A stretch of DNA of 64,000 nt, taken from contig JACDTU010000038.1 of assembly GCA_022376465.1 (NCBI GenBank), positions 18,132 to 82,131 on the forward strand, in the 5' to 3' direction. Both the position numbers and the translations under genes were made by a program. The DNA is from Cubamyces lactineus. Lineage: Eukaryota; Basidiomycota; Agaricomycetes; Polyporales; Polyporaceae. Numbering within the stretch: the stretch's first letter is position 1; each line of letters begins with the position of its first letter. Below the pieces are notes generated by a model. The model made no database searches and was not told the origin of the DNA. It worked only from the letters and a program-made list of their open reading frames with translations. This document shows positions 1 to 64,000 of this stretch, piece after piece.

Positions 1-47
1 ACGCGTCCGTCTGCAGTGCTCTTCGTCGCGTCCTTCCTCTTTCTGCT

Positions 48-1080
48 ATGTCAGCACTTACAGTTACTGTCTCCACCACAAACGCGGATTCGCAGTCGAC
101 ACAACCTACTCTTCGTCGACACGCGCGATACTGGCTCGACGATGGATCTCTCGTTGTCCGCGCGCAGGATGATGTCTACAAGGTCCACCGCACCCTCCTC
201 CACCGACATTCGAAGGTCCTAGCTTCGCTCGGCCCGGCAGAGGATGAATCGATTGAGGGGAAGAGGACAGTAGATGGACTGGTTGTCGTCCACATTCCCG
301 ACGAGCTAGAGGTGAGGAGCGAGGATTTTGAGGCTCTGCTTGAGCATCTATACCACGATGCGTGAGTCTCATCAATCTCTTGCAGAGTCGTCTATATAAC
401 TCAAGGACAACGCGCACAGCCCACTAGACAACACTGCATCCTTCCCAAAAGTTGCTTCCGTACTGCGCGCGTCATCCAAAGAGCAACTAGACTTCCCCGC
501 CATACACGCCATGGCACGGACCCGCCTCGAAGAGATGTTCCCCGCCGGTCCGAAGCCAGCCTTCGTCTCAGAGCATGCTGAAGAGGCTCTCACACTTGCT
601 GTCAAGCACGACATACCCTCAGTAGGTCGAACTTACGCGAGATTGTTGTTCATTCGCTAATCGCCTCTTCAGATACGCAAGGCACTGTACTATAGCATCG
701 CGACACACTCGCATGATCATGACGATGAAACCGCGAGCGCCTCGTCCCCTCGTCGTCCAACCCTCTCTCCAGAGCTCTCCGCGCGATGTGATGCGCTGCT
801 CGAGCAACTCGTCGCGCATTTCACCCCCATTCTCTTCACCGTCGCGACCGCTGGTCATATGGCGTGCACAGACGTCCTGGCGGAGAAGTGGATGCCACTC
901 GTGATTCAGCCGGCCTTGGACGACAACGGACTCTGTCGTCCGCTAGAGACGCTAGAGCGGATCATCGGTATCGATTGGGCCGCGGAGGGGCTCTGCGCGG
1001 ATTGCGTCCGGGATAAGACTGAGGAATGGAGAGGCGAGCAAAGGGATGTGTGGGAGCGGATGGACGGATGGCTAAGCTGA
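48..1080 (+). CDS. BTB/POZ domain protein
   Basis: Three exons (48-361, 420-621, 673-1080) with GT-AG introns of 58 and 51 bp give one continuous protein of about 307 residues. The N-terminal half has the BTB pattern: a 'DGSLVVRAQDDVYKVHRTLL' segment, a short helix containing HSKVLASL, a hydrophobic strand ending in IPDE, and the 'FEALLEHLYHDA' helix. The C-terminal half is alpha-helical and cysteine-containing (CADCVRDKTEEW), as in the many BTB proteins of Agaricomycetes. BTB domains mediate dimerisation and often Cullin-3 binding; the actual partner is unknown. The ATG at 48 is the first in frame. The gene lies near the window edge but appears complete, and is followed 255 bp later by SMC1 on the same strand. 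Confidence 0.8.
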
Positions 1081-1334
1081 TATACTTACTCGCGAGTAGG
1101 GGCAAACTGTAGCAGAAGTATATGAATTGTGTGTACGACTAGAAGAACTGTATTAGGGCGATGAGATGCACCATCTGGGCCTTGGAGGCCTACTTACTGA
1201 AATGCTTACCGCCTACTTATTACTGGGCTTGAGCCCACGTGGCTTCGGATGGGCGCTAATGTCGGACGCGTCTGAGGCGCGTTCGGTCTCAACGCGACTT
1301 TCTCAGCCACAGTCCATCTTGTCCTCCATCCACC

Positions 1335-4300
1335 ATGCCACTCATCCGCATAGAGGTCTGCGACTTCAAGTCGTACCGCGGGCATCAGGTCATTGGCCCT
1401 TTCCGAAACTTTACTTCCGTCATTGGCCCTAATGGCGCGGGCAAGTCCAACCTTATGGATGCCATCTCTTTCGTGCTGGGCGTCAAGTCCGCTCAGCTTC
1501 GCTCTAGTCAGCTCAAGGACCTCGTCTATCGTGGCCGGAGACTAGCGCGAAGCCAGGATGGAGAAGGTGCGGGGCCCTCGCAACAGGAAGAGGACGACGA
1601 TGGCGATGGCGACGGCGAAGGCACCGCGAGCAAGGCTTGGGTATTAGCCGTGTACGAGGACGCAGACAAGAAGGAATGGCGCTTCCAACGAACGTAAGTC
1701 CTCCACACCATATGCTTGGACGGGTCGCTAGCCCATATAGGAGCGAATGCTGCTCTCTTGCACGAGTAGACTTCGTCGAGAGAGCCGTCACCCGCAGCGT
1801 AGCCTTATGACTGTGAAACCCACTACTTTCGTGCTGACATGATGCGCAGAATCTCTACTACTGGTGCATCCGAGTATAAATTGAACGGCCGAGTCGTCAC
1901 GTACTCCGCATATAATGCAGCACTTATCCAGCACAATATCCTTGTTAAAGCCAAGAACTTCCTCGTCTTCCAGGGCGACGTCGAAGCCGTGGCGTCCCAG
2001 TCTCCCAAAGAGCTCTCTCGTCTCATTGACCAGATCTCTGGATCACTTGAGCTTGCACCGGATTACGAGAAGGCGAGGGAAGCACTCGAGCGCGCGACCG
2101 AGAATGCCACCTTCAACTTCACGAAGCGTCGTGGAATTGCCGGCGAGATCAAGCAGTACAAGGAGCAGAAGAGCGAGGCGGAGCGGTTCGAAGCACTTTG
2201 CCAGGAACGAGTAAGTTCTCCACGTGCGAGTTGCTATGAGCTGCCGTTGATTCACCGAATCCAAGGACGAACTAGTACTACGTCGCATTCTGGTGAAACT
2301 GTATCACATTCAACACTCGCTAGAGGAGCACGCCCGTGCTATCAAGGAGCAGAACCAGACGCTTGCCGGTCTGCGTGCGGAACAGCGTAAGCATGAGAAG
2401 GCGCTCGAAGACGCACGGGCAGACCAAGCAAAGGCGCGTTCGAATGTGATGCAGAAGGAGAAGAGAATCAAGAAGGCTGAGAAAGCTTTGGAGACGAAGG
2501 CATGCGTTCATCCTGTATCCGCTGTGGTCGAACTTAGGCTAACCTGGACGACGAACAGAGGCCTGATCTGGTCCGAATCGAAGCACAAATGAAGCACGCA
2601 GAGCGGAAACGGGAGAAGGCACAGCAAGAGCTCGAGAAGCTCCAACAGACTGAGGCAGAGCAGAGAAGGAAGCTGCAGTCCCTAGAGGCGGACCTGCAGA
2701 CAGTGCAGAGAGCTGCAGATGCGGCGCAGGGTGTGTATACGTACTTTGGGCCGTTTTTCTGGAGTTGACAATGCCTCAGAGGCACAGCGTAGGGCGGCAC
2801 AGACGAGCTTGTCGCTCAGTGAGGAAAGCTTGGAAGAGTACCGGAAACTGTGAGTTATTCGATCGAGTTGGTGTGCTGCGCGCACAATATCCTAATTCCG
2901 CGAGACTATAGCAAGGCTGCCGCGAGCGTGTTGGCAGTTGACGAGCGCCAATCATTAGAAACCCTCAAGCGCGATGAGAAGACAACATCACGCACGCTCT
3001 CACAGTTGAAGGACAAACTTGAGCAGTTGACGCAGAAACGTGACAAGCTTTCGGATGAAGAACGCACACAAAGTCAGAAGAAGGCTGAAGTAAGCCCGTC
3101 GTCCGTCATATACCGCATGCTAGGTGCTCATCCGTTCTGTAGTTGGACGAGAAAGTGGCAGAGCTCTCTGCAGAACTCAAACGAGTGAAGCAAGAATACG
3201 ATAATCAGCAGTCGGAACGTATCCGTATCGAGTAGGGCAGCTTCGACTCTTAGCATGCCCTGGTATTGATGATTGTGCAGGCAACTCGAGAAGGAAACTA
3301 ACGAGAAGCTGGTTGATATCTACGAGAAGCTCACTCAGGCCGGTGTAGACCAGCAAGAGTCGCAGCGTGAGACGCGCTTGAAGGAGACGCTCGCCAACCT
3401 GCAACGCATCTTCCCGGGGGTACGCGGGCGTGTCGTCGACCTATGCAAGCCTACGCAGCGCAAGTATGAGACTGCTGTGTCGGTCGTGCTTGGCCGCAAC
3501 ATTGACGCGATCGTTGTCGACGAAGAAAAGACAGCGATAGATTGTATCGAGTATATGCGCAATCAGCGTGCTGGACAGGCGACATTCATTCCGCTGGATA
3601 CGATCCAGGTCAAGCCCATCAACGATAAGTTCCGTGCGTTTGCGAAGGGCGCTCGGCTAGCTGTAGATGTGATCCACTACGACCCTGCGGTCGAGCGCGC
3701 GATGCACCATGCGTGTGGGAATGCGTTGGTCTGTGATACCATGGAGGTGGCTCGGTACGTCTGCTACGAGAAAGGCCAAGAAGTTAAAGGTGAGGATGCG
3801 CCCATCAGTGGACCCCTCATCGGCTTTTCTGATGTATGTTGTTTGGCAGCGGTGACGCTCGAGGGCACCATTATCCACAAGAGTGGTCTGATCACCGGTG
3901 GCAAGAGCTCGACCCAGAACTCGAAGAAGTGGGACGAGAAGGACGTCCAAGGTATGAGATCCAGCTGTGCTACAGCATGCGCCGTTTCCTAACTTCCTCA
4001 TCAGGCCTCCAACGTGTGCGCGACAACCTGATGGCTCAATTGCTTGAGCTTGGGAAATCGAAACCACGGGGAAAGGAGAGCGAGGTTCTACTCGCCGAGG
4101 TCACACGCCTCGAGTCCACGTTAAGTGTTGCTCGTGACGACTTGGTATGCAACTTACTCGGACCCGTCCTATACCGCTATTCACCTGTGTCACGAATATA
4201 CAGAAGGCGTGCAAGACGCGACTGTCCGGCATCAAGGACGAAATCAAGCATCTCGACCGAGAGATTCGTCAATTGCAACCTGATTTGCGAAAGGTTCGTT

Positions 4301-6265
4301 ATACAGGCCATATCTCTCTTGCATACATTGATTCCGTCTATAGGCACAAGCTGCATATGATGATGTCAAAGGCAAGATCGACGCGTTGGCTTCAGTCATC
4401 AACGCTGCGGAAGACGATATCTTCGCCGACTTTTGCCGCGAAATTGGCGTCGCCAACATACGCGAGTACGAGGAGCGTCAGTTGAAGCTAGTGCAAGCAG
4501 AAAGCGAAGCTCGGCTCCAGTTCGATACTCAGATCGCTCGTCTAACGCACAGGTACGAGCCGCCGTCTGTCTGCTTGCTCACAAACTCACTCCCTTCTAG
4601 TATCCGATTCGCCCAGGACCAGCTGAAAATGACGGAGGACCGTATCACCACCTTCAACGACATCATCAATACAGAGGGCGCAAATCTCGAGCGGTTGGAA
4701 GGCGAGAGGACCGCTGCGCAGGAAGAGATCGCGGAGGCGGAGGAAGCGATAACGATCCTGCAGGAAGAGCTCAAGCAGCTCTCGGAGGTCCTGGAAGAGA
4801 AGACGAAGAAGGTCGAAGAGGTCAAGAAGACAACGAACAAGGCTGCGAAGGCGCTTGACCAGGCGTTGAAGGAGGTTGCCACGCATGTGAGTCATGATGA
4901 CGTTATGGGGACTGTGTGACGTATTACGATGCTGAGCCGGTCTTTAGAACGATGAGATCGAAAAGCTGGGCTTGGAACGCTCTGCATTATACAGGAAATG
5001 CAAGCTGGACGAGATCAAACTCCCCCTGGTCACAGGTAGCCTGAAGAACGTGCCCATGGAAGAGGTATGCCCGCGCAGATCTTTAGATGGATTGAGACTC
5101 TAACACCTCTCACAGAACCTCCGTGACGAAGTTGCGATGGACGTTGACGAGGACGAAGAGGGCACGCAACAAGTCAAACGTGTCCCCGACTTCGGTATCG
5201 AGGTGGACTTCGAGAGTCTAGATGATGACGAGCGCGAGGTGAGCTGCTGCATGCCTTAGAATGTTCATAAGGTCTAATAAAGCGTGATGCAGGATAACGC
5301 GGGGGAAACCTTGAAGGAACTCGATGAATCCATTGCCAAGGTCAACGCGGAGATCGAGCATATGGCGCCCAACCTGAAGGCCATGGACAGGTATTGACCT
5401 CGTAGTCTTCCCACGAAAGCCTGACGCTTATCATGGCATTGTATAAGACTCGACGACGTCGAGGCGAAGCTAGTCGAGACGGAGAAGGAAGCAGAGAAGG
5501 CGAGGACAGACTCAAAGAAGGCGCGGGAACAGTTCAACGAAATCAAGCGTCGGCGGTATGCTGCTTTCTCCAGACGCTGCCTCCGCCGAACTGAGCTGAG
5601 TTCCACAGATGCGAGCTGTTTAACAAGGCGTACAATCACATCTCGGAGCGCATTGATCAAGTGTACAAGGACCTCACGAAGGGAAAGATGGCGCCGACCG
5701 GTGGTGTTGCGTATCTTACTCTCGAAGATAGCGAAGTATGAACAAATGCGGTCGTTCTGGGACGTGTCGGATGCTAATACTGTGATCAGGAACCCTATAC
5801 CGCTGGTATCAAATACCATGCGATGCCACCCATGAAACGATTCCGTGACATGGAGCAGCTATCAGGAGGAGAGAAGACTATCGCCGCACTCGCTCTGCTC
5901 TTCGCCATCCACAGGTATGTCAGATTTTACGCTGAGCTGAGATCGATGACTCAATATCCGGACTGTGCAAACAGCTACCAACCATCGCCGTTCTTTGTCT
6001 TGGACGAGGTCGACGCCGCGCTTGACAACACCAATGTCGCCAAAATAGCTAATTACATTCGCACTCACGCGTCTGAGACCTTTCAGTTTATCGTCATCAG
6101 CTTGAAGGGATCTCTGTACGAACGCAGTAACTCCCTAGTAGGCATATACCGTGATCAGGACGTGAACAGTTCCAGAACATTGACACTCGATGTGAGTCAA
6201 AATATACCCGTATTCGTTCTTGTTCACTCACTTCGACTTCACAGCTCACGCAATACGATGATTGA
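1335..6265 (+). CDS. SMC1: Structural maintenance of chromosomes protein 1 (cohesin subunit SMC1)
   Basis: A many-exon gene encoding the SMC1 ATPase of the cohesin ring, which holds sister chromatids together. The first exon (1335-1693) starts [16 protein letters not shown] and carries Walker [10 protein letters not shown]. The next exon has the SMC1-typical [17 protein letters not shown] segment (here [13 protein letters not shown]). Long coiled-coil exons follow (about 2000-3300 and 4080-5750), interrupted by the hinge at about 3370-3960 ([20 protein letters not shown] and SGLITGG). The C-terminal head has the ABC signature [18 protein letters not shown] (about 5855-5910) and Walker [14 protein letters not shown] (about 5990-6030). 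The last exon (6245-6265) encodes LTQYDD then TGA. No break is seen. Introns are 50-160 bp. The SMC1 assignment over other SMC proteins rests on the N-terminal and post-Walker A segments and the hinge. Confidence 0.95.
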
Positions 6266-6979
6266 CCGCTTCTATGCAACTTTCCGCACATATTCCTGTT
6301 GACATCCTTTTGACGCTCTCATTTGTTGTCTCGTTGGTGCTGTGTTATGTTTATCTTTCCGCTGTATACCAGAGAATGTATGACCAGTTTCTCTCTCGCA
6401 CTCAAAGCGGCAGTGTCCAGAAATTATAGGCGCCTGTGGGCGCTAGTGTGCCTCGCAAGTGGCGATGCTCCTCAGATGCCTGCTAGTAAGTTCTCAGGCC
6501 TTGTATCTCTTGTTCTCTGGCTCACGTCACATCTTTGCCCTCGCCATTACCCCCACAGTAGCGCCACGGGACGACTATGCACCGTTGTTACAGCCATCCT
6601 GATGGAGTGCCTCGCAGACGCTCACGGCATTGTTCCATTCTCAGCAAATATCCACATCCGGAGTGCTACTGGAGTGCCCGAATTACTCTCACCGACCACA
6701 ACAGAAGTCGTATGCGCGATGCATGCGATATGTCACTCTACTCGCTGTCAGCTCCTTGGCTACCTTATTGTCGCGTCCCTGTAACGGGCGACTATGTCGT
6801 ATACATAACCTGCAGGGTCTGAGGTGCGATTACAACCGCACATTGATCCTTTCCTTCCCTGCTCGCAAGAGCTACACACACATTCTCTTGAGTAACCTCC
6901 AGTCGCTGAGCGGTGAGTGGTTCCTTCTGCGTCCAGGGTGCATATTATTGATGTCGTAGTCCGTCGTCTGGGACAGTTC
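6266..6979. other. Intergenic stretch, possible unresolved 5' exons
   Basis: This holds the 3' flank of SMC1 and the 5' region of the MLKL-like gene. Several good splice signals occur (for example a donor after an ATG at 6477 and an acceptor near 6560), so short upstream exons of the next gene may lie here. No reading frame is recognisable as a protein family. Confidence 0.35.
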
Positions 6980-9900
6980 ATGGAGCATACATTGTCGGTA
7001 CTTCGCGGGGCGAAGGACATCGCAGGAGCGCTGCCTATCCCTTACGTGGATACCGCAGTTGGCGCTGCTCTTAACATCGTCGAGCTAGCCAAGGTCCGTC
7101 TAGCTAACATTTGGCCCGGTGGTCACTGGGGCTTACTGACAGATGTCACTCAACGCGGCACCTTCTTGTGCATCCAGGAAGTGAAGGACGCCAAGGAGGA
7201 ATGCAAGGATCTCGCAGAGCGCGCTGCAAAGTACACTCGTGAGATATACGATCAGTTGAAGAAATACGAGAAGGCGCTCGATGGGCAGAGCGACACGGAG
7301 CCCTTGGAGGAGTTGCTGAGGTTTGTGTACTCTCACTATCGCAGGAGTGACATGTTTGCTGATGGCTTCCACCAGAACCCTGCAGCAAATCGAGGACAGG
7401 ATGGCCAGATATGCTGGGAAGAGCGAGAAGGGCGCGAAGAGGATGTTCAAGACGATCAGAACTATATGGATACGGCATCGGATCATCAAGGAGATATCTA
7501 AACTCACGAAGCAGCTTGATGATGCTGTCAATCTATTCAAGGTATGTCCCAGGTATGCTAAGCTTCCAAACGCTTCGATCGGACTGAGCGCCGCGACTCC
7601 GTATTCCCAGACGCACACGTTGCTCAAGTTAGAGCAAAAGGCCGAGAACTCCGAGCGTGCCAACGCAGCCATCATTGCTATCGGCCAGGCAAACCAGGAG
7701 ATGCTGTTATCCCTTGTAGAGGCCGATAAGGTACGTGCCACCACCTGAGGCTTCGACTTGTTGGCTCTACTTGCTCTGGCGTGGCTGACGGCATTTGTTA
7801 GTATCAACTCCGTACCCAGCAGATAGAACTACAAGAGGAGCTTGATAGGAGCGAACTCGTAGAAGGTGCACCTACGGTAGTGGCGGAAGCGTCCTCGTCT
7901 GTGATGCAGGCTGTCAGATGGTACCGTGGAACGCTACGCAAAGATGGCTGTCCCCGAGCCGTCCTCGTGAAACGGTATGAGAGGAAAGAACAGGACTTTT
8001 CAGCAGAAGTCGCACATGCGAAGAAGACTTGGTGAGCTTCCCCTTGAAATTCTAGGAAAATCTAGGGACATGGCTTAAGTGTGGTCATGTACCGGCAGGC
8101 ATCCCAACATCCTACAGTTTTTGGGATACTGTCCGGATACGGAGGCGCCTTTTCTCGTGTATAATCTGGCTTGTGAGGGACATGAGTAATCCGTGTAGTG
8201 TCGATCCGGAATAACCCGAGTTGCTGTTGGCAGGCCACGTCGGTTCCTTCGAAGCGATGAGTCGTGCAATCCGTGGCGTTGAGAAGTTCATGTGGGTCAT
8301 CAACGCTGTGAGTGGAAGGCGAGAATATGAATACGTTGATACTTGTTCTGACGCTGTTGCAGACCAAACGGGTTCTGGTATGTCTCCGTTGTCTTACAAG
8401 GCTTGCAGAACATCTCACGGCTGGGCTGCCCTCAGGCTGGTTTGCATCACCTTGCCACGACGTCTGCCGGCATTGAATGGACACCAGACAACGAGGTGAA
8501 TGGTCCTTGCACGGGGGTGTATAGTCGCATGGCTAAGGTGCGGGACGCGCAACATCCACAGGTCGATCCCATCACAGGAGGTAGCGACCTCATCGTCACT
8601 CCGGACTCGCGGATTCTCCTAGACGTCAGCCATTGTGATATCAAGAGGCTCCCGAACCTTGTCATATTGTATGAATGGGTAAGGATCACTGCAACATCAC
8701 GCACGCAGGTCCACGACTCACCTTCAGATAGACGATCAGGATGGATGAAATTGCACGGGGGCTCGTGAAACGTCAGTGTCTCCGTGTGCGAACTCATATG
8801 ATATTGCGAGTTCATACTGATACACTTGCAGAGATCAAGGAAGACCCATTGGGCCACGTTCCACCTTGGAAGAGGCGATCCGCATTGTGCAAGCTCTGGC
8901 AACAGTTCGCGTCGTTTGTCGATTTCGAACGGGTCGCGTCCGTGGTATGGACCACCCGCCGAATCGCGTGTCCTGGGGAGTGTTTCCTATCGTCAACGAA
9001 GGAGATTCTGGAAGGCATGTGCTATGAGGAACAGCTGCAGTATCGCACGCTGTCGGCCATGTTCACACCTGCGTGGTTGCTACCCTTCTCGGCCGAGCAG
9101 GGAGACGAACAAAGGAACGCACAAGGGAGGGGAAAGTCGAGACGAGGCCGACAGAAGAAGGGGCGTCCAACGAAGCACCAAGTAGAGACGATCGAGCTCG
9201 TATACGATATACCGTGTGATGACCTGCTGTGCAATACGCCTCTGGATTACGTGGCGAAGGAGACTTGGAGAAGGTAAGTGGCGTGTATCTAGCCGTGAGA
9301 TCTATCTGAACGAATGGTCATACAGACACACCGTGTGCGGGCTCAACTACGGTTTGTGCCTGCAGACTGCGACGACAGTAAGGGCGATTGGAGACTGTTC
9401 GGGCTGGTTCATCAACCAAGGAGTACGACTACGTGACCTGCCGCTGGACCCGGCAGATATGGCGATCGGTAAGCACCCTCGTTGGCACTCTCGAAATGTT
9501 TGTGTCTGAATTGAAGTCTGGCTCAGCGACCGGGTTGAGGTTCACCACGGAGACGTACCTTGTCCACATGTTCGACCAGAGCGGCCGGAAGAAACCCCCA
9601 TCGACACTCTACTTTTACGAACGGGTACATGACTATCCGCGCGCGACCCTGGACATTGATGCGCGGTTGGAATGGCCGTGGAGCTATTGGTCGACCGATC
9701 CTCAGGATAGACTGGAGATCGAGCGTCTCCAGGACGCACACCGGTCCCGAGCGCATTCAATTGCGTTTGTAGGGCTGACGGAGGAAGGAACGTTCAGGTG
9801 GATGCAAATCGTGGAGGACTGTATGATGCACATTGACGTTCGGTGCGCTGCAATGCCAGACGTGTCATGGTGACGCTCAACTAATGCATTCGACAGGGTG

Positions 9901-10397
9901 GAGGTGGAGTATAGCAGATATACACCAGACGAATGCCTGGTTCTGGAAGAGATTCAGGAGGCCGCGATCACTGAGGATGAGCACATGCAGTCACGAGACC
10001 GCTGGAGCATGGAGGACGAATCCGATGTTGCATCAGACCTGAGCGATGTGTGGGAAGAGGAGGAAATCCAAACTGGGTCTGGTGCACAGAACCACGAAGG
10101 CTGGGCGGACGACGACGACGAAGTCCTACTTGATGAGGAGAGTGTGGCGGATGGGTTGTTCTGGTTACGAGTAGGCAAAGCGCCTGGACGACCGTATACT
10201 CTGGAGGAGTGGGAGGAACGTCTGGAGAGTGAGTCATCGGACTGCCTCAATACGTCACCAATGCACATGAACTAATCAACTAATATCTTCGCTCTACAGA
10301 GAAGCAGTTGAAGGAACGCTCCTCTCGAGCACACCAGAAGATGCGCCAGAGGGCGTTCCCGAGTCATGGGAGGCGGGTACCGGTGGTTGTGAACTGA
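6980..10397 (+). CDS. MLKL_NTD-like four-helix protein fused to a degenerate kinase-like domain
   Basis: Start uncertain: 6980 is the first in-frame ATG, but upstream exons are possible. Exons 6980-7093, 7178-7320, 7376-7541, 7611-7730 and 7802-8031 give an amphipathic helical N-terminus (EHTLSVLRGAKDIAGALPIP, then a long KDAKEECKDLAERAAKYTRE helix). This matches the fungal MLKL_NTD/HeLo-like adaptor pattern. A kinase-like region follows: AVLVKRY with the beta-3 Lys, WHPNILQFLGYCP, and LLDVS where DFG is expected. No HRD motif is seen, so a pseudokinase is likely. The frame continues without an obvious 3' UTR through exons near 8742-9275, 9327-9470, 9527-9842, 9897-10228 and 10302-10397. These encode a KSRRGRQKKGRPTKH basic stretch and an acidic tail. 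The tail part could be a separate gene starting at 8741; the absence of an intergenic gap argues for one gene. MLKL-like proteins act at membranes in cell-death signalling; that role here is inference. Confidence 0.55.
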
Positions 10398-11026
10398 TCC
10401 ATGTCAGTGTGCGAATCGAGTACGGTTGCGAGATTGACCTCGTGCGTGTCGTTGGATGACACAGCTCTGCCAATCATATTGGAACGGAAGAATACGGTGA
10501 GAGGCCCTTGGCTGCCCGAGTACGGCGTATAGGTGATCGTTGAGCGCAAGAGTCATATTGCCATGGTCCGGACGGCGACAAGGAGCGGATGAGTGTGGCG
10601 GTGTTCTCGCCCGAGCGCTGGCTCGTTTTGGCGGGCGCTAGCCAATAAGACGCCGGGGATTTCGGTAGTGAGAGGGCCAAGGTGCACCCGCTCAGCCACA
10701 CACGCTCTTGCTAAGTCGCTCATTTTCCCCGTCTCGTCCCGTCCTCAACGTTTGCAACAGTCGCGACCACGGCTCGGCCGCGAGCGGCCTATTCTGGGCA
10801 CCTAATTCTCTCATGCGGCTACCTCACGCTGCTGCCTACTGGTCTATTCAGTTCTGCCGTCAGCTGCCGCTCGCGAGTCTGGTCCGACTGCCATGGCCTC
10901 TCTTACGTGCCGTGCTTCGTCTTCGCGGGTTGGGCAAACCGTGGATTTACACCAGCTATATATACTGCACAAGGGTCGCGATAGCATACCAGCTCACCAC
11001 TCACGCATCCTCCGCGCTCCGACACC
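10398..11026. promoter_or_regulatory. Intergenic region and TATA-like promoter of flavohemoglobin
   Basis: No gene is seen. A TATA-like run (ctatatatac, 10957-10966) lies about 60 bp before the flavohemoglobin ATG at 11027, a plausible core promoter with a short leader. Confidence 0.45.
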
Positions 11027-12433
11027 ATGTCGAAAATCATCGAGTCTAGCGACAACCTTCCCCATCCGCCCCCGCTCACCCCGGAGCAGCGGAAACTGAT
11101 CACAGCCACCGTCCCCATTCTGGCCGAGCATGGTGTGACTATCACCACCCTCTTTTACAAGCAGATGCTCGATGCCAATCCTGACCTCCGCAATGTATTC
11201 AGCCACAGCAAGCAGCAGGTTCGTCGTGCGCATACCCTCGACTTTGCATGAATTTGACCTTTGACGCCTCTAGAGAGGACACCAGGCTGAGGCGCTCGCT
11301 CGCGCCGTCTATGCCTATGCGGCGAACATCGAGGGCCTCACGCCCATCCTCCCCGTCGTAGAGCGTATAGCTCACAAGCACACTTCCGTCCACATTATTC
11401 CCTCCCAGTACGCCATCGTCGGCAAGCACCTCCTCGAGGCCATCACCCAGATCGTCGGAGCGGACGTGTTCAAGGGCGACCTGTACGATGCGTGGGCTAC
11501 CGCGTATTGGAACCTTGCGCATATTTTCATCGATCGTGAGCGTGAGCTGTACGAGGCCGCGCAGTGGGTCGGCTGGCGCGAGTTTGTCGTCGCGAAGAAG
11601 GTCAAGGAGAGCGAGGAGATCACGAGCTTCTACCTGAAGCCCAAGGACGGAAAGCCGCTTGCGCCTTATAGGCCGGGCCAGTACATCTCTATCCAAACAC
11701 TCGTCCCTGAACTTGGGATCTACCAATCCCGACAGTGCGTCTCATGCTACGTCGTGAACATCATCGGTGGCTGACGCACCTGCGCAGGTACTCGCTGTCC
11801 GACGCTCCCAACCCCGATTACTTCCGCATTTCGGTCAAGCGCGAGCCTGGCATCCGCACCGTCACCTTCTCCGGCGCGCTCGACACGACACAAGCCGCGC
11901 ACCCTGGCTGGATCTCGAACCTCTTGCATGCCACCGTGGAGGAAGGCGGGGCGATCGAAGTCGCGTTCCCGTTCGGCGAGTTCTTCCTCGACGACTCATC
12001 CGCGCCCGTCGTGCTTCTCTCGGCGGGCGTAGGCCTTACCCCCCTGCTCGCAATGCTCAACACACTCGTCAAAGCAGGCGGTCCCGCGCGCGAGGTGAGC
12101 TGGGTGCAGGCGGTGCGCAACGAGCGCGTCCATGCGTTCAAAGATCACGTCGCGAAGATCAGGGCGGCGCACCCGGATCGTGTCAGAAGCACAATCTTTT
12201 ACTCTCATCCTCGCGAGGGCGCGCAGCTCGGACGGGACTACGACGTCGAGGGCCGGTTGGAGCTGGATAAGGTGCCGAGGGAGGTGCTGAGGCTGGACGC
12301 GAAGGACGCGCAATACTATGTGTGTGGGCCAGAGGCGTTCATGGCGGACATGATTGCGGGGCTGAAAGCGCGCGGAGTAGACGGGGGCAGGATACACGCG
12401 GAGGTGTTTGGCGCAGGGGCTACACCGGCATGA
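11027..12433 (+). CDS. YHB1: Flavohemoglobin (nitric oxide dioxygenase)
   Basis: Exons 11027-11218, 11274-11734 and 11788-12433 (introns 55 and 53 bp) encode about 432 residues, the normal length. The enzyme converts NO and O2 to nitrate using NADPH/NADH, FAD and heme, protecting against nitrosative stress in the cytosol or mitochondria. The globin domain (about 1-150) shows the B10 Tyr in TTLFYKQML, the distal Gln region SHSKQQRGHQ, and the proximal His in IAHKHTSVHI. The reductase part has RPGQYIS, the FAD-binding RQYSLSDAPNPDYFRISVKR, the NAD-binding GVGLTPLLAML and the C-terminal VCGPEAFMADM. All key residues are present and no break is seen. The start is set by the globin N-terminus and the TATA-like box 60 bp upstream. 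Confidence 0.95.
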
Positions 12434-13022
12434 GGACGCACGGGTAGAGGTCAAGTAGATTGCAGTATTCTCAGACATTGTTGTATACTAGCGCATATCC
12501 CCACTTATTCTATATTCCGGCACAGACCCTCCATAAATCGACATACGCATCATACGTGTTTTGCGCGCGTTCATCTTTGCGCAGTCGTGGTCTGTCTGTT
12601 GCGATGGGCTCGGATGGCGCTTCACAACGTTGCTTGTTGATCTGTCCTCTCAGTACTTGGAATGCAAGAATGCATTGTGTCCACCCCCTTCTCGTGAACG
12701 CTGTGCTCGAGGTGCAAAGAGATGCTCAGGAGGAGAGGCTACTGAACGGCGGTGAAGGCCGGGCCGGGAAAGCGGGAAACGAGTGACCGGGAGCCGGCGG
12801 AGAGAAAGGCAGGCTGATGGTGAACTTGGTCGTGCTAGTCTCATTATCGACCCATTAGCATGAATTCACGTTCTCCCATGTCTCTCCTCCTCCTCCGGCT
12901 CCCCCGTCTCCCGAGTTCTCCTGAGCCCGTCTAGACGCATATCCGTCTCCGTCCGTCTGCTACCCCACTTCCCCGCTTCCCCGCATTCCAGCACACCGAA
13001 GCCAGCACCGAGCATATCCACA
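12434..13022. other. Intergenic, no gene seen
   Basis: This holds the 3' flank of flavohemoglobin and the C/T-rich leader (12880-13020) of the thioesterase gene. Nothing else is recognised. Confidence 0.4.
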
Positions 13023-13855
13023 ATGGTCCAGGGAATCAAGTCGCACCAATCCACTCGCCCACGGTTCCTCGGCCAAGACCTCTCGGACTCCCAGCGCGAG
13101 GGGATCCTCAAATTCGCGGACTTCATCGTGCGTGGGAAGGGGCCGTTCGCCCAGACGGTTGGCTCGCGCCTCGAGATGACCGAGGTCGCCGTGTTCGAGC
13201 GGGAGGAAGACGGGAAGACGCAGATGCGGATGGTCTTCGAGATAGATGTCACCAGAGGTGCGTGCCTCAGCCCGCCTGGAGCTTTTCGGACTTATGGGGA
13301 CTAATGATGAACTATGTGGACCACGCAGAGATGCTCAATTCCGGAGACAAGATGCATGGCGGGTGTACCATGTTCCTTATAGACGTGTACGTTTCACTAC
13401 ACCCCCGCGTGCTTGTCTTACGTCGCGGGACTTCTGACTGCCTCGGATGTGCATCTGCGCCCGTTCTCTTCCCGCAGTTGTTCGTCTGTAGCGCTCGTCG
13501 CCCTTGGGATTGCGACCCACAAGTACGCCAACTTCGTTTCCCAGGCCATCTCTACTGTCTTCCACGCTCCGGCAACCGAGTACGTTCCTCTGTTTTCACG
13601 TTCTGCATGTTCCCAGTGCCCGCCCTGATCCCATATTTCCGTTCTGCGCAGAGGGACCAGGCTTCGCATCGTCAACAACACTGTGTCGTTCGGGGCGCGC
13701 ACGGTCTTGGCGCGTGTAGAGGTAGCTGTCCCAGATGTTCAGTGGCCTATGCGGAGACTGATATACACCTGGCGCAGATATGGGATGCTACGAATCGGAG
13801 GTTGGTCGCTACAGGTGTACACAACCAGATGCCTCCGTCGGCGCCCAAACTATAA
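13023..13855 (+). CDS. Hotdog-fold thioesterase (PaaI/ACOT13-like)
   Basis: Five exons (13023-13257, 13329-13386, 13478-13579, 13652-13721, 13778-13855) join in frame to about 181 residues. The hotdog signature is the segment SGDKMHGGCTMFLIDV followed by CSSVALVALG, where the HGG turn and the helix Asp/Ser form the active-site region of PaaI/ACOT13-type acyl-CoA thioesterases. Strands follow (KYANFVSQAISTVFHAPAT, then LRIVNNTVSFGARTVLARVE and RRLVATGVHNQM). The enzyme would hydrolyse acyl-CoA; the substrate cannot be read from the sequence. No signal peptide is seen. The short C-terminus PPSAPKL is not a clear peroxisomal PTS1. Confidence 0.85.
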
Positions 13856-14632
13856 TACAATGTCAAGAGCAGACATCTCATGGGTCGGGCCGTGCGCTAT
13901 CATCCTGCCTGATAGATCTATCATGGCATGTCTGTCAGCTGTAGGTTTATCAAAGCTCGATCCTGGTATGCGTGAATGGTTACGGAGGTAACTGGGAGAC
14001 GACCGCATATTCATAAAGTTTCGCCTCACCGCGGATGTCAGCCTACTGTCCCCCTCGCCCTACCTGACCACCGTCGACACTGAATCTGCTGCATAGGTCA
14101 AATTTGGACTATTCATGTCGCGTTCGCCCACAATAACACCGATATGGCAGCATCATGTCACGACGGTAACGCGTGTCTAAACGCGTCCGTCAGAGGCTTC
14201 TGGCAACTTGGACCGCAGCGGGATGGTCTAGTGCGAAGCGCTGCCGATGTATAGACAACAGTTCAACCACCAGTGCGTGCCTGTCCGGGACGAAGATGGA
14301 ATGGCCAGGCGGTGGCGACAGAACGAATCACGTCTGTACGCAGGCGTTGGGCGTTGCGTCGTCCTGTCGAAGGTCAGACCCTGTGTCAACACAGAGCACC
14401 CAGGAGCTCTGGTCGGTCTTCGTGGACTGCCGCTGTTGCACTAAGAAGGAAAGTTCAACAGATATCCTGCTATGCTGTGTATTCTGGCTAGTCGTTCGTG
14501 TCTTTAGATGGGTTCACTGACAACGAGTCAGCGCAGTTGAGGGGATCATCAACAATCCTCCCGGTACATAAGTGCTTCAAGAGCAAGCAATGTGCACCGT
14601 ACAACACTGGTCATCTTGTAGAACTTGTTCCT
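13856..14632. other. Intergenic, no gene seen
   Basis: Only short open frames in several frames, none resembling a known family. It contains the promoter of the DUF6533 gene. Confidence 0.35.
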
Positions 14633-16255
14633 ATGGAGTTCCCGACATCTTTGTACGACACCCTGTGAGTGATTTAGCCTTGCGTTGGGTCGCGATTGGC
14701 TCACGCCGCTTGACCGCGGATAGTGTGAGCGAAGGCTTTGCGCAAGTGGCCATGACGGGTGCGTCCCAGTTCCAGATACGATGCTACGGATGCGATTTGA
14801 CTACTCACATGACTTGGCAGCGCTGATGGTGTACGAGCTGCTCATCACTCTCGATGGCGAGGTGAACCTGTTCTGGAGCGCCGCCTTCACCAAGACTACT
14901 GCGCTCTTCCTCCTCAATCGGTACACGTCTCTAATCAAGTATCCCGTCGAGATTGCAGCGATGTGGCCTACTTCGCAGCTCGTGAGTGCTCGTTTGGCGC
15001 CTCCCAGTGTTGCAACGCGCTCACTCGGAGAATAGGGGTGCGTATTCCGGCCGACAATTCAGACTTAGGTGCTGACACCGTCGTCCCGGATTGATGGACG
15101 TGGACTACTTTAGGTGCCAGATCCTGATACGTGTAGGAGAAGGTGCCGAGATCATACCCTACTTCGTATGGAATAGTGAGTCCAAGTCCAAGTCGTTCGC
15201 AAGGGGCCCAAGTACTGACCCCCGCTACTACTAGTATTCACAGTCATGCGCGTGCACGCCCTTACACAGGGTCACTGGGGAGCAACTGTTGTCGTCTTCG
15301 TGCTGTCGAGCGTACCCATAGGCGCAAACATTGTCAGTGCCACGTTCCTGATGACATCGCTAGTCGACATATCCGCGAGGCTGACCTGCCATACTGCAGT
15401 ATTTGTTCACTGCAACCGCCCCTGGACTTATAGATGAAGTCATAGGTTGCACCTTTGTCACCGTGATGCCTGAAACCGTATATACAGCGTAAGTTCTTGC
15501 ACGTCCGTCATGCTTCGCTTCAGCTGAGCAACGACTTGACATCACTGTCTAGACGTGAGTGTTCCATAGCTTGTCAATACACGACGCCTCTCATCGCCTC
15601 CTCCAGTACTCATATCTTCGCGTGCATCTGCAATATTGAGCGACGTGATTGTGCTCGGGATAACATGGTATCACACTATCGGCTGCTGGAGACAAGCCCG
15701 TTCCGCGCGGATGAAGGTCTCGCTCTCGATGCTACTCTTGCGGGACAGTAAGCGTTATTTTGTGGACGATGGTGTTATCGAAGCTGACGATTCCCTGTCA
15801 AGGCTCGATCTACTTCCTGTGAGCATGGCTGTATCAACGAGGTGGTCGTTAGAGCATGCTGCTGATTGGCTTGCAGAATGCTGCTCAGCATCAACATCGT
15901 CCACATGGTCTCTGCATTCACCTCGGTGTTCCTGTTCTTTCCTGCCTTAGTGGGCGAGCCGTCAGTGTTCATGACTCACGGCTGTTCACAGTTGACTGAT
16001 AATTCTTCCTGCTGCAGGTTGAATGCGATTGTGGTCTCCAGAATGATGCTCAACCTACGTGAAGTCAATCAGCCGCGTCCGCAGACGTCCAACCAGGACC
16101 TCCTCTCTTTCCCTTCTTTCGTCTACAGACAGCAGACCCAAATCACTTCGGCGGCTCATCGGCGAATGTCGCATGATACGCTGGACGAGATTGTATCGAG
16201 GTACGGAGCCAGTACGCTCGACTGGGACGAGGACTCGAGCCCTGGGATGCACTGA
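14633..16255 (+). CDS. DUF6533-type multi-pass membrane protein
   Basis: Exons 14633-14664, 14724-14758 and 14821-14981 join to a protein starting MEFPTSLYDTLVSEG. The DUF6533 core follows: MVYELLITLDGEVNLFW and then TTALFLLNRYTSLI, with the conserved D-E-V-FW and LNRY. Further exons (around 15010-15050, 15116-15330, 15605-15750, 15800-15820, 15877-16010 and 16019-16255) give hydrophobic segments. Examples are the VFTVMRVHALTQGHWGATVV helix, the VVFVLSSVPIGANI helix and the SINIVHMVSAFTS helix. A hydrophilic tail ends in DEDSSPGMH. The family is greatly expanded in Agaricomycetes and has no established biochemical role. Middle exon boundaries are less certain than the ends. Confidence 0.75.
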
Positions 16256-16941
16256 GTCGGCCAGAACCGACGGGTGCTGTCTCGTGGCAGGTTGGGGGAG
16301 ATTTCGTACATCATCACCTGGCATCGGCAGCGCTGGTTGGTTACAATCGTTATTTGTTTCGTTGAATATCCAAGGCGGCCATTATGCGCATTCACGTACG
16401 CCGGCGAAGGCAGCAAGGGTTTCTCGAGTTGGCATAGGCGGAGCTTCCGGGCCGATCACCCGGTGTGGCTTGGCTGCCAAATAAGGCAAAGCGTCGGGCG
16501 TCGGTCGACTGCTGACCAGTATCTTGTTCGTCGACTTGCACAATATCGCCGTTGCTTTCTCCGACGTCCGCATCGCAGCCGAACGCAGAAAAAACAGGTG
16601 CCTTTGGCTGATCGTCATGGGTCGTGCGCGCAGTCAACCCTGCAGGTCTCATGGGCATCAGGCTGGCAAGCCGTTAGGCAAGCTACAGTGCTCGTCCGAG
16701 TCGGAACGGAAGCGGATTGTGTAGCTTGGCACGAATTTGGTATGTCGTGTTGTTTGTATAACGTTCCGATCCGATTCCGACAGTTGTGTACCGTCTCTCA
16801 TCCCTCTCTCCAGCTACCCTCCAGTATGGGGCCCCGTCATATATATACGGGAAACATGAATGAACGCGACGTCCTGCTCGCTCTCGCCGTCGAGGCTTTC
16901 TGGCTCGCTTTGTTCCACTCTTGCGCTTGTCGTGGCCAAAG
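16256..16941 (+). promoter_or_regulatory. Intergenic region with TATA-like box and uORF of the MFS gene
   Basis: A TATA-like run lies at 16839-16848, about 95 bp before the MFS start. An upstream ATG at 16856 opens a 29-codon frame (MNERDVLLALAVEAFWLALF at its start) that ends at TGA 16943-16945. It therefore overlaps the MFS ATG (16942) as ATGA. No other gene is recognised in this stretch. Confidence 0.5.
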
Positions 16942-19209
16942 ATGACCATCGCGCCGCACAGCCAGACGACTACGACGACAGAGGCGTTCGACGACGCCGC
17001 CACCGCGGTCGAGAAACTCCCTCCTGGCCATGTCACCCTCTCCGTCGAACCCGGCCACCAGGGCCACATCCCTCCTTCTCATGACCCCAACAGACCCGAC
17101 CTCAGTTTCCCGTTCGAGACCACCGACACGCAGCGCGGTGGTTTCACCGACGAATATCGTATTACCTCCAAGACCGGATATATCACTGCCGACCTCGCCC
17201 TTCGTCCCGTTCCCTCGCACTACCACACCCTCCCCGCCGTCCTCGCGGACCCAGAAAAGGCCATCCGGTTGAAGCAGGTCAAGTTGGTCACCTGGTACGA
17301 GAACGACCCTGAGGATCCTCGTAACTGGAGCAAGGCGTACAAATGGTGTACGTATCCACTTACAGCGTACGTGATCCTCCTGACACCCCTGTTCGTCAGA
17401 TATCACCTTCGTATGCGCCCTGTCAGTGGTTTCTATTGCGTTCGCGACCGCTATTATTGCCGGCGACTTTGGCGGAGTCATGAAGGAATTCGAAGTCTCC
17501 GAAGTCGTCGTGGCACTCAGTGTCTCCTTGATGATTGTCGGCTTCGGTATCGGTCCGCTGATTCTAGCACCGCTGGTACGTTCATACTGACCATACCCAT
17601 TCGTATATCTCACTAGCGCTCTTCAGAGTGAGCTTCATGGTAGAAGGCCCTTCTGGGTTGCGCCGTTCCTTGTATATATCCGTACGTCTTCCGCACGGAC
17701 GCTGCGAACGCATGCTAATAGTTAAGGTAGTCTTCAACATTCCGTGCGCACTCGCGAAGAATATCGGGACTCTGCTGGTCTCTCGTTTCCTCTGCGGACT
17801 CTTCGGTTCCGGGCCGTTTGCATTGGCAGGAGGGGCTATTGCAGACGTGTGGGATAACAACGAGCGAGGTTTCGCTGTCGCCTTGTTCGCCGCAGCACCA
17901 TATGGGTAAGTCTTCTCCCTAACGCGTTGTCGTTCTGGTCTAACTGTAGCGTGTAGCGGTCCTGTCCTCGGACCTATTGTCGGTGGTTTCATCGGAGAGA
18001 CCATCGGCTGGCGGTGGATCTTCTGGGTGAGCACCGCCATCTCGTATAGCGTTGACAGCTACTCATTACCTCCAGGTGAACATGATCTTCGCCGGCGTGG
18101 TCGCCTGCATGTGTGCGACCATTCCGGAGACGTATGCACCTGCCATCCTGCTCAAGCGGGCGAAGCGTTTGCGTGCGGAGACGGGCGATCCGAATATCAC
18201 CACGGAACAGGAACTATTCCGTAAGACCCTCAAGGAAATCGTCATCGAGACTGCCGTCCGGCCCTTCCGTGAGTATCAACCAATGTATCTACGGTGTACA
18301 GTCAAGCTCACTCCCACACAGAGATGATCGCAACTGAACCAATCCTTACACTCATGTCGATGTATGCGTCTCTCATTTACGGCCTCCTTGTACGTCTACG
18401 TCTGAAACGATTCAGCATGTCAAATGTGGAACTCACATCCCTGCAGTACGCGTTCTTCTTCAGCTTCCCCATCGTCTTCTCGGAGGGCTACGGCTATAAC
18501 GACGGTATCACCGGCTTAATGTTCTGCTCCGTCCTCATCGGTGTGGGAATCGCACTCTTTGTCACCCCTCGCCTTGAGAAGGACTACCTCCGACGTGCTG
18601 CCGCGAAGGGCGGACGTGCCGACCCCGAAGACCGTCTGATAGGCATGATGATCGGATGCTGGTTCATCCCTATCGGTGGGTTGCTCGCGGGCCCGTCCTA
18701 TACGTACTGAGTTACTTACGGACTGGCACAGGCATGTTCATCTTCGGGTGGACGAGTCCGCCCACGGTACAGCCCGGCGGCGGGAATTGGGTGGGCCCGT
18801 GCTCTGCGGGTGTTCCGTTTGGCTTTGGAAGTGCGTACAGCCCCCTTGTCTCCGCGAAGTCCAGCTTGTGTTGACCCGATGGTCCAGTGGTCGTCTTGTA
18901 CTTCTCGGCGAACGCGTACTTGATCGATGCCTTCCCAGGCTATGTCGCGTCAGCGCTGGCGGCGAAGATCGTCATTCGATCGGGTCTCGGTGCAGCGACA
19001 CCGCTTTTCATCACGGCTATGTTCCATAACCTTGGGAACGGATGGGCTGCGTCCGTCTGGGGTTTCATCTCCCTCGCGCTGGTAAGACACCTCGTCGTGC
19101 TGACAGACGGGAGATAGACGTTGACGTTGGCGTTTGCTAGATTCCTATCCCGTTCTGCTTCTACAAGTACGGGAAGTGGATTCGGAGCAAGTCTAGGCGT
19201 GCAGCGTAG
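16942..19209 (+). CDS. Major facilitator superfamily drug-type transporter (DHA1 family)
   Basis: A multi-exon gene for a 12-helix transporter of the fungal multidrug H+ antiporter type. The N-terminal cytoplasmic tail carries the pre-helix motif YENDPEDPRNWSKAYKW, typical of DHA1 transporters. Helices follow from TFVCALSVVSIAFATAIIAG onward. Motif A (here SELHGRRPFW), an SRFLCGLFGSGPFALAGG segment, the antiporter-like GPVLGPIVGGFIGE motif with GWRWIFW, and a central loop (ETYAPAILLKRAKRLR) are in the expected order. The last exon ends KSRRAA then TAG. Substrate is unknown; members export toxins and fungicides or import small metabolites. The start ATG (16942) overlaps the stop of a 29-codon uORF. 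Confidence 0.9.
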
Positions 19210-20916
19210 ACCGGCCTCCTGCTGTCTTCCATTGCGTTATCTGGGTCGAGCGAAGTAGAGGGTTTGCTATCAGAAGGTATATGCGCTTGTCTCGCAATTT
19301 TCTAACTTATGGTGATGCTTTAGTGTAGCACATGTATTCTATCACACTCCTTAATCCATATACTTGTCAGCGATGCACCGGTGAAGCCGCAACCCGTCTG
19401 GACCGAGCAACGCAATACAACAGTCAGACGAAGATTCTATCTAGAGTGATGTAGAAGATGCAATAGCGCTGTACGCTATCGCACGTGGCAATTGTATACA
19501 GCTCAATGTCAGACTCGATGGTATCTGAAACGACGCTATCTCTATCAGAGCTATCCTTGTCCGCCCAGCTTTCCGGACTTGGTCCACATGGCGACGGGAC
19601 TGGCATGTGATAGGGTTTTGTATCCGTCTCGCGCATGAGAGCGAGCTAACAGTACGGCGGGATGACGGAACGGGGAACCCACGACGCCCGATGAGTAACC
19701 TCTACGGCACATCCAATGGACGCGCACCGCTTAGGCGGATAGAACGACGGTGGAGAAAGGCGAGTGCGCAGAGCCACACGGTGCAGAGCGCGATTGGCCT
19801 TCCCGGAGGTCGGTGCCTGGGAGTCGCGCACACACGCGACGCGACCTCCCGCGTGCTGCGAGCTCGCGAAGGCGGACGAGCACGGGAATGCAATACGACA
19901 AGGTTCAGCTAGTGCGCATTCGAACGCTGGAGATTGGCGCCGTTCCGTGCTCGTCGACGTACCATGGCCCACGGACGAATCGAGATGGCGTGGCCTATCC
20001 AATTGGAGGTCGTACATGGTCACTGGACGGTTCAGGTGCGCGCTGTGCATCGTGCTCCCTACGGGCCTTTTGGCGTGTCACGGGAGGCAGACACGAACAC
20101 TGTAACCAGGTGAGCTGTATCTTCAGGCGACTACGAACCTTGTGGACAGGAGGACCAAAATTTTTGCGTTTGCACCGCGCTCTAGGTAGGACGTCTGATG
20201 CGGGAGGATGAGCTGGGGATCGAGGTCTAAAGCTGTAGCATCGTCAACGCGTCGGAGAATGAGGGTGGCCGCGTTGGCGTCCACGGAATGCGGACCTGTA
20301 ACACGTACGAGGTGGATTCGCTGGCTTGTAAACATTTATAGAAGTCCTTCGCGCACTGGTCGACGCAAATTTCCCTCCGTTGTCCGTGGCAGATGCAGTC
20401 CGCCACGTCGTCGCATCGGCAAGATGCATGGCGAGATCGAGGAGCAATGCCTTACACCGCTTCGGATCTGTGTTGCCAAAAGAAGGTTTACACGCGAGAG
20501 ATTGCTGAAGAGGCCCGAGATGGGGACGACGCATCGATACAAAGGAGAGTCAGAGGCTGCAGAAGGCTGGTGTGGTCACGCTGTCGAGTGGTTCTGAGCT
20601 TTGCGAGGCCGGGACACCGGCCTGTAGGACCGGAGGACATGACTTCGGCGGACCGATATACCATCAGAGTCGCAGAGCGCGAATCACAAGTGTGGAGTCG
20701 AAGGTCGGTGTTCTCAAGGAAAACACAAGGTACAAGGCTCGAGCCGTGGTCTGACAAGTAAAAGCCATACGTCGTTCCCAAGGGCACCGAGCGAGCCCTG
20801 TATGCTGACACAATATGAACCACTCACCATGACTGACGAGACGAGCGGACCTGCAAGCCGGTAGCAGTACGAATTCATCTGACAGGACACGGGAACATGT
20901 TGCGCTGCTACGTGTT
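19210..20916. other. Intergenic, no gene seen
   Basis: 1.7 kb with short open frames on both strands but no family resemblance. It lies between the convergent 3' ends of the MFS transporter and the phosphatase, so it should hold both terminators. Decayed sequence is possible. Confidence 0.4.
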
Positions 20917-22051
20917 CTATGCCAGCAAATTCTCCCGGATGCGGCGAAGATCGTCGTCAGCAAGTTTCGTGTGCGTCCTGATATATCCTTCGATGCCGCC
21001 GTACTCTTGGCGGATGTGATCTATGAAAGCGCGCATCGACTCTGCCCTGTACGTGAGGAAGTGAGCGAGTGCGAAGACGATGCTATAAGTGCGCAGATGG
21101 AGGTACATACTTGGAGCTGCCCATCGCCACGGTGCCAGTCCAGTTCTCACGGAAAATGGGGTCGTTCTGAAACCGGACGGCGAGCATGGGTAGGGCTGGC
21201 TGCAGCCCGACCTCAGTGAGCGCGTAGTCTGCGATGATATGCTCGTCGCGCGCCCCGAGCAGCTGCATGAAACGGCCCGTTCAGCATACTCTGGCCGTGT
21301 GCACGGCAGAGACGAGAGAAGTCGTACCATGAGAATGGCAGCGGCGAACACGCCCGTCCTATCCTTTCCCGCTAGCGTCGGACAGGTCGGATCGTGGGTG
21401 AGAACCTTAAGTGAAGCAATTGAACGGACCTGTGCAGTGGATGAGACACGGGACGTCCGGCTGGTCACAGAGGTGCACGAGTATGCGCTCGAGGGAGGTG
21501 CTGCCGCTCAGGAGAACTTGCTTGTATGATTGCAGGAACGCCTAGTAGTAGGATGCGTCAGTCCATATCAAATGCTATAGAGGGAGACACGAACGTCTGT
21601 CGCGTCCTGTTCAAATTCCTTCAATCTAGGCACTTTCAAGTCATACTCTGAAGAATTGCGTCGGACGCTGTATGGTCGCTTACCTCTGAGGGACTTCGCT
21701 TGGGCGCCAGGGGTCCTGGATGATTGGGACTCTGACCAGCTCAACGCCGTCGATCAACTTGCTTGCCGTTCCGTACTTTGCGATCTCCGAGTCCACACGG
21801 AGGTCGAATACCCGCTGGATACCAAGCGAACGAAGCTGCTGGATGCCAGTATCTGTGATGCGGGCCAGCTCTCCTGAACGAAAGAGGCGGAGCGGCTTGA
21901 CACGGGATGTGCCTGAGACGGTTGGGTAGCCTGCACCAAAGTCGCGTATGTTGAACACGCCGTCGATGGATACGAAGGGCGGCGCAGCGAGGGCGGAGGC
22001 GACGAAAGCCGGGTCAAGGATGGGGAAGGACGTGCCGTTGTTGGTAGCCAT
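20917..22051 (-). CDS. Tyrosine phosphatase, Y_phosphatase3 (PF13350-like) family
   Basis: On the minus strand the first exon (22051 down to 21684) encodes MATNNGTSFPILDPAFVASA and the family N-terminal motif FNIRDFGAGYP...LFRSGELARIT. A short exon 21625-21595 follows, then one from 21541 with FLQSYKQVLL. The active site is the P-loop HCTAGKDRTG, in which an intron splits the codon between HCT and GKDRTG. Later exons give MLLGARDEHIIADYALTEVG and the C-terminal MRAFIDHIRQEYGG helix, ending at TAG 20917-20919. Catalytic Cys and Arg are both present, so it should be an active protein-tyrosine or phosphoinositide phosphatase. The physiological substrate is unknown. Length about 270 residues fits the family. 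Confidence 0.85.
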
Positions 22052-22909
22052 GGCTAGGTGGAAGGGAGGAGAGTGAAACAAGACGCGAGTCTAATGAGGA
22101 GCGCCTTCGTATGTAGTCGGCTGGAGAGGAGAAGGTGTGAGGGAGGTACGATGAGACATTGTATGAATGGTTGTGTAGCGACAGTCTCACCGGAAGAGAT
22201 GGTGGGCGCGTCGTGTCAAGGAGTTGAGTCGAGGGAAGCTGATGACTGGAGCTCGATCGAGGTTGTTTCGCTCTGGGGCGGTGTAGCGGCATGGGCGGCG
22301 GTGAGATGAGCGAGCGCGCGTCCCAAACAAGTGAAGGAGGTGTGCATCAGGAACGACGACTGGGCCTGCTATGCTGGTGGTGTGGTATACGCGGATCCAG
22401 GCATTGGCAAGCTGCAGTGCATAGCAACTTGAAGAGATATCCGTCTTCCTTACTCCGGGCCGGCCATCCGCTCCCTGTGTGCCTCGCCCCTGTCGTCTTC
22501 ACGTCCAGTTGCATGAGCATACGTCGTCCTCGAGCACACAACACAAAAAAGAGCGCGCGTCGTTTCTACAACACCACGTTCTCTAGCACGACTAGAAAGA
22601 CGACTCCAAGACGCGATCGCCGGCATTCTACCCTCCTCCGACCAGTGTGGCATGCAATCGCGTCGGCCTGCAATGAACATCAAATCCCGGTCTTCAAGTC
22701 ACCGTACCTTCCAGTCGTCTGCGGAGAGCAGAGCAAGACGAGAAGGTGTCTTATACGCCAAACCTCTGCGGGTATGCACTTTGTACATGCATAGCGTTCT
22801 TTCGATCCACGGACGACGACGTCAAGCCGGCATTCTGACGAGCAATGGACCGGCGTTCAAAAGCTGCGCCTCGCCGATCCTTTCCGCCGCTCCTCGCCGT
22901 CCTCCACGC
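22052..22909. other. Intergenic, left flank of the transposon
   Basis: Promoter region of the minus-strand phosphatase, then sequence with no recognised gene up to the transposon insertion point. Confidence 0.4.
22906..22909. repeat. Left target-site duplication (ACGC)
   Basis: ACGC immediately precedes the left TIR; the same four bases follow the right end at 29841-29844. Confidence 0.65.
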
Positions 22910-23474
22910 TACGGTTGCCGAGCAGGATCAGGTCAAGTTCCAGCGACGAACGACGAACGACGAGCAACATCGATATCGATCCGCCGCGCACGGAACCTGT
23001 TCCGCGCTCTTTGGCGCCAAGTCCAGCGTCATGGGGTACGACAACTTCAACGCCAGGTAGCTCAATTAGTGTACGTGCCATCTGCCTCGCTGGACTCACC
23101 GTAGATTAACTCGAGTTTCTGCCTTACAACCTATGAGATGCATATTGAAGCTGTCAGGACATAGATGACTCCGCGCTGCCACCCCCAATGTGGAAGTGCT
23201 AACGCCCGTGAGCGCTTACAACAGCGCCGACTGAGGTTTGCCTCGGAGTGTAATTACGGTCAGGCTCCGCACCAAATTAGTTTTGCTGAGATAGAACGGG
23301 CATAAGAAAGGGCTTTAGATGAATATAAGGTCTTTGGTATGCCCCCGCGCCTGCCGACAATTCAAGTGACAGTAAGGACTATTGAGAGATAAGTGACACG
23401 ATAAGTGACACAATGTCACTAAGTGGTGACAGCCAGTGCTAGCGAAGTTCACGTAGCTCTGCATGCCCTCCCTA
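22910..23474 (+). repeat. Left terminal inverted repeat
   Basis: About 565 bp that recur as reverse complement at 29051-29613. Near the inner end (about 23366-23440) there is a cluster of GTGACA/TGTCAC motifs, including two tandem AAGTGACAC units and an inverted TGTCACT. This is a plausible transposase-binding or regulatory block. Open frames crossing the TIR are coincidental, since they occur at both ends. Confidence 0.9.
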
Positions 23475-24131
23475 CGCTGATAGTTACCTGCCTGTGCAAC
23501 TGTTGATACCTAGCTTCTCGAGGTTAGGGGAAACTAATGGGGAATAGGAAAAAGTAGCATTCAGTCTCATGAGAATACTGAGGGTAACGGCCCTATGTGA
23601 CATTGGCATAGGACGTGGTTTCAGGGTTTTCGCAATGCTTGACCGTGGACAGGCACAAATCAAGCGCCCAACATGTCCGTAAGGTATTCGGCCCATAGCT
23701 CTTCAGGCTTCTCACAGTAAGGGCTACAGTTTGGTGAATAGACTGTATAATGCATCTAATGTGATAGCCTCTATTAATCCTGAACCGCGATGTAACCAGT
23801 GAACATCGGAGGGCCTGTCGGTTATGCCTCTTTTGGGCGCCTGTTTACTTGCTCTTGACCCGAGGCACATAATGCATTACGGTACAGGCTTCTCATAGCA
23901 ACTGTCAATACTTAGGCTGTAGGTCAAATGGTATATTTCCTACTTGATTCTGAAGTCATCTTGATCCGCACTGAGAATGGTGAACATAGAGAGGCATCAC
24001 GGTGATACATCTTAGTAAGCGCTCACGCGCGTTATCTCCACCCTTTACTTCGCTGAATGCTCTGTACGTTGCCTTGAGTCCTAGCTCTACACAAGCAGCC
24101 TTGTCCTAGTACTGTGCTTCTCTGCAGCCTG
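23475..24131. other. Non-coding leader inside the transposon
   Basis: AT-richer sequence between the left TIR and the integrase start; no gene seen. A GTAAGCGCTCACGCGCGTTA stretch near 24014 echoes the inverted GTGAGCGCTTAC sequence within the TIR (about 23208). Confidence 0.45.
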
Positions 24132-25844
24132 ATGGATTGTAACATGCCTTGCGAACTTGAAGCCCTACTAGGAGAATCGCACCACCTCAATGACTCTGCT
24201 CCCGACTCTGTCCCCTCAGCCCAAGCAGAAGGCAGCAAAAATCCAGCCTATAACAGGAACCCTCAGGGACGCAACCAGCACCGTGAATGCCGTAAGCAAT
24301 GGGAGCGTTTGCTCAGTGATGCAGTACCCTTATTCTTCACTCAGCTAGCAAGGACGATCCGCGCGTTGAGGCAGCCCTCCGGGACTATCAAAGGCGCAAC
24401 ATCAGTGACAAGGAGCTCATCCGAGAGTTATTAGAAAAGGAATATGGTATCAAAATGTCGTAAGTACACCTGGTCATTCCTCGGCTGTCTTCGAAAACGA
24501 CTCATATTTGAGATTGGCCTGGCAGAACTGCTACTATTGTACGGCGGCGCAAGCAGTACGGAATTCAAGCAAGCGGTGCTACAACCAGAAACATGCCAGT
24601 GACACAAAAGCGTCAACTCATCTTGGACCAGATGGCGAAGCACCCCACACGCGGTGTGGGCCCGCGGCGAATCAAGGAGGCAATAGCTGCAGATACTGGC
24701 TACCAGCTCACCCGGTATGTTGTCCTTTGATCCTTCGATGTTGCCTGTCCAAGGGGACTGAGATGCAGATGCCCCGCAGCGACTACATATCTCAAGAGAT
24801 GCACTCACTCGATGGCGAGGGCTTTCAGCTCCGCCATCCAAGGACCAAGAAGAAACATCGTGTCGCTCTGGTAGTTCTTGGGCCAGACTATGAATGGAGT
24901 TGTGATGGACACGACAAGCTGGCTAGCATTGGTTTTCCGATATGGGGGATTCGGGACGTCTGGAGCGGGAAATGGCTTGGTCTCTGGGTTGTGCCTAACA
25001 ACCGTCTGAAGGTTGTCGTGGCGTATCTCTACCTCAGCCTTGTGAGGGAGCTAGGTGGTAAGTGGACGCGCATGTATAGATATCCAGCCTTGATACTTAT
25101 GCAGTGGATGCATTTTAGGGATGCCTGTACAGACAACTACAGACCGAGGCAGCGAAACAAGCTCCGTATATGCATTTGCCAGCGCTCTGAGGTACGTCTT
25201 GTACCGCGCTTAGTATGTGGCTGCCAACTAATCATCTCATGATATGTAATAGAGAGGAGTTCTCGCCTGATCTCCCAGTGAGGAAATTAGCTGCTCATCG
25301 CTTCCTGCCTAGCATCGAGAATACCACAATCGAGCGTGGCTGGCTCCGACTTCGTTTAGAGTGGGGTGATGATGTGAAGGTGTTTTGGGAGGCTGGAAAG
25401 GACATATACGATGAGATGAATGAGACGCACTAGTACGTCCGCTGCAGCCCTCAGCTATCTGTTCAGGACCGCTGATCCCCTGCTAGCAACCTTGTACATT
25501 GGCTCTGGCCAAAGCTCATCCAGAAGGAGCTTGACAAGCTGCGCCAAGATTTGAACGATCATAAACCCCGGAAGGACCGCAGTAAGCTCCTTCCCACAGG
25601 TGTTGCTCCAAATGTCTTATATACGCTCTATGAGCGGTATGGTGCTGAGGACCGTGGTTTGCAGCCAGTCGACCGTGAGCTCATAGCGCAGTTGATGGAC
25701 AATCTTGGCGGTGACGACTTGATACGGTTTGTACCTCGTGAATACGAGCAGCACATTCAGCAGATTTTTGACCACATCGGTGCACCGGAGCTGAGTTTCC
25801 ATAATATTTGGGATGTATTCACGCAGATGCTATCTATGATATAA
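24132..25844 (+). CDS. DDE integrase/transposase (rve-like integrase core)
   Basis: Spliced transposase of the element. Exon 1 from ATG 24132 (MDCNMPCELEALLGESHHL) is joined over a 38-bp intron (24307-24344) to a helix-turn-helix-like region (EALLRDYQRRN-type helices, KELIRELLEKEYGIKMS). A RRRKQYGIQASGATTRN segment and a second helical DNA-binding region (TRGVGPRRIKEAIAADTGY) follow. The catalytic core has the three acids in order: D in YEWSCDGHDKLASIG (about 24890-24930), D in TTTDRGSETSS (about 25132-25165, after an acceptor at 25119), and E in ENTTIERGWLRLR (about 25318-25355). The C-terminal region (VHWLWPKLIQKELDKLRQDL and onward) ends at TAA 25842-25844. This core type is widespread in basidiomycete genomes. 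The full DDE and the intact frame argue for an active enzyme. It is convergent with the alpha-kinase gene, only 38 bp away. Confidence 0.8.
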
Positions 25845-25882
25845 TGTTGTATAGATGTGTCTACGTCTACGATACCTATGGT

Positions 25883-28789
25883 TTACTTCACATGAGATGA
25901 CGGGCTAGATGACAGTAGCTCATCTACTTCAATATCCTTATCATCATCGCTAGCCAAAGACTCATCATCAGATATTCCAGCGATGAGATTCCGCACAGCC
26001 ATTGGGTTGGACTTCTGCACCCCACGGGTGCGTCGGGCGACTGGTGGAGTTTTGGGACCCGTACGGACCGCTGGCATCTTCTCTGCCTGTACAAGCCCAA
26101 GGCGGCGGCATAGCTCATTGCACTTGTGCTCTTCTCGGAACTTGTCAATCTCCACCTTCCCCTTGTCCCAATAGCCTGTCGGGCCTGTCGCCCAGTCGCT
26201 TTTGCGTTTTGCAAAGTGTCAGTTGTTGATCACTGTATGTTACGTTGAAAGTAAACACTTACGTGGTATGCGCCTGCGGATCAAATAGTATGACCTCCTT
26301 GCCCCGCACAAAACCTGAGAAGACGGCGGTGTGGTCAGATTGTTGTATTAACCGTCAGCTTCACGACACTTACCTTGTAGATCAACAAGGACGCAGGTGT
26401 AGTTAGAGTCAACAAGGACATGGTGGGCGAATGCATCGACTACACGCCCGATGGGGGTGGTGTTCTTCCCCGTTTCATGAGCACCGGAGAACTTCATCTC
26501 CACGTAACCATCTGCCTTACGAATGAGGCGAGTGGCAAGGAAGGTATCGTAGATGAGCAGGCGCTCGTCAACTTCGTTAGGACTGGGAACAAAACCCAAG
26601 TCCCACTGATTGACCAACCGACCCAAGAAAGCGCCATCATGATTGAACCGGATGTCTGTTCGGAAGCAATGGTCATATGTCAGCTAGTCCGAGAAGCGCA
26701 TGCAGCTGAAGTGCGTAGCTTACTGGCTACGTCAGCCAGGTCCACGTTATAGGCTTCCGCTCGTTGATGAAAGGTTGTAGCAAAATACTGCGCGATCGCC
26801 AGAAGCTTTAACTCATCAAGCAGATAGCGAGCGTTGCCTTCGTCATCAGCAGCATAAGACCCCAATGGCGCCATCTGCAGCAAAGCGTAGGGGTCGCCGT
26901 TGTACATTCCCTATTGTGCGGCCAAAGATGAATATAGGGCAAGACGTCAGGCCATATGAGACAAGTACCTACCATGAATGCGTATTTGGACCCGCCTCCA
27001 CCCAGCCAACCTTCACAGGGCTCCGATTTTCCCTTAAATTTTTGCCATCCCTGTCCAACGAGCACGTCTTCCTCAGCGCTGCTCTCAACAACGCTAGGGA
27101 CACCTGTATTATCCGCCACACATAGTACACGCCTGACTTTGAAAGCCGTGTATGCAGGAGGGCGGTTGATTGGTAGAGGAGGTGGGCGAAACGCGCTCAC
27201 ATAGGTTGGCCTGGCTGAGGCAAGCTTCTTCGACGTATCTGCAGAGGATACCAATCAACAACTAGTCTATTCATGTTGACAATGATTGTATGACTTACTG
27301 CCTTCACGATCAACCGCAGTATCACGTTTACGCTTACCAGAGCTACCGCTCGATGGACGCACGCTCGATCGGGAAACTCTGGTTGAGCTCTTGATACCAT
27401 TAGCCCTACGCGTCGGGGCAATCGATAGGGTGGCGAGATCGACTATCTCCTCCGCAGACTAGCTCGGATGGAGGAGTAACATATCAGGTACTATACAATC
27501 GCTTTATGTATTACTAGTAAGACTTACCTCGTCGGCATTCGGTGCAACATAGATCGATACATTGAGACGAATGAGACGCTCCTTCGCATCAGTCTGCGAG
27601 AGCGTCCCATCAGCCTGCAGCCCCTTAAAAACATCGCCTATTGATTTAAGGCTCGCAGCTTGAACGTCGATGTGATATCCAGTAGCGGTGCCTCGATGTC
27701 CTTTAGCGATGCTATACACCGCTTGTTCCCTACAACCAGGTGCGCTCAGTCATGCGAAGCGAGGTGAAAGGGAGAGCTCTATATAACCTCACTTACCGCT
27801 TGAAATCTCCCTCTGTGATTGGTAACTCCTTGCGTGATGCTACAGGTTGCGCAGTATATATCTCACGCACCGCAGACAATGCCCTGTCAAAGACAATGTC
27901 TGCGCTGTCCGTCGCCTTCATTGTTAAGCGACGGCAGGTCTTGCTGATCTAGTGATTACGAGTTAGCTCATACAGAACACTGAGACACCAAGCAAAGACT
28001 ATACCGCTCGCCCAGGGTCTCCGGCACGTTTTGCATAAAAGCCATACACCTCGACGTACACGACCTCGACGTTCCGGAGGTCTCTCAATGCTGCTTGCTT
28101 ACTTTTGATATCTGCCACGCGCTGCGATTTCTGTGACTCTGCTGGTGTTCTTGTCTGCCTGAGACGCAGGTCGGTCGCGGCCTTATCGTACTGCTGCATG
28201 CTAGTAGAGACACGATCTAGCCGCAACTGCAAGGCATCTGTTGACAATGAATATAATACCAGGCTGAGATGTAAGCCAGAACATACCTGTCATAGCATTC
28301 TGACTCTTCGCTGCCTCCCCTGGACCTGCTCCTACTACACGTGAGGATTGAACTCCCGAGTCTTTCTTCGCCGCTGTACAGGCCCCGCATACGTCCCCTT
28401 TCAAAAAAGGGTATACGCAGCTACATTTTCGGCATTGGGGCATATTCTAGGGCAGGTTAAATAGATGGACAATAATACAGGAATAGTTCATGATACTCAC
28501 CGTAGTTCGCACTTGGTCAGCTTCGCTCACAGCTGAAACTAACTTGATGCACCGCCCACATATCTCACTATCCAGGGCCTCAAAGCATCCACCGCAGTGG
28601 AGACACTGTGGTATGTCCTGAGTTTACATTAGATATAGCTGAATGGAGATGGACGCAAAGGGTAGCTACCTCTGGCCCGGGCTGTTCTGAGCCTGCACTT
28701 GATGAATCCAGCCGCAACGTGCAGCGCCCGCAGTATGTGGACTTGAGATGTTCGAAGATTTGACCACAGCCTTGGCAGCAGGCTGGCAT
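25883..28789 (-). CDS. Triple zinc-ribbon alpha-type protein kinase, transposon cargo
   Basis: Minus-strand gene with about ten exons. It starts MPACCQGCGQIFEHLKS at 28789. Three tandem Cys4 modules come first: CQGCG...CGRC, then CLHCG...CGRC (exon about 28617-28502), then CRKCS...CGAC (exon about 28445 onward). A helical linker (about 28250-27700) and a basic Ser-rich stretch (about 27460-27280) follow. The alpha-kinase region has a glycine-rich GGGGSKYAF segment and GMYNGDPYALLQM. Further on come LLIYDTFLATRLI, MKFSGAHETGKNTTP, HHVLVDSNYTCVLVDLQG, EVILFDPQAHT and the zinc-binding EEHKCNELCRRLGL. The acidic tail ends at TAA 25883-25885. Alpha-kinases (MHCK/eEF2K type) phosphorylate Ser/Thr. 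The position normally holding the ATP-binding Lys appears to be Leu (YALLQM), so activity is uncertain. It has no known role in transposition; it may regulate host or transposase. Confidence 0.75.
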
Positions 28790-29050
28790 AATGTGAAGAC
28801 CAGGTTTTTGTGAGGTAGGGAGATAGCTGTATGTACGAGCAAGAGAGAGTGCTGGTGTCGGAGGAGGGGCTCATGATTTTTTTCGGAATTTTGGGGATTT
28901 ATTGACGCAAACCAGCGAGCTGGCTCTGCTAAGCCAACTCAAGCCTACATCCTGCTCTCCGAGTACTCACTCACAACCTCAAACTGTGAAGTAGGATCAA
29001 TAGTTCATTCTCTCCCTCTTTCAGGCTGCATTGGACGAGGGAGGTGGACG

Positions 29051-29613
29051 AGGGAGGGCATGCAGAGCTACGTGAACTTCGCTAGCACTGGCTGTCACCA
29101 CTTAGTGACATTGTGTCACTTATCGTGTCACTTATCTCTCAATAGTCCTTACTGTCACTTGAATTGTCGGCAGGCGCGGGGGCATACCAAAGACCTTATA
29201 TTCATCTAAAGCCCTTTCTTATGCCCGTTCTATCTCAGCAAAACTAATTTGGTGCGGAGCCTGACCGTAATTACACTCCGAGGCAAACCTCAGTCGGCGC
29301 TGTTGTAAGCGCTCACGGGCGTTAGCACTTCCACATTGGGGGTGGCAGCGCGGAGTCATCTATGTCCTGACAGCTTCAATATGCATCTCATAGGTTGTAA
29401 GGCAGAAACTCGAGTTAATCTACGGTGAGTCCAGCGAGGCAGATGGCACGTACACTAATTGAGCTACCTGGCGTTGAAGTTGTCGTACCCCATGACGCTG
29501 GACTTGGCGCCAAAGAGCGCGGAACAGGTTCCGTGCGCGGCGGATCGATATCGATGTTGCTCGTCGTTCGTCGTTCGTCGCTGGAACTTGACCTGATCCT
29601 GCTCGGCAACCGT
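29051..29613 (-). repeat. Right terminal inverted repeat
   Basis: Reverse complement of the left TIR, ending inside at the AGGGAGGGCA boundary (29051-29060). Its outer 226 bp are repeated once more directly outside. Confidence 0.9.
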
Positions 29614-29839
29614 TCATAGGTTGTAAGGCAGAAACTCGAGTTAATCTACGGTGAGTCCAGCGAGGCAGATGGCACGTACACTAATTGAGCTACCTGGCGT
29701 TGAAGTTGTCGTACCCCATGACGCTGGACTTGGCGCCAAAGAGCGCGGAACAGGTTCCGTGCGCGGCGGATCGATATCGATGTTGCTCGTCGTTCGTCGT
29801 TCGTCGCTGGAACTTGACCTGATCCTGCTCGGCAACCGT
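29388..29839. repeat. 226-bp tandem duplication of the right transposon end
   Basis: 29388-29613 and 29614-29839 appear identical, both beginning TCATAGGTTG and ending GGCAACCGT. The target-site duplication lies next to the outer copy. Confidence 0.9.
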
Positions 29840-29840
29840 A

Positions 29841-29844
29841 ACGC
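29841..29844. repeat. Right target-site duplication (ACGC)
   Basis: ACGC directly following the right end of the element, matching 22906-22909. Confidence 0.65.
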
Positions 29845-32800
29845 GCACATCGTCTTCGATTCTGGTATTGACATGGAGTAGCAGGCTGAGCGTACATGCC
29901 ATCTGCAGCAGCCCTCTGGCAGCGCGAGATCCGCCGAGCAGCGTGCGTGGTGTTGTGGGCACGGGATGGGGACGAAAGATGGAGAGGACGTGCGATCGCG
30001 CGAGGGCCGATCGCCGGCTCGATCGTCTCAGACCTCGAGTCCCTTCGCTCCTCGCTCTGTCTTTCAGCGGGTCTATGCCAGATCAGGCGCACCCGTCGCT
30101 TTCTTCGGTGCCTCTCTCCCAGATTGGCCCAGCCTTTTAGGCCGGCGCGCCCTCCAAATCGCTTTTGCCCCCTGGCGGCTGAGACCACGCGCGCGTGCTG
30201 TGCTCCTCACAAGTCACCCGCCGCCACCGCTCAGCAGAGTAATAAGTAGGTGGGTCGCGCAAGGCGATAGAACGATCCCTCTCAAAGAGGCTGCGAGTGG
30301 GCTGCTGCCACGATTGAGTGCGGTCGCGTGCCCGGCTGCACGAGGTCACATGTAGCGAGTTCTACAGAGCGGCAGCTGTAGAACGCGGAAGACGGTGACT
30401 CGCTCACTTTGAAGTTAGGAGTCTGCAGACGGCGAGGCTGGCATCGCCCATCACGAGCCTCCGTGGTCGCGGCTGCTGTTCGTATTGCGATCGACGCTCC
30501 CGGTGGCGGTCTGCGCCCTCAGCCAGTCTGCAGCGGGGCAATCACTGATTGGGCCGTTCAATATGTGCATGACCACCGCTATGGGCGTCCGAGCGTCTTC
30601 CTACGTACAGAGCTCAGAACTGACGCGACGCTGGCGTGCTCGATTGGGCACACGGGCGCGTCGATCCGGCTCCCCGAGCCTTCTGCCATTGACCTCACCT
30701 CGACTCCCATCATCAACAGCAGGGAAGAGGACGTCCAGGGGGGACCGCCAGGGCGCAAGCGAGCACGCCCCCTCTCGCCCATCTCCAGGCAGGGGGCGTA
30801 GTCTCGATGTATGGAAGCTGGAACCGAGCGTGATCGTCCTGAGTGCTTCTAGCGCGTGCGTGTTAATTGAGGGGACGCGGCCTCAGACGTCGACATCTCG
30901 CCGTCGTGACACAGCACGGCGGACGCCTCGAAAGCGAGCGCGGGGAGCTGGAGGGGAGAGCGCAAGCGAGGGAGGGAGGTGGGGGAGATAAGGAAAGAAC
31001 GATGGACAACAGAACCCAACAGAAACTGAGATGGACGTTCCGAGGCGCGCTAGAGGAGTCCCATCGCGTTCGAATGATTCAGATTACGACGGGTGAGAAC
31101 AACATACGATAATCATGACGCGTTCGGCGGGGGGAGAACGAGGGAGAAGGACCGCGAACGCGAGCTGGACAATTGTCAAATTCCGCACAGTCAGTCCTCT
31201 GACGCGGACAATCGAGCATTCACTTCGTTTGGCAGAAGCGGAGTGCTGCGAACGCTGCGGGCGCAGAGCTCAGTCGACGTTCCCAGATGCTGGGTAGCCA
31301 GATACCGAGTAGAGCACTTATCGGGTGTATACCGTATACGCAAACGCCGTTGCCGGGCACGAGCGAGGCAGATCTCTCCCGAGTGCAGGGGCACGGTCGG
31401 GATCAGATCCAGGATGGGCACTCGGGTATCTGCAGCGGTCGGAGCCTGTCTCTCCATCCCAGTCTGCTGTCCGACTGTCGAGATGGAGAACGCTGATGGC
31501 GTTCCAGGGTGATTCCGCCCCCGTCCAGTATCTGTCCGTCTGCCTCTGCCTGTGCATCTGCTGACATGTCGTCGAGCGCAGGCATCACGGTATCTGGGCT
31601 GACGACAGGCCAACTGGGCGCGTACGGTTGGTTACCACGCCGCCGCGGGAAGGCTGGACGCTGAGAATAAGTACGGGTATGCGTGATTAGGATGTGATGC
31701 AGACGCGCGAGGCCGGGTACTTACGGATCCCGAGCGGTCGTATAAGCTCAAGCTCGAGCCTCCGCTCGTCATGTACAGCGTCCGTACAATTGAACCGGAC
31801 AGGGTCGGAGTGAGGATGATCCCCCAGACCAGACCTTGTCCTTGCCCGCATAGGCAGAATGTGCCTCAATTGGCGAGTGTGGCCACTGAACACGGGCAGC
31901 TTCTCGTTGTGCACGTCACCGAGAAGACCGCCGGGGTCGGTCAGCAGGCGACGGGACAAGAGGACGGAGAGGTGAGAATGGGGCGCTCGGATGGACGGAA
32001 TCTGTGATCCAACCCGCCGTCGGAGGACAGAGAGGAGCCCACGGGACATCTTCAAGGCCGACGATGGGTAGGTGAGGCCATCTCCGATCCGGGGCGCAAA
32101 GGTGCATCTCTGTGGACACCGGAGCAGTGCGCGCAGTGGGCGGCTGGTGCACTGCACCCGAGAAAAATCTGCAGATGTATGAGGGAGGGGCTGTGTCCGT
32201 AGCGCCCACTCTAGTTAGTATGAGATGAAAGCATCGAGGGAAGGGCCTGGGACGATGGGAGGAGGTCGAGGGCATGAATCAAGAGAAGCCGCGAATCATC
32301 TCGTCGCGCGTGTGACGGCGTGAGCGGCGGCGTGCGCCGCAGGGACGTAGAGAGACGCGGAGGTGGGCGCGGCACAGAGCTCGTTGAGACGCAGCGATCG
32401 GGGTGCGCCGCAGGCCAGGGTCGTCGGTCGTGAGAGGGCGAGGTCCGCCACCGTCTGCCGGCGACCTAAATGGACTGCTGGAACAACCGTGTACGCGGTT
32501 TTGGCAGATATGCGGGGTGAAGACGGAGCTGGACGCATGGGAACCATGACGACAGGCTCTGGACAGAGGGTGGGCGCGGCAGGAGGATTTTCGCGGATGG
32601 TGTACGGCATAGGAGCGCGTGCCAACGGCGAGGCAGAGACAAAAATAAGGGGAGCACTGGAGCGAGAGGCTGGAGCGAGAGAGTCATGCGAAAGGCGGAG
32701 GAGGGGAAAGTAGACTTTACTTTGGAGTAATCGCGGCGGTCGCACGGTCGAGTACGTGTTTGAACGAGAGGATTGAGGGTGTAAAGATGTGAATGGGGAT

Positions 32801-34180
32801 TGAGATCTGCGGCGGAGCGCTAGCGGGGAAGGGGGTCGGGTGATGGAGGAACGTATTGGGTTCCGCCGGGGGATGACAGTAGAAGGACGATGACGGAGTG
32901 CGCAAAGGGAGGGCGGGGAAATGGACGCGAATTGAGAGGGCAGAGCGAAGATGGAGGCGTGAGAGGAGGATGGTAGGATGCCGGAAGAGAGCGAGGAGAG
33001 AGTACATGTGATAGCCCGCGAGTGCGCAGAGGAGAGCAGAGTGGCCAGTGGAGAGGAGAGTGGCGAGCAGATGTGGCGGGGAGCGCTAGGCGGAATGAAA
33101 GCCGGTAGAGGGAGGGTAGGAGAGGCAAGTCCGCGGAGAGGAGGAGGAGAGGGATGGATCGTAGGCAGCGATCAAGAGAAGGAGGAGAGAGGGCAGACAG
33201 ATGAGATCGGAGTGGACAGAAGACGATGGTGGCAGACGGGAGAAGAGGGTGCAGATGCGAGAGTACATGTTGTTGAGTTAGAGTGACGCCTACGGGGCCG
33301 AGACCGGAGAGAGAGAGGAAAGGCAAGGTACGGACGGATGTGGCGGAGAGAGGGCGGCGGAAGGCGGGCGTTCGGAGGGGGAGGTCAGGAGAGCAGGGCG
33401 GGCGGGAGAACGTCGGGAGAGAACGAACGAGTGGCCGATGAGGCGACGACGCCGATCGTTGGGTTGCTGGGCAGCGTCGCCCGACGCATCGAGGAGAGAC
33501 TACGGGCATTGTTCAGAGTCTAAGGGAAAAGGTCGTTTGCCCCGAGCGCGGAGAGATTGATGGGAGGGGGTTGCCTGATTGGGGAGTAGGGCCGGGGTTA
33601 GCCGGGGGGAGGGAATATATGACAGAGGGAGAGGGAGAGAGGAGAGGCAGTGGACGTATGGTTTTCGTTTGAAGGTCGCCTCCTCCCCCCATCCCCTCCC
33701 CCGCCCCTGCTTTCTTCTCTCCGCCCTGCCCTGCCGCAACAAGGATACCGCCTGGAGTACGTCTCTTTCTCTCCTCACAAGCTGCCCCCATGCTTATCGC
33801 CTCGCTCACCGCAGATCTCGCGACCCTTGCCGGCTTCTCTCTACCCGCCCTCCCCTGCAAGCAATCCCCTCCCCCGCCCTTCAAACTCCCCCACCTGCCA
33901 TCTGCCGTACGCTTGAGCCTTGCTCGCGACTGCTGCCACTCCCGCACTCCGCCCATCGCTCTCACCACCCCGACACCAGCACCACCCTCCGCCCGCCAAC
34001 GTCCACACCGACACCCCCAACTCGATCCACTAGAGACTATCCGGATTCCGCTGAGTATCTCGCGTACCCGGTCTTCTCTCTACATCCGCACCCACCCTTC
34101 CACGACTCCCCGCAAAACGATCCCCGCTCTTCCATAGACGCTCCCCGCCCTTATCGGCCCAAACCCCTCCCATCCCAGCC
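29841..34180. other. Long gene-poor region and leader of the bHLH gene
   Basis: 4.3 kb without a recognisable protein. The left part (29.8-32.2 kb) is mixed sequence with short frames only. The part at 32.8-33.6 kb is strongly purine-rich on the plus strand (GAGAGGAG-type), so the minus strand gives long Pro/Ser/Leu frames that look like composition artefacts. 33.66-34.18 kb is pyrimidine-rich and probably the 5' leader of the bHLH gene. It contains an ATG at 33790 opening a 115-codon frame that ends at 34137, a candidate uORF. Confidence 0.45.
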
Positions 34181-35707
34181 ATGGCCCTTCCCCTCGCTAT
34201 CCCCGATTCTCCCGTCTCAGGCGCCTCCCCCTCCGCCTCCGACGCTTCAAACGGGCCCCAGACCCCCGTCTCCCCGCCCAACTCCGTACAGACCCTCGCT
34301 CTCCCCGCTTCAGACGGCGCTGCCCCCGCAGCCACCGCCAACAGCTCCTCCGCCACCAACCCGTCCTCTTCCCAGCCCGCAAAGCGCAAGCCCAGCCGTC
34401 GCGCCAACACCGCAGAGCGCAGGGCCACCCACAACGCTGTAGAAAGGGCTCGCAGGGAGACTCTCAACGGCCGCTTCCTGGTGAGTACTCGCATCAACCC
34501 CCGCCTTTCCCATCAAATCACGCGCTAATCTTCCGTCGCCAAGGATCTCGCCGCCCTCCTCCCCAACCTCTCCCAGATCCGCAGGCCCTCAAAGTCCTCC
34601 ATCGTCAACTCCTCCATCGCCCACATCCACGCCGCCCGCAGGCACCGCCTTCTTGCCGCCCGCGAGCTCCGCATCCTCAAGCTCGAGTCTGACGCTCTCC
34701 GTCGCGAACTCAACGAATGGCGTGACCGCTCCGGCCTTCCCCGCGTCGACGAGCCCGTCCGCGGCGAAGCTTTCCAGATGATCCTCAGCGGTGAGGTAGA
34801 GGTCCTCAACGCCGGCCCTATCGAGGAGGAGGACGGCAACGACGACTATGGCGACGACGACTACACTCCTGGCCCCGCTCCCGCCGTTCACAACGGCATG
34901 ATGCACGACGACGTCCAGATGGACGGCCCTCTCCATCTTCCCAAGTCTGGCGACGTCAACCCCTTCGCGCACTCCGTCCCTCAGCAGCGCGGTGCTCTCC
35001 AGCTCCAGACGATCCTCCCGCGTCCTGCCACACACGGCCCGCACACGCCCATGATCGTCCAGAGCCCCACCGCGGTCTCGTTCGAGAACCCGGCCATGTC
35101 CTCCATGTACGAGCCGCACGCTCACCACATTCAGCCCCAGTTCCCTGGCGGCCAGTACATGCATCAGCAGCAGCAGCAGCAGCCCATGGGCGGCCACGTC
35201 CACGACGACAAGTGGGGTGCTCAGATGTTCAACACGCAGGTCCCTGGCGGACCCGCGCTGTTCACGCCTCCCGCCTCCTCCCACGGCGCCGCAGGCAACG
35301 TCTCTCCCATGAACGTCGGTGCCCCCGGCCAGCAGCAGCAGCAGCAGGCGTACCTCCTCAACCTCCAGCGCCAGCACCTGATGCAGCAGCAGCAACAGCA
35401 GCAGCAACACGACGCGTCCCCCACCTCGGGTCCCATCAACGTCCGTCGCGAGCGCAGCGGCAGCGTCAACAGCAACGGCAGCGGCTACGGCAGCCCCGTC
35501 AGCAACCCCGGCAGCAGCTACGAGATGCCGAGCGTCATGAACGCCTCCGCCGCCGTCCCCCGCCGCATGGCTCCCGGCAACGGTGGTTGGGACGACGCTA
35601 TGAGCATGGGCATGGGCGCGATGCCCGGCATGGGCATGATGAAGAGCGCCCCCATCAGCGTCGGAGGCGGCGGCAACGGCCACGGCTACGCCGCCATGAT
35701 GCTTTGA
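34181..35707 (+). CDS. Basic helix-loop-helix transcription factor
   Basis: Two exons (34181-34480 and 34544-35707, intron 63 bp) encode about 487 residues. After a Ser/Pro/Ala-rich N-terminus comes the basic region and helix 1 (ERRATHNAVERARRETLNGR). It carries the H-E-R pattern used for E-box contact. The intron falls in helix 1 and helix 2 continues in exon 2 (SKSSIVNSSIAHIHAARRHR). A leucine-rich helix (LRILKLESDALRRELNEW) follows and may extend dimerisation. The rest is low complexity with Gln runs (about 35163-35182, 35333-35348, 35383-35408), Gly/Ser/Asn tracts and a Met/Gly-rich end. It probably works as a nuclear dimeric regulator. Target genes are not evident. Confidence 0.9.
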
Positions 35708-37404
35708 GCGCGGCGGCGTCATTCTCCGCTTTTTGGTGCTCGTCTCCGCCGTCGCAGCTCGCCCCATTGCTCCTATGCCCGTGCCTGCGCCCCCTCCGTT
35801 GTGCCCTATGTTCCATGGAATCGCCTGTCGTCGTTGTGTCTTGGTTCTTCCCGTCGATTAACCCTATAGCTGCTCTTATGGCCCAACTGTATCTTTTATC
35901 CCAGCTCTTATCTATCCGGCGCCCCTGTCGCCGCCGCCGTTACCGCTGCCGCCGCGCTCGCCGCTCTCTCTCGCGATTCCGCGACGGCAGCGGCGCGTTG
36001 CTTCTTGTGCTTTACGCTACGCCCCGTCGTACTCGATACCACCCACTACCACCACCGCGCCCTTGTACCAATGTCCTGACCCGGTCCTATCCAGTCGTTT
36101 CTGTGCCGTCCTGTCTCTGTACTCTCCACGCTCCCTATAGCCCTTGCTCGTGAACTCCCCGTGTGCGCGCGTATGCATGCGTGTGTGACTGCAATGCTTG
36201 CTACACGTCACCCTGCCGCCGCGTTCAAGTGAGCGACCGGACTGTCTTGTCTGTCCGCGTGAGCGGTTCGTTCCCCTCCCACTCCTTTTCTGGGTCTGTC
36301 TGTTCCAGAGAGAAGCGTCTGGCGGGAGGTGCGTGGCGGACTAGTCGATAGTCGATCGCCCACGCGCCTCCCCGCGTTCTCTCCCCCCACGTTCCTTCGC
36401 ATTCGTCTCGCTTGTTTGCCTTAGCGTACTTTATACCCTTCCTGGACCGGTGTCCCCCCTCGCAGGTCTAGGACTTTTACCGATGTACGTACGCCGTCGC
36501 TGGTGGCGCGGCTTCTTGCATTCGGGCATCGGGCTGCAGTAGTCGTCGTACTCGTAGTGCACTCGCGATCGCTGCCTGTTGCTCGCGCTCCTGTTCATGT
36601 GGACACGGAATACAGGCATTTGATCGTACGTGGTTGGTGGGCTCGCGTGCGGAGGGCGAGCGCGCTCTGTTGTACTCGTAGGGTCTCTCTGGTTGTAGGA
36701 TACACATAAAAAGGAAGACGTTTGCCTGTTTTGCACCTCGTGAACTGCTCGAGCTAACCGTACCGGGCTTGCTGTGCGGGGTAGAGACACCACTGGTGAA
36801 CCATAGTGCCGATCGTACGGTAGCGCGCACCTGTCGACAGAGCGAAACGCAAACCTAAATCCCAGCGGTCGGACGAGGACTGGCACTTGCATCACGAACT
36901 TTCGAAGGCTGGAAGACGCGAGGAACCTCGGATAGGGACGCTGCGAGCGAGCGCGGAGAGACGCTAAGTGCCTCGAGGCAGGACGGACGGTGGGACACTG
37001 GGAGAACGCGTACGCAGCGGCGGCAGGAAGTCGAAGCGGACTCGGAGGAAGATCAGGGCGTGAGCTCGGCGTTGTCGGGGACGCGCGGGGTCTGCTGACC
37101 TCGGTGCAGCGGTCACTGCGTTTCCGGGCACGGATGGGGCGATTCGGTAGCATTGCCCAATTCTGCTCGCGGTTCAGCTACGTCTGTTGGCGCACCCAAC
37201 GGTGAGAGAGAGGCTTGGGGAACGTGCAGAAGGGACGAAATGCCCTCCGCTCTCGTATGATTGCATAGTTGGCTTGGTTTGACTTGTGAAGCGACTGGCT
37301 CTCTGAAAGGTATGTGAGAGAGGAGGTGTAGATTTATTCCTGCAGTACAAGTAATATGTCAGCGACTCAGGTGTTGTGGGACCAAATCGCGCCGGGAGTG
37401 CTGA
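35708..37404. other. Intergenic, no gene seen
   Basis: 3' flank of the bHLH gene, C/T-rich, followed by GC-rich sequence with short frames and no family resemblance. The right end borders the truncated duplicate at about 37405. Confidence 0.4.
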
Positions 37405-38710
37405 AGAGCGAGAAGCTCTCAAGATGATGCCCGTAAGTCCTCCTCTCGATGGCCGTCTCGACTAGCCACTATCTCATCAGCCACGCTATAGGAGGAGCTC
37501 GGGAACCTTCAGAATTCTGTGAAGTCCGTTAAGGCAGAGTACACGGACCTCGACGGTCTCTCTTGGAACACTCCTGCCGCGCGTGAGCTCCTTGAGCAAC
37601 GGGTACGTCCACCGCTGAAGCCATACCTGCCGTCGAAGACGACTTCTTTTGCTATCCTATTGACGTGGATGAAGACACCATCCGCCTTCTGCGCGTGCTT
37701 GACTCGAGACGCGGTTCCGCTGCTTCGACCATCGTCCCTGACCCGGGCGAGGATGCGCATACCCCTCTTCCAAGTCACCTTCCGTCCCTCGACAGTAATG
37801 AGGGCAACTCGACTAGAGACGATGTAGACGACGACGGCCGCCCAGGCCTGCACAAATCTCGTTCTGCTCCTCAAATATCTTTCATGAACCCACCCGCAGA
37901 TGGATCGAAGCTCACAAGGTGGCTGGATTCTTAAACAAGGCTCTTCCGCCCAGCCGGATACCCATTCTCAGGAGCAAATCGCTGTCTGCCAAATCGTCTA
38001 CTGCGGCCTTCACCTTCAATGTCACCCCGGCGACCTCTGGCTCGTCAGCATCGAAGGCTAGCACGCGGCGCTGTGTCTCCCTGAACCTGAACAAGCGCCT
38101 CGGCTCCCGCACCGTACTCGCTGACTCGCTTATCTGGAACGCCACGGCGGAGTCTCCGCGACCACGACGAGAAACTGCCACACCCATATCTCCTGCCAAA
38201 CGGCTCCTTGCCACTGCTGGGCTCTTTGCGTCTCTGACGCGACGTGTTCCCGGTAGTCCTAGCGGAACGGCGTCTTCGTTAGTACGCCGGCGTTCAAGTG
38301 ACGCTACGAAGCCGAACAAGTTTCGTATTGTTAGCGCGCCGCCGCCCTTGACGATCCCCACTATCCCTCCTACTTCGTCTGCGCTATCCACTGTGTACAC
38401 TACCCCATCTCGTGTCTTCTCAGGGCCATCTCCGGTGTCTCGTCCTCGTCGTGCTTCGGTGCATGACTGTTCAATGGGCACGAAGGGCAATCCTGTACAC
38501 CAGGTACTTACTCGCGACCGCGCCGTTGCACCCTCAGAGTCTTCGCCTTCACGAGACATGCGATGGCCAACTCAGGTCGACCCGAGCTCACCTACGCGTG
38601 TACCGAAGCGTTTGCGTGGTTGCGACAACGCGTCTCCCTCTCCCACACGGCCACCTGCACGTTCACCGATGCGCATGGACACAGGCGGGATCCCTATGCA
38701 GCGCACATAG
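37405..38710 (+). pseudogene. 5'-truncated copy of the Ser/Pro-rich gene at 46015-47666
   Basis: The sequence picks up in the last codons of exon 1 of the intact copy (REALKM then MP before a GTAAGT donor). It continues through EELGNLQNSVKSVKAEYTDL and SWNTPAARELLEQR, and then the long exon with SRIPILRSKSLSAKSS, KFRIVSAPPPLTIPTIPPTS and the C-terminus SPMRMDTGGIPMQRT. The start codon and most of exon 1 are missing, and the segment matching the middle of the intact copy's long exon is shorter and shifted. The copy diverges from the intact one at many residues but keeps a largely open frame, so it is either a recent pseudogene or a truncated gene with a new start. It lies inside an inverted segmental duplication. 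Confidence 0.75.
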
Positions 38711-39110
38711 TGTTCCCCCGGCTCCCATCCAAGTCATGATTCCTGCGGTATGCGTTCGCCCATTGCTACTGAGTGGTGTGGCAAACACCTCATCTCGTAC
38801 CCACGCTCCTTACGTCTCTACGATCACGTGTTTTCTCGCATATTCACACCGATACCCTTACACTCCTTGACTCTCGACGTTATGTTGTGCCTTATCCCCG
38901 CTGTCGATCCCTCTTGTTATATTCTCGTCTTGTTCTGTCCATCCTGTGTTCTTGTGTCAGCCACCGGTTTACAGCGGCATCATCGTATCGGATTCAATGA
39001 GGCTCACGGGCACGTTGTGTCCATCGGCATCCTACAATCTCTCTTGTTATGTCACTGTAGTCCCCTCCCTTGCACTGCCGCATGTACCTCTGTAGCATAC
39101 TAGTCACCAG
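37405..39110 (+). repeat. Left arm of an inverted segmental duplication
   Basis: Contains the truncated gene copy and its 3' flank. Flank matches in inverted orientation to about 45590-45960 include CACACCGATACCCT, CGCTGTCGATCC, TGTGTCCATCGG and CTGTAGCATAC. The right arm is about 45590-47480. Confidence 0.75.
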
Positions 39111-39324
39111 CCGTGTATACATACCGTGCATCTTTTCCTCTAGCACGCAATAGGGTAATCACCACCGCCCGGTCTATCGTTTTGCAACGGGCTGGAAACT
39201 TCCGCATGCTGTGCCGAATATGACCCGTAACATGTATTGATACACTTTATAAGTAGCTCGGCCACAAGGACGCGCCACATTGTCTAGTCGACTCATCCAC
39301 TCTGCGGACGAGTGAATTCGAGGC

Positions 39325-42300
39325 TCATCGGGACTCCTCCGCACTGGGAGGCGGAACAGCATGCAGCGTAGACACAAACTCACTCTCAGCGCTCTCACGT
39401 CGAACGCACATCATCCTACCCAATGTGTCTAAGAAGGACGTCGGCAGAGGCCCGTTGACGTAGAGTTGTACGCGCACATCTTCCTCTTCAGTCATGCCTT
39501 CGCTCCCGCCGGGCAGGAGAACTATCATGGATGCTCGAGTAGTCAGGATCACCGGACGGATATACCTAACGACACTGAACGTACCAGAACCTTGGGCCGA
39601 TGCATCCATACCTCCCGCTGGGTCAGTTATCTCCTGAGCATGCTGAGTCCGGGTCTGCGCTGCGACCCGTCCCTGTGCGACACCGGCGAGCCACGGGAGC
39701 GCGCTGAGCTCCATGTACTCGAACCCGTCAGCTTCCCATCCGAACGACCGGTCCGTGCCCAATGCCCAAAGGTGCTCCGGGAGATATGTGAACGTGCGTG
39801 GAGGATGCATCCTGCCTTCGTACTTGACGTGTTGGCGCGGGAAGGAGCAAGTGCGCGTGCGCGTGAACGAGACGCGGAATTGAATAGTCGTAGTCGCATT
39901 CGTTGTTGAGGAGCTGGATGGATTCGTTATTTCGTCTTGCTTGCTTAATTCCGCTTCTAACGTCCTGAGAGTGTTGTCCGGGCCTACCGCACCGGCTTCG
40001 GGGCCTTGTTTCTGACTCGATCTTCCACTCTCTGTAGGTTCTTTAGCGGGAGTAGGGTTCGTATTTGCGCCCCTCGGGGCTTTCTTTGCTCTCGCCTTCC
40101 GTTCTTTCTGAACGGGAGCCGTAGTCGATGAGGGAGCGACAGTAGCTTGCTCCGCCTTGACCTTGACGTTTTTCTGCTTCTTGATTTGCTTGCTCGCTTT
40201 CGCTTTCCTATCGTATTGTTTGGCTGCAGTGACTAGAAATGATACAGCCAGGCTCTCCCATCAGTACGAATCTCGGAGGCAGTTCGTCATATCACAGTCG
40301 AGCTTTTGCGTACCTTGAATAGCAGTAGATTCGATAGGCTCGGTTTTTACTGCTGCCGCGGTGGACGCCTCGGTCTTTACCTTCCCTCGAGCATCACCAC
40401 GAGCCTTGCTTGTGGTCGCTTTCTGTCGTCCTGCTGTGCTCATCGAGGGCGTAGTGTCTTTGACCAGCGCCGGCTTCACGCTAGTGCTCGCCGCGCCCAC
40501 TCCAAAGCCTTTCCTGCGAGCCAAGACGATTGCCAGCGGCTCTAGAAAAGCGTCGATGAGCAATGATTGCACGGAGAAGAGAGGAATGGCGAGCCGGAGA
40601 CGCACGGTCGTCTTCGTCCTCGGCCAACTTTAGGACCTCGCCAGGAGTCCATACTACCTCTGACCAGTGAGAGACGGGTGCGCGTGATTCGACGTCCTCG
40701 AGTTTGACAACCGTTGAGATGACAGGAGAACTAGCGGTGGTATTTTTTGGCTCTCGACTACGCTTCTTCGTCGATTTTATGGCCTTCTTCCCCTGCGCCT
40801 TTCTCTTCGCTGCACCTCCCTTCGTCTTCGCGCCCAACTGTCGGCTCGTCAGGACGAGTGTGTCGTTATCGAGGCCACCGGCCTTCACCAGATTCGGCGT
40901 CTTCTGTTGACTGCGTCCGCCTTCACCAGATGCAGGCGGTATATGCGGATGAGTCGAAGGTGGAGGAACATCCGCGGGACTGTCATTGGGAGCGCGTTCA
41001 GTTTGATACCCTGGTTTGCGCTGGGGTTCAAGACGGAGTGAGGACGAGACAGAAGGACAACAGGTTAGATGACTTGCGGCAGAAGGAGATAGCTGTCGTA
41101 GAGGTATAGTACTTGCCTTAGGTGCAGGTACGTCGACGTCGGAGCGAGGGGAATCTACAGTAATGCAGCTCGAGCTAGGCCTCACGGGCCTCCCCGGCGC
41201 CGGCGTCCCTGGCCTACTTCCACGCCCAGAAGGCCCGCTCGGAGAGCCAGGAGGTGTCCGCACTCGAGGTGGAATAGGCACCACGCGACTCACTGGTCCG
41301 TGCAGGTCGGCCTTGTAGACTCCTCGAACATCTGCACTAATGTTGTCGGCCGGCGCATAAAAAGAAGTGAAGGCGCCATAGTCCTCTGCTGTCGGACGAG
41401 GCGGACGCGCCGGCCGTGGCGTGCTAGGCTTGCTACCGCCTCCCGGGCCAGAGTGGGGCGGTGTACGAGGACGGGGCGGGATGTCTGCAGGAGGCGGAAG
41501 GGACGTCGTACCTGGGCTGGAGCGTGAGCTAGGGTCAAAACGTGAGAATACGCCAGTGCCTCGATTGTCGGAATTTGGGCCAGGCAGGCAATCGCCGGGA
41601 CCCAAAAGAATCGGCCGTGGGGCAGATGGCGTAGGAAGCTTAGCGTCTCCCCGAAGGGGTACGCGCTGCACGTCGCGCGACTCCGGCTCGTCGGAAACCT
41701 TTTGCTCGAGACGACTGATGGTTGATACGAACTGTCCGTATATGCGAGCGGGGGATGGAAATGCAATCTCACCAACGACGGGAGTCGACGGGCACTCTGA
41801 GAGTGGCGTGGATTCACTCAGGCGGGTATTAGAAAGGGGAGACGTAGGCAGAGACGACGCCAGGAGCGCTTCGACTTCACCCTCAGCGGATGAGACTGAG
41901 ACAGGCGAGGATGAGAAGAACGAAGGGGAAAAGAACGAGCGCGAGGGGTTTGAGTCAGGGTGTAGGCATGGACTAGGCGTCCTCGGTGTAGGAATAGCAA
42001 CGAGTGCTCGCGCGTGAGATTGGACAGTGGTCGGGGTGGAGACAGGTTCACCAGAGGTGGGCGAGAGAGACAACTTTCGCTTCTTGTGAGCAGGAGAAGT
42101 ATCCTTGTTGACAGAGAGAAGGGAACCAGGACTAGACAAGCCACCAGTTGCACGAGAGCGAGAAGAGACGGCTGGAGGAATATCCAAGGGAGAGACCAGA
42201 GCGGAAGAGGTGGCAGACGTATCCATGAGACCAGAACTCGAGACTGACGAACTTCCAGAGGAAGACAGGGAGACCAATGGGAGGCTTCCTGTATAAGTGC

Positions 42301-43171
42301 TTGAGATAGCGTCCTGTTTGCGCTTGTGACGGGGAGGTAGAGCAGTCTGGGTGGTATCGAGGTGACTATATGCGGATCGGTGGAGCTCTGAGGAGACGGA
42401 ACGACGAGAGTGTGCAATGAGAATTTGATGATGGAGCTGGTTAGAGAAGCGAACTCGACGGAGAGGACGAGCTGAAGAGGCGGAGGCGTGGACTGCGGAC
42501 TTGAGGATCGGACGAGGCCTGGAGAGATCAGAGACGTCGGGAATGCCGAGAGGACGGGACTCGAGAGGAGACGAAGACAAGGACAAGAGCGGAGTGAGAG
42601 AAGGCGAGAGAGTATGCGCAGAGACAGGCAGCTGGGACGACTGGGTGCAGGTGAGGCAGGCAGGATGAGGGCGGCCGTCGTGGGCACGGGTGTGGCGAAC
42701 GAGAGCAGCAGGCCTAGGCTGAGCGAAGACTTGGTCCCGTTCGCGTATTCTCGCCCTTTTGTTCGCGGGATGGAAGAGGACGGGAGACTGTGCTCGTTCA
42801 CGCTTGATACGCACCTCATCCGCTCTGGCTAGTTTATCGAGACCGGCCGTAGTATGACTGGGTCCATCGGGCTCCTGTTTGACCTGAAGCGTGCCGGCAG
42901 ACCTGCGATAAACCCAGTCCAAGACGGCAGATACATCGACGCCGCGAGCTTCAGCCCAGGAGTGACAGAAAAATACGGAGAGGGATGAAGGGTCGTCTTG
43001 GAAGAGCGCATTGAGTTGGGCCCGGTGTTGACGAGACAGAGCCTGAGCCTGGGATGGTCTTTGGCGGACATTGGCAGGAGCTGAATTGTTTGTAGACCTT
43101 GTTCCGACCGTTCTCACCCGAGGCTGAAGTGCATATGACGGCTAGAAGCAAAAGCAGAAAAGACGACCTAC
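39325..43171 (-). CDS. Large Ser/Pro-rich protein with homeodomain-like N-terminus
   Basis: A minus-strand gene of over 1200 codons. The main exon (about 43160 to 40606) has an N-terminal helical segment, SRQHRAQLNALFQDDPSSLS followed by AWAEARG-like (here SWAEARGVDVSAVLDWVYRR). Its spacing and the final W-RR resemble a divergent homeodomain, including the recognition helix. A very long Ser/Pro/Arg/Thr-rich region follows. An intron of about 65 bp (donor near 40669, acceptor near 40605) leads to an exon with ARRKGFGVGAAS, ending at 40314. After another intron (40230-40313) comes a Lys-rich segment (KQYDRKAKASKQIKKQKNVK) and a C-terminal region with TYLPEHLWALGTDRSFGWEA, ending TGA 39325-39327. 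The true 5' end is unresolved: an open frame at 43172-43450 starting MADLRGAYRWIRTV may be an upstream exon. Function unknown; a nuclear regulator is a guess. Confidence 0.55.
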
Positions 43172-44370
43172 TCAGAGTCTCAGAGCTGTTGTGACGAGAA
43201 ACGCGCACGTGAACGTGACACTTGGCGTATCGTTCAGCGTACACATGGAGCGAACCGTGTGCAGAGTCCCACTCGGACGAGTGCGAGTCCTCCACTTGTC
43301 TTGCGCACCAGCTGACTCGTCGCTATCAGAAGGGATGAACTCAAGGTAAGCATCCGACCCCAGATGGCTTGAAACATCAGTGTTTCGACCGTTGGTCGCA
43401 GTCAAAATCACCGTCCTAATCCACCTGTATGCTCCACGCAGATCTGCCATATCTAACGCCAAGACATACTGTACTCTCAATCAATAACTCGCCAATCTCA
43501 TGCCTACCCATACGTTTATGCTCGCAGTACGTCTCCAAGTCGACAATGTGGCGATAAAATCGTCATCCGACATATTCACCTGCTAGTCACGTAGCGACGT
43601 CCACCATTGCGCTCCAAGCTGCGGTGGACCTCAAACAAGGCCCCCGTCGACCGTGCCCTAGTACTAACCCTTCTTATATCAATTATATACCACACTCATG
43701 TTTAGGTTTACTCAGGTCTATTGACGCGTTGACATCCCTTGAAGGCCGTTGATTGGCAGACCAGCAATCGCTTCCACTCGACCATCACCCGTGACACTGC
43801 GCTGTTCTGCTGTGGCACTGCGCCATGAACGCCCTCACGCAGCGTTGATGATACTAGTACCGTGTAGCGCGTTGGTGGCATCCCGTCGGCACCGACAGCA
43901 GAGGCAACGTACTGCCCCCTCGGAAGCGGCAGTGGTCTCGCTGTTCGACCACACTGGCGATGAATTTGTCTGATGTGTCTACCCTCGAAACCCCAGGCCT
44001 CAGTAGACACCGGTGACGCAGTACCGGCGATGGCCAGGTCGCAACAACTTGTTGTCCTCTCGGCAATGTGCAGGCTCCTGGTGCAACCCTGAACATGGTC
44101 GTCTACGACGCTCTGTTACATCCACTCTACTCGCATCCTCCAAGTTGCCATCCGTTACTTGTTCATGTCTGGATATATTGCGATGCCAAGGCCATGTCTC
44201 CTCGTACAGAGGCATGCATTGCATGAGGTGGATGGGAGGTATATAATCTGCTAGTCGTCCTTGCGTGAACTCACACAGTCCTCCACTCTCAGACTCTGCG
44301 AGTCTTCCCTATCCTACCCACCTCTACCGCTACTCGTTTGTCCCGCGACACCCTTTGACGACCGTCCAAT
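43172..44370. other. Intergenic region between divergent genes
   Basis: 5' region of the large minus-strand gene (possibly with one upstream exon, 43172-43450) and promoter of the secreted-protein gene. A TATA-like tataatct lies at about 44241. Otherwise no gene is recognised. Confidence 0.35.
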
Positions 44371-45314
44371 ATGCCTGCTCAACTCACCCTCCTCCTTCTC
44401 CTCGCCCTTGCCACGGCCACGAGCATCAGCGCACGCGCTCTCTCGAGTAGGCACGCGCTCGCCCTCGATACTCCGACAAGCCGCGCTGTCTCTATCATTC
44501 TCCCTCGCGACCAGGACTTCAATGATACGGACTTGTTCAACTCTTGCCCTGGTGGCCCTGGCTCGGACAAGCTCGAGCGCGCGGACAGGTGCACGCTTGT
44601 ACGTTTGCGCGCGTGGAAAGTCTGGAGTTGCTTATGTTAACGGAGTCGTATGTGTTTATACAGGTGAACGTCGCCAACAACCCAAACGTCCGGACGTTCG
44701 TCGTCCTCGGGGACCCTCAACTCAAGTATGTAACCCCATCGGCGCCCCCAGACTCCTCTTTCCTGTGGTTGTGTTTATGCTCACCCTCTCAACAGCTGCG
44801 GCGGCGCGACGGACCCCGTCACCGTCCAACTCGGCGGGCAACAGACGGTCTCGCAGTCCACCACACTGAACGCGAACATCGGCGTCGACATCGAGGGCAT
44901 CAGCATCGGAGGCGGCGCGTCCACGACGGACGAGACGAGCACGACCGTTACCAAGTCTATCACGTACACTATCCCGCCCGGGCGCCAGGCCGTGTACGTC
45001 GCGGGGACGAACCAACTTTCCGAGACGGGTAACGCGCAGGTCAACTACGGAGACAAGCAGTATGGGCACTTTATTGTACGTCAATTTTGTCCTTGCTCTT
45101 CGCAGTTTGTAGCTCGGAGAGACTAATGCTTGTGTTATGCTAGTGGTTCACGAACGCCAAGGTGACGCAGCTCACCCCGATCGCGAACGACGTCGAGTTC
45201 GATGTGCACGAGTCTGCCTGTGGTACGTGCTCCTAGATCGGGCCTGGAGGTTGCACGACGTGAACCATTTGTACAGGCACCGACCCGCGCGACCTGTCCT
45301 CGTACAACTCGTGA
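44371..45314 (+). CDS. Small secreted protein with Thr/Ser-rich beta-strand region
   Basis: Five exons (44371-44598, 44664-44725, 44796-45075, 45144-45222, 45277-45314) encode about 228 residues. The N-terminus MPAQLTLLLLLALATATSIS is a clear signal peptide. The mature part has cysteines (NSCPGGPGSDK, RCTL, NCGGATD, ESACGTD) and alternating hydrophobic/polar strands (QTVSQSTTLNANIGVDIEG, ASTTDETSTTVTKSITYTI, PPGRQAVYVAG). The alternating Thr/Ser-rich strands followed by a PPG turn vaguely recall the stem region of aerolysin/ETX-MTX2-type proteins. The resemblance is weak and the protein may simply be a secreted beta-sandwich. No function can be stated. Confidence 0.7.
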
Positions 45315-45589
45315 AGAAGCCGCACGCTAAGGGAGGATCTCGACGTGCGAAGTCTAAGCTATTGCAACCTGTAATAGGTAGTCTTCGCATAGCGGTATAT
45401 TCCGGTGACGTACCATACCCGCGCTTCCTCCTATTGTCTTACTGTACTTTGACTATATATACGATGCTGGACCATCTAATCTGATGCACTTTTGTATCAT
45501 ATATCAGTGGCTGCCAAGTGGGCCATTCCGTAGACCGGGTGCACGTACTGCACCCCGTTACATCTTATAGGATACGCGCATTGTAATAT

Positions 45590-47480
45590 ATTTGACCGGT
45601 ATGCTACAGGAGTACATGCGGTAATGCAAGAGAGTGTACTGCATACGATAACAAAGCAAGGATGTGAGACGGTAAGCCACGAGGCCCAAGGATACCGATG
45701 GACACACAATGTGCCCTCGTGCCACCGTTACAACAATGTGGCTATAGACCATGCGGGAACATACAAGTAACCAAGGCAAGATGGGATAAATGAGACAAGA
45801 GCATCATAACAGAGGGAAGGATCGACAGCGTGGATAGGACACAGCATAACATCGAGGGCCAAGGAGTGTGAGGGTATCGGTGTGGATGTATGGGAGAACA
45901 TGAGGGGGTATGGACGTAAAGACCGTGAGGATGCGACAAAGCGTCCGTTTCACTGCTCGACGTCAACGGACCGATACTACGGAGATATTAACACGGAAAA
46001 GGAGCAGTGATACGCTAAGTGCGTTGCATCGGAATCCCGCCTGGGCGCATATGCATCGGCGAACGTGCAGGCGAGCGTGTAGGGGAGGGAGAAGCATTAT
46101 CGCGACCGCGTAGACGCTTTGGCACCCGTGTCGGCGAGCTCGGGTCAATCTGGGCTGACCACAGCGCTTTTCGTGAAGGCGAAGGCTGCGACGTCATGTT
46201 GCCGCGAGTGGGAGACTGACGTCTAGGGCTGCCCGTCGAGCGGTCGTATACTGAAGCACGACGAGGACGAGTTCCCAGAGATGGCCCGGAAAAGACGCGG
46301 GACGGGCTGGTGTGCACAGTTGACAGAGCGGATGAGGTAGGAGGGATGGTGGGGATAGTCAAGGGAGGTGGCGCGCTGACGATTCGGAACTTGTTCAACT
46401 TTGTGGTGTCGCTCGAGCGGCGTACTGACGAAGATGCAGTTCCGCTTGGACTACCGGGAACGCGTCGTGTTGGGGACGCAGAAAGTCCGGCAGTGGCAAG
46501 AGAGCGCTTCGCAGGCGACATACATGTGACGTCCTCTTGTGTTCGTCGCGGAGACTCGGCCGTGGCGTTTCGCACAAACGAATCGGTGAGAACGGCGCGC
46601 GAGTCGACGCGCTTGTTAAGATTTAAGGAGACATGGCGCCGGGTGGGATGATCCTTGGTTGACGAACTAGAAGCCGATGCAGTGACGTTGAAGGTAAACG
46701 CCGCAGCGGACGGTTTAGCAGAGAGCGACTTGCTCCTCAGAACAGGTATCCGGCTGGGTGGAAGACCTTTGGTCGAGGGTGTAGCCACCTTGTGGAATCC
46801 GCTATCGCTTGCAAACGGGTTTGTGAAAGATATCTGAGGAGCAGAACAAGATTTGGGCAGGCTAGGGCGGCTGCCGTTCTCAGTATCGTCTGTAATCGTC
46901 TTGTTTTCCTTGTCGCTGAGGGATGCATAGAGGCTGGGAAGAGGTGTGCGCGCATCTTCGCGGTCGGGGACAATGGTCGAAGCAGCCGAACTGCGTCTCG
47001 AGTCGGACACGCGCGGAAGACAAATAGTGTCTTCTTCCTCATCAACGGGGTGAGGGGAGAAGTTGTCTTCAGTGGAAGGCGTGGCTTCAGCGGCGGTGAT
47101 GCCAACGCGCGGAGGAGTAGGGAATGTAATAGCCGTCTTCAAACGCCGCAGAGGCATCTCGCCGGTTATTTCTGGCGATTGTGCTCGAAGCGCAGCTTGT
47201 TCGGCATGCTTTTGACAGTCGGTTGATGATCTATAGATGTGGAGGAGAAATGAGAGAACGTACCCATTGCTCGAGGAGCTCGCGGGCAGCAGGAGTATCC
47301 CATGAGAGACCGTCGAGGTCAGTGAACTCTGCCTTGACGGACTTCACAGAGTCCTGAAGAATCTTGAGCTCCTCCTGGTGCGTATGACGTGACCGGTAAG
47401 ACGGTGGCTAAACGAGACGGGGGATAAAACGGAAGACGATAGGGTGGACGACTCACGGGCGTCATCTTGAGAGCTTCCCG
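45590..47480 (-). repeat. Right arm of the inverted segmental duplication
   Basis: Inverted relative to 37405-39110. It includes the intact Ser/Pro-rich gene from the end of exon 1 to its stop plus several hundred bp of 3' flank. The two arms are separated by about 6.5 kb. Confidence 0.75.
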
Positions 47481-47666
47481 CTCTTCCGCCGCGAGTTCGG
47501 CCTGGATTACAGCCTGACGCATGAGTCTCTGCTGTGCTCTATCGCTGAGTGGTTGCGCGCGAGGCGGGGGACGCTTGAGGCCTGGGCTGCCACGGACGGT
47601 TACGGACTGATCGACGATAGCCATAGCAAGCGACAGAGGAAGAGACTGAGTGTCGGAGATAGCCAT
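46015..47666 (-). CDS. Ser/Pro-rich protein, intact copy of a duplicated gene
   Basis: The ATG at 47666 (MAISDTQSLPLSLAMAIVDQ) opens exon 1 (47666-47457), which contains an Arg/Gln-rich helix (SDRAQQRLMRQAVIQAELAA). Exon 2 starts at 47374 with EELKILQDSVKSVKAEFTDL and ends near 47270 after ARELLEQW. The final long exon contains MPLRRLKTAITFPTPPRVG, two 'RIPVLRSKSLSAKPS'-type basic Ser-rich motifs, the strongly conserved KFRIVSAPPPLTIPTIPPTS segment, and repeated SPTR motifs. It ends GGIPMQRT at TAG 46015-46017. The acceptor of the last intron is uncertain. The many S/T-P sites suggest a phosphorylated, perhaps cytoskeletal or cell-cycle protein. I do not recognise the family. Confidence 0.65.
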
Positions 47667-48767
47667 TGTCTGCAATGACCAGCACGCAGCAGCAAAGTGT
47701 TGAGATTGAGCTATTGAATAGAAACGAGGTTGTATGTGCCGAGATGCAGACCAGGAGGAGGAGGAGGAGGAAGAGGAGGAAGAGGAGGAAGAGCAAGTCA
47801 GCCGCAACCTCAGCCTCGGAGATCCACTCGTGATCTGTGACAATGCACGACCACGTGACTGTGATTGTCGCGTCTCTCAGCTCTCAGACCTTCCAAGGTC
47901 CCTTCGAGTCTGCGATGCTATAGTCGCACTACACGCCCAAACGAGGCGCATACCTGGGGGATATCAGCGGCCTGCAGATATCGGGGCTGGGAATCCGCGA
48001 GATCGGCCTGATATCTGCGCAAGCTATATCGGACCGACCTTGCACACATCTACCAGGGCGATATTGACGCCCCAAGGTTGGCCCGATGTTGGCAGCCAGA
48101 TGCCCTGCCAATATCAGCCAAGTGCTGGGCTGTTCTCTGCAAGATTCGCATGCGCACGTCACTACAGGTTTGATACACTGGCCCATTTGTCATATAGAAT
48201 TCATATCGTATTAATGGAATTACATTCTACTGTCGCACACAAAATATCAGAAGAGCGTGTAGTGCACAGAATGGTAGGATTGTATGCTACATATGAGAAT
48301 ACATGTAATGTATATGATCAACGCATCACACCGCAAATGGTTCCGCCCTGTTCCGCCGCATGGCATATGAGAAGAGGGAAGATAGTCGGACGTACGAGTA
48401 GCTTTCACATTGGTGCCTACTAACAGCATCGTATGATGTATCTAGGTCAGTCATATCGGCTGCAAGTGTCGAAGACTACACTAACACACCAAGAAAGCTC
48501 TGAAATATGCCACACCCTCGACCTGGTGGGATCCCAAATGATGGGATAGCCAGTTGTGTGGCGGCAGAGAGGAGGCAGCATGGGCTAGGGGAGATTGGGA
48601 GAAACAGTTGGAAGGGAGAGGAGAGGTACGAGTTGGAAGTGAGAGGGGGACGTCGACGTGGTGGTTGAAGGAGAGCTCCTGCAGACGTGGACGTGGCATG
48701 GCAGGCATGGCGTGTAAGCGGCGTGCAAAGCGCCTGAACCATTGATCACAAGGGAATGCAGGACTTG
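47667..48767. other. Intergenic with GGA microsatellite
   Basis: 5' region of the minus-strand Ser/Pro-rich gene with a (GGA)n/(GAA) microsatellite at 47754-47792. The rest, including GATATC-rich sequence near 47960-48120, shows no gene. Confidence 0.4.
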
Positions 48768-49160
48768 TGTTGGAGTGAATGCGCGCGCACGCGCGCAACG
48801 GACAAGCCGTGCGCGAGACCATGGCGCTGTGGCGGAGGGCGCGTGGGCATCGAGGCCCATGCGCGAACGGTTTGTTCTTCTTGTTTCGGTCTCGTACGTC
48901 CTTATTCGGTCCCCCTATACGTTCGCGGAGGTCCGTCCGGTATCATCCCTTTTGTTTACGATAAGTCTTGTCCCAGTACGTACTTATACGCGTCGAATCG
49001 CGTTCCGTCACCTCAGTCCTGCGAATAGCGACTGAGGTGAGCTTGAATACCTACTTACTTCGATTACCTTGCTGACTAGTACCGTTAGATTATCGCTCTA
49101 TAGGTGCTTAACATTTGTACTATATAGTCCTGCGAATAGCGACTGAGATTATCGCTCTAT
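48768..49160 (+). mobile_element. Putative 5' LTR of a copia-type retrotransposon
   Basis: Begins TGTTGGAGTGAAT, a common copia LTR start, and ends just before a tRNA-iMet-type primer-binding site. It contains direct repeats: CCTGCGAATAGCGACTGAG near 49018 and 49131, and TTATCGCTCTATAGGT at about 49090 and 49150. The exact ends are not proven, since no second LTR is present. Confidence 0.45.
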
Positions 49161-49161
49161 A

Positions 49162-49175
49162 GGTTATGAGCCCTG
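49162..49175 (+). other. Primer-binding site resembling initiator-tRNA-Met anticodon region
   Basis: GGTTATGAGCCCTG is complementary to the CAGGGCTCATAACC anticodon-arm sequence of initiator tRNA-Met. Half-tRNA priming of this kind is known for copia-type elements. Confidence 0.5.
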
Positions 49176-49230
49176 CCTTCTAGGCGGATTCGAGAGCTGC
49201 AGAACAACAAGTTAGAACTTACCTCGCACG

Positions 49231-49296
49231 ATGTCGAACAACGTCAAGCTTGGAGACGACTCCGTACGCGTCCCGAGGCTCGAGCTCAGTGGCGCG
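49231..49296 (+). pseudogene. Copia-like gag start, cut off by telomeric repeats
   Basis: The ATG at 49231 opens MSNNVKLGDDSVRVPRLELS followed by GAG, then runs directly into GGGTTAGGG repeats. The VPRL segment after a short acidic leader is typical of the N-terminus of copia Gag in basidiomycetes. Nothing of the remaining gag-pol follows. Confidence 0.55.
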
Positions 49297-49310
49297 GGTT
49301 AGGGTTAGGG
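49296..49310 (+). repeat. Interstitial telomeric repeats
   Basis: GGGTTAGGGTTAGGG joining the broken copia gag to pLTR copy A1. Confidence 0.9.
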
Positions 49311-49800
49311 AGGGGGAGCCTGACGCGCGCGAGCGAAGCGAGCAGTGCGGCAGGCGACTGCACTAAGAAGGGAGTAGGCGAGTTGATGGGTCAACTTGGG
49401 CGTTGATTTCTCAACACCCCCCAAGTTTCGTCTACTTATAGACTCTTCAGGACCACTGTATAGTTCATACGACTAGGTTCAAGCCGCGATGGACCGGAAC
49501 TTCGGCCGTGATCATCGCGTTAAACGAATTTGATGAAACGCGATGCCGTCGCATCGAAGCAACGGCACCTGATGCCGAGCGCCGCCGAAGGCGGCGAATG
49601 GCATCAGCTGATGATGGCAACTAACTTACTTTGACAGCCGGCCCCCGTGGCCGGCCCGATGACTAAAAGTCATCACGTCAAGTAACTTAAACGCTCAACG
49701 ATCTAATCTAATCGCTAGGGCGCTTATACTAACACCGAAAAGGGAAATGATAACTACCAAGTGACATCACCATCACGTGACCGGGTTCCCCTTAGTACCC
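49304..49800 (-). mobile_element. Penelope-like element pLTR, copy A1, 5'-truncated
   Basis: About 500 bp matching the first two thirds of copies A2 and A3, with a few substitutions. The match stops at CCCTTAGTACCCGGG, where telomeric repeats take over (49801-49821). In the sense orientation of the reverse transcriptase (minus strand) the missing part is the 5' end, as expected from incomplete reverse transcription. Confidence 0.8.
49388..49456 (-). ncRNA. Predicted hammerhead ribozyme, copy A1
   Basis: On the minus strand: stem I strand GGUC, core CUGAAGA, stem II GUCUA(UAAG)UAGAC, core GAAA. Then stem III CUUGGG with CCCAAG, the cleavage triplet GUU and closing GACC. Predicted cut is between 49393 and 49392. 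Confidence 0.7.
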
Positions 49801-49821
49801 GGGTTAGGGTTAGGGTTAGGG
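49801..49821 (+). repeat. Interstitial telomeric repeats
   Basis: Three to four TTAGGG units between pLTR copies A1 and A2. Confidence 0.9.
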
Positions 49822-50534
49822 AGGGGAGCCTGACGCGCGCGAGCGAAGCGAGCAGTGCGGCAGGCGACTGCACAAAAGAAAAGGGTAGGCGAAGGGGTGG
49901 GTCAACTTGGGCGTTGATTTCTCAACACCCCCCAAGTTTCGTCTACTTATAGACTCTTCAGGACCACTGTATAGTTCATACGACTAGGTTCAAGCCGCGA
50001 TGGACCGGAACTTCGGCCGTGATCATCGCGTTAAACGAATTTGATGAAACGCGATGCCGTCGCATGGAAGCAACGGCACCTGATGCCAAGCGCCGCCGAA
50101 GGCGGCGGATGGCATCAGCTGATGATGGCAACTAACTTTCTTTGACAGCCGGCCCCCGTGGCCGGCCCGATGACTAAAAGTCATCACGTCAAGTAACTTA
50201 AACGCTCAACGATCTAATCTAATCGCTAGGGCGCTTATACTAACACCGAAAGGGGAAATGATAACTACCAAGTGACATCACCATCACGTGACCGGGTTCC
50301 CCTTAGTACCCGGGCCGACTTGCCCGAATAGGAAACCGCCCCCACCATGGGGACTACTTAAAGGACGACAAAGGCGCCCACCGGCGTCTATTTCAGACGC
50401 CGTAGCTAAGCGCGCAGCCCGCCGGTGGACGGACCGGGTGTTCGGTATACGCGCTTAAGTAGACCGGGCCGTAGGTAGCCGTGGTCACGTGGATGATGTC
50501 ACCCGGCGCCTAACTTACTTTACCTAAGCCGCCT
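49815..50534 (-). repeat. pLTR copy A2 (3' pLTR)
   Basis: About 720 bp starting GGTTAGGGAGGGGAGCC and ending ACCTAAGCCGCCTGTTAGGG. Several perfect short hairpins occur, such as CGCCGCCGAAGGCGGCG (about 50090) and GGCCGGCC-type arms (about 50150). Confidence 0.85.
49897..49967 (-). ncRNA. Predicted hammerhead ribozyme, copy A2
   Basis: Same fold as copy A1: CUGAAGA core, UCUA/UAGA stem II, GAAA, CUUGGG/CCCAAG stem III and GGUC/GACC stem I. Predicted cleavage between 49904 and 49903. Confidence 0.7.
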
Positions 50535-51117
50535 GTTAGGGTTCGGTTAGGGTTCGGGTTCGGTTAGGGTTCGGGTTCGGGTTAGAGTTAGGGTTAGCTG
50601 AGGATGATTCATCAGCGGGTCATCTGTTACCGATTAAGGTAACTCAACGTACGGTTAGGGTTTGGGTTAGATTGCCTTACACGACGTCGGTGAGAGACGC
50701 CGTACGTTGAATAACTCGTTTTTGTGCTTGAGCTAAAGAATTGGAGATAAACCGCAGTCCAGCTGCGGTGGGCTTATGTCATTAAGCCGCGTGAGCGTAG
50801 AGGTTAGCGCCGACCTGCGCCGGCCCTGGAGATGGTTCCAAGCCGCGTACGACTGCCCAAGATGGCTAGCCGCTTGGTTCGTTTCCACGGTCGTGTCATC
50901 ATGTGAGCACTCCCAAAACGGTCATAACCGGGTCAGTCGCATAAATCCGAATCCCGGACAGGCCGGAATCGAACACGCCATTAATCCCGGACGGTCTCCG
51001 GACTCACTCCGGTGTCGCCGGGCTACAGCGGGGATTTGCTTACAGGCGCTCTGGCCGAACGAATCGCCGACCAAACACCAACGTGCGCCGCACGCGACGA
51101 AACAACACAGTGTCCCC
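50535..51117. other. Degenerate telomeric repeats and 3' untranslated region of the PLE
   Basis: 50535-50605 and 50652-50672 carry TTAGGG variants (TTCGGG, TTTGGG, TTAGAG). The rest, to the reverse-transcriptase stop at 51118, is GC-rich with small inverted repeats (for example CGCAGTCCAGCTGCGG near 50752) and no coding frame. Confidence 0.65.
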
Positions 51118-54100
51118 CTAGCCGAACATTGGTTTATTCGGTGAAGGCGAACGCCGGTGAATGTTCTCGTCATGCTCAATGCGCATAGAAATGCGCGCAT
51201 CACCAGATATTTCGCGTCCGGCGGCGGCTGTGCCGGGCTGCTGGATTTCGCTTACGCGATCCGCAGCCTCGTTTTCGTCTACCTCCAGTAATACCAGTTT
51301 TTTCCAAAGATTTGTTAGGTCGAAAAGATTACGTGTACGTTTCCGTGACACGATCATTCGACGATCCAACAGACCCAGCTTACGAATATCTGGGATCAGC
51401 AGGGTGCCTCCGACGCCGTCGGGAACCTCCGTTAAAAGATCCCCTTCGACGTTATCAACAGCGCCCCACTGCCTTGACGGTCGTGGGAAGACCAGTTTCT
51501 CGTATGGAGATCCGCGGGCTTCCCCACGCTCGGCTTTTTCATACCAAGCGCGCCAGTAGTTGAATATGGTATCACCTAATTCTTTAGCGTGGAAATAGTT
51601 CCAAGCCGGGTTATAATGAGTTTTAAGCACAAGTACGCCCTCGTCATTCGCTGCGTCGTCGTTCTCACTCAGACGTTTTTCCCAGCGGACTTGAAGATTC
51701 TGCTTTACCCAATACGTAACCAGGTCACGAGGATAGCCGCGCTTAACATAAAGGGCTACCAAACCCTTTATGGCCTCCAAGTAGGTCGTAAATTTACTAC
51801 TAAGCACTGCTAACCTCGACATCTCGCCAATAAAAGTCCCGCGCTTAACGTCGCGTGGGTGGCCAGATATCCAAGGAATTCTTTCCATATGGTTACCGGG
51901 CTTGCGGTACGGTTGCCAATGTAGGTTCTGACCTTTATGGTCGTCTTCTAATTGGAACGTTGCGTCTAAAAAGACGGCCCGCGAAGATCCGGTTTCCCAT
52001 TTAATTTCACAGCCATCGAACTTTAATTTATTGTTCATGTATTGCGTCGCATCGGTACCGCTTGACGCGGCGACAATAGCGAAACAATCGTCGATGTATC
52101 GACCGTAAAAGGGAATTCTACGATCGGTCAAAACACCAGCATTGTTCTCGAAATGCCAACCGTAAAGGTTGGCGAGATCGGGAGACTCCGGGACGCCCAT
52201 AGCGAGGCCCCGTAATTGGAGATAATACTCGTTTTGATATTCTGTGACAAGCTGCGTCGAGGATACTCGAAGCGACCGGCTGAATACTTCCGCAAACACG
52301 CGTTGGTCACTTCCCCAGTAACCGCGTGAAGATTCAGCTGTTTCGTTGAACGTCATCCAATCAGGGAACGTATGTTCCAGCCACATTTGCTCCACTATAG
52401 CTAAACAGGGCTCAAGCGGAATGTTTGGATAAAACGCAACAACGTCACCGGTTACAATATAGTAACGTTGCCCGATTAACGGGGCCGGTAGCTGCAGCTT
52501 ACTTAATTTTAACACCAAGTCTTTAGTACCATGTATAATGGTTGGCGTCGCTTTGATAAGCGATTTAAGATTTTTGGAAACGAACTTACCACAAGGGCCT
52601 GTCAGCACGGAGTGACACGGCACAATCGGCCTGAATCCCGGTGGGTTCTTATGTATTTTGGGAATACCATAGAACATGGGAAACGTGTGTTTCGCGAGCG
52701 GTTCCTTAACCTTCGATCGAAGGAATTCTTCAACCTTGTAGGGCGAGAGCAGTAGTGAATCGTCCGACCGTTTCGCTATGGACTGCACCTCAAGTTGTTT
52801 CCGATCTAGAATGTGGACAGCTTCGGAGTACGTTAACCTCCGGTAATCAGACTTATTGTCTAAAAGCTTTCTAGTTTGTTTTATGATCCAGCTGCGCTCA
52901 GAGATAGCCAGCCCAAGGTTCTTATCAGTAAGAGTGACCACATACTGTCGCTCTTTCAAGAACGATTGAAGTTCGGCAACGTTGGGAGCGAGCGCTTTAT
53001 CTGGTATCCCACGCTTAACCTCACTGGGTATTTTGGCGATCGTTTCTTTTACGAAGCGCCGGCCCTCAGAGAGTCCGATTTCAATCCACTTTGGCATTTC
53101 GGGTGGAGGTTTCTTTTTATAAGACGCCTTCACCTCGTAATCAGGATCATAATACTTATCCCCGTTGCTATTTGCGAAACCATGCTTAATGCGGCGACGC
53201 AAGCGCGCTTCGAAATCATCGTACGCAGATTGTATAATTTTAGAAAAACTATACGAGGGGAACATATAACGAAGTCCGACTGATAAGTCATACATGAGAC
53301 GTTCAGGTACTACGACGCCAGGCGATAGGTGTACAACATTTCTGAATTGGGCGGCCTCGAGAATCTCGACGGGCGTTCGGAAAAGTACATAATCAATCGC
53401 ACTGGAACGTGTGAGGGTTAGTACGCCGTCGGGTATGGTAGAAGGAGCGCCGTGTACATACTTGTTCACGGTTACGCCTTGCCCTTTCCCTTTCCCACGA
53501 CGGCCGACTTCTTGCTCGGCGACGACGACGTCTTCTTCGGTTTGGAGGAGCCAGTCCCCTTCTTCGAAGACGCGCCCTTTTTCTTGGGCGTCTCGACGTT
53601 CTTCTTCGTCTTCCCAGATCCGGCGCTCTTGAGCGAGAGCTGAAGTTTCTTTTAGAAGGCGGCGTTTGACGCTAGGCAACGCGCTCACCTTCTTGATCTG
53701 GGCCTGCAAGTTTTTAACCTTGCCGGCGACGGCCTTGTCGACGAGTGCCTGCGTCGAAGGTCCGGCTTTCGCGGGGTCCTTGTCGACGGGCATGGCATCG
53801 TCGGCCGCCTTTGCGACGTCCTTTTTCTTCTCGATCTTGGCGTGCATAGCGTGCGCCTTGTTCTCGGCCATGTCGAGGACGCGGGTGGCGATCGGGAGGA
53901 GGTCGGTTAGGAGTTGGTGGAATTCCTCAACCACCGCTTTGTTAACGCCCCACGTAGTCACGCGTATGTCCGCACCCTGGGACGAATCGTCCGTGGGGTT
54001 TCCCGCAGCGTCGACGTAAGTCAACGTGGGGATCTTGGACTTCTCCTTCACCTCAGGCCATCGCTTGACAACGACGGACTTGAGGTTCTCGAAGAGGACC

Positions 54101-54594
54101 GCGGGGGATAACTGCCCATCGAGGTACGTCACCTCGTCGTTCTTGACGTTAAACGCCGAGAGGACGAGTGCCGACTCCGCCGCCTTGATAGACGTGGAGA
54201 TGGCGGACTGCGTATCCGCGAGTCCTGACGAACCATCACGATACTCCTTGCACGCTTGGAGTATCGGCACCGACAAGCGAAGGTGCGATGGGGCTGTGCC
54301 AGCGTTTTTATGCGCTTCCAGCTTGTTACGGCCGGACTTGGCATTCTCGCGTTTTTCAGCGAGGTCGTAGATCTTACGGATCTCGACGCCAAGGGCTTCA
54401 CGGTAGTTGGGCGGAATCTGATGAATCAGATCCGTCACCGTGATGCACTGCTCGAAGCCGAGTTGGCGAACGAGAGTGCTGGCTTCAGCGTCAGGCTGGA
54501 TGGCCTTCAGCTGAGCCGCGATTGCCGGAGCAGAAGCTCTGGCGATGGCGAATGCGAGGGGAGTCGAAGAGGAGGCGGTGGCGGATGCGGACAT
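51118..54594 (-). CDS. Penelope-like reverse transcriptase without GIY-YIG endonuclease
   Basis: One uninterrupted frame of 1158 residues, ATG at 54594 (MSASATASSSTPLAFAIARA). The first ~400 residues are helical and Lys/Glu-rich with a KKKDVAKAADDAMPVDKDPA stretch. The reverse-transcriptase core shows Penelope-family landmarks. They are FYGIPKIHKNPPGFRPIV (about residue 640), motif A VTGDVVAFYPNIPLE (about 717), motif B LAMGVPESPDLANLYGWHFE, motif C YGRYIDDCFAIV (about 830) and a following SSRAVFLDATFQL. The region after the thumb (GYPRDLVTYWVKQNLQVRW) ends without a GIY-YIG domain. Such enzymes are thought to prime on exposed telomeric 3' ends. The intact frame, lack of introns and identical flanking pLTRs suggest recent activity. 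It is separated from the 5' pLTR by only ~30 bp. Confidence 0.9.
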   Translation of the reverse strand: MSASATASSSTPLAFAIARASAPAIAAQLKAIQPDAEASTLVRQLGFEQCITVTDLIHQIPPNYREALGVEIRKIYDLAEKRENAKSGRNKLEAHKNAGTAPSHLRLSVPILQACKEYRDGSSGLADTQSAISTSIKAAESALVLSAFNVKNDEVTYLDGQLSPAVLFENLKSVVVKRWPEVKEKSKIPTLTYVDAAGNPTDDSSQGADIRVTTWGVNKAVVEEFHQLLTDLLPIATRVLDMAENKAHAMHAKIEKKKDVAKAADDAMPVDKDPAKAGPSTQALVDKAVAGKVKNLQAQIKKVSALPSVKRRLLKETSALAQERRIWEDEEERRDAQEKGRVFEEGDWLLQTEEDVVVAEQEVGRRGKGKGQGVTVNKYVHGAPSTIPDGVLTLTRSSAIDYVLFRTPVEILEAAQFRNVVHLSPGVVVPERLMYDLSVGLRYMFPSYSFSKIIQSAYDDFEARLRRRIKHGFANSNGDKYYDPDYEVKASYKKKPPPEMPKWIEIGLSEGRRFVKETIAKIPSEVKRGIPDKALAPNVAELQSFLKERQYVVTLTDKNLGLAISERSWIIKQTRKLLDNKSDYRRLTYSEAVHILDRKQLEVQSIAKRSDDSLLLSPYKVEEFLRSKVKEPLAKHTFPMFYGIPKIHKNPPGFRPIVPCHSVLTGPCGKFVSKNLKSLIKATPTIIHGTKDLVLKLSKLQLPAPLIGQRYYIVTGDVVAFYPNIPLEPCLAIVEQMWLEHTFPDWMTFNETAESSRGYWGSDQRVFAEVFSRSLRVSSTQLVTEYQNEYYLQLRGLAMGVPESPDLANLYGWHFENNAGVLTDRRIPFYGRYIDDCFAIVAASSGTDATQYMNNKLKFDGCEIKWETGSSRAVFLDATFQLEDDHKGQNLHWQPYRKPGNHMERIPWISGHPRDVKRGTFIGEMSRLAVLSSKFTTYLEAIKGLVALYVKRGYPRDLVTYWVKQNLQVRWEKRLSENDDAANDEGVLVLKTHYNPAWNYFHAKELGDTIFNYWRAWYEKAERGEARGSPYEKLVFPRPSRQWGAVDNVEGDLLTEVPDGVGGTLLIPDIRKLGLLDRRMIVSRKRTRNLFDLTNLWKKLVLLEVDENEAADRVSEIQQPGTAAAGREISGDARISMRIEHDENIHRRSPSPNKPMFG

Positions 54595-54623
54595 GGCGAC
54601 TATTGGGGAGTGGCAGTGCTTAC

Positions 54624-55350
54624 TGGGTTAGGGAGGGGAGCCTGACGCGCGCGAGCGAAGCGAGCAGTGCGGCAGGCGACTGCACAAAAGAAAAGGGTAG
54701 GCGAAGGGGTGGGTCAACTTGGGCGTTGATTTCTCAACACCCCCCAAGTTTCGTCTACTTATAGACTCTTCAGGACCACTGTATAGTTCATACGACTAGG
54801 TTCAAGCCGCGATGGACCGGAACTTCGGCCGTGATCATCGCGTTAAACGAATTTGATGAAACGCGATGCCGTCGCATGGAAGCAACGGCACCTGATGCCA
54901 AGCGCCGCCGAAGGCGGCGGATGGCATCAGCTGATGATGGCAACTAACTTTCTTTGACAGCCGGCCCCCGTGGCCGGCCCGATGACTAAAAGTCATCACG
55001 TCAAGTAACTTAAACGCTCAACGATCTAATCTAATCGCTAGGGCGCTTATACTAACACCGAAAGGGGAAATGATAACTACCAAGTGACATCACCATCACG
55101 TGACCGGGTTCCCCTTAGTACCCGGGCCGACTTGCCCGAATAGGAAACCGCCCCCACCATGGGGACTACTTAAAGGACGACAAAGGCGCCCACCGGCGTC
55201 TATTTCAGACGCCGTAGCTAAGCGCGCAGCCCGCCGGTGGACGGACCGGGTGTTCGGTATACGCGCTTAAGTAGACCGGGCCGTAGGTAGCCGTGGTCAC
55301 GTGGATGATGTCACCCGGCGCCTAACTTACTTTACCTAAGCCGCCTGTTA
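54624..55350 (-). repeat. pLTR copy A3 (5' pLTR)
   Basis: About 725 bp matching A2, directly upstream of the reverse-transcriptase start in sense orientation. It is bounded by GGGTTAGGGAGGGG and ...CCGCCTGTTAGGG. Confidence 0.85.
54709..54779 (-). ncRNA. Predicted hammerhead ribozyme, copy A3
   Basis: Same core and stems as copies A1 and A2. Predicted cleavage between 54716 and 54715. In this position it would process the 5' part of the element transcript. Confidence 0.7.
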
Positions 55351-55360
55351 GGGTTCGGTT

Positions 55361-55970
55361 AGGGAGGGGAGCCCGACGCGATCGAGCGTTAGCGAGATTT
55401 GCGGCGGGCGACGACGTTCGAGAGGGTGTGTCGAAAGACTTGGGCCAACTGGGGCTGGTGAAGAACACCAACCCGCCCAGTTTCGACCTTTTAGCCGGTC
55501 TCTTCAGGGCCTATACAGTTCTTTACGATTAAGTTCAAACCCTATCCCAGCGGCGTATCACCGCTTGCACAAGGGACAGGTTTACGAATTCAGCTGACGC
55601 GGCGGCGGCCGAAGGCCGCCGTCCTTACCTTCTGCCGATGGGGACGGCTGAAAGCGTAAGACTGATTTGACTCTAAACTTTAACTCGCGGAGCGCCTTAC
55701 CCCGGCGCTCCGGATGACACAATTAGTATGTGTCACTCGGACCGAGTAAACTAGCGCGCGATCTAATTAAAGACCGGCGCTTGCATACCCCTTAAAGGTT
55801 ACCTTTTATTCCAGATCACGTGACCATAAGACGCCCTTTAGGCGCTAAAGACTTCCCCGGATAGGATCCGGACCCACCATGGGGGTAGCTAGGCGCCCCT
55901 TTCGGGCGCTTCGCCGGAACACGTGCCCCGCCTGTTACCGGTCAGGGTGTTCGGTTCACGTGCCCAATCA
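55361..55970 (-). mobile_element. PLE pLTR of a second type, copy B1, 5'-truncated
   Basis: Shares the layout of type A (GTTAGGGAGGGGAGCC start, hammerhead, GC hairpins, a CACGTGACC box, a CCACCATGGGG box) but differs at a large fraction of positions. It matches B2 (63181-63860) until about 55970, where unrelated satellite sequence begins. It is joined to A3 by TTAGGG-type repeats at 55347-55365. Confidence 0.8.
55442..55512 (-). ncRNA. Predicted hammerhead ribozyme, copy B1
   Basis: Minus strand: stem I GGCC, CUGAAGA, stem II GACC(GGCUAAAA)GGUC, GAAA, stem III CUGGG with CCCAG, then UU and closing GGCC. All three stems differ in sequence from type A yet remain paired. Predicted cleavage between 55447 and 55446. 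Confidence 0.7.
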
Positions 55971-56640
55971 ATTTATAGGGAAAAAAAGAGGGGGGTAAGG
56001 GTTAGGCCTTCGGCTAAGGCCTTAGGGCTTTGTTCCCGGACCCCGAAAAGTGCCAATTTTGGCATGTCATGCGGGGTCTACCACGCGGGCTACCACCTTT
56101 GTGGTAGCCCGCGCCACTGCGGGGATTTATAGGGAAAAAAAGAGGGGGGTAAGGGTTAGGCCTTCGGCTAAGGCCTTAGGGCTTTGTTCCCGGACCCCGA
56201 AAAGTGCCAATTTTGGCATGTCATGCGGGGTCTACCACGCGGGCTAGCACAAAGGTGGTAGCCCGCGCCACTGCGGGGATGTGTGCCCAGTGTGCGCGGT
56301 CTAGCACAAAGGTGGTAGACCGCGCATGGCATGGCGCACTCGCGCGGTCTACCACCTTTGTGGTAGCCCGCGCCACTGCGGGAGATGTGTGCCCGGTGTG
56401 CGCGGTCTAGCACAAAGGTGGTAGACCGCGCATGGCATGGCGCACTCGCGCGGTCTACCACCTTTGTGGTAGCCCGCGCCACTGGGGGATGTGTGCCCGG
56501 TGCGCGGGCTAGCACAAAGGTGGTAGACCGCGCAAGATGTGGCCAACTCGCGCGGGCTACCACCTTTGTGGTAGCCCGCGCCACTGCGGGAGATGTGTGC
56601 CCGGTGTGCGCGGTCTAGCACAAAGGTGGTAGACCGCGGA
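55971..56640. repeat. Hairpin satellite array 1
   Basis: Two tandem 154-bp units (from 55971 and 56125), each starting ATTTATAGGGAAAAAAAGAG and holding further hairpins (AGGCCTTCGGCTAAGGCCTT). About three to four units of ~105 bp follow. Each of these has imperfect palindromes of the form GCGGTCTA-loop-TAGACCGC, with loops built from ACCACCTTTGTGGT and GCACAAAGGTGG in both orientations. Confidence 0.85.
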
Positions 56641-57339
56641 TGGTATGGCGATGCCTCTGCCCGATATGCTGCTGAACACAGGGACATATCTGGCACTGCT
56701 GGAACATCTCTCCCCTGGGTCAGTCTCCTATGACCCTCGCCCAGAGGATGTCCGCTTGTGCTGTCTCCCGCCTATGTGATAAACTGCACCATTGTGAATA
56801 TGTGTGCTCGATGTGCGCGGTCTACCACATGGAATGGGAGACCGCGCATGGCATGACGCACTCATGTGGGCTACCTATGTGGTAGATTGCGCAACAAAAA
56901 CACCCAGTCCTACCAGAATGTCAGTGCATTATAGAGTGCGAGACTGGCTGCAGCTCAGAGTCAAACATATACTCTCAGCAGTCCGGGACATAGAACAATG
57001 TATCAAAGTGCGATTGCGGTACATTATGTGTGCCCAGGATGTATATAGCACATTGTGCAACAGCCAGTAGCTCTGAATACGAGGAGGGAGTCCTTACGTC
57101 CATCTGCACAGCCTCACATGCTAAACCGAGCAATGCAGACTCCAAAAACGACTGGGCGTCACCTGCGCGGTGTGGATTATTGCCGCTATTGATATTGCAA
57201 TGAGGCGATCATGTGGAAGGACATTGTCGCTTAGTGCAGGCGAAGGGGCGGCGGAGGCGAAGGGGACGATGCCAGCATTTTTGCGGGGGTCTCTGCCCAT
57301 CGCTACACCGACGCACGCCTGCGCAAGAGTCCATTCCCC
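56641..57339. other. Degenerate satellite edge and intergenic sequence
   Basis: Contains one decayed hairpin unit (about 56815-56895, GCGGTCTACCACATGG...). Then AT-richer sequence without a gene up to the ATG at 57340. Confidence 0.45.
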
Positions 57340-58163
57340 ATGTCGCAGTCCAGTCTCGCATTTACGTTCTGTACTTCTTCGCCGAGTACGCTCCGCGCGG
57401 GGTTTGCAAGATTTATTGCAGAGTTGGCAAACCTTCCGGACGCGAGCCCGACGTTAACATTCCACCTGGACGACGCGGACGCGCTGTCAGCATACACGGA
57501 GCTGCTAGAGGCGATCGCTCCGGAAGGGGCGGTGTCGCTGCACGTTCCGCATTTGCGGACACTAGGCCCGCTGTCCTCGATCCTGGAGCGGTGGACGGAG
57601 GTGAAGTGTGTGCACCTATCGCTGGATGCGACGGACGGGTCCCCATTCAGCTTTGGGACGCGGTTTGTCGCGCCGCTGCAACCGGAGGCAAAGTTCCCGC
57701 TGCCAGTGATGCCTGGGGTGGAACTGCTGATTGTCAGTATTCCGGATCGGACTGTTGAAATGGTACGTGGGCCTTACCAGGGTGCGCGACGGAAAACGGC
57801 CTGGTTCGCTAACATTGTTGGGCTACGGTATGTTAGGCGGACATTGGGGCTCTTTTGGAGAATGTAGCCTATGCCTTCCCTGCTCTACACACCGTGCATA
57901 TCGACCAAGACGCGGCGGGCATGGAGGATTGCGTAGGTGGGGTTCCGTTCACGCCACGGAAGTGGATCGAAAGTATATTCGCTTTTCTCCGGAACCCATA
58001 CTTTACTTTTGAGCATTTGGTGTGGGGGCGATGGATATTTGACGGCGCGCATCGTTGTTTCCATGGGATCGAGGATGTGAACTTTGTTTCGCATTACATG
58101 GAGTATGTGTTTCCTAGAATAGTGGGTATGTCTTGTAGATGCGATGACTGCGGGCGGGGTTAG
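57340..58163 (+). CDS. Hypothetical protein, subtelomeric
   Basis: Two exons (57340-57762, 57837-58163; intron 74 bp) join in frame to about 249 residues starting MSQSSLAFTFCTSSPSTLRA. The protein has leucine-rich, alternating hydrophobic segments (VSLHVPHLRTLGPLSSILER, CVHLSLDATDGS, LLIVSIP, AFPALHTVHIDQDA). These resemble the irregular LRR part of fungal F-box-like proteins, but no F-box is visible. It ends in a Cys-rich tail (GMSCRCDDCGRG). I do not recognise a family. It is flanked by hairpin satellites on both sides. The 3' end might be spliced differently, since a donor lies at about 58123. Confidence 0.55.
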
Positions 58164-58193
58164 TAGCGACGATATAGTATTATTCTAAGGGAA

Positions 58194-58740
58194 CGCGTGG
58201 AGGGTGTGCGGTGTAGCATGCGGGTGGTAGACTGCGTTCGCGAGGAAATATATATCGACGGTGAGCGGTGTAGCATGTAGGTGGTAGACCACGTTCGCGA
58301 GGAAATATATATCAACGGTGAGCGGTGTAGCATGTAGGTGGTACACCGCGTTCGCGGGGCACATGCGACAGTGTGCGGTGTAGCATGTAGGTGGTACACC
58401 GCGTTCGCGAGGAAATATATATCAACGGTGAGCGGTGTAGCATGTAGGTGGTACACCGCGTTCGCGCGGGCAGATGCGACAAGTGTGCGGTGTAGCATGT
58501 AGGTGGTACACCGCGTTCGCGAGGAAATATATATCAACGGTGAGCGGTGTAGCATGTAGGTGGTACACCGCGTTCGCGCGGGCACATGCGACAAGTGTGC
58601 GGTGTAGCATGTAGGTGGTACACCGCGTTCGCGAGGAAATATATATCAACGGTGAGCGGTGTAGCATGTAGGTGGTACACCGCGTTCGCGCGGGCAGATG
58701 CGACAAGTGTGCGGTGTAGCATGTAGGTGGTACACCGCTC
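58194..58740. repeat. Hairpin satellite array 2
   Basis: About ten units of 55-60 bp. Each contains GCGGTGTAGCATGTAGGTGG then TACACCGC, a palindrome with 8-bp arms GCGGTGTA/TACACCGC. Two spacer types alternate: GAGGAAATATATATCAACGG and GCGGGCACATGCGACAAGTG. Confidence 0.9.
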
Positions 58741-59150
58741 AGAAGGGAGGAGTTGGTTGCATGTATTGAATATTAACGGATGTTATGCGCATGGTGAGCG
58801 GGTCGAACAAAATACATTTGAGGTATGTAGCTAAACAGGCAGGGTCGGGGGACATATGCGCAGACTGCGCGAGACTTGGAGGCCAAACGCGCGAGACATG
58901 CGCGCAACCCGCGCGTGGAGTGAGAGAGACGCGCGAGACATGCGAGATGCGCGCTTGAGACGCGCATGAGACGCGCGAGCGGGCGCCGACCGCGACCGGC
59001 GGCACCGAAGCAGCGGGTCAGTCGCCAGCTGGCGCTGCGCGCTGGCAGAGCTCTCACTCTTGTCCCTCCATCTTCTCTGGTTCTCCGTCGGCTTCTTGCG
59101 AACAGTCCCTCTTCCCACAGTACTGCGGAACACTCTCAGATCTCTCAGCA
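58741..59150 (+). promoter_or_regulatory. Upstream region of the ParB-like gene with GCGCGAGAC repeats
   Basis: 58860-58985 is a run of irregular short repeats (GCGCGAGACATGCG, GAGACGCGCGAG, TTGAGACGCGCATGAGACGC) ending ~165 bp before the ATG. No TATA box is evident. Confidence 0.4.
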
Positions 59151-62100
59151 ATGCCACCGAAGCCGAGGCCGGCAGTAAGTTGTTTGATTGTTACATTGAA
59201 GAGCAGTCGCGCTGATCTATGGACACAACACATCTTCAGGGCGCGAGCGCGCAAGACGAGGGTGCGAACGCGGCGACCGTGACCGCGACGAACGCGAAGG
59301 GTGCTGCACCGAAGAAGGCTGCGGGCAAGGGCGCGAAGGGGAAGGGCAAGGGGAAGGGCAAGGGCGATGCGGAGGATGAGGAGAACGCGGACCGTAGCGG
59401 CGTGGAGGAGGCGGATGATGATGAGGAGGGTGGAAAGGTGAGTGCCCTGCGCGGTTGAGCGTGATCGCGCGGACGCGCTGCTGATCAGCATTGGTCGCGC
59501 TAGGGGAAGAAGAAGGGCGGCGCGAAGAAGGGCAAGACCAAGCAGCTCTTCATTGCGGAGTCGAACTTCAAGGGCTTCAAGCTCACGTCGAACCTGGAAC
59601 AGCAGGACTTTGCGGAGGTGCACAAGGAGCGGAGCGTGCAGCTGTCTGTGAAGTGTCGGCTGGGGTACGCGTTCATGGACCTCGTCCACCCTCCGGACGT
59701 TCAGCTGCACTTTGGCCGCTACAACAACCGTCCGCTCGACCAGGCGCGCGTGAAGGAGCTCGCGAAGGGCTTCAGAGAGCAAGGGATTGCGCCGTGGCAG
59801 GATCCGATCCCGATCATGGCGCCACGCGCGTGGATCGACAAGGCGTCGCTCGAGGTGCAGTGGATGGAGGGACGGTCGGAGAAGATGGTTGCGTTCACGG
59901 AGGCGGCGAAGGGTGAGTGGATCGACGTTCTGGGCGGACACCACCGGCGCGCGGCGTACGTCGAGTACGTGCATTCGCTTCAACAGGACCTCGAGGCCGC
60001 GCAGAAGAATGTCACGAAGCTGCACAGCAACAAGAGGCTCGACGCGAACGTGAAGCAGGAGGAGCTGAAGAAGTGGGAGAAGGAAGTGGCGAACCTGCGC
60101 GCGAAGGTGCAGGAGCCGACGGTGTGGGAGGTGGTGGTCTACGCGATGGGTGAGTGATCTTTGTGTGCGCGGGGGGGGCGGGGGACGGACGCTCGCTGAC
60201 TATGAGTACGCCTGCAGAGGATGTTACGGACGAGCTGGGTGCGTTCCTGTCGCGCAACGACGAGACTCCCCACCACCGCGAGACGGACATGGAGAAGTTC
60301 TGGCGGTACCTCGCGGTGATTCGGCAGTTGCGCACGAGGGAGGCGCCGACGGTGGCCATTGGGAGCTCGGAGTGGACGCGGTTCGTCGCGAAGCGGATTC
60401 CTGTGACGATTGGGCAGAAGGGGTTTGGGACGCTCTACAACGAGCCGCGCAGCTGGGACTTCATCAACCTGATTGTGAAGTTGGTGCCGCTGCGTCCGAT
60501 GTTTCCGATCGAGGTTCTGCGACGTCGTGTGCGGTCGGTCGACGGGGTGCATGCGGTGTCACCGGGGGAGAAGCCTGGGAAGCGCAAAGGGAAGGCTGTG
60601 GACACGCGCGCGCCGGACACCGCGGGAGGGGTGAGTGCGAACGATTGTTGGGTGTGCGCGGATGGACGCTGACTTGGTGGACGCAGCTGTGGGTGGATCT
60701 GTTGGAGCCGATCATTGAGGACATGGTCTTCATTGCGACGTCTGGGAAGTGGTCGGAGGACAACGTCGTCATGCGGAACTACAAGATCTTCCTTCGGGCG
60801 TCGACGGGTCAGCGGCGGAGCAAGGACGCGGGCGCAAAGGTGGAGGCGTACAAGTTGTACTTGAAGAAGTACCTTGAGGAGGGCGAGGTCGACCAGGCGG
60901 TGTGGCCGACGTACTTGCTGGAGAAACTCGACGAAGTGTACGTGCAGCGCGTCCAGCCTGCGATGGAGTCGTTCATGAACCGATCGACGGACGTGTGGGC
61001 GAAGGCGATGGAGGCGTACTGGAAGGACGCGGACGCGGTGATGGAGATGGTGTGGAGCGGCGGGGTGCGGTATGGATCGTGGCGACCGGAGACGGGCGAG
61101 ACGATGCGTGGCGCGCCCGGGCGACTTTCGTGGGTGAAGCAATGTCGCTGTGCCGGGATGCGGTTCGACATTCCGCTGGTCAGTGCGACGTTTGTGCAAG
61201 ACCTGTATGCGACGTTTGCGGAGGTGTCCTATGGGATTCAATGGGTACGTGGCATATACTGGTTATTGTGAGGACACGCGGGCGATCTACCTGGAAGGTG
61301 GTACACCGCGCTGGGGGAGAGGAGGGTCGCGGTCTCGCGGTCTACCACCTTCGTTGTACACCGCGCTGGGGGGAGGAGGAGGGGTGCGGTCGCGCGGTGT
61401 AGCAGGAAGGTGGTAGACCGCGCTGGGGGAGGAGGAGAGGTGCGGTCGCGCGGTGTAGCAGGAAGGTGGTAGACCGCGCTGGGGGGAGGAGGAGAGGTGC
61501 GGTCGCGCGGTCTACCACCTTCCTGGTAGACCGCGCTGGGGGAGGAGGAGAGGTGCGGTCGCGCGGTCTACCACCTTCCTGGTAGACCGCGCTGGGGGAG
61601 GAGGAGAGGTGCGGTCGCGCGGTGTAGCAGGAAGGTGGTACACCGCGCTGGGGGAGGAGGAGAGGTGCGGTCGCGCGGTGTAGCAGGAAGGTGGTACACC
61701 GCGCTGGGGGAGGAGGAGGGGTGTGGTCGCTCGGTCTACCACCTTCCTGGTAGACCGCGCTGGGGGAGGAGGAGAGGTGCGGTCGCGCGGTCTACCACCT
61801 TCCTGGTAGACCGCGTTCTCATTGATATTTTCCCTCTGCTTTCCGTCGACGTTGCGCGATCAAATACTGATATTGTCCCTCCGTCATTAGATCAGTCGCC
61901 AGGTCGACCCAATGGTCGACAGGATCGCGCTGTCGAACTACCGCTGGGTGTTCGACCATACCTCCAACCTCCGCGAGTTCTTCATGAACAGCCACCTCAC
62001 CGCGTACTCTTCGGAGCAGCCCAACAACGTATGTACATGCGCTTGTCGAACGTTCGTTACACAGAAAGCTGACGTTGATCGCCTATCTGCAGTTCTACCT

Positions 62101-63082
62101 CTGGCTATTCCAGAACATGGATCTCGTCCGCATGGTCGACCAGATCATCGCGGCCACGGTCGTCAAGCCGGAGTGGGAGGTCGTCCTCAACGCGCAGCCG
62201 AGCTTCTGGCAGAACGCCGCGGACGTCCTCATGAAGCGTGACGTGAAGCGCGACGGAAAGCGCGAGGGCAAGCAAGAGGCGAAGCGCGAGGTCGAGGAAG
62301 AGCCGCCCACCTTGGACGAGCGCATATTCAAGGTCTTCGACAGCGACTGCCCCAACGACCTCCCCACCCAGCTGGTCAAACTCAGCAAGGCGATCGAAGG
62401 TATCGTCCCCGCCTCCGCGCTCGATACAGACAACGGTGTGCGGACTTTGTACGTCCCTCGCATGCCCGGCGGCAAGCCCCTCAACGTCTCGCTCTCCACC
62501 CGTAAGGAACATCCGTCGCTCACCCTCCTGCTCGTCAACGCCGTCTCCTTCTACGCCGTCCTCGAACACAAGGCGCGTCCCGTCAGCATCTGTCGCCTCG
62601 CCGTCTCCCTCTATCTCCATCACTACATCTACAAGAGGACGATGGACGAAATGCTCCAGCACGACTGCGCGCGCGCCCTCCGCTTCCGCCTCGCGACGTA
62701 CCTGCGCGAGAACCGTCAGCGCACGGTTCGGACGCAGATGGTCGAATGGATCCTGGGTCCCGCGGCGAGCAGCGCGTCACAAGTGGAGGACGAGCAGCAG
62801 CTGCTGAGGCAGAGGGAGCGCGAGAAGTTCGTCATGTGGGACGCGGGCTTCGTTTCGTGGTGCGACCCCAGCGACGAATTCAGCGAGAGCGCGGCGACGA
62901 CGCCGGAGGAGCGCGCGCGGCTCCAGGCGATGATCAACATGAAAGGGCGTTGGTCGAAGTACAAGGAGGACATCAAGAAGCTCCACAAGGTCCTCATGGA
63001 GTCGACGATTGCGCGGTACAGGCCGACGACGCGCAACGTCGTGGAGAAGCGCGTTGCGGACCTCTTCGACCAGCTCGTCTCG
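59151..63082 (+). CDS. Large protein with ParB/Srx-like domain, 3' end lost at a telomeric junction
   Basis: Exons 59151-59174, 59240-59437, 59504-60149, 60218-60630, 60687-61244, 61903-62028 and 62093-63082 join to about 985 residues. The N-terminus is low complexity (GKGAKGKGKGKGKGDAEDEE). Residues about 90-230 look like a ParB/sulfiredoxin-type fold: VQLHFGRYNNRPLDQARVKE, LAKGFREQGIAPWQDPIPIM, and the nucleotide-binding-type turn DVLGGHHRRAAYVEYV. A coiled coil (LEAAQKNVTKLHSNKRLDAN) and long helical regions with no known match follow. The last exon ends at a donor (63083, GTGCGT). The intron then runs into TTAGGG repeats at 63150, so the remaining exons are missing. The 658-bp intron 61245-61902 holds a hairpin minisatellite. 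ParB-type folds bind or hydrolyse CTP/ATP or act as nucleases; the role here is unknown. Confidence 0.65.
61290..61815. repeat. Hairpin satellite array 3, inside an intron
   Basis: About ten units of ~57 bp, each GCTGGGGGAGGAGGAGAGGT then GCGGTCGC, followed by a palindrome GCGGTCTA-CCACCTTCCTGG-TAGACCGC. Several units have the loop in the opposite orientation (GTAGCAGGAAGGTGGTA). It lies wholly within the 61245-61902 intron. Confidence 0.9.
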
Positions 63083-63149
63083 GTGCGTGTCGCCCTTGTC
63101 CGCTCAACGGCTTTGTTCTTTGCGCTTCCGCTGACTTACCCCCCTTCAC
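63083..63149 (+). other. Truncated intron of the ParB-like gene
   Basis: Begins with the donor GTGCGTGTCG and ends at the telomeric repeat junction (TTCACTTAGGG). Confidence 0.65.
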
Positions 63150-63186
63150 TTAGGGTTAGGGTTAGGGTTAGGGTTAGGGTTAGGGA
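63150..63186 (+). repeat. Interstitial telomeric repeats
   Basis: About six TTAGGG units joining the broken gene to pLTR B2. Confidence 0.95.
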
Positions 63187-63860
63187 GGGGAGCCCGACGC
63201 GATCGAGCGTTAGCGAGATTTGCGGCGGGCGACGACGTTCGAGAGGGTGTGTCGAAAGACTTGGGCCAACTGGGGCTGGTGAGGAACACCAACCCGCCCA
63301 GTTTCGACCTTTTAGCCGGTCTCTTCAGGGCCTATACAGTTCTTTACGATTAGGTTCAAACCCTATCCCAGCGGCGTATCACCGCTTGCACGAGGGACAG
63401 GTTTACGAATTCAGCTGACGCGGCGGCGGCCGAAGGCCGCCGTCCTTACCTTCTGCCGATGGAGACGGCTGAAAGCGTAAGACTGATTTGACTCTAAACT
63501 TTAACTCGCGGAGCGCCTTACCCCGGCGCTCCGGATGACACAATTAGTATGTGTCACTCGGACCGAGTAAACTAGCGCGCGATCTAATTAAAGACCGGCG
63601 CTTGCATACCCCTTAAAGGTTACCTTTTATTCCAGATCACGTGACCATGAGACGCCCTTTAGGCGCTAAAGACTTCCCCGGATAGGATCCGGACCCACCA
63701 TGGGGGTAGCTAGGCGCCCCTTTCGGGCGCTTCGCCGGGACACGTGCCCCGCCTGTTACCGGTCAGGGTGTTCGGTTCACGTGCCCAGTCAATAGGCGCC
63801 ATGGGTTGTCCCACGGTGTTGTGACCTTAGAATAAACCCTCGAAGTAAACCAGCGCCTGT
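63181..63860 (-). mobile_element. PLE pLTR copy B2, full-length solo copy
   Basis: About 680 bp from GTTAGGGAGGGGAGCCCGAC to AACCAGCGCCTGTTAGGG, with telomeric repeats on both sides. It matches B1 with few differences (for example GAGGAACACC versus GAAGAACACC) and extends ~70 bp further. Confidence 0.85.
63263..63332 (-). ncRNA. Predicted hammerhead ribozyme, copy B2
   Basis: Same core and stems as B1. Predicted cleavage between 63268 and 63267. Confidence 0.7.
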
Positions 63861-64000
63861 TAGGGTTAGGTTAGGGTTCGGGTTAGGGTTTGGGTTAGAG
63901 TTAGGGTTAGGGTTAGGGTTAGGGTTAGGGTTAGGGTTAGGGTTAGGGTTAGGGTTAGGGTTAGGGTTAGGGTTAGGGTTAGGGTTAGGTTTAGGGTAGG
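63861..64000 (+). repeat. Terminal telomere, (TTAGGG)n
   Basis: About twenty TTAGGG units with a few variants at the proximal side (TTCGGG, TTTGGG, TTAGAG), running to the end of the window with the G-rich strand 5'->3' outward. This marks the right chromosome end. Confidence 0.97.

Follow-up and report, generated by a model that had tools for sequence, protein, structure and literature searches.

The locus raises the question of why a gene of the alpha-kinase fold should lie between the terminal inverted repeats of a DNA transposon in Cubamyces lactineus, and whether it belongs to the element or was picked up once by a single copy. In the window, which here means the whole stretch of 64,000 nucleotides that was analysed, the element spans positions 22910-29840 (6,931 bp). 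The reading that we favour, and hold to be reasonably probable, is that it represents an intact-looking, probably recent IS3EU-like DNA transposon with a standing accessory alpha-kinase-fold gene (Table 1).

Regarding its limits, the first-pass annotation had described a DNA transposon with apparently identical terminal inverted repeats of approximately 565 bp, a flanking ACGC repeat, and two spliced convergent genes, and all of this was borne out: the arms agree at 563 of 563 positions, ACGC stands on either flank as a 4-bp target duplication, the genes occupy opposite strands with 7 and 12 exons, and the anatomy, including a DDE integrase gene, fits a DNA transposon. With the outer T and A counted, the termini read TACGG..CCGTA. 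That annotation had not mentioned an exact tandem duplication at the right end, where the final 226 bp occur twice and the inner copy lacks the closing A of the terminus; this may be a real event or an assembly artefact. Since the arms are identical and both genes are fully open, the insertion is suggested to be recent. The G+C content per kb is 0.49-0.53 over most of the element versus mostly 0.55-0.63 in the flanks.

A telomere-type GTTAGG repeat array occupies the contig end (window 63859-63997) approximately 34 kb from the element, which is therefore subtelomeric. The window also contains tandem arrays at 55971-56650, 58203-58738, and 61293-61815 (units of 154, 106/208, 57/112, and 56/168 bp), several of which have GTGGTA..CCGCG-type motifs in common, and two nested pairs of diverged inverted repeats 8-10 kb apart (37483-37608/47258-47383 and 38288-38480/46230-46422; 84% and 78%), which perhaps mark an older mobile element.

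Table 1. Features of the element (positions in the window) and of the second kinase-integrase pair in the genome.
Feature	Position	Strand	Details
Left target-site duplication, ACGC	22906..22909	.	Letters read
Left terminal inverted repeat, starts TACGGTTGCC	22910..23473	+	563/563 against right arm from 22911 (22911-23473 versus 29051-29613)
DDE integrase-type transposase gene	24132..25844	+	7 exons, 450 aa; hand-chosen GT..AG junctions; exons 24132-24291, 24345-24459, 24526-24714, 24780-25057, 25119-25191, 25253-25432, 25487-25844
Alpha-kinase-fold gene	25883..28789	-	12 exons, 748 aa; hand-chosen GT..AG junctions; exons 1-6: 28789-28670, 28617-28501, 28446-28287, 28237-28005, 27948-27797, 27729-27528; exons 7-12: 27458-27299, 27238-26973, 26910-26724, 26655-26374, 26314-26263, 26198-25883
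Right terminal inverted repeat, inner complete copy, without last A	29051..29613	-	Arm comparison
Second tandem copy, last 226 bp of right end	29614..29839	-	Equals 29388-29613
Terminal A of the element (..CCGTA)	29840..29840	-	End reading
Right target-site duplication, ACGC	29841..29844	.	Letters read
C40 kinase gene	L045 4449-5577	-	
C40 integrase-like gene	L045 8634-9648	+	

The transposase model contains the public model P0008 (446 aa) letter for letter, and its 6 introns, as well as the 11 of the kinase gene, are all GT..AG. The Pfam family rva_4 (Integrase core domain) matched the hand-joined core with an E value of 6.6e-9, P0008 with 2.1e-8, and 32/32 aligned relatives at E <= 0.05, the alignment comprising 32 of 120 listed integrases. 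The named homologues among these 120 belong, to judge from their names, to what we take to be Agaricomycetes, and a search of plasmids with the transposase gave no match. The candidate catalytic residues are D193, D252, and E295 (P0008 numbering), of which D193 and E295 are invariant in all 32 aligned sequences and D252 is present in at least 90%. The ordered D, D, E noted in the first-pass annotation is thus present, although the catalytic Glu is, on the alignment, likely to be E295 in IERGW and not the Glu of SIENTT, which falls outside the invariant columns.

The AF2 model of the transposase (pLDDT 85.5) matched the integrases of foamy virus and Rous sarcoma virus and TnsB with a best E value of 1.7e-5, the TM-scores by query length being low at 0.16-0.31 (19 matches, E <= 0.001). 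Sequence alignment to solved structures returned one meaningless match (E 0.96). Weak matches to IS3 transposase models were found in 6/32 relatives, to IS630 in 2/32, and to arginine-repressor models in 1/32, while P0008 itself matched no NCBIfam model; Pfam HTH_21 was matched in 5/32. P0008 has 3 Cys and no CxxC, and the transposase therefore has no HHCC motif before the core, as in IS3EU. A transposase of this integrase type would bind the terminal inverted repeats and move the element by DDE chemistry.

Regarding the second gene, its identification in the first-pass annotation as alpha-kinase-like was confirmed by a match to PF02816 (Alpha_kinase, E 2.9e-15); this family was matched at E <= 0.01 in 11/11 of the kinases compared. 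The fold predicted for the protein is that of alpha-kinases. The stop codon lies 38 bp from that of the transposase gene. The predicted protein consists of N-terminal CxxC ribbons, helices, a ubiquitin-like fold, a KRKR stretch, and the alpha-kinase domain. It includes the public model P0001 (618 aa) letter for letter; the additional 130 residues, at the N-terminus, comprise three CxxC ribbons. Among 10 relatives, 5 have CxxC pairs near the N-terminus, whereas none are seen there in the other 5 models, in some cases because the models start later.

The domain retains the basic residue of the P-loop, the catalytic D/Q/D of the C-lobe, and the zinc residues, roles that in the latter two cases we partly presume. 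D494, Q496, D508, and H481 are present in 11/11 kinases, and H538/C540/C544 in 9/9, a count that omits Ganoderma P0130 and Trametes coccinea P0131, the models of which end before the zinc cysteines. The ATP-site position in the N-lobe (Lys645 in MHCK-A) is L, F, or A in 10/10 proteins with this segment, which Trametes sanguinea P0003 lacks, the lysine strand being assigned from model topology. In the stretch from the P-loop to the long helix no Lys is invariant, an unaligned Lys precedes YA by 1-4 residues in several relatives, and the sequence alignment of this region to the C40 kinase described below is ambiguous. The N-lobe lysine, as far as the models indicate, has apparently been lost across the clade. 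Since it appears to be absent, plain phosphorylation becomes less certain, also for the regulation of transposition, splicing, or host silencing that the first-pass annotation had put forward as a possible role, and nucleotide binding or an altered kinase is more likely than standard ATP phosphotransfer.

Two protein searches, which were insensitive (7 and 9 matches), yielded 11 kinases in all, including that of the element. The query alignment of the second comprised six sequences, namely our own model and five of the six others from the first, with P0002 left out; P0005 and P0006 were not returned again. For 8/11 kinases an integrase match of the same species was found on a contig of equal size, and three of these pairs had consecutive locus tags. 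The pairs come from Cubamyces (the present one), Trametes versicolor, Cerioporus, Collybia nuda, Cerrena, Pilatotrama, Ganoderma adspersum, and Trametes coccinea, whereas the kinases of Trametes sanguinea, Psilocybe, and Antrodiella had no same-contig integrase among the 120 listed of 141. Apart from the pair in the window, 7/10 relatives were linked in this manner, co-location being deduced from equal contig sizes, species names, and locus tags. From the integrase side, at least 8 among the 120 listed of 141 had a detected kinase partner. This small number counts against a universal partner, but it does not amount to the absence of kinases because the kinase searches were insensitive.

Kinase and integrase distances were correlated (Mantel r 0.68, permutation p 0.003, 8 pairs), the kinase changing faster (27-55% identity versus 52-76% for the integrase). 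Co-divergence fits one travelling unit, yet it may also reflect plain host descent. The earlier proposal that the kinase travels with the element is supported by this correlation and by the equal contig sizes, and the kinase relatives seem, from contig sizes and locus tags, to lie with an integrase.

In the 36.3-Mb genome of C. lactineus one full copy was found; searches with the integrase, the kinase, the terminal inverted repeat, and the 5' interior DNA found no further one, and no copy of the left flank was found elsewhere in the genome. The terminal 20 bp of the element, when as many as 3 mismatches were allowed, matched at 9 places, 5 of them exact, versus 1 for the reversed control. Two 1,177-bp elements (C43:1034658-1035834 and C3:899933-901109) have the 57-bp ends of the element at 89%, termini of TACGG..CCATA and TACGG..CCGTA, and CTTG on either side. 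Since their flanks are in common, the two copies aligning together with them over 1,745 bp at 99%, they represent one insertion event. The 4-bp duplications accordingly come from two insertion events, neither of which fits a 6-bp duplication. Copies with such ends and no kinase, which the first-pass annotation had regarded as a sign of a one-off capture, were thus found; however, neither 1,177-bp element matched either protein, so the integrase is missing as well.

An rva_4 locus on C17 has an end match with 1 mismatch (C17:68932-68951; L044 7432-7451), an 89-bp inverted repeat at 81%, and weak matches to the element proteins (E 2e-4). No partner end was found at this locus, which is a possible relict. 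The rva_4 loci on C23 and C5 (L042 and L043) showed chance-level matches only to the element proteins.

A genome scan with PF02816 (E <= 0.1) detected 2 loci, that of the element and C40:41220-41552. Since there are only these two, the suggestion that such elements explain part of the alpha-kinase expansion is not supported in this genome. An integrase-like gene (C40:45134 onwards) is separated from the C40 kinase by approximately 3.6 kb and is divergent to it in orientation. No second copy of this integrase-like gene was found in the genome, and no inverted repeats surround the pair in the 30 kb read. The C40 kinase piece scored 14.4 bits alone with Pfam (cut-off 21.3) and 24.2 bits in the genome scan, and the profile of the kinase clade gave no useful score against it. 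Because a KICAKQ motif follows the P-loop, the C40 kinase probably keeps the usual lysine. The partnership of alpha-kinase and integrase may be older than the clade of transposons to which the element belongs, on the basis of this pair, which is a single, post-hoc observation.

Under the favoured reading, the kinase gene would be a regular constituent of the element family and not random cargo. Its product would be a nuclear accessory protein that is directed to DNA, chromatin, or partner proteins by its CxxC ribbons and ubiquitin-like part, and its alpha-kinase-fold domain would have as its target either the transposase or factors of the host that belong to chromatin or silencing. The most serious alternative, which overlaps with this reading and is plausible but short of what we expect, is that the kinase is cargo with an anti-silencing or host-directed role and dispensable for the transposition reaction. 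For elements of this kind, Kojima (2025; PMC12730594) proposes that their TET/JBP genes help them to escape methylation-based silencing, and the CxxC ribbons, KRKR stretch, and ubiquitin-like fold of the present protein could act at chromatin. However, this element has the kinase although no TET/JBP gene was detected in it, and the correlated divergence of kinase and transposase is also compatible with a direct partner. We regard a protein that aids the element, by acting on the transposase or on chromatin, as more likely than cargo of benefit to the host. A stronger form, in which the lysine-less alpha-kinase-fold protein is obligatory for transposition throughout a clade of Agaricomycete transposons, as an atypical nucleotide-using or scaffold factor, is conceivable and rather unlikely.

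It appears improbable that the element is of the Ginger type instead of IS3EU-like. Ginger elements have an HHCC motif and other ends. The present element resembles Ginger1 and Ginger2 in its DDE integrase-type transposase and 4-bp duplication, which, being 4 and not 6 bp, counts against our favoured reading, and differs from them in its alpha-kinase partner, as in IS3EU, its TACGG..CCGTA ends, also as in IS3EU, its lack of CxxC and HHCC, and its weak IS3 links. According to PMC10045372, the duplication is 4 bp in Ginger1 and 4 or 5 bp in Ginger2, and IS3EU has TA..TA termini, usually a 6-bp duplication, and no HHCC. A decaying pseudokinase without function, as the apparent loss of the N-lobe lysine might indicate, is more improbable still, considering the 12 open exons and the C-lobe and zinc residues kept in relatives only 28-58% identical to the kinase of the element. 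The capture of a host alpha-kinase by a single transposon copy, with which the one full copy in the genome and the lack of a detected kinase for most of the 120 listed integrases agree, is very improbable, since 7/10 other kinases from several genera lie on a contig equal in size to that of an integrase match, TET+ IS3EU also carry an alpha-kinase (PMC12730594), and the C40 kinase, the only other one detected in the genome, is very different.

The pairing of transposase and alpha-kinase, which is barely documented so far, apparently reaches wood-decay and agaric mushrooms, beyond rusts and Tuber and here without TET/JBP, and the kinase fold has persisted although the sequences have diverged widely. 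Should the element require its partner, this would be a eukaryotic transposon with a kinase-fold cofactor. The alpha-kinase family is highly expanded in rusts, according to PMC4469406, and part of the many alpha-kinase genes of some basidiomycetes could be transposon genes, which is testable.

Among known systems, KDZ and other fungal TET/JBP transposons likewise carry an accessory enzyme-type gene on a DNA transposon, which here has a kinase instead of a dioxygenase fold and accompanies another transposase. eEF2K, MHCK-A, TRPM7-type ChaK, and ALPK1 (PF02816) share the fold, the basic P-loop residue, the C-lobe D/Q/D, and the zinc residues, whereas the present protein apparently lacks the N-lobe lysine, has CxxC ribbons and a ubiquitin-like fold, and is encoded inside a transposon. 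The host differs from those of the rust and Tuber IS3EU elements in belonging to what we take to be Polyporales. Apart from IS3EU, no title or abstract opening among the open-licence papers listed linked an alpha-kinase to a transposon; Repbase may contain such families. No TET/JBP gene was found in the 38 bp between the stop codons, and none of five leftover or antisense ORFs had a Pfam match over the cut-off (DUF7611 in one, 14.4 bits, cut-off 27). The first-pass annotation knew of no transposon family defined by an alpha-kinase, which was incorrect, since fungal TET+ IS3EU carry one: according to Kojima (2025; PMC12730594), transposase and alpha-kinase have opposite orientations in all TET+ IS3EU families with TET/JBP between them, and the rust elements have 6-bp duplications and TAYGG..CCRTA ends. 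The present element resembles these in its TAYGG..CCRTA-type ends, terminal inverted repeats of >30 bp, and alpha-kinase opposite the transposase, and differs in its 4-bp duplication and the absence of a detected TET/JBP gene. The pairing is therefore already in print for fungal IS3EU, and the element is classed as IS3EU-like and not as a plain member because the usual 6-bp duplication fails.
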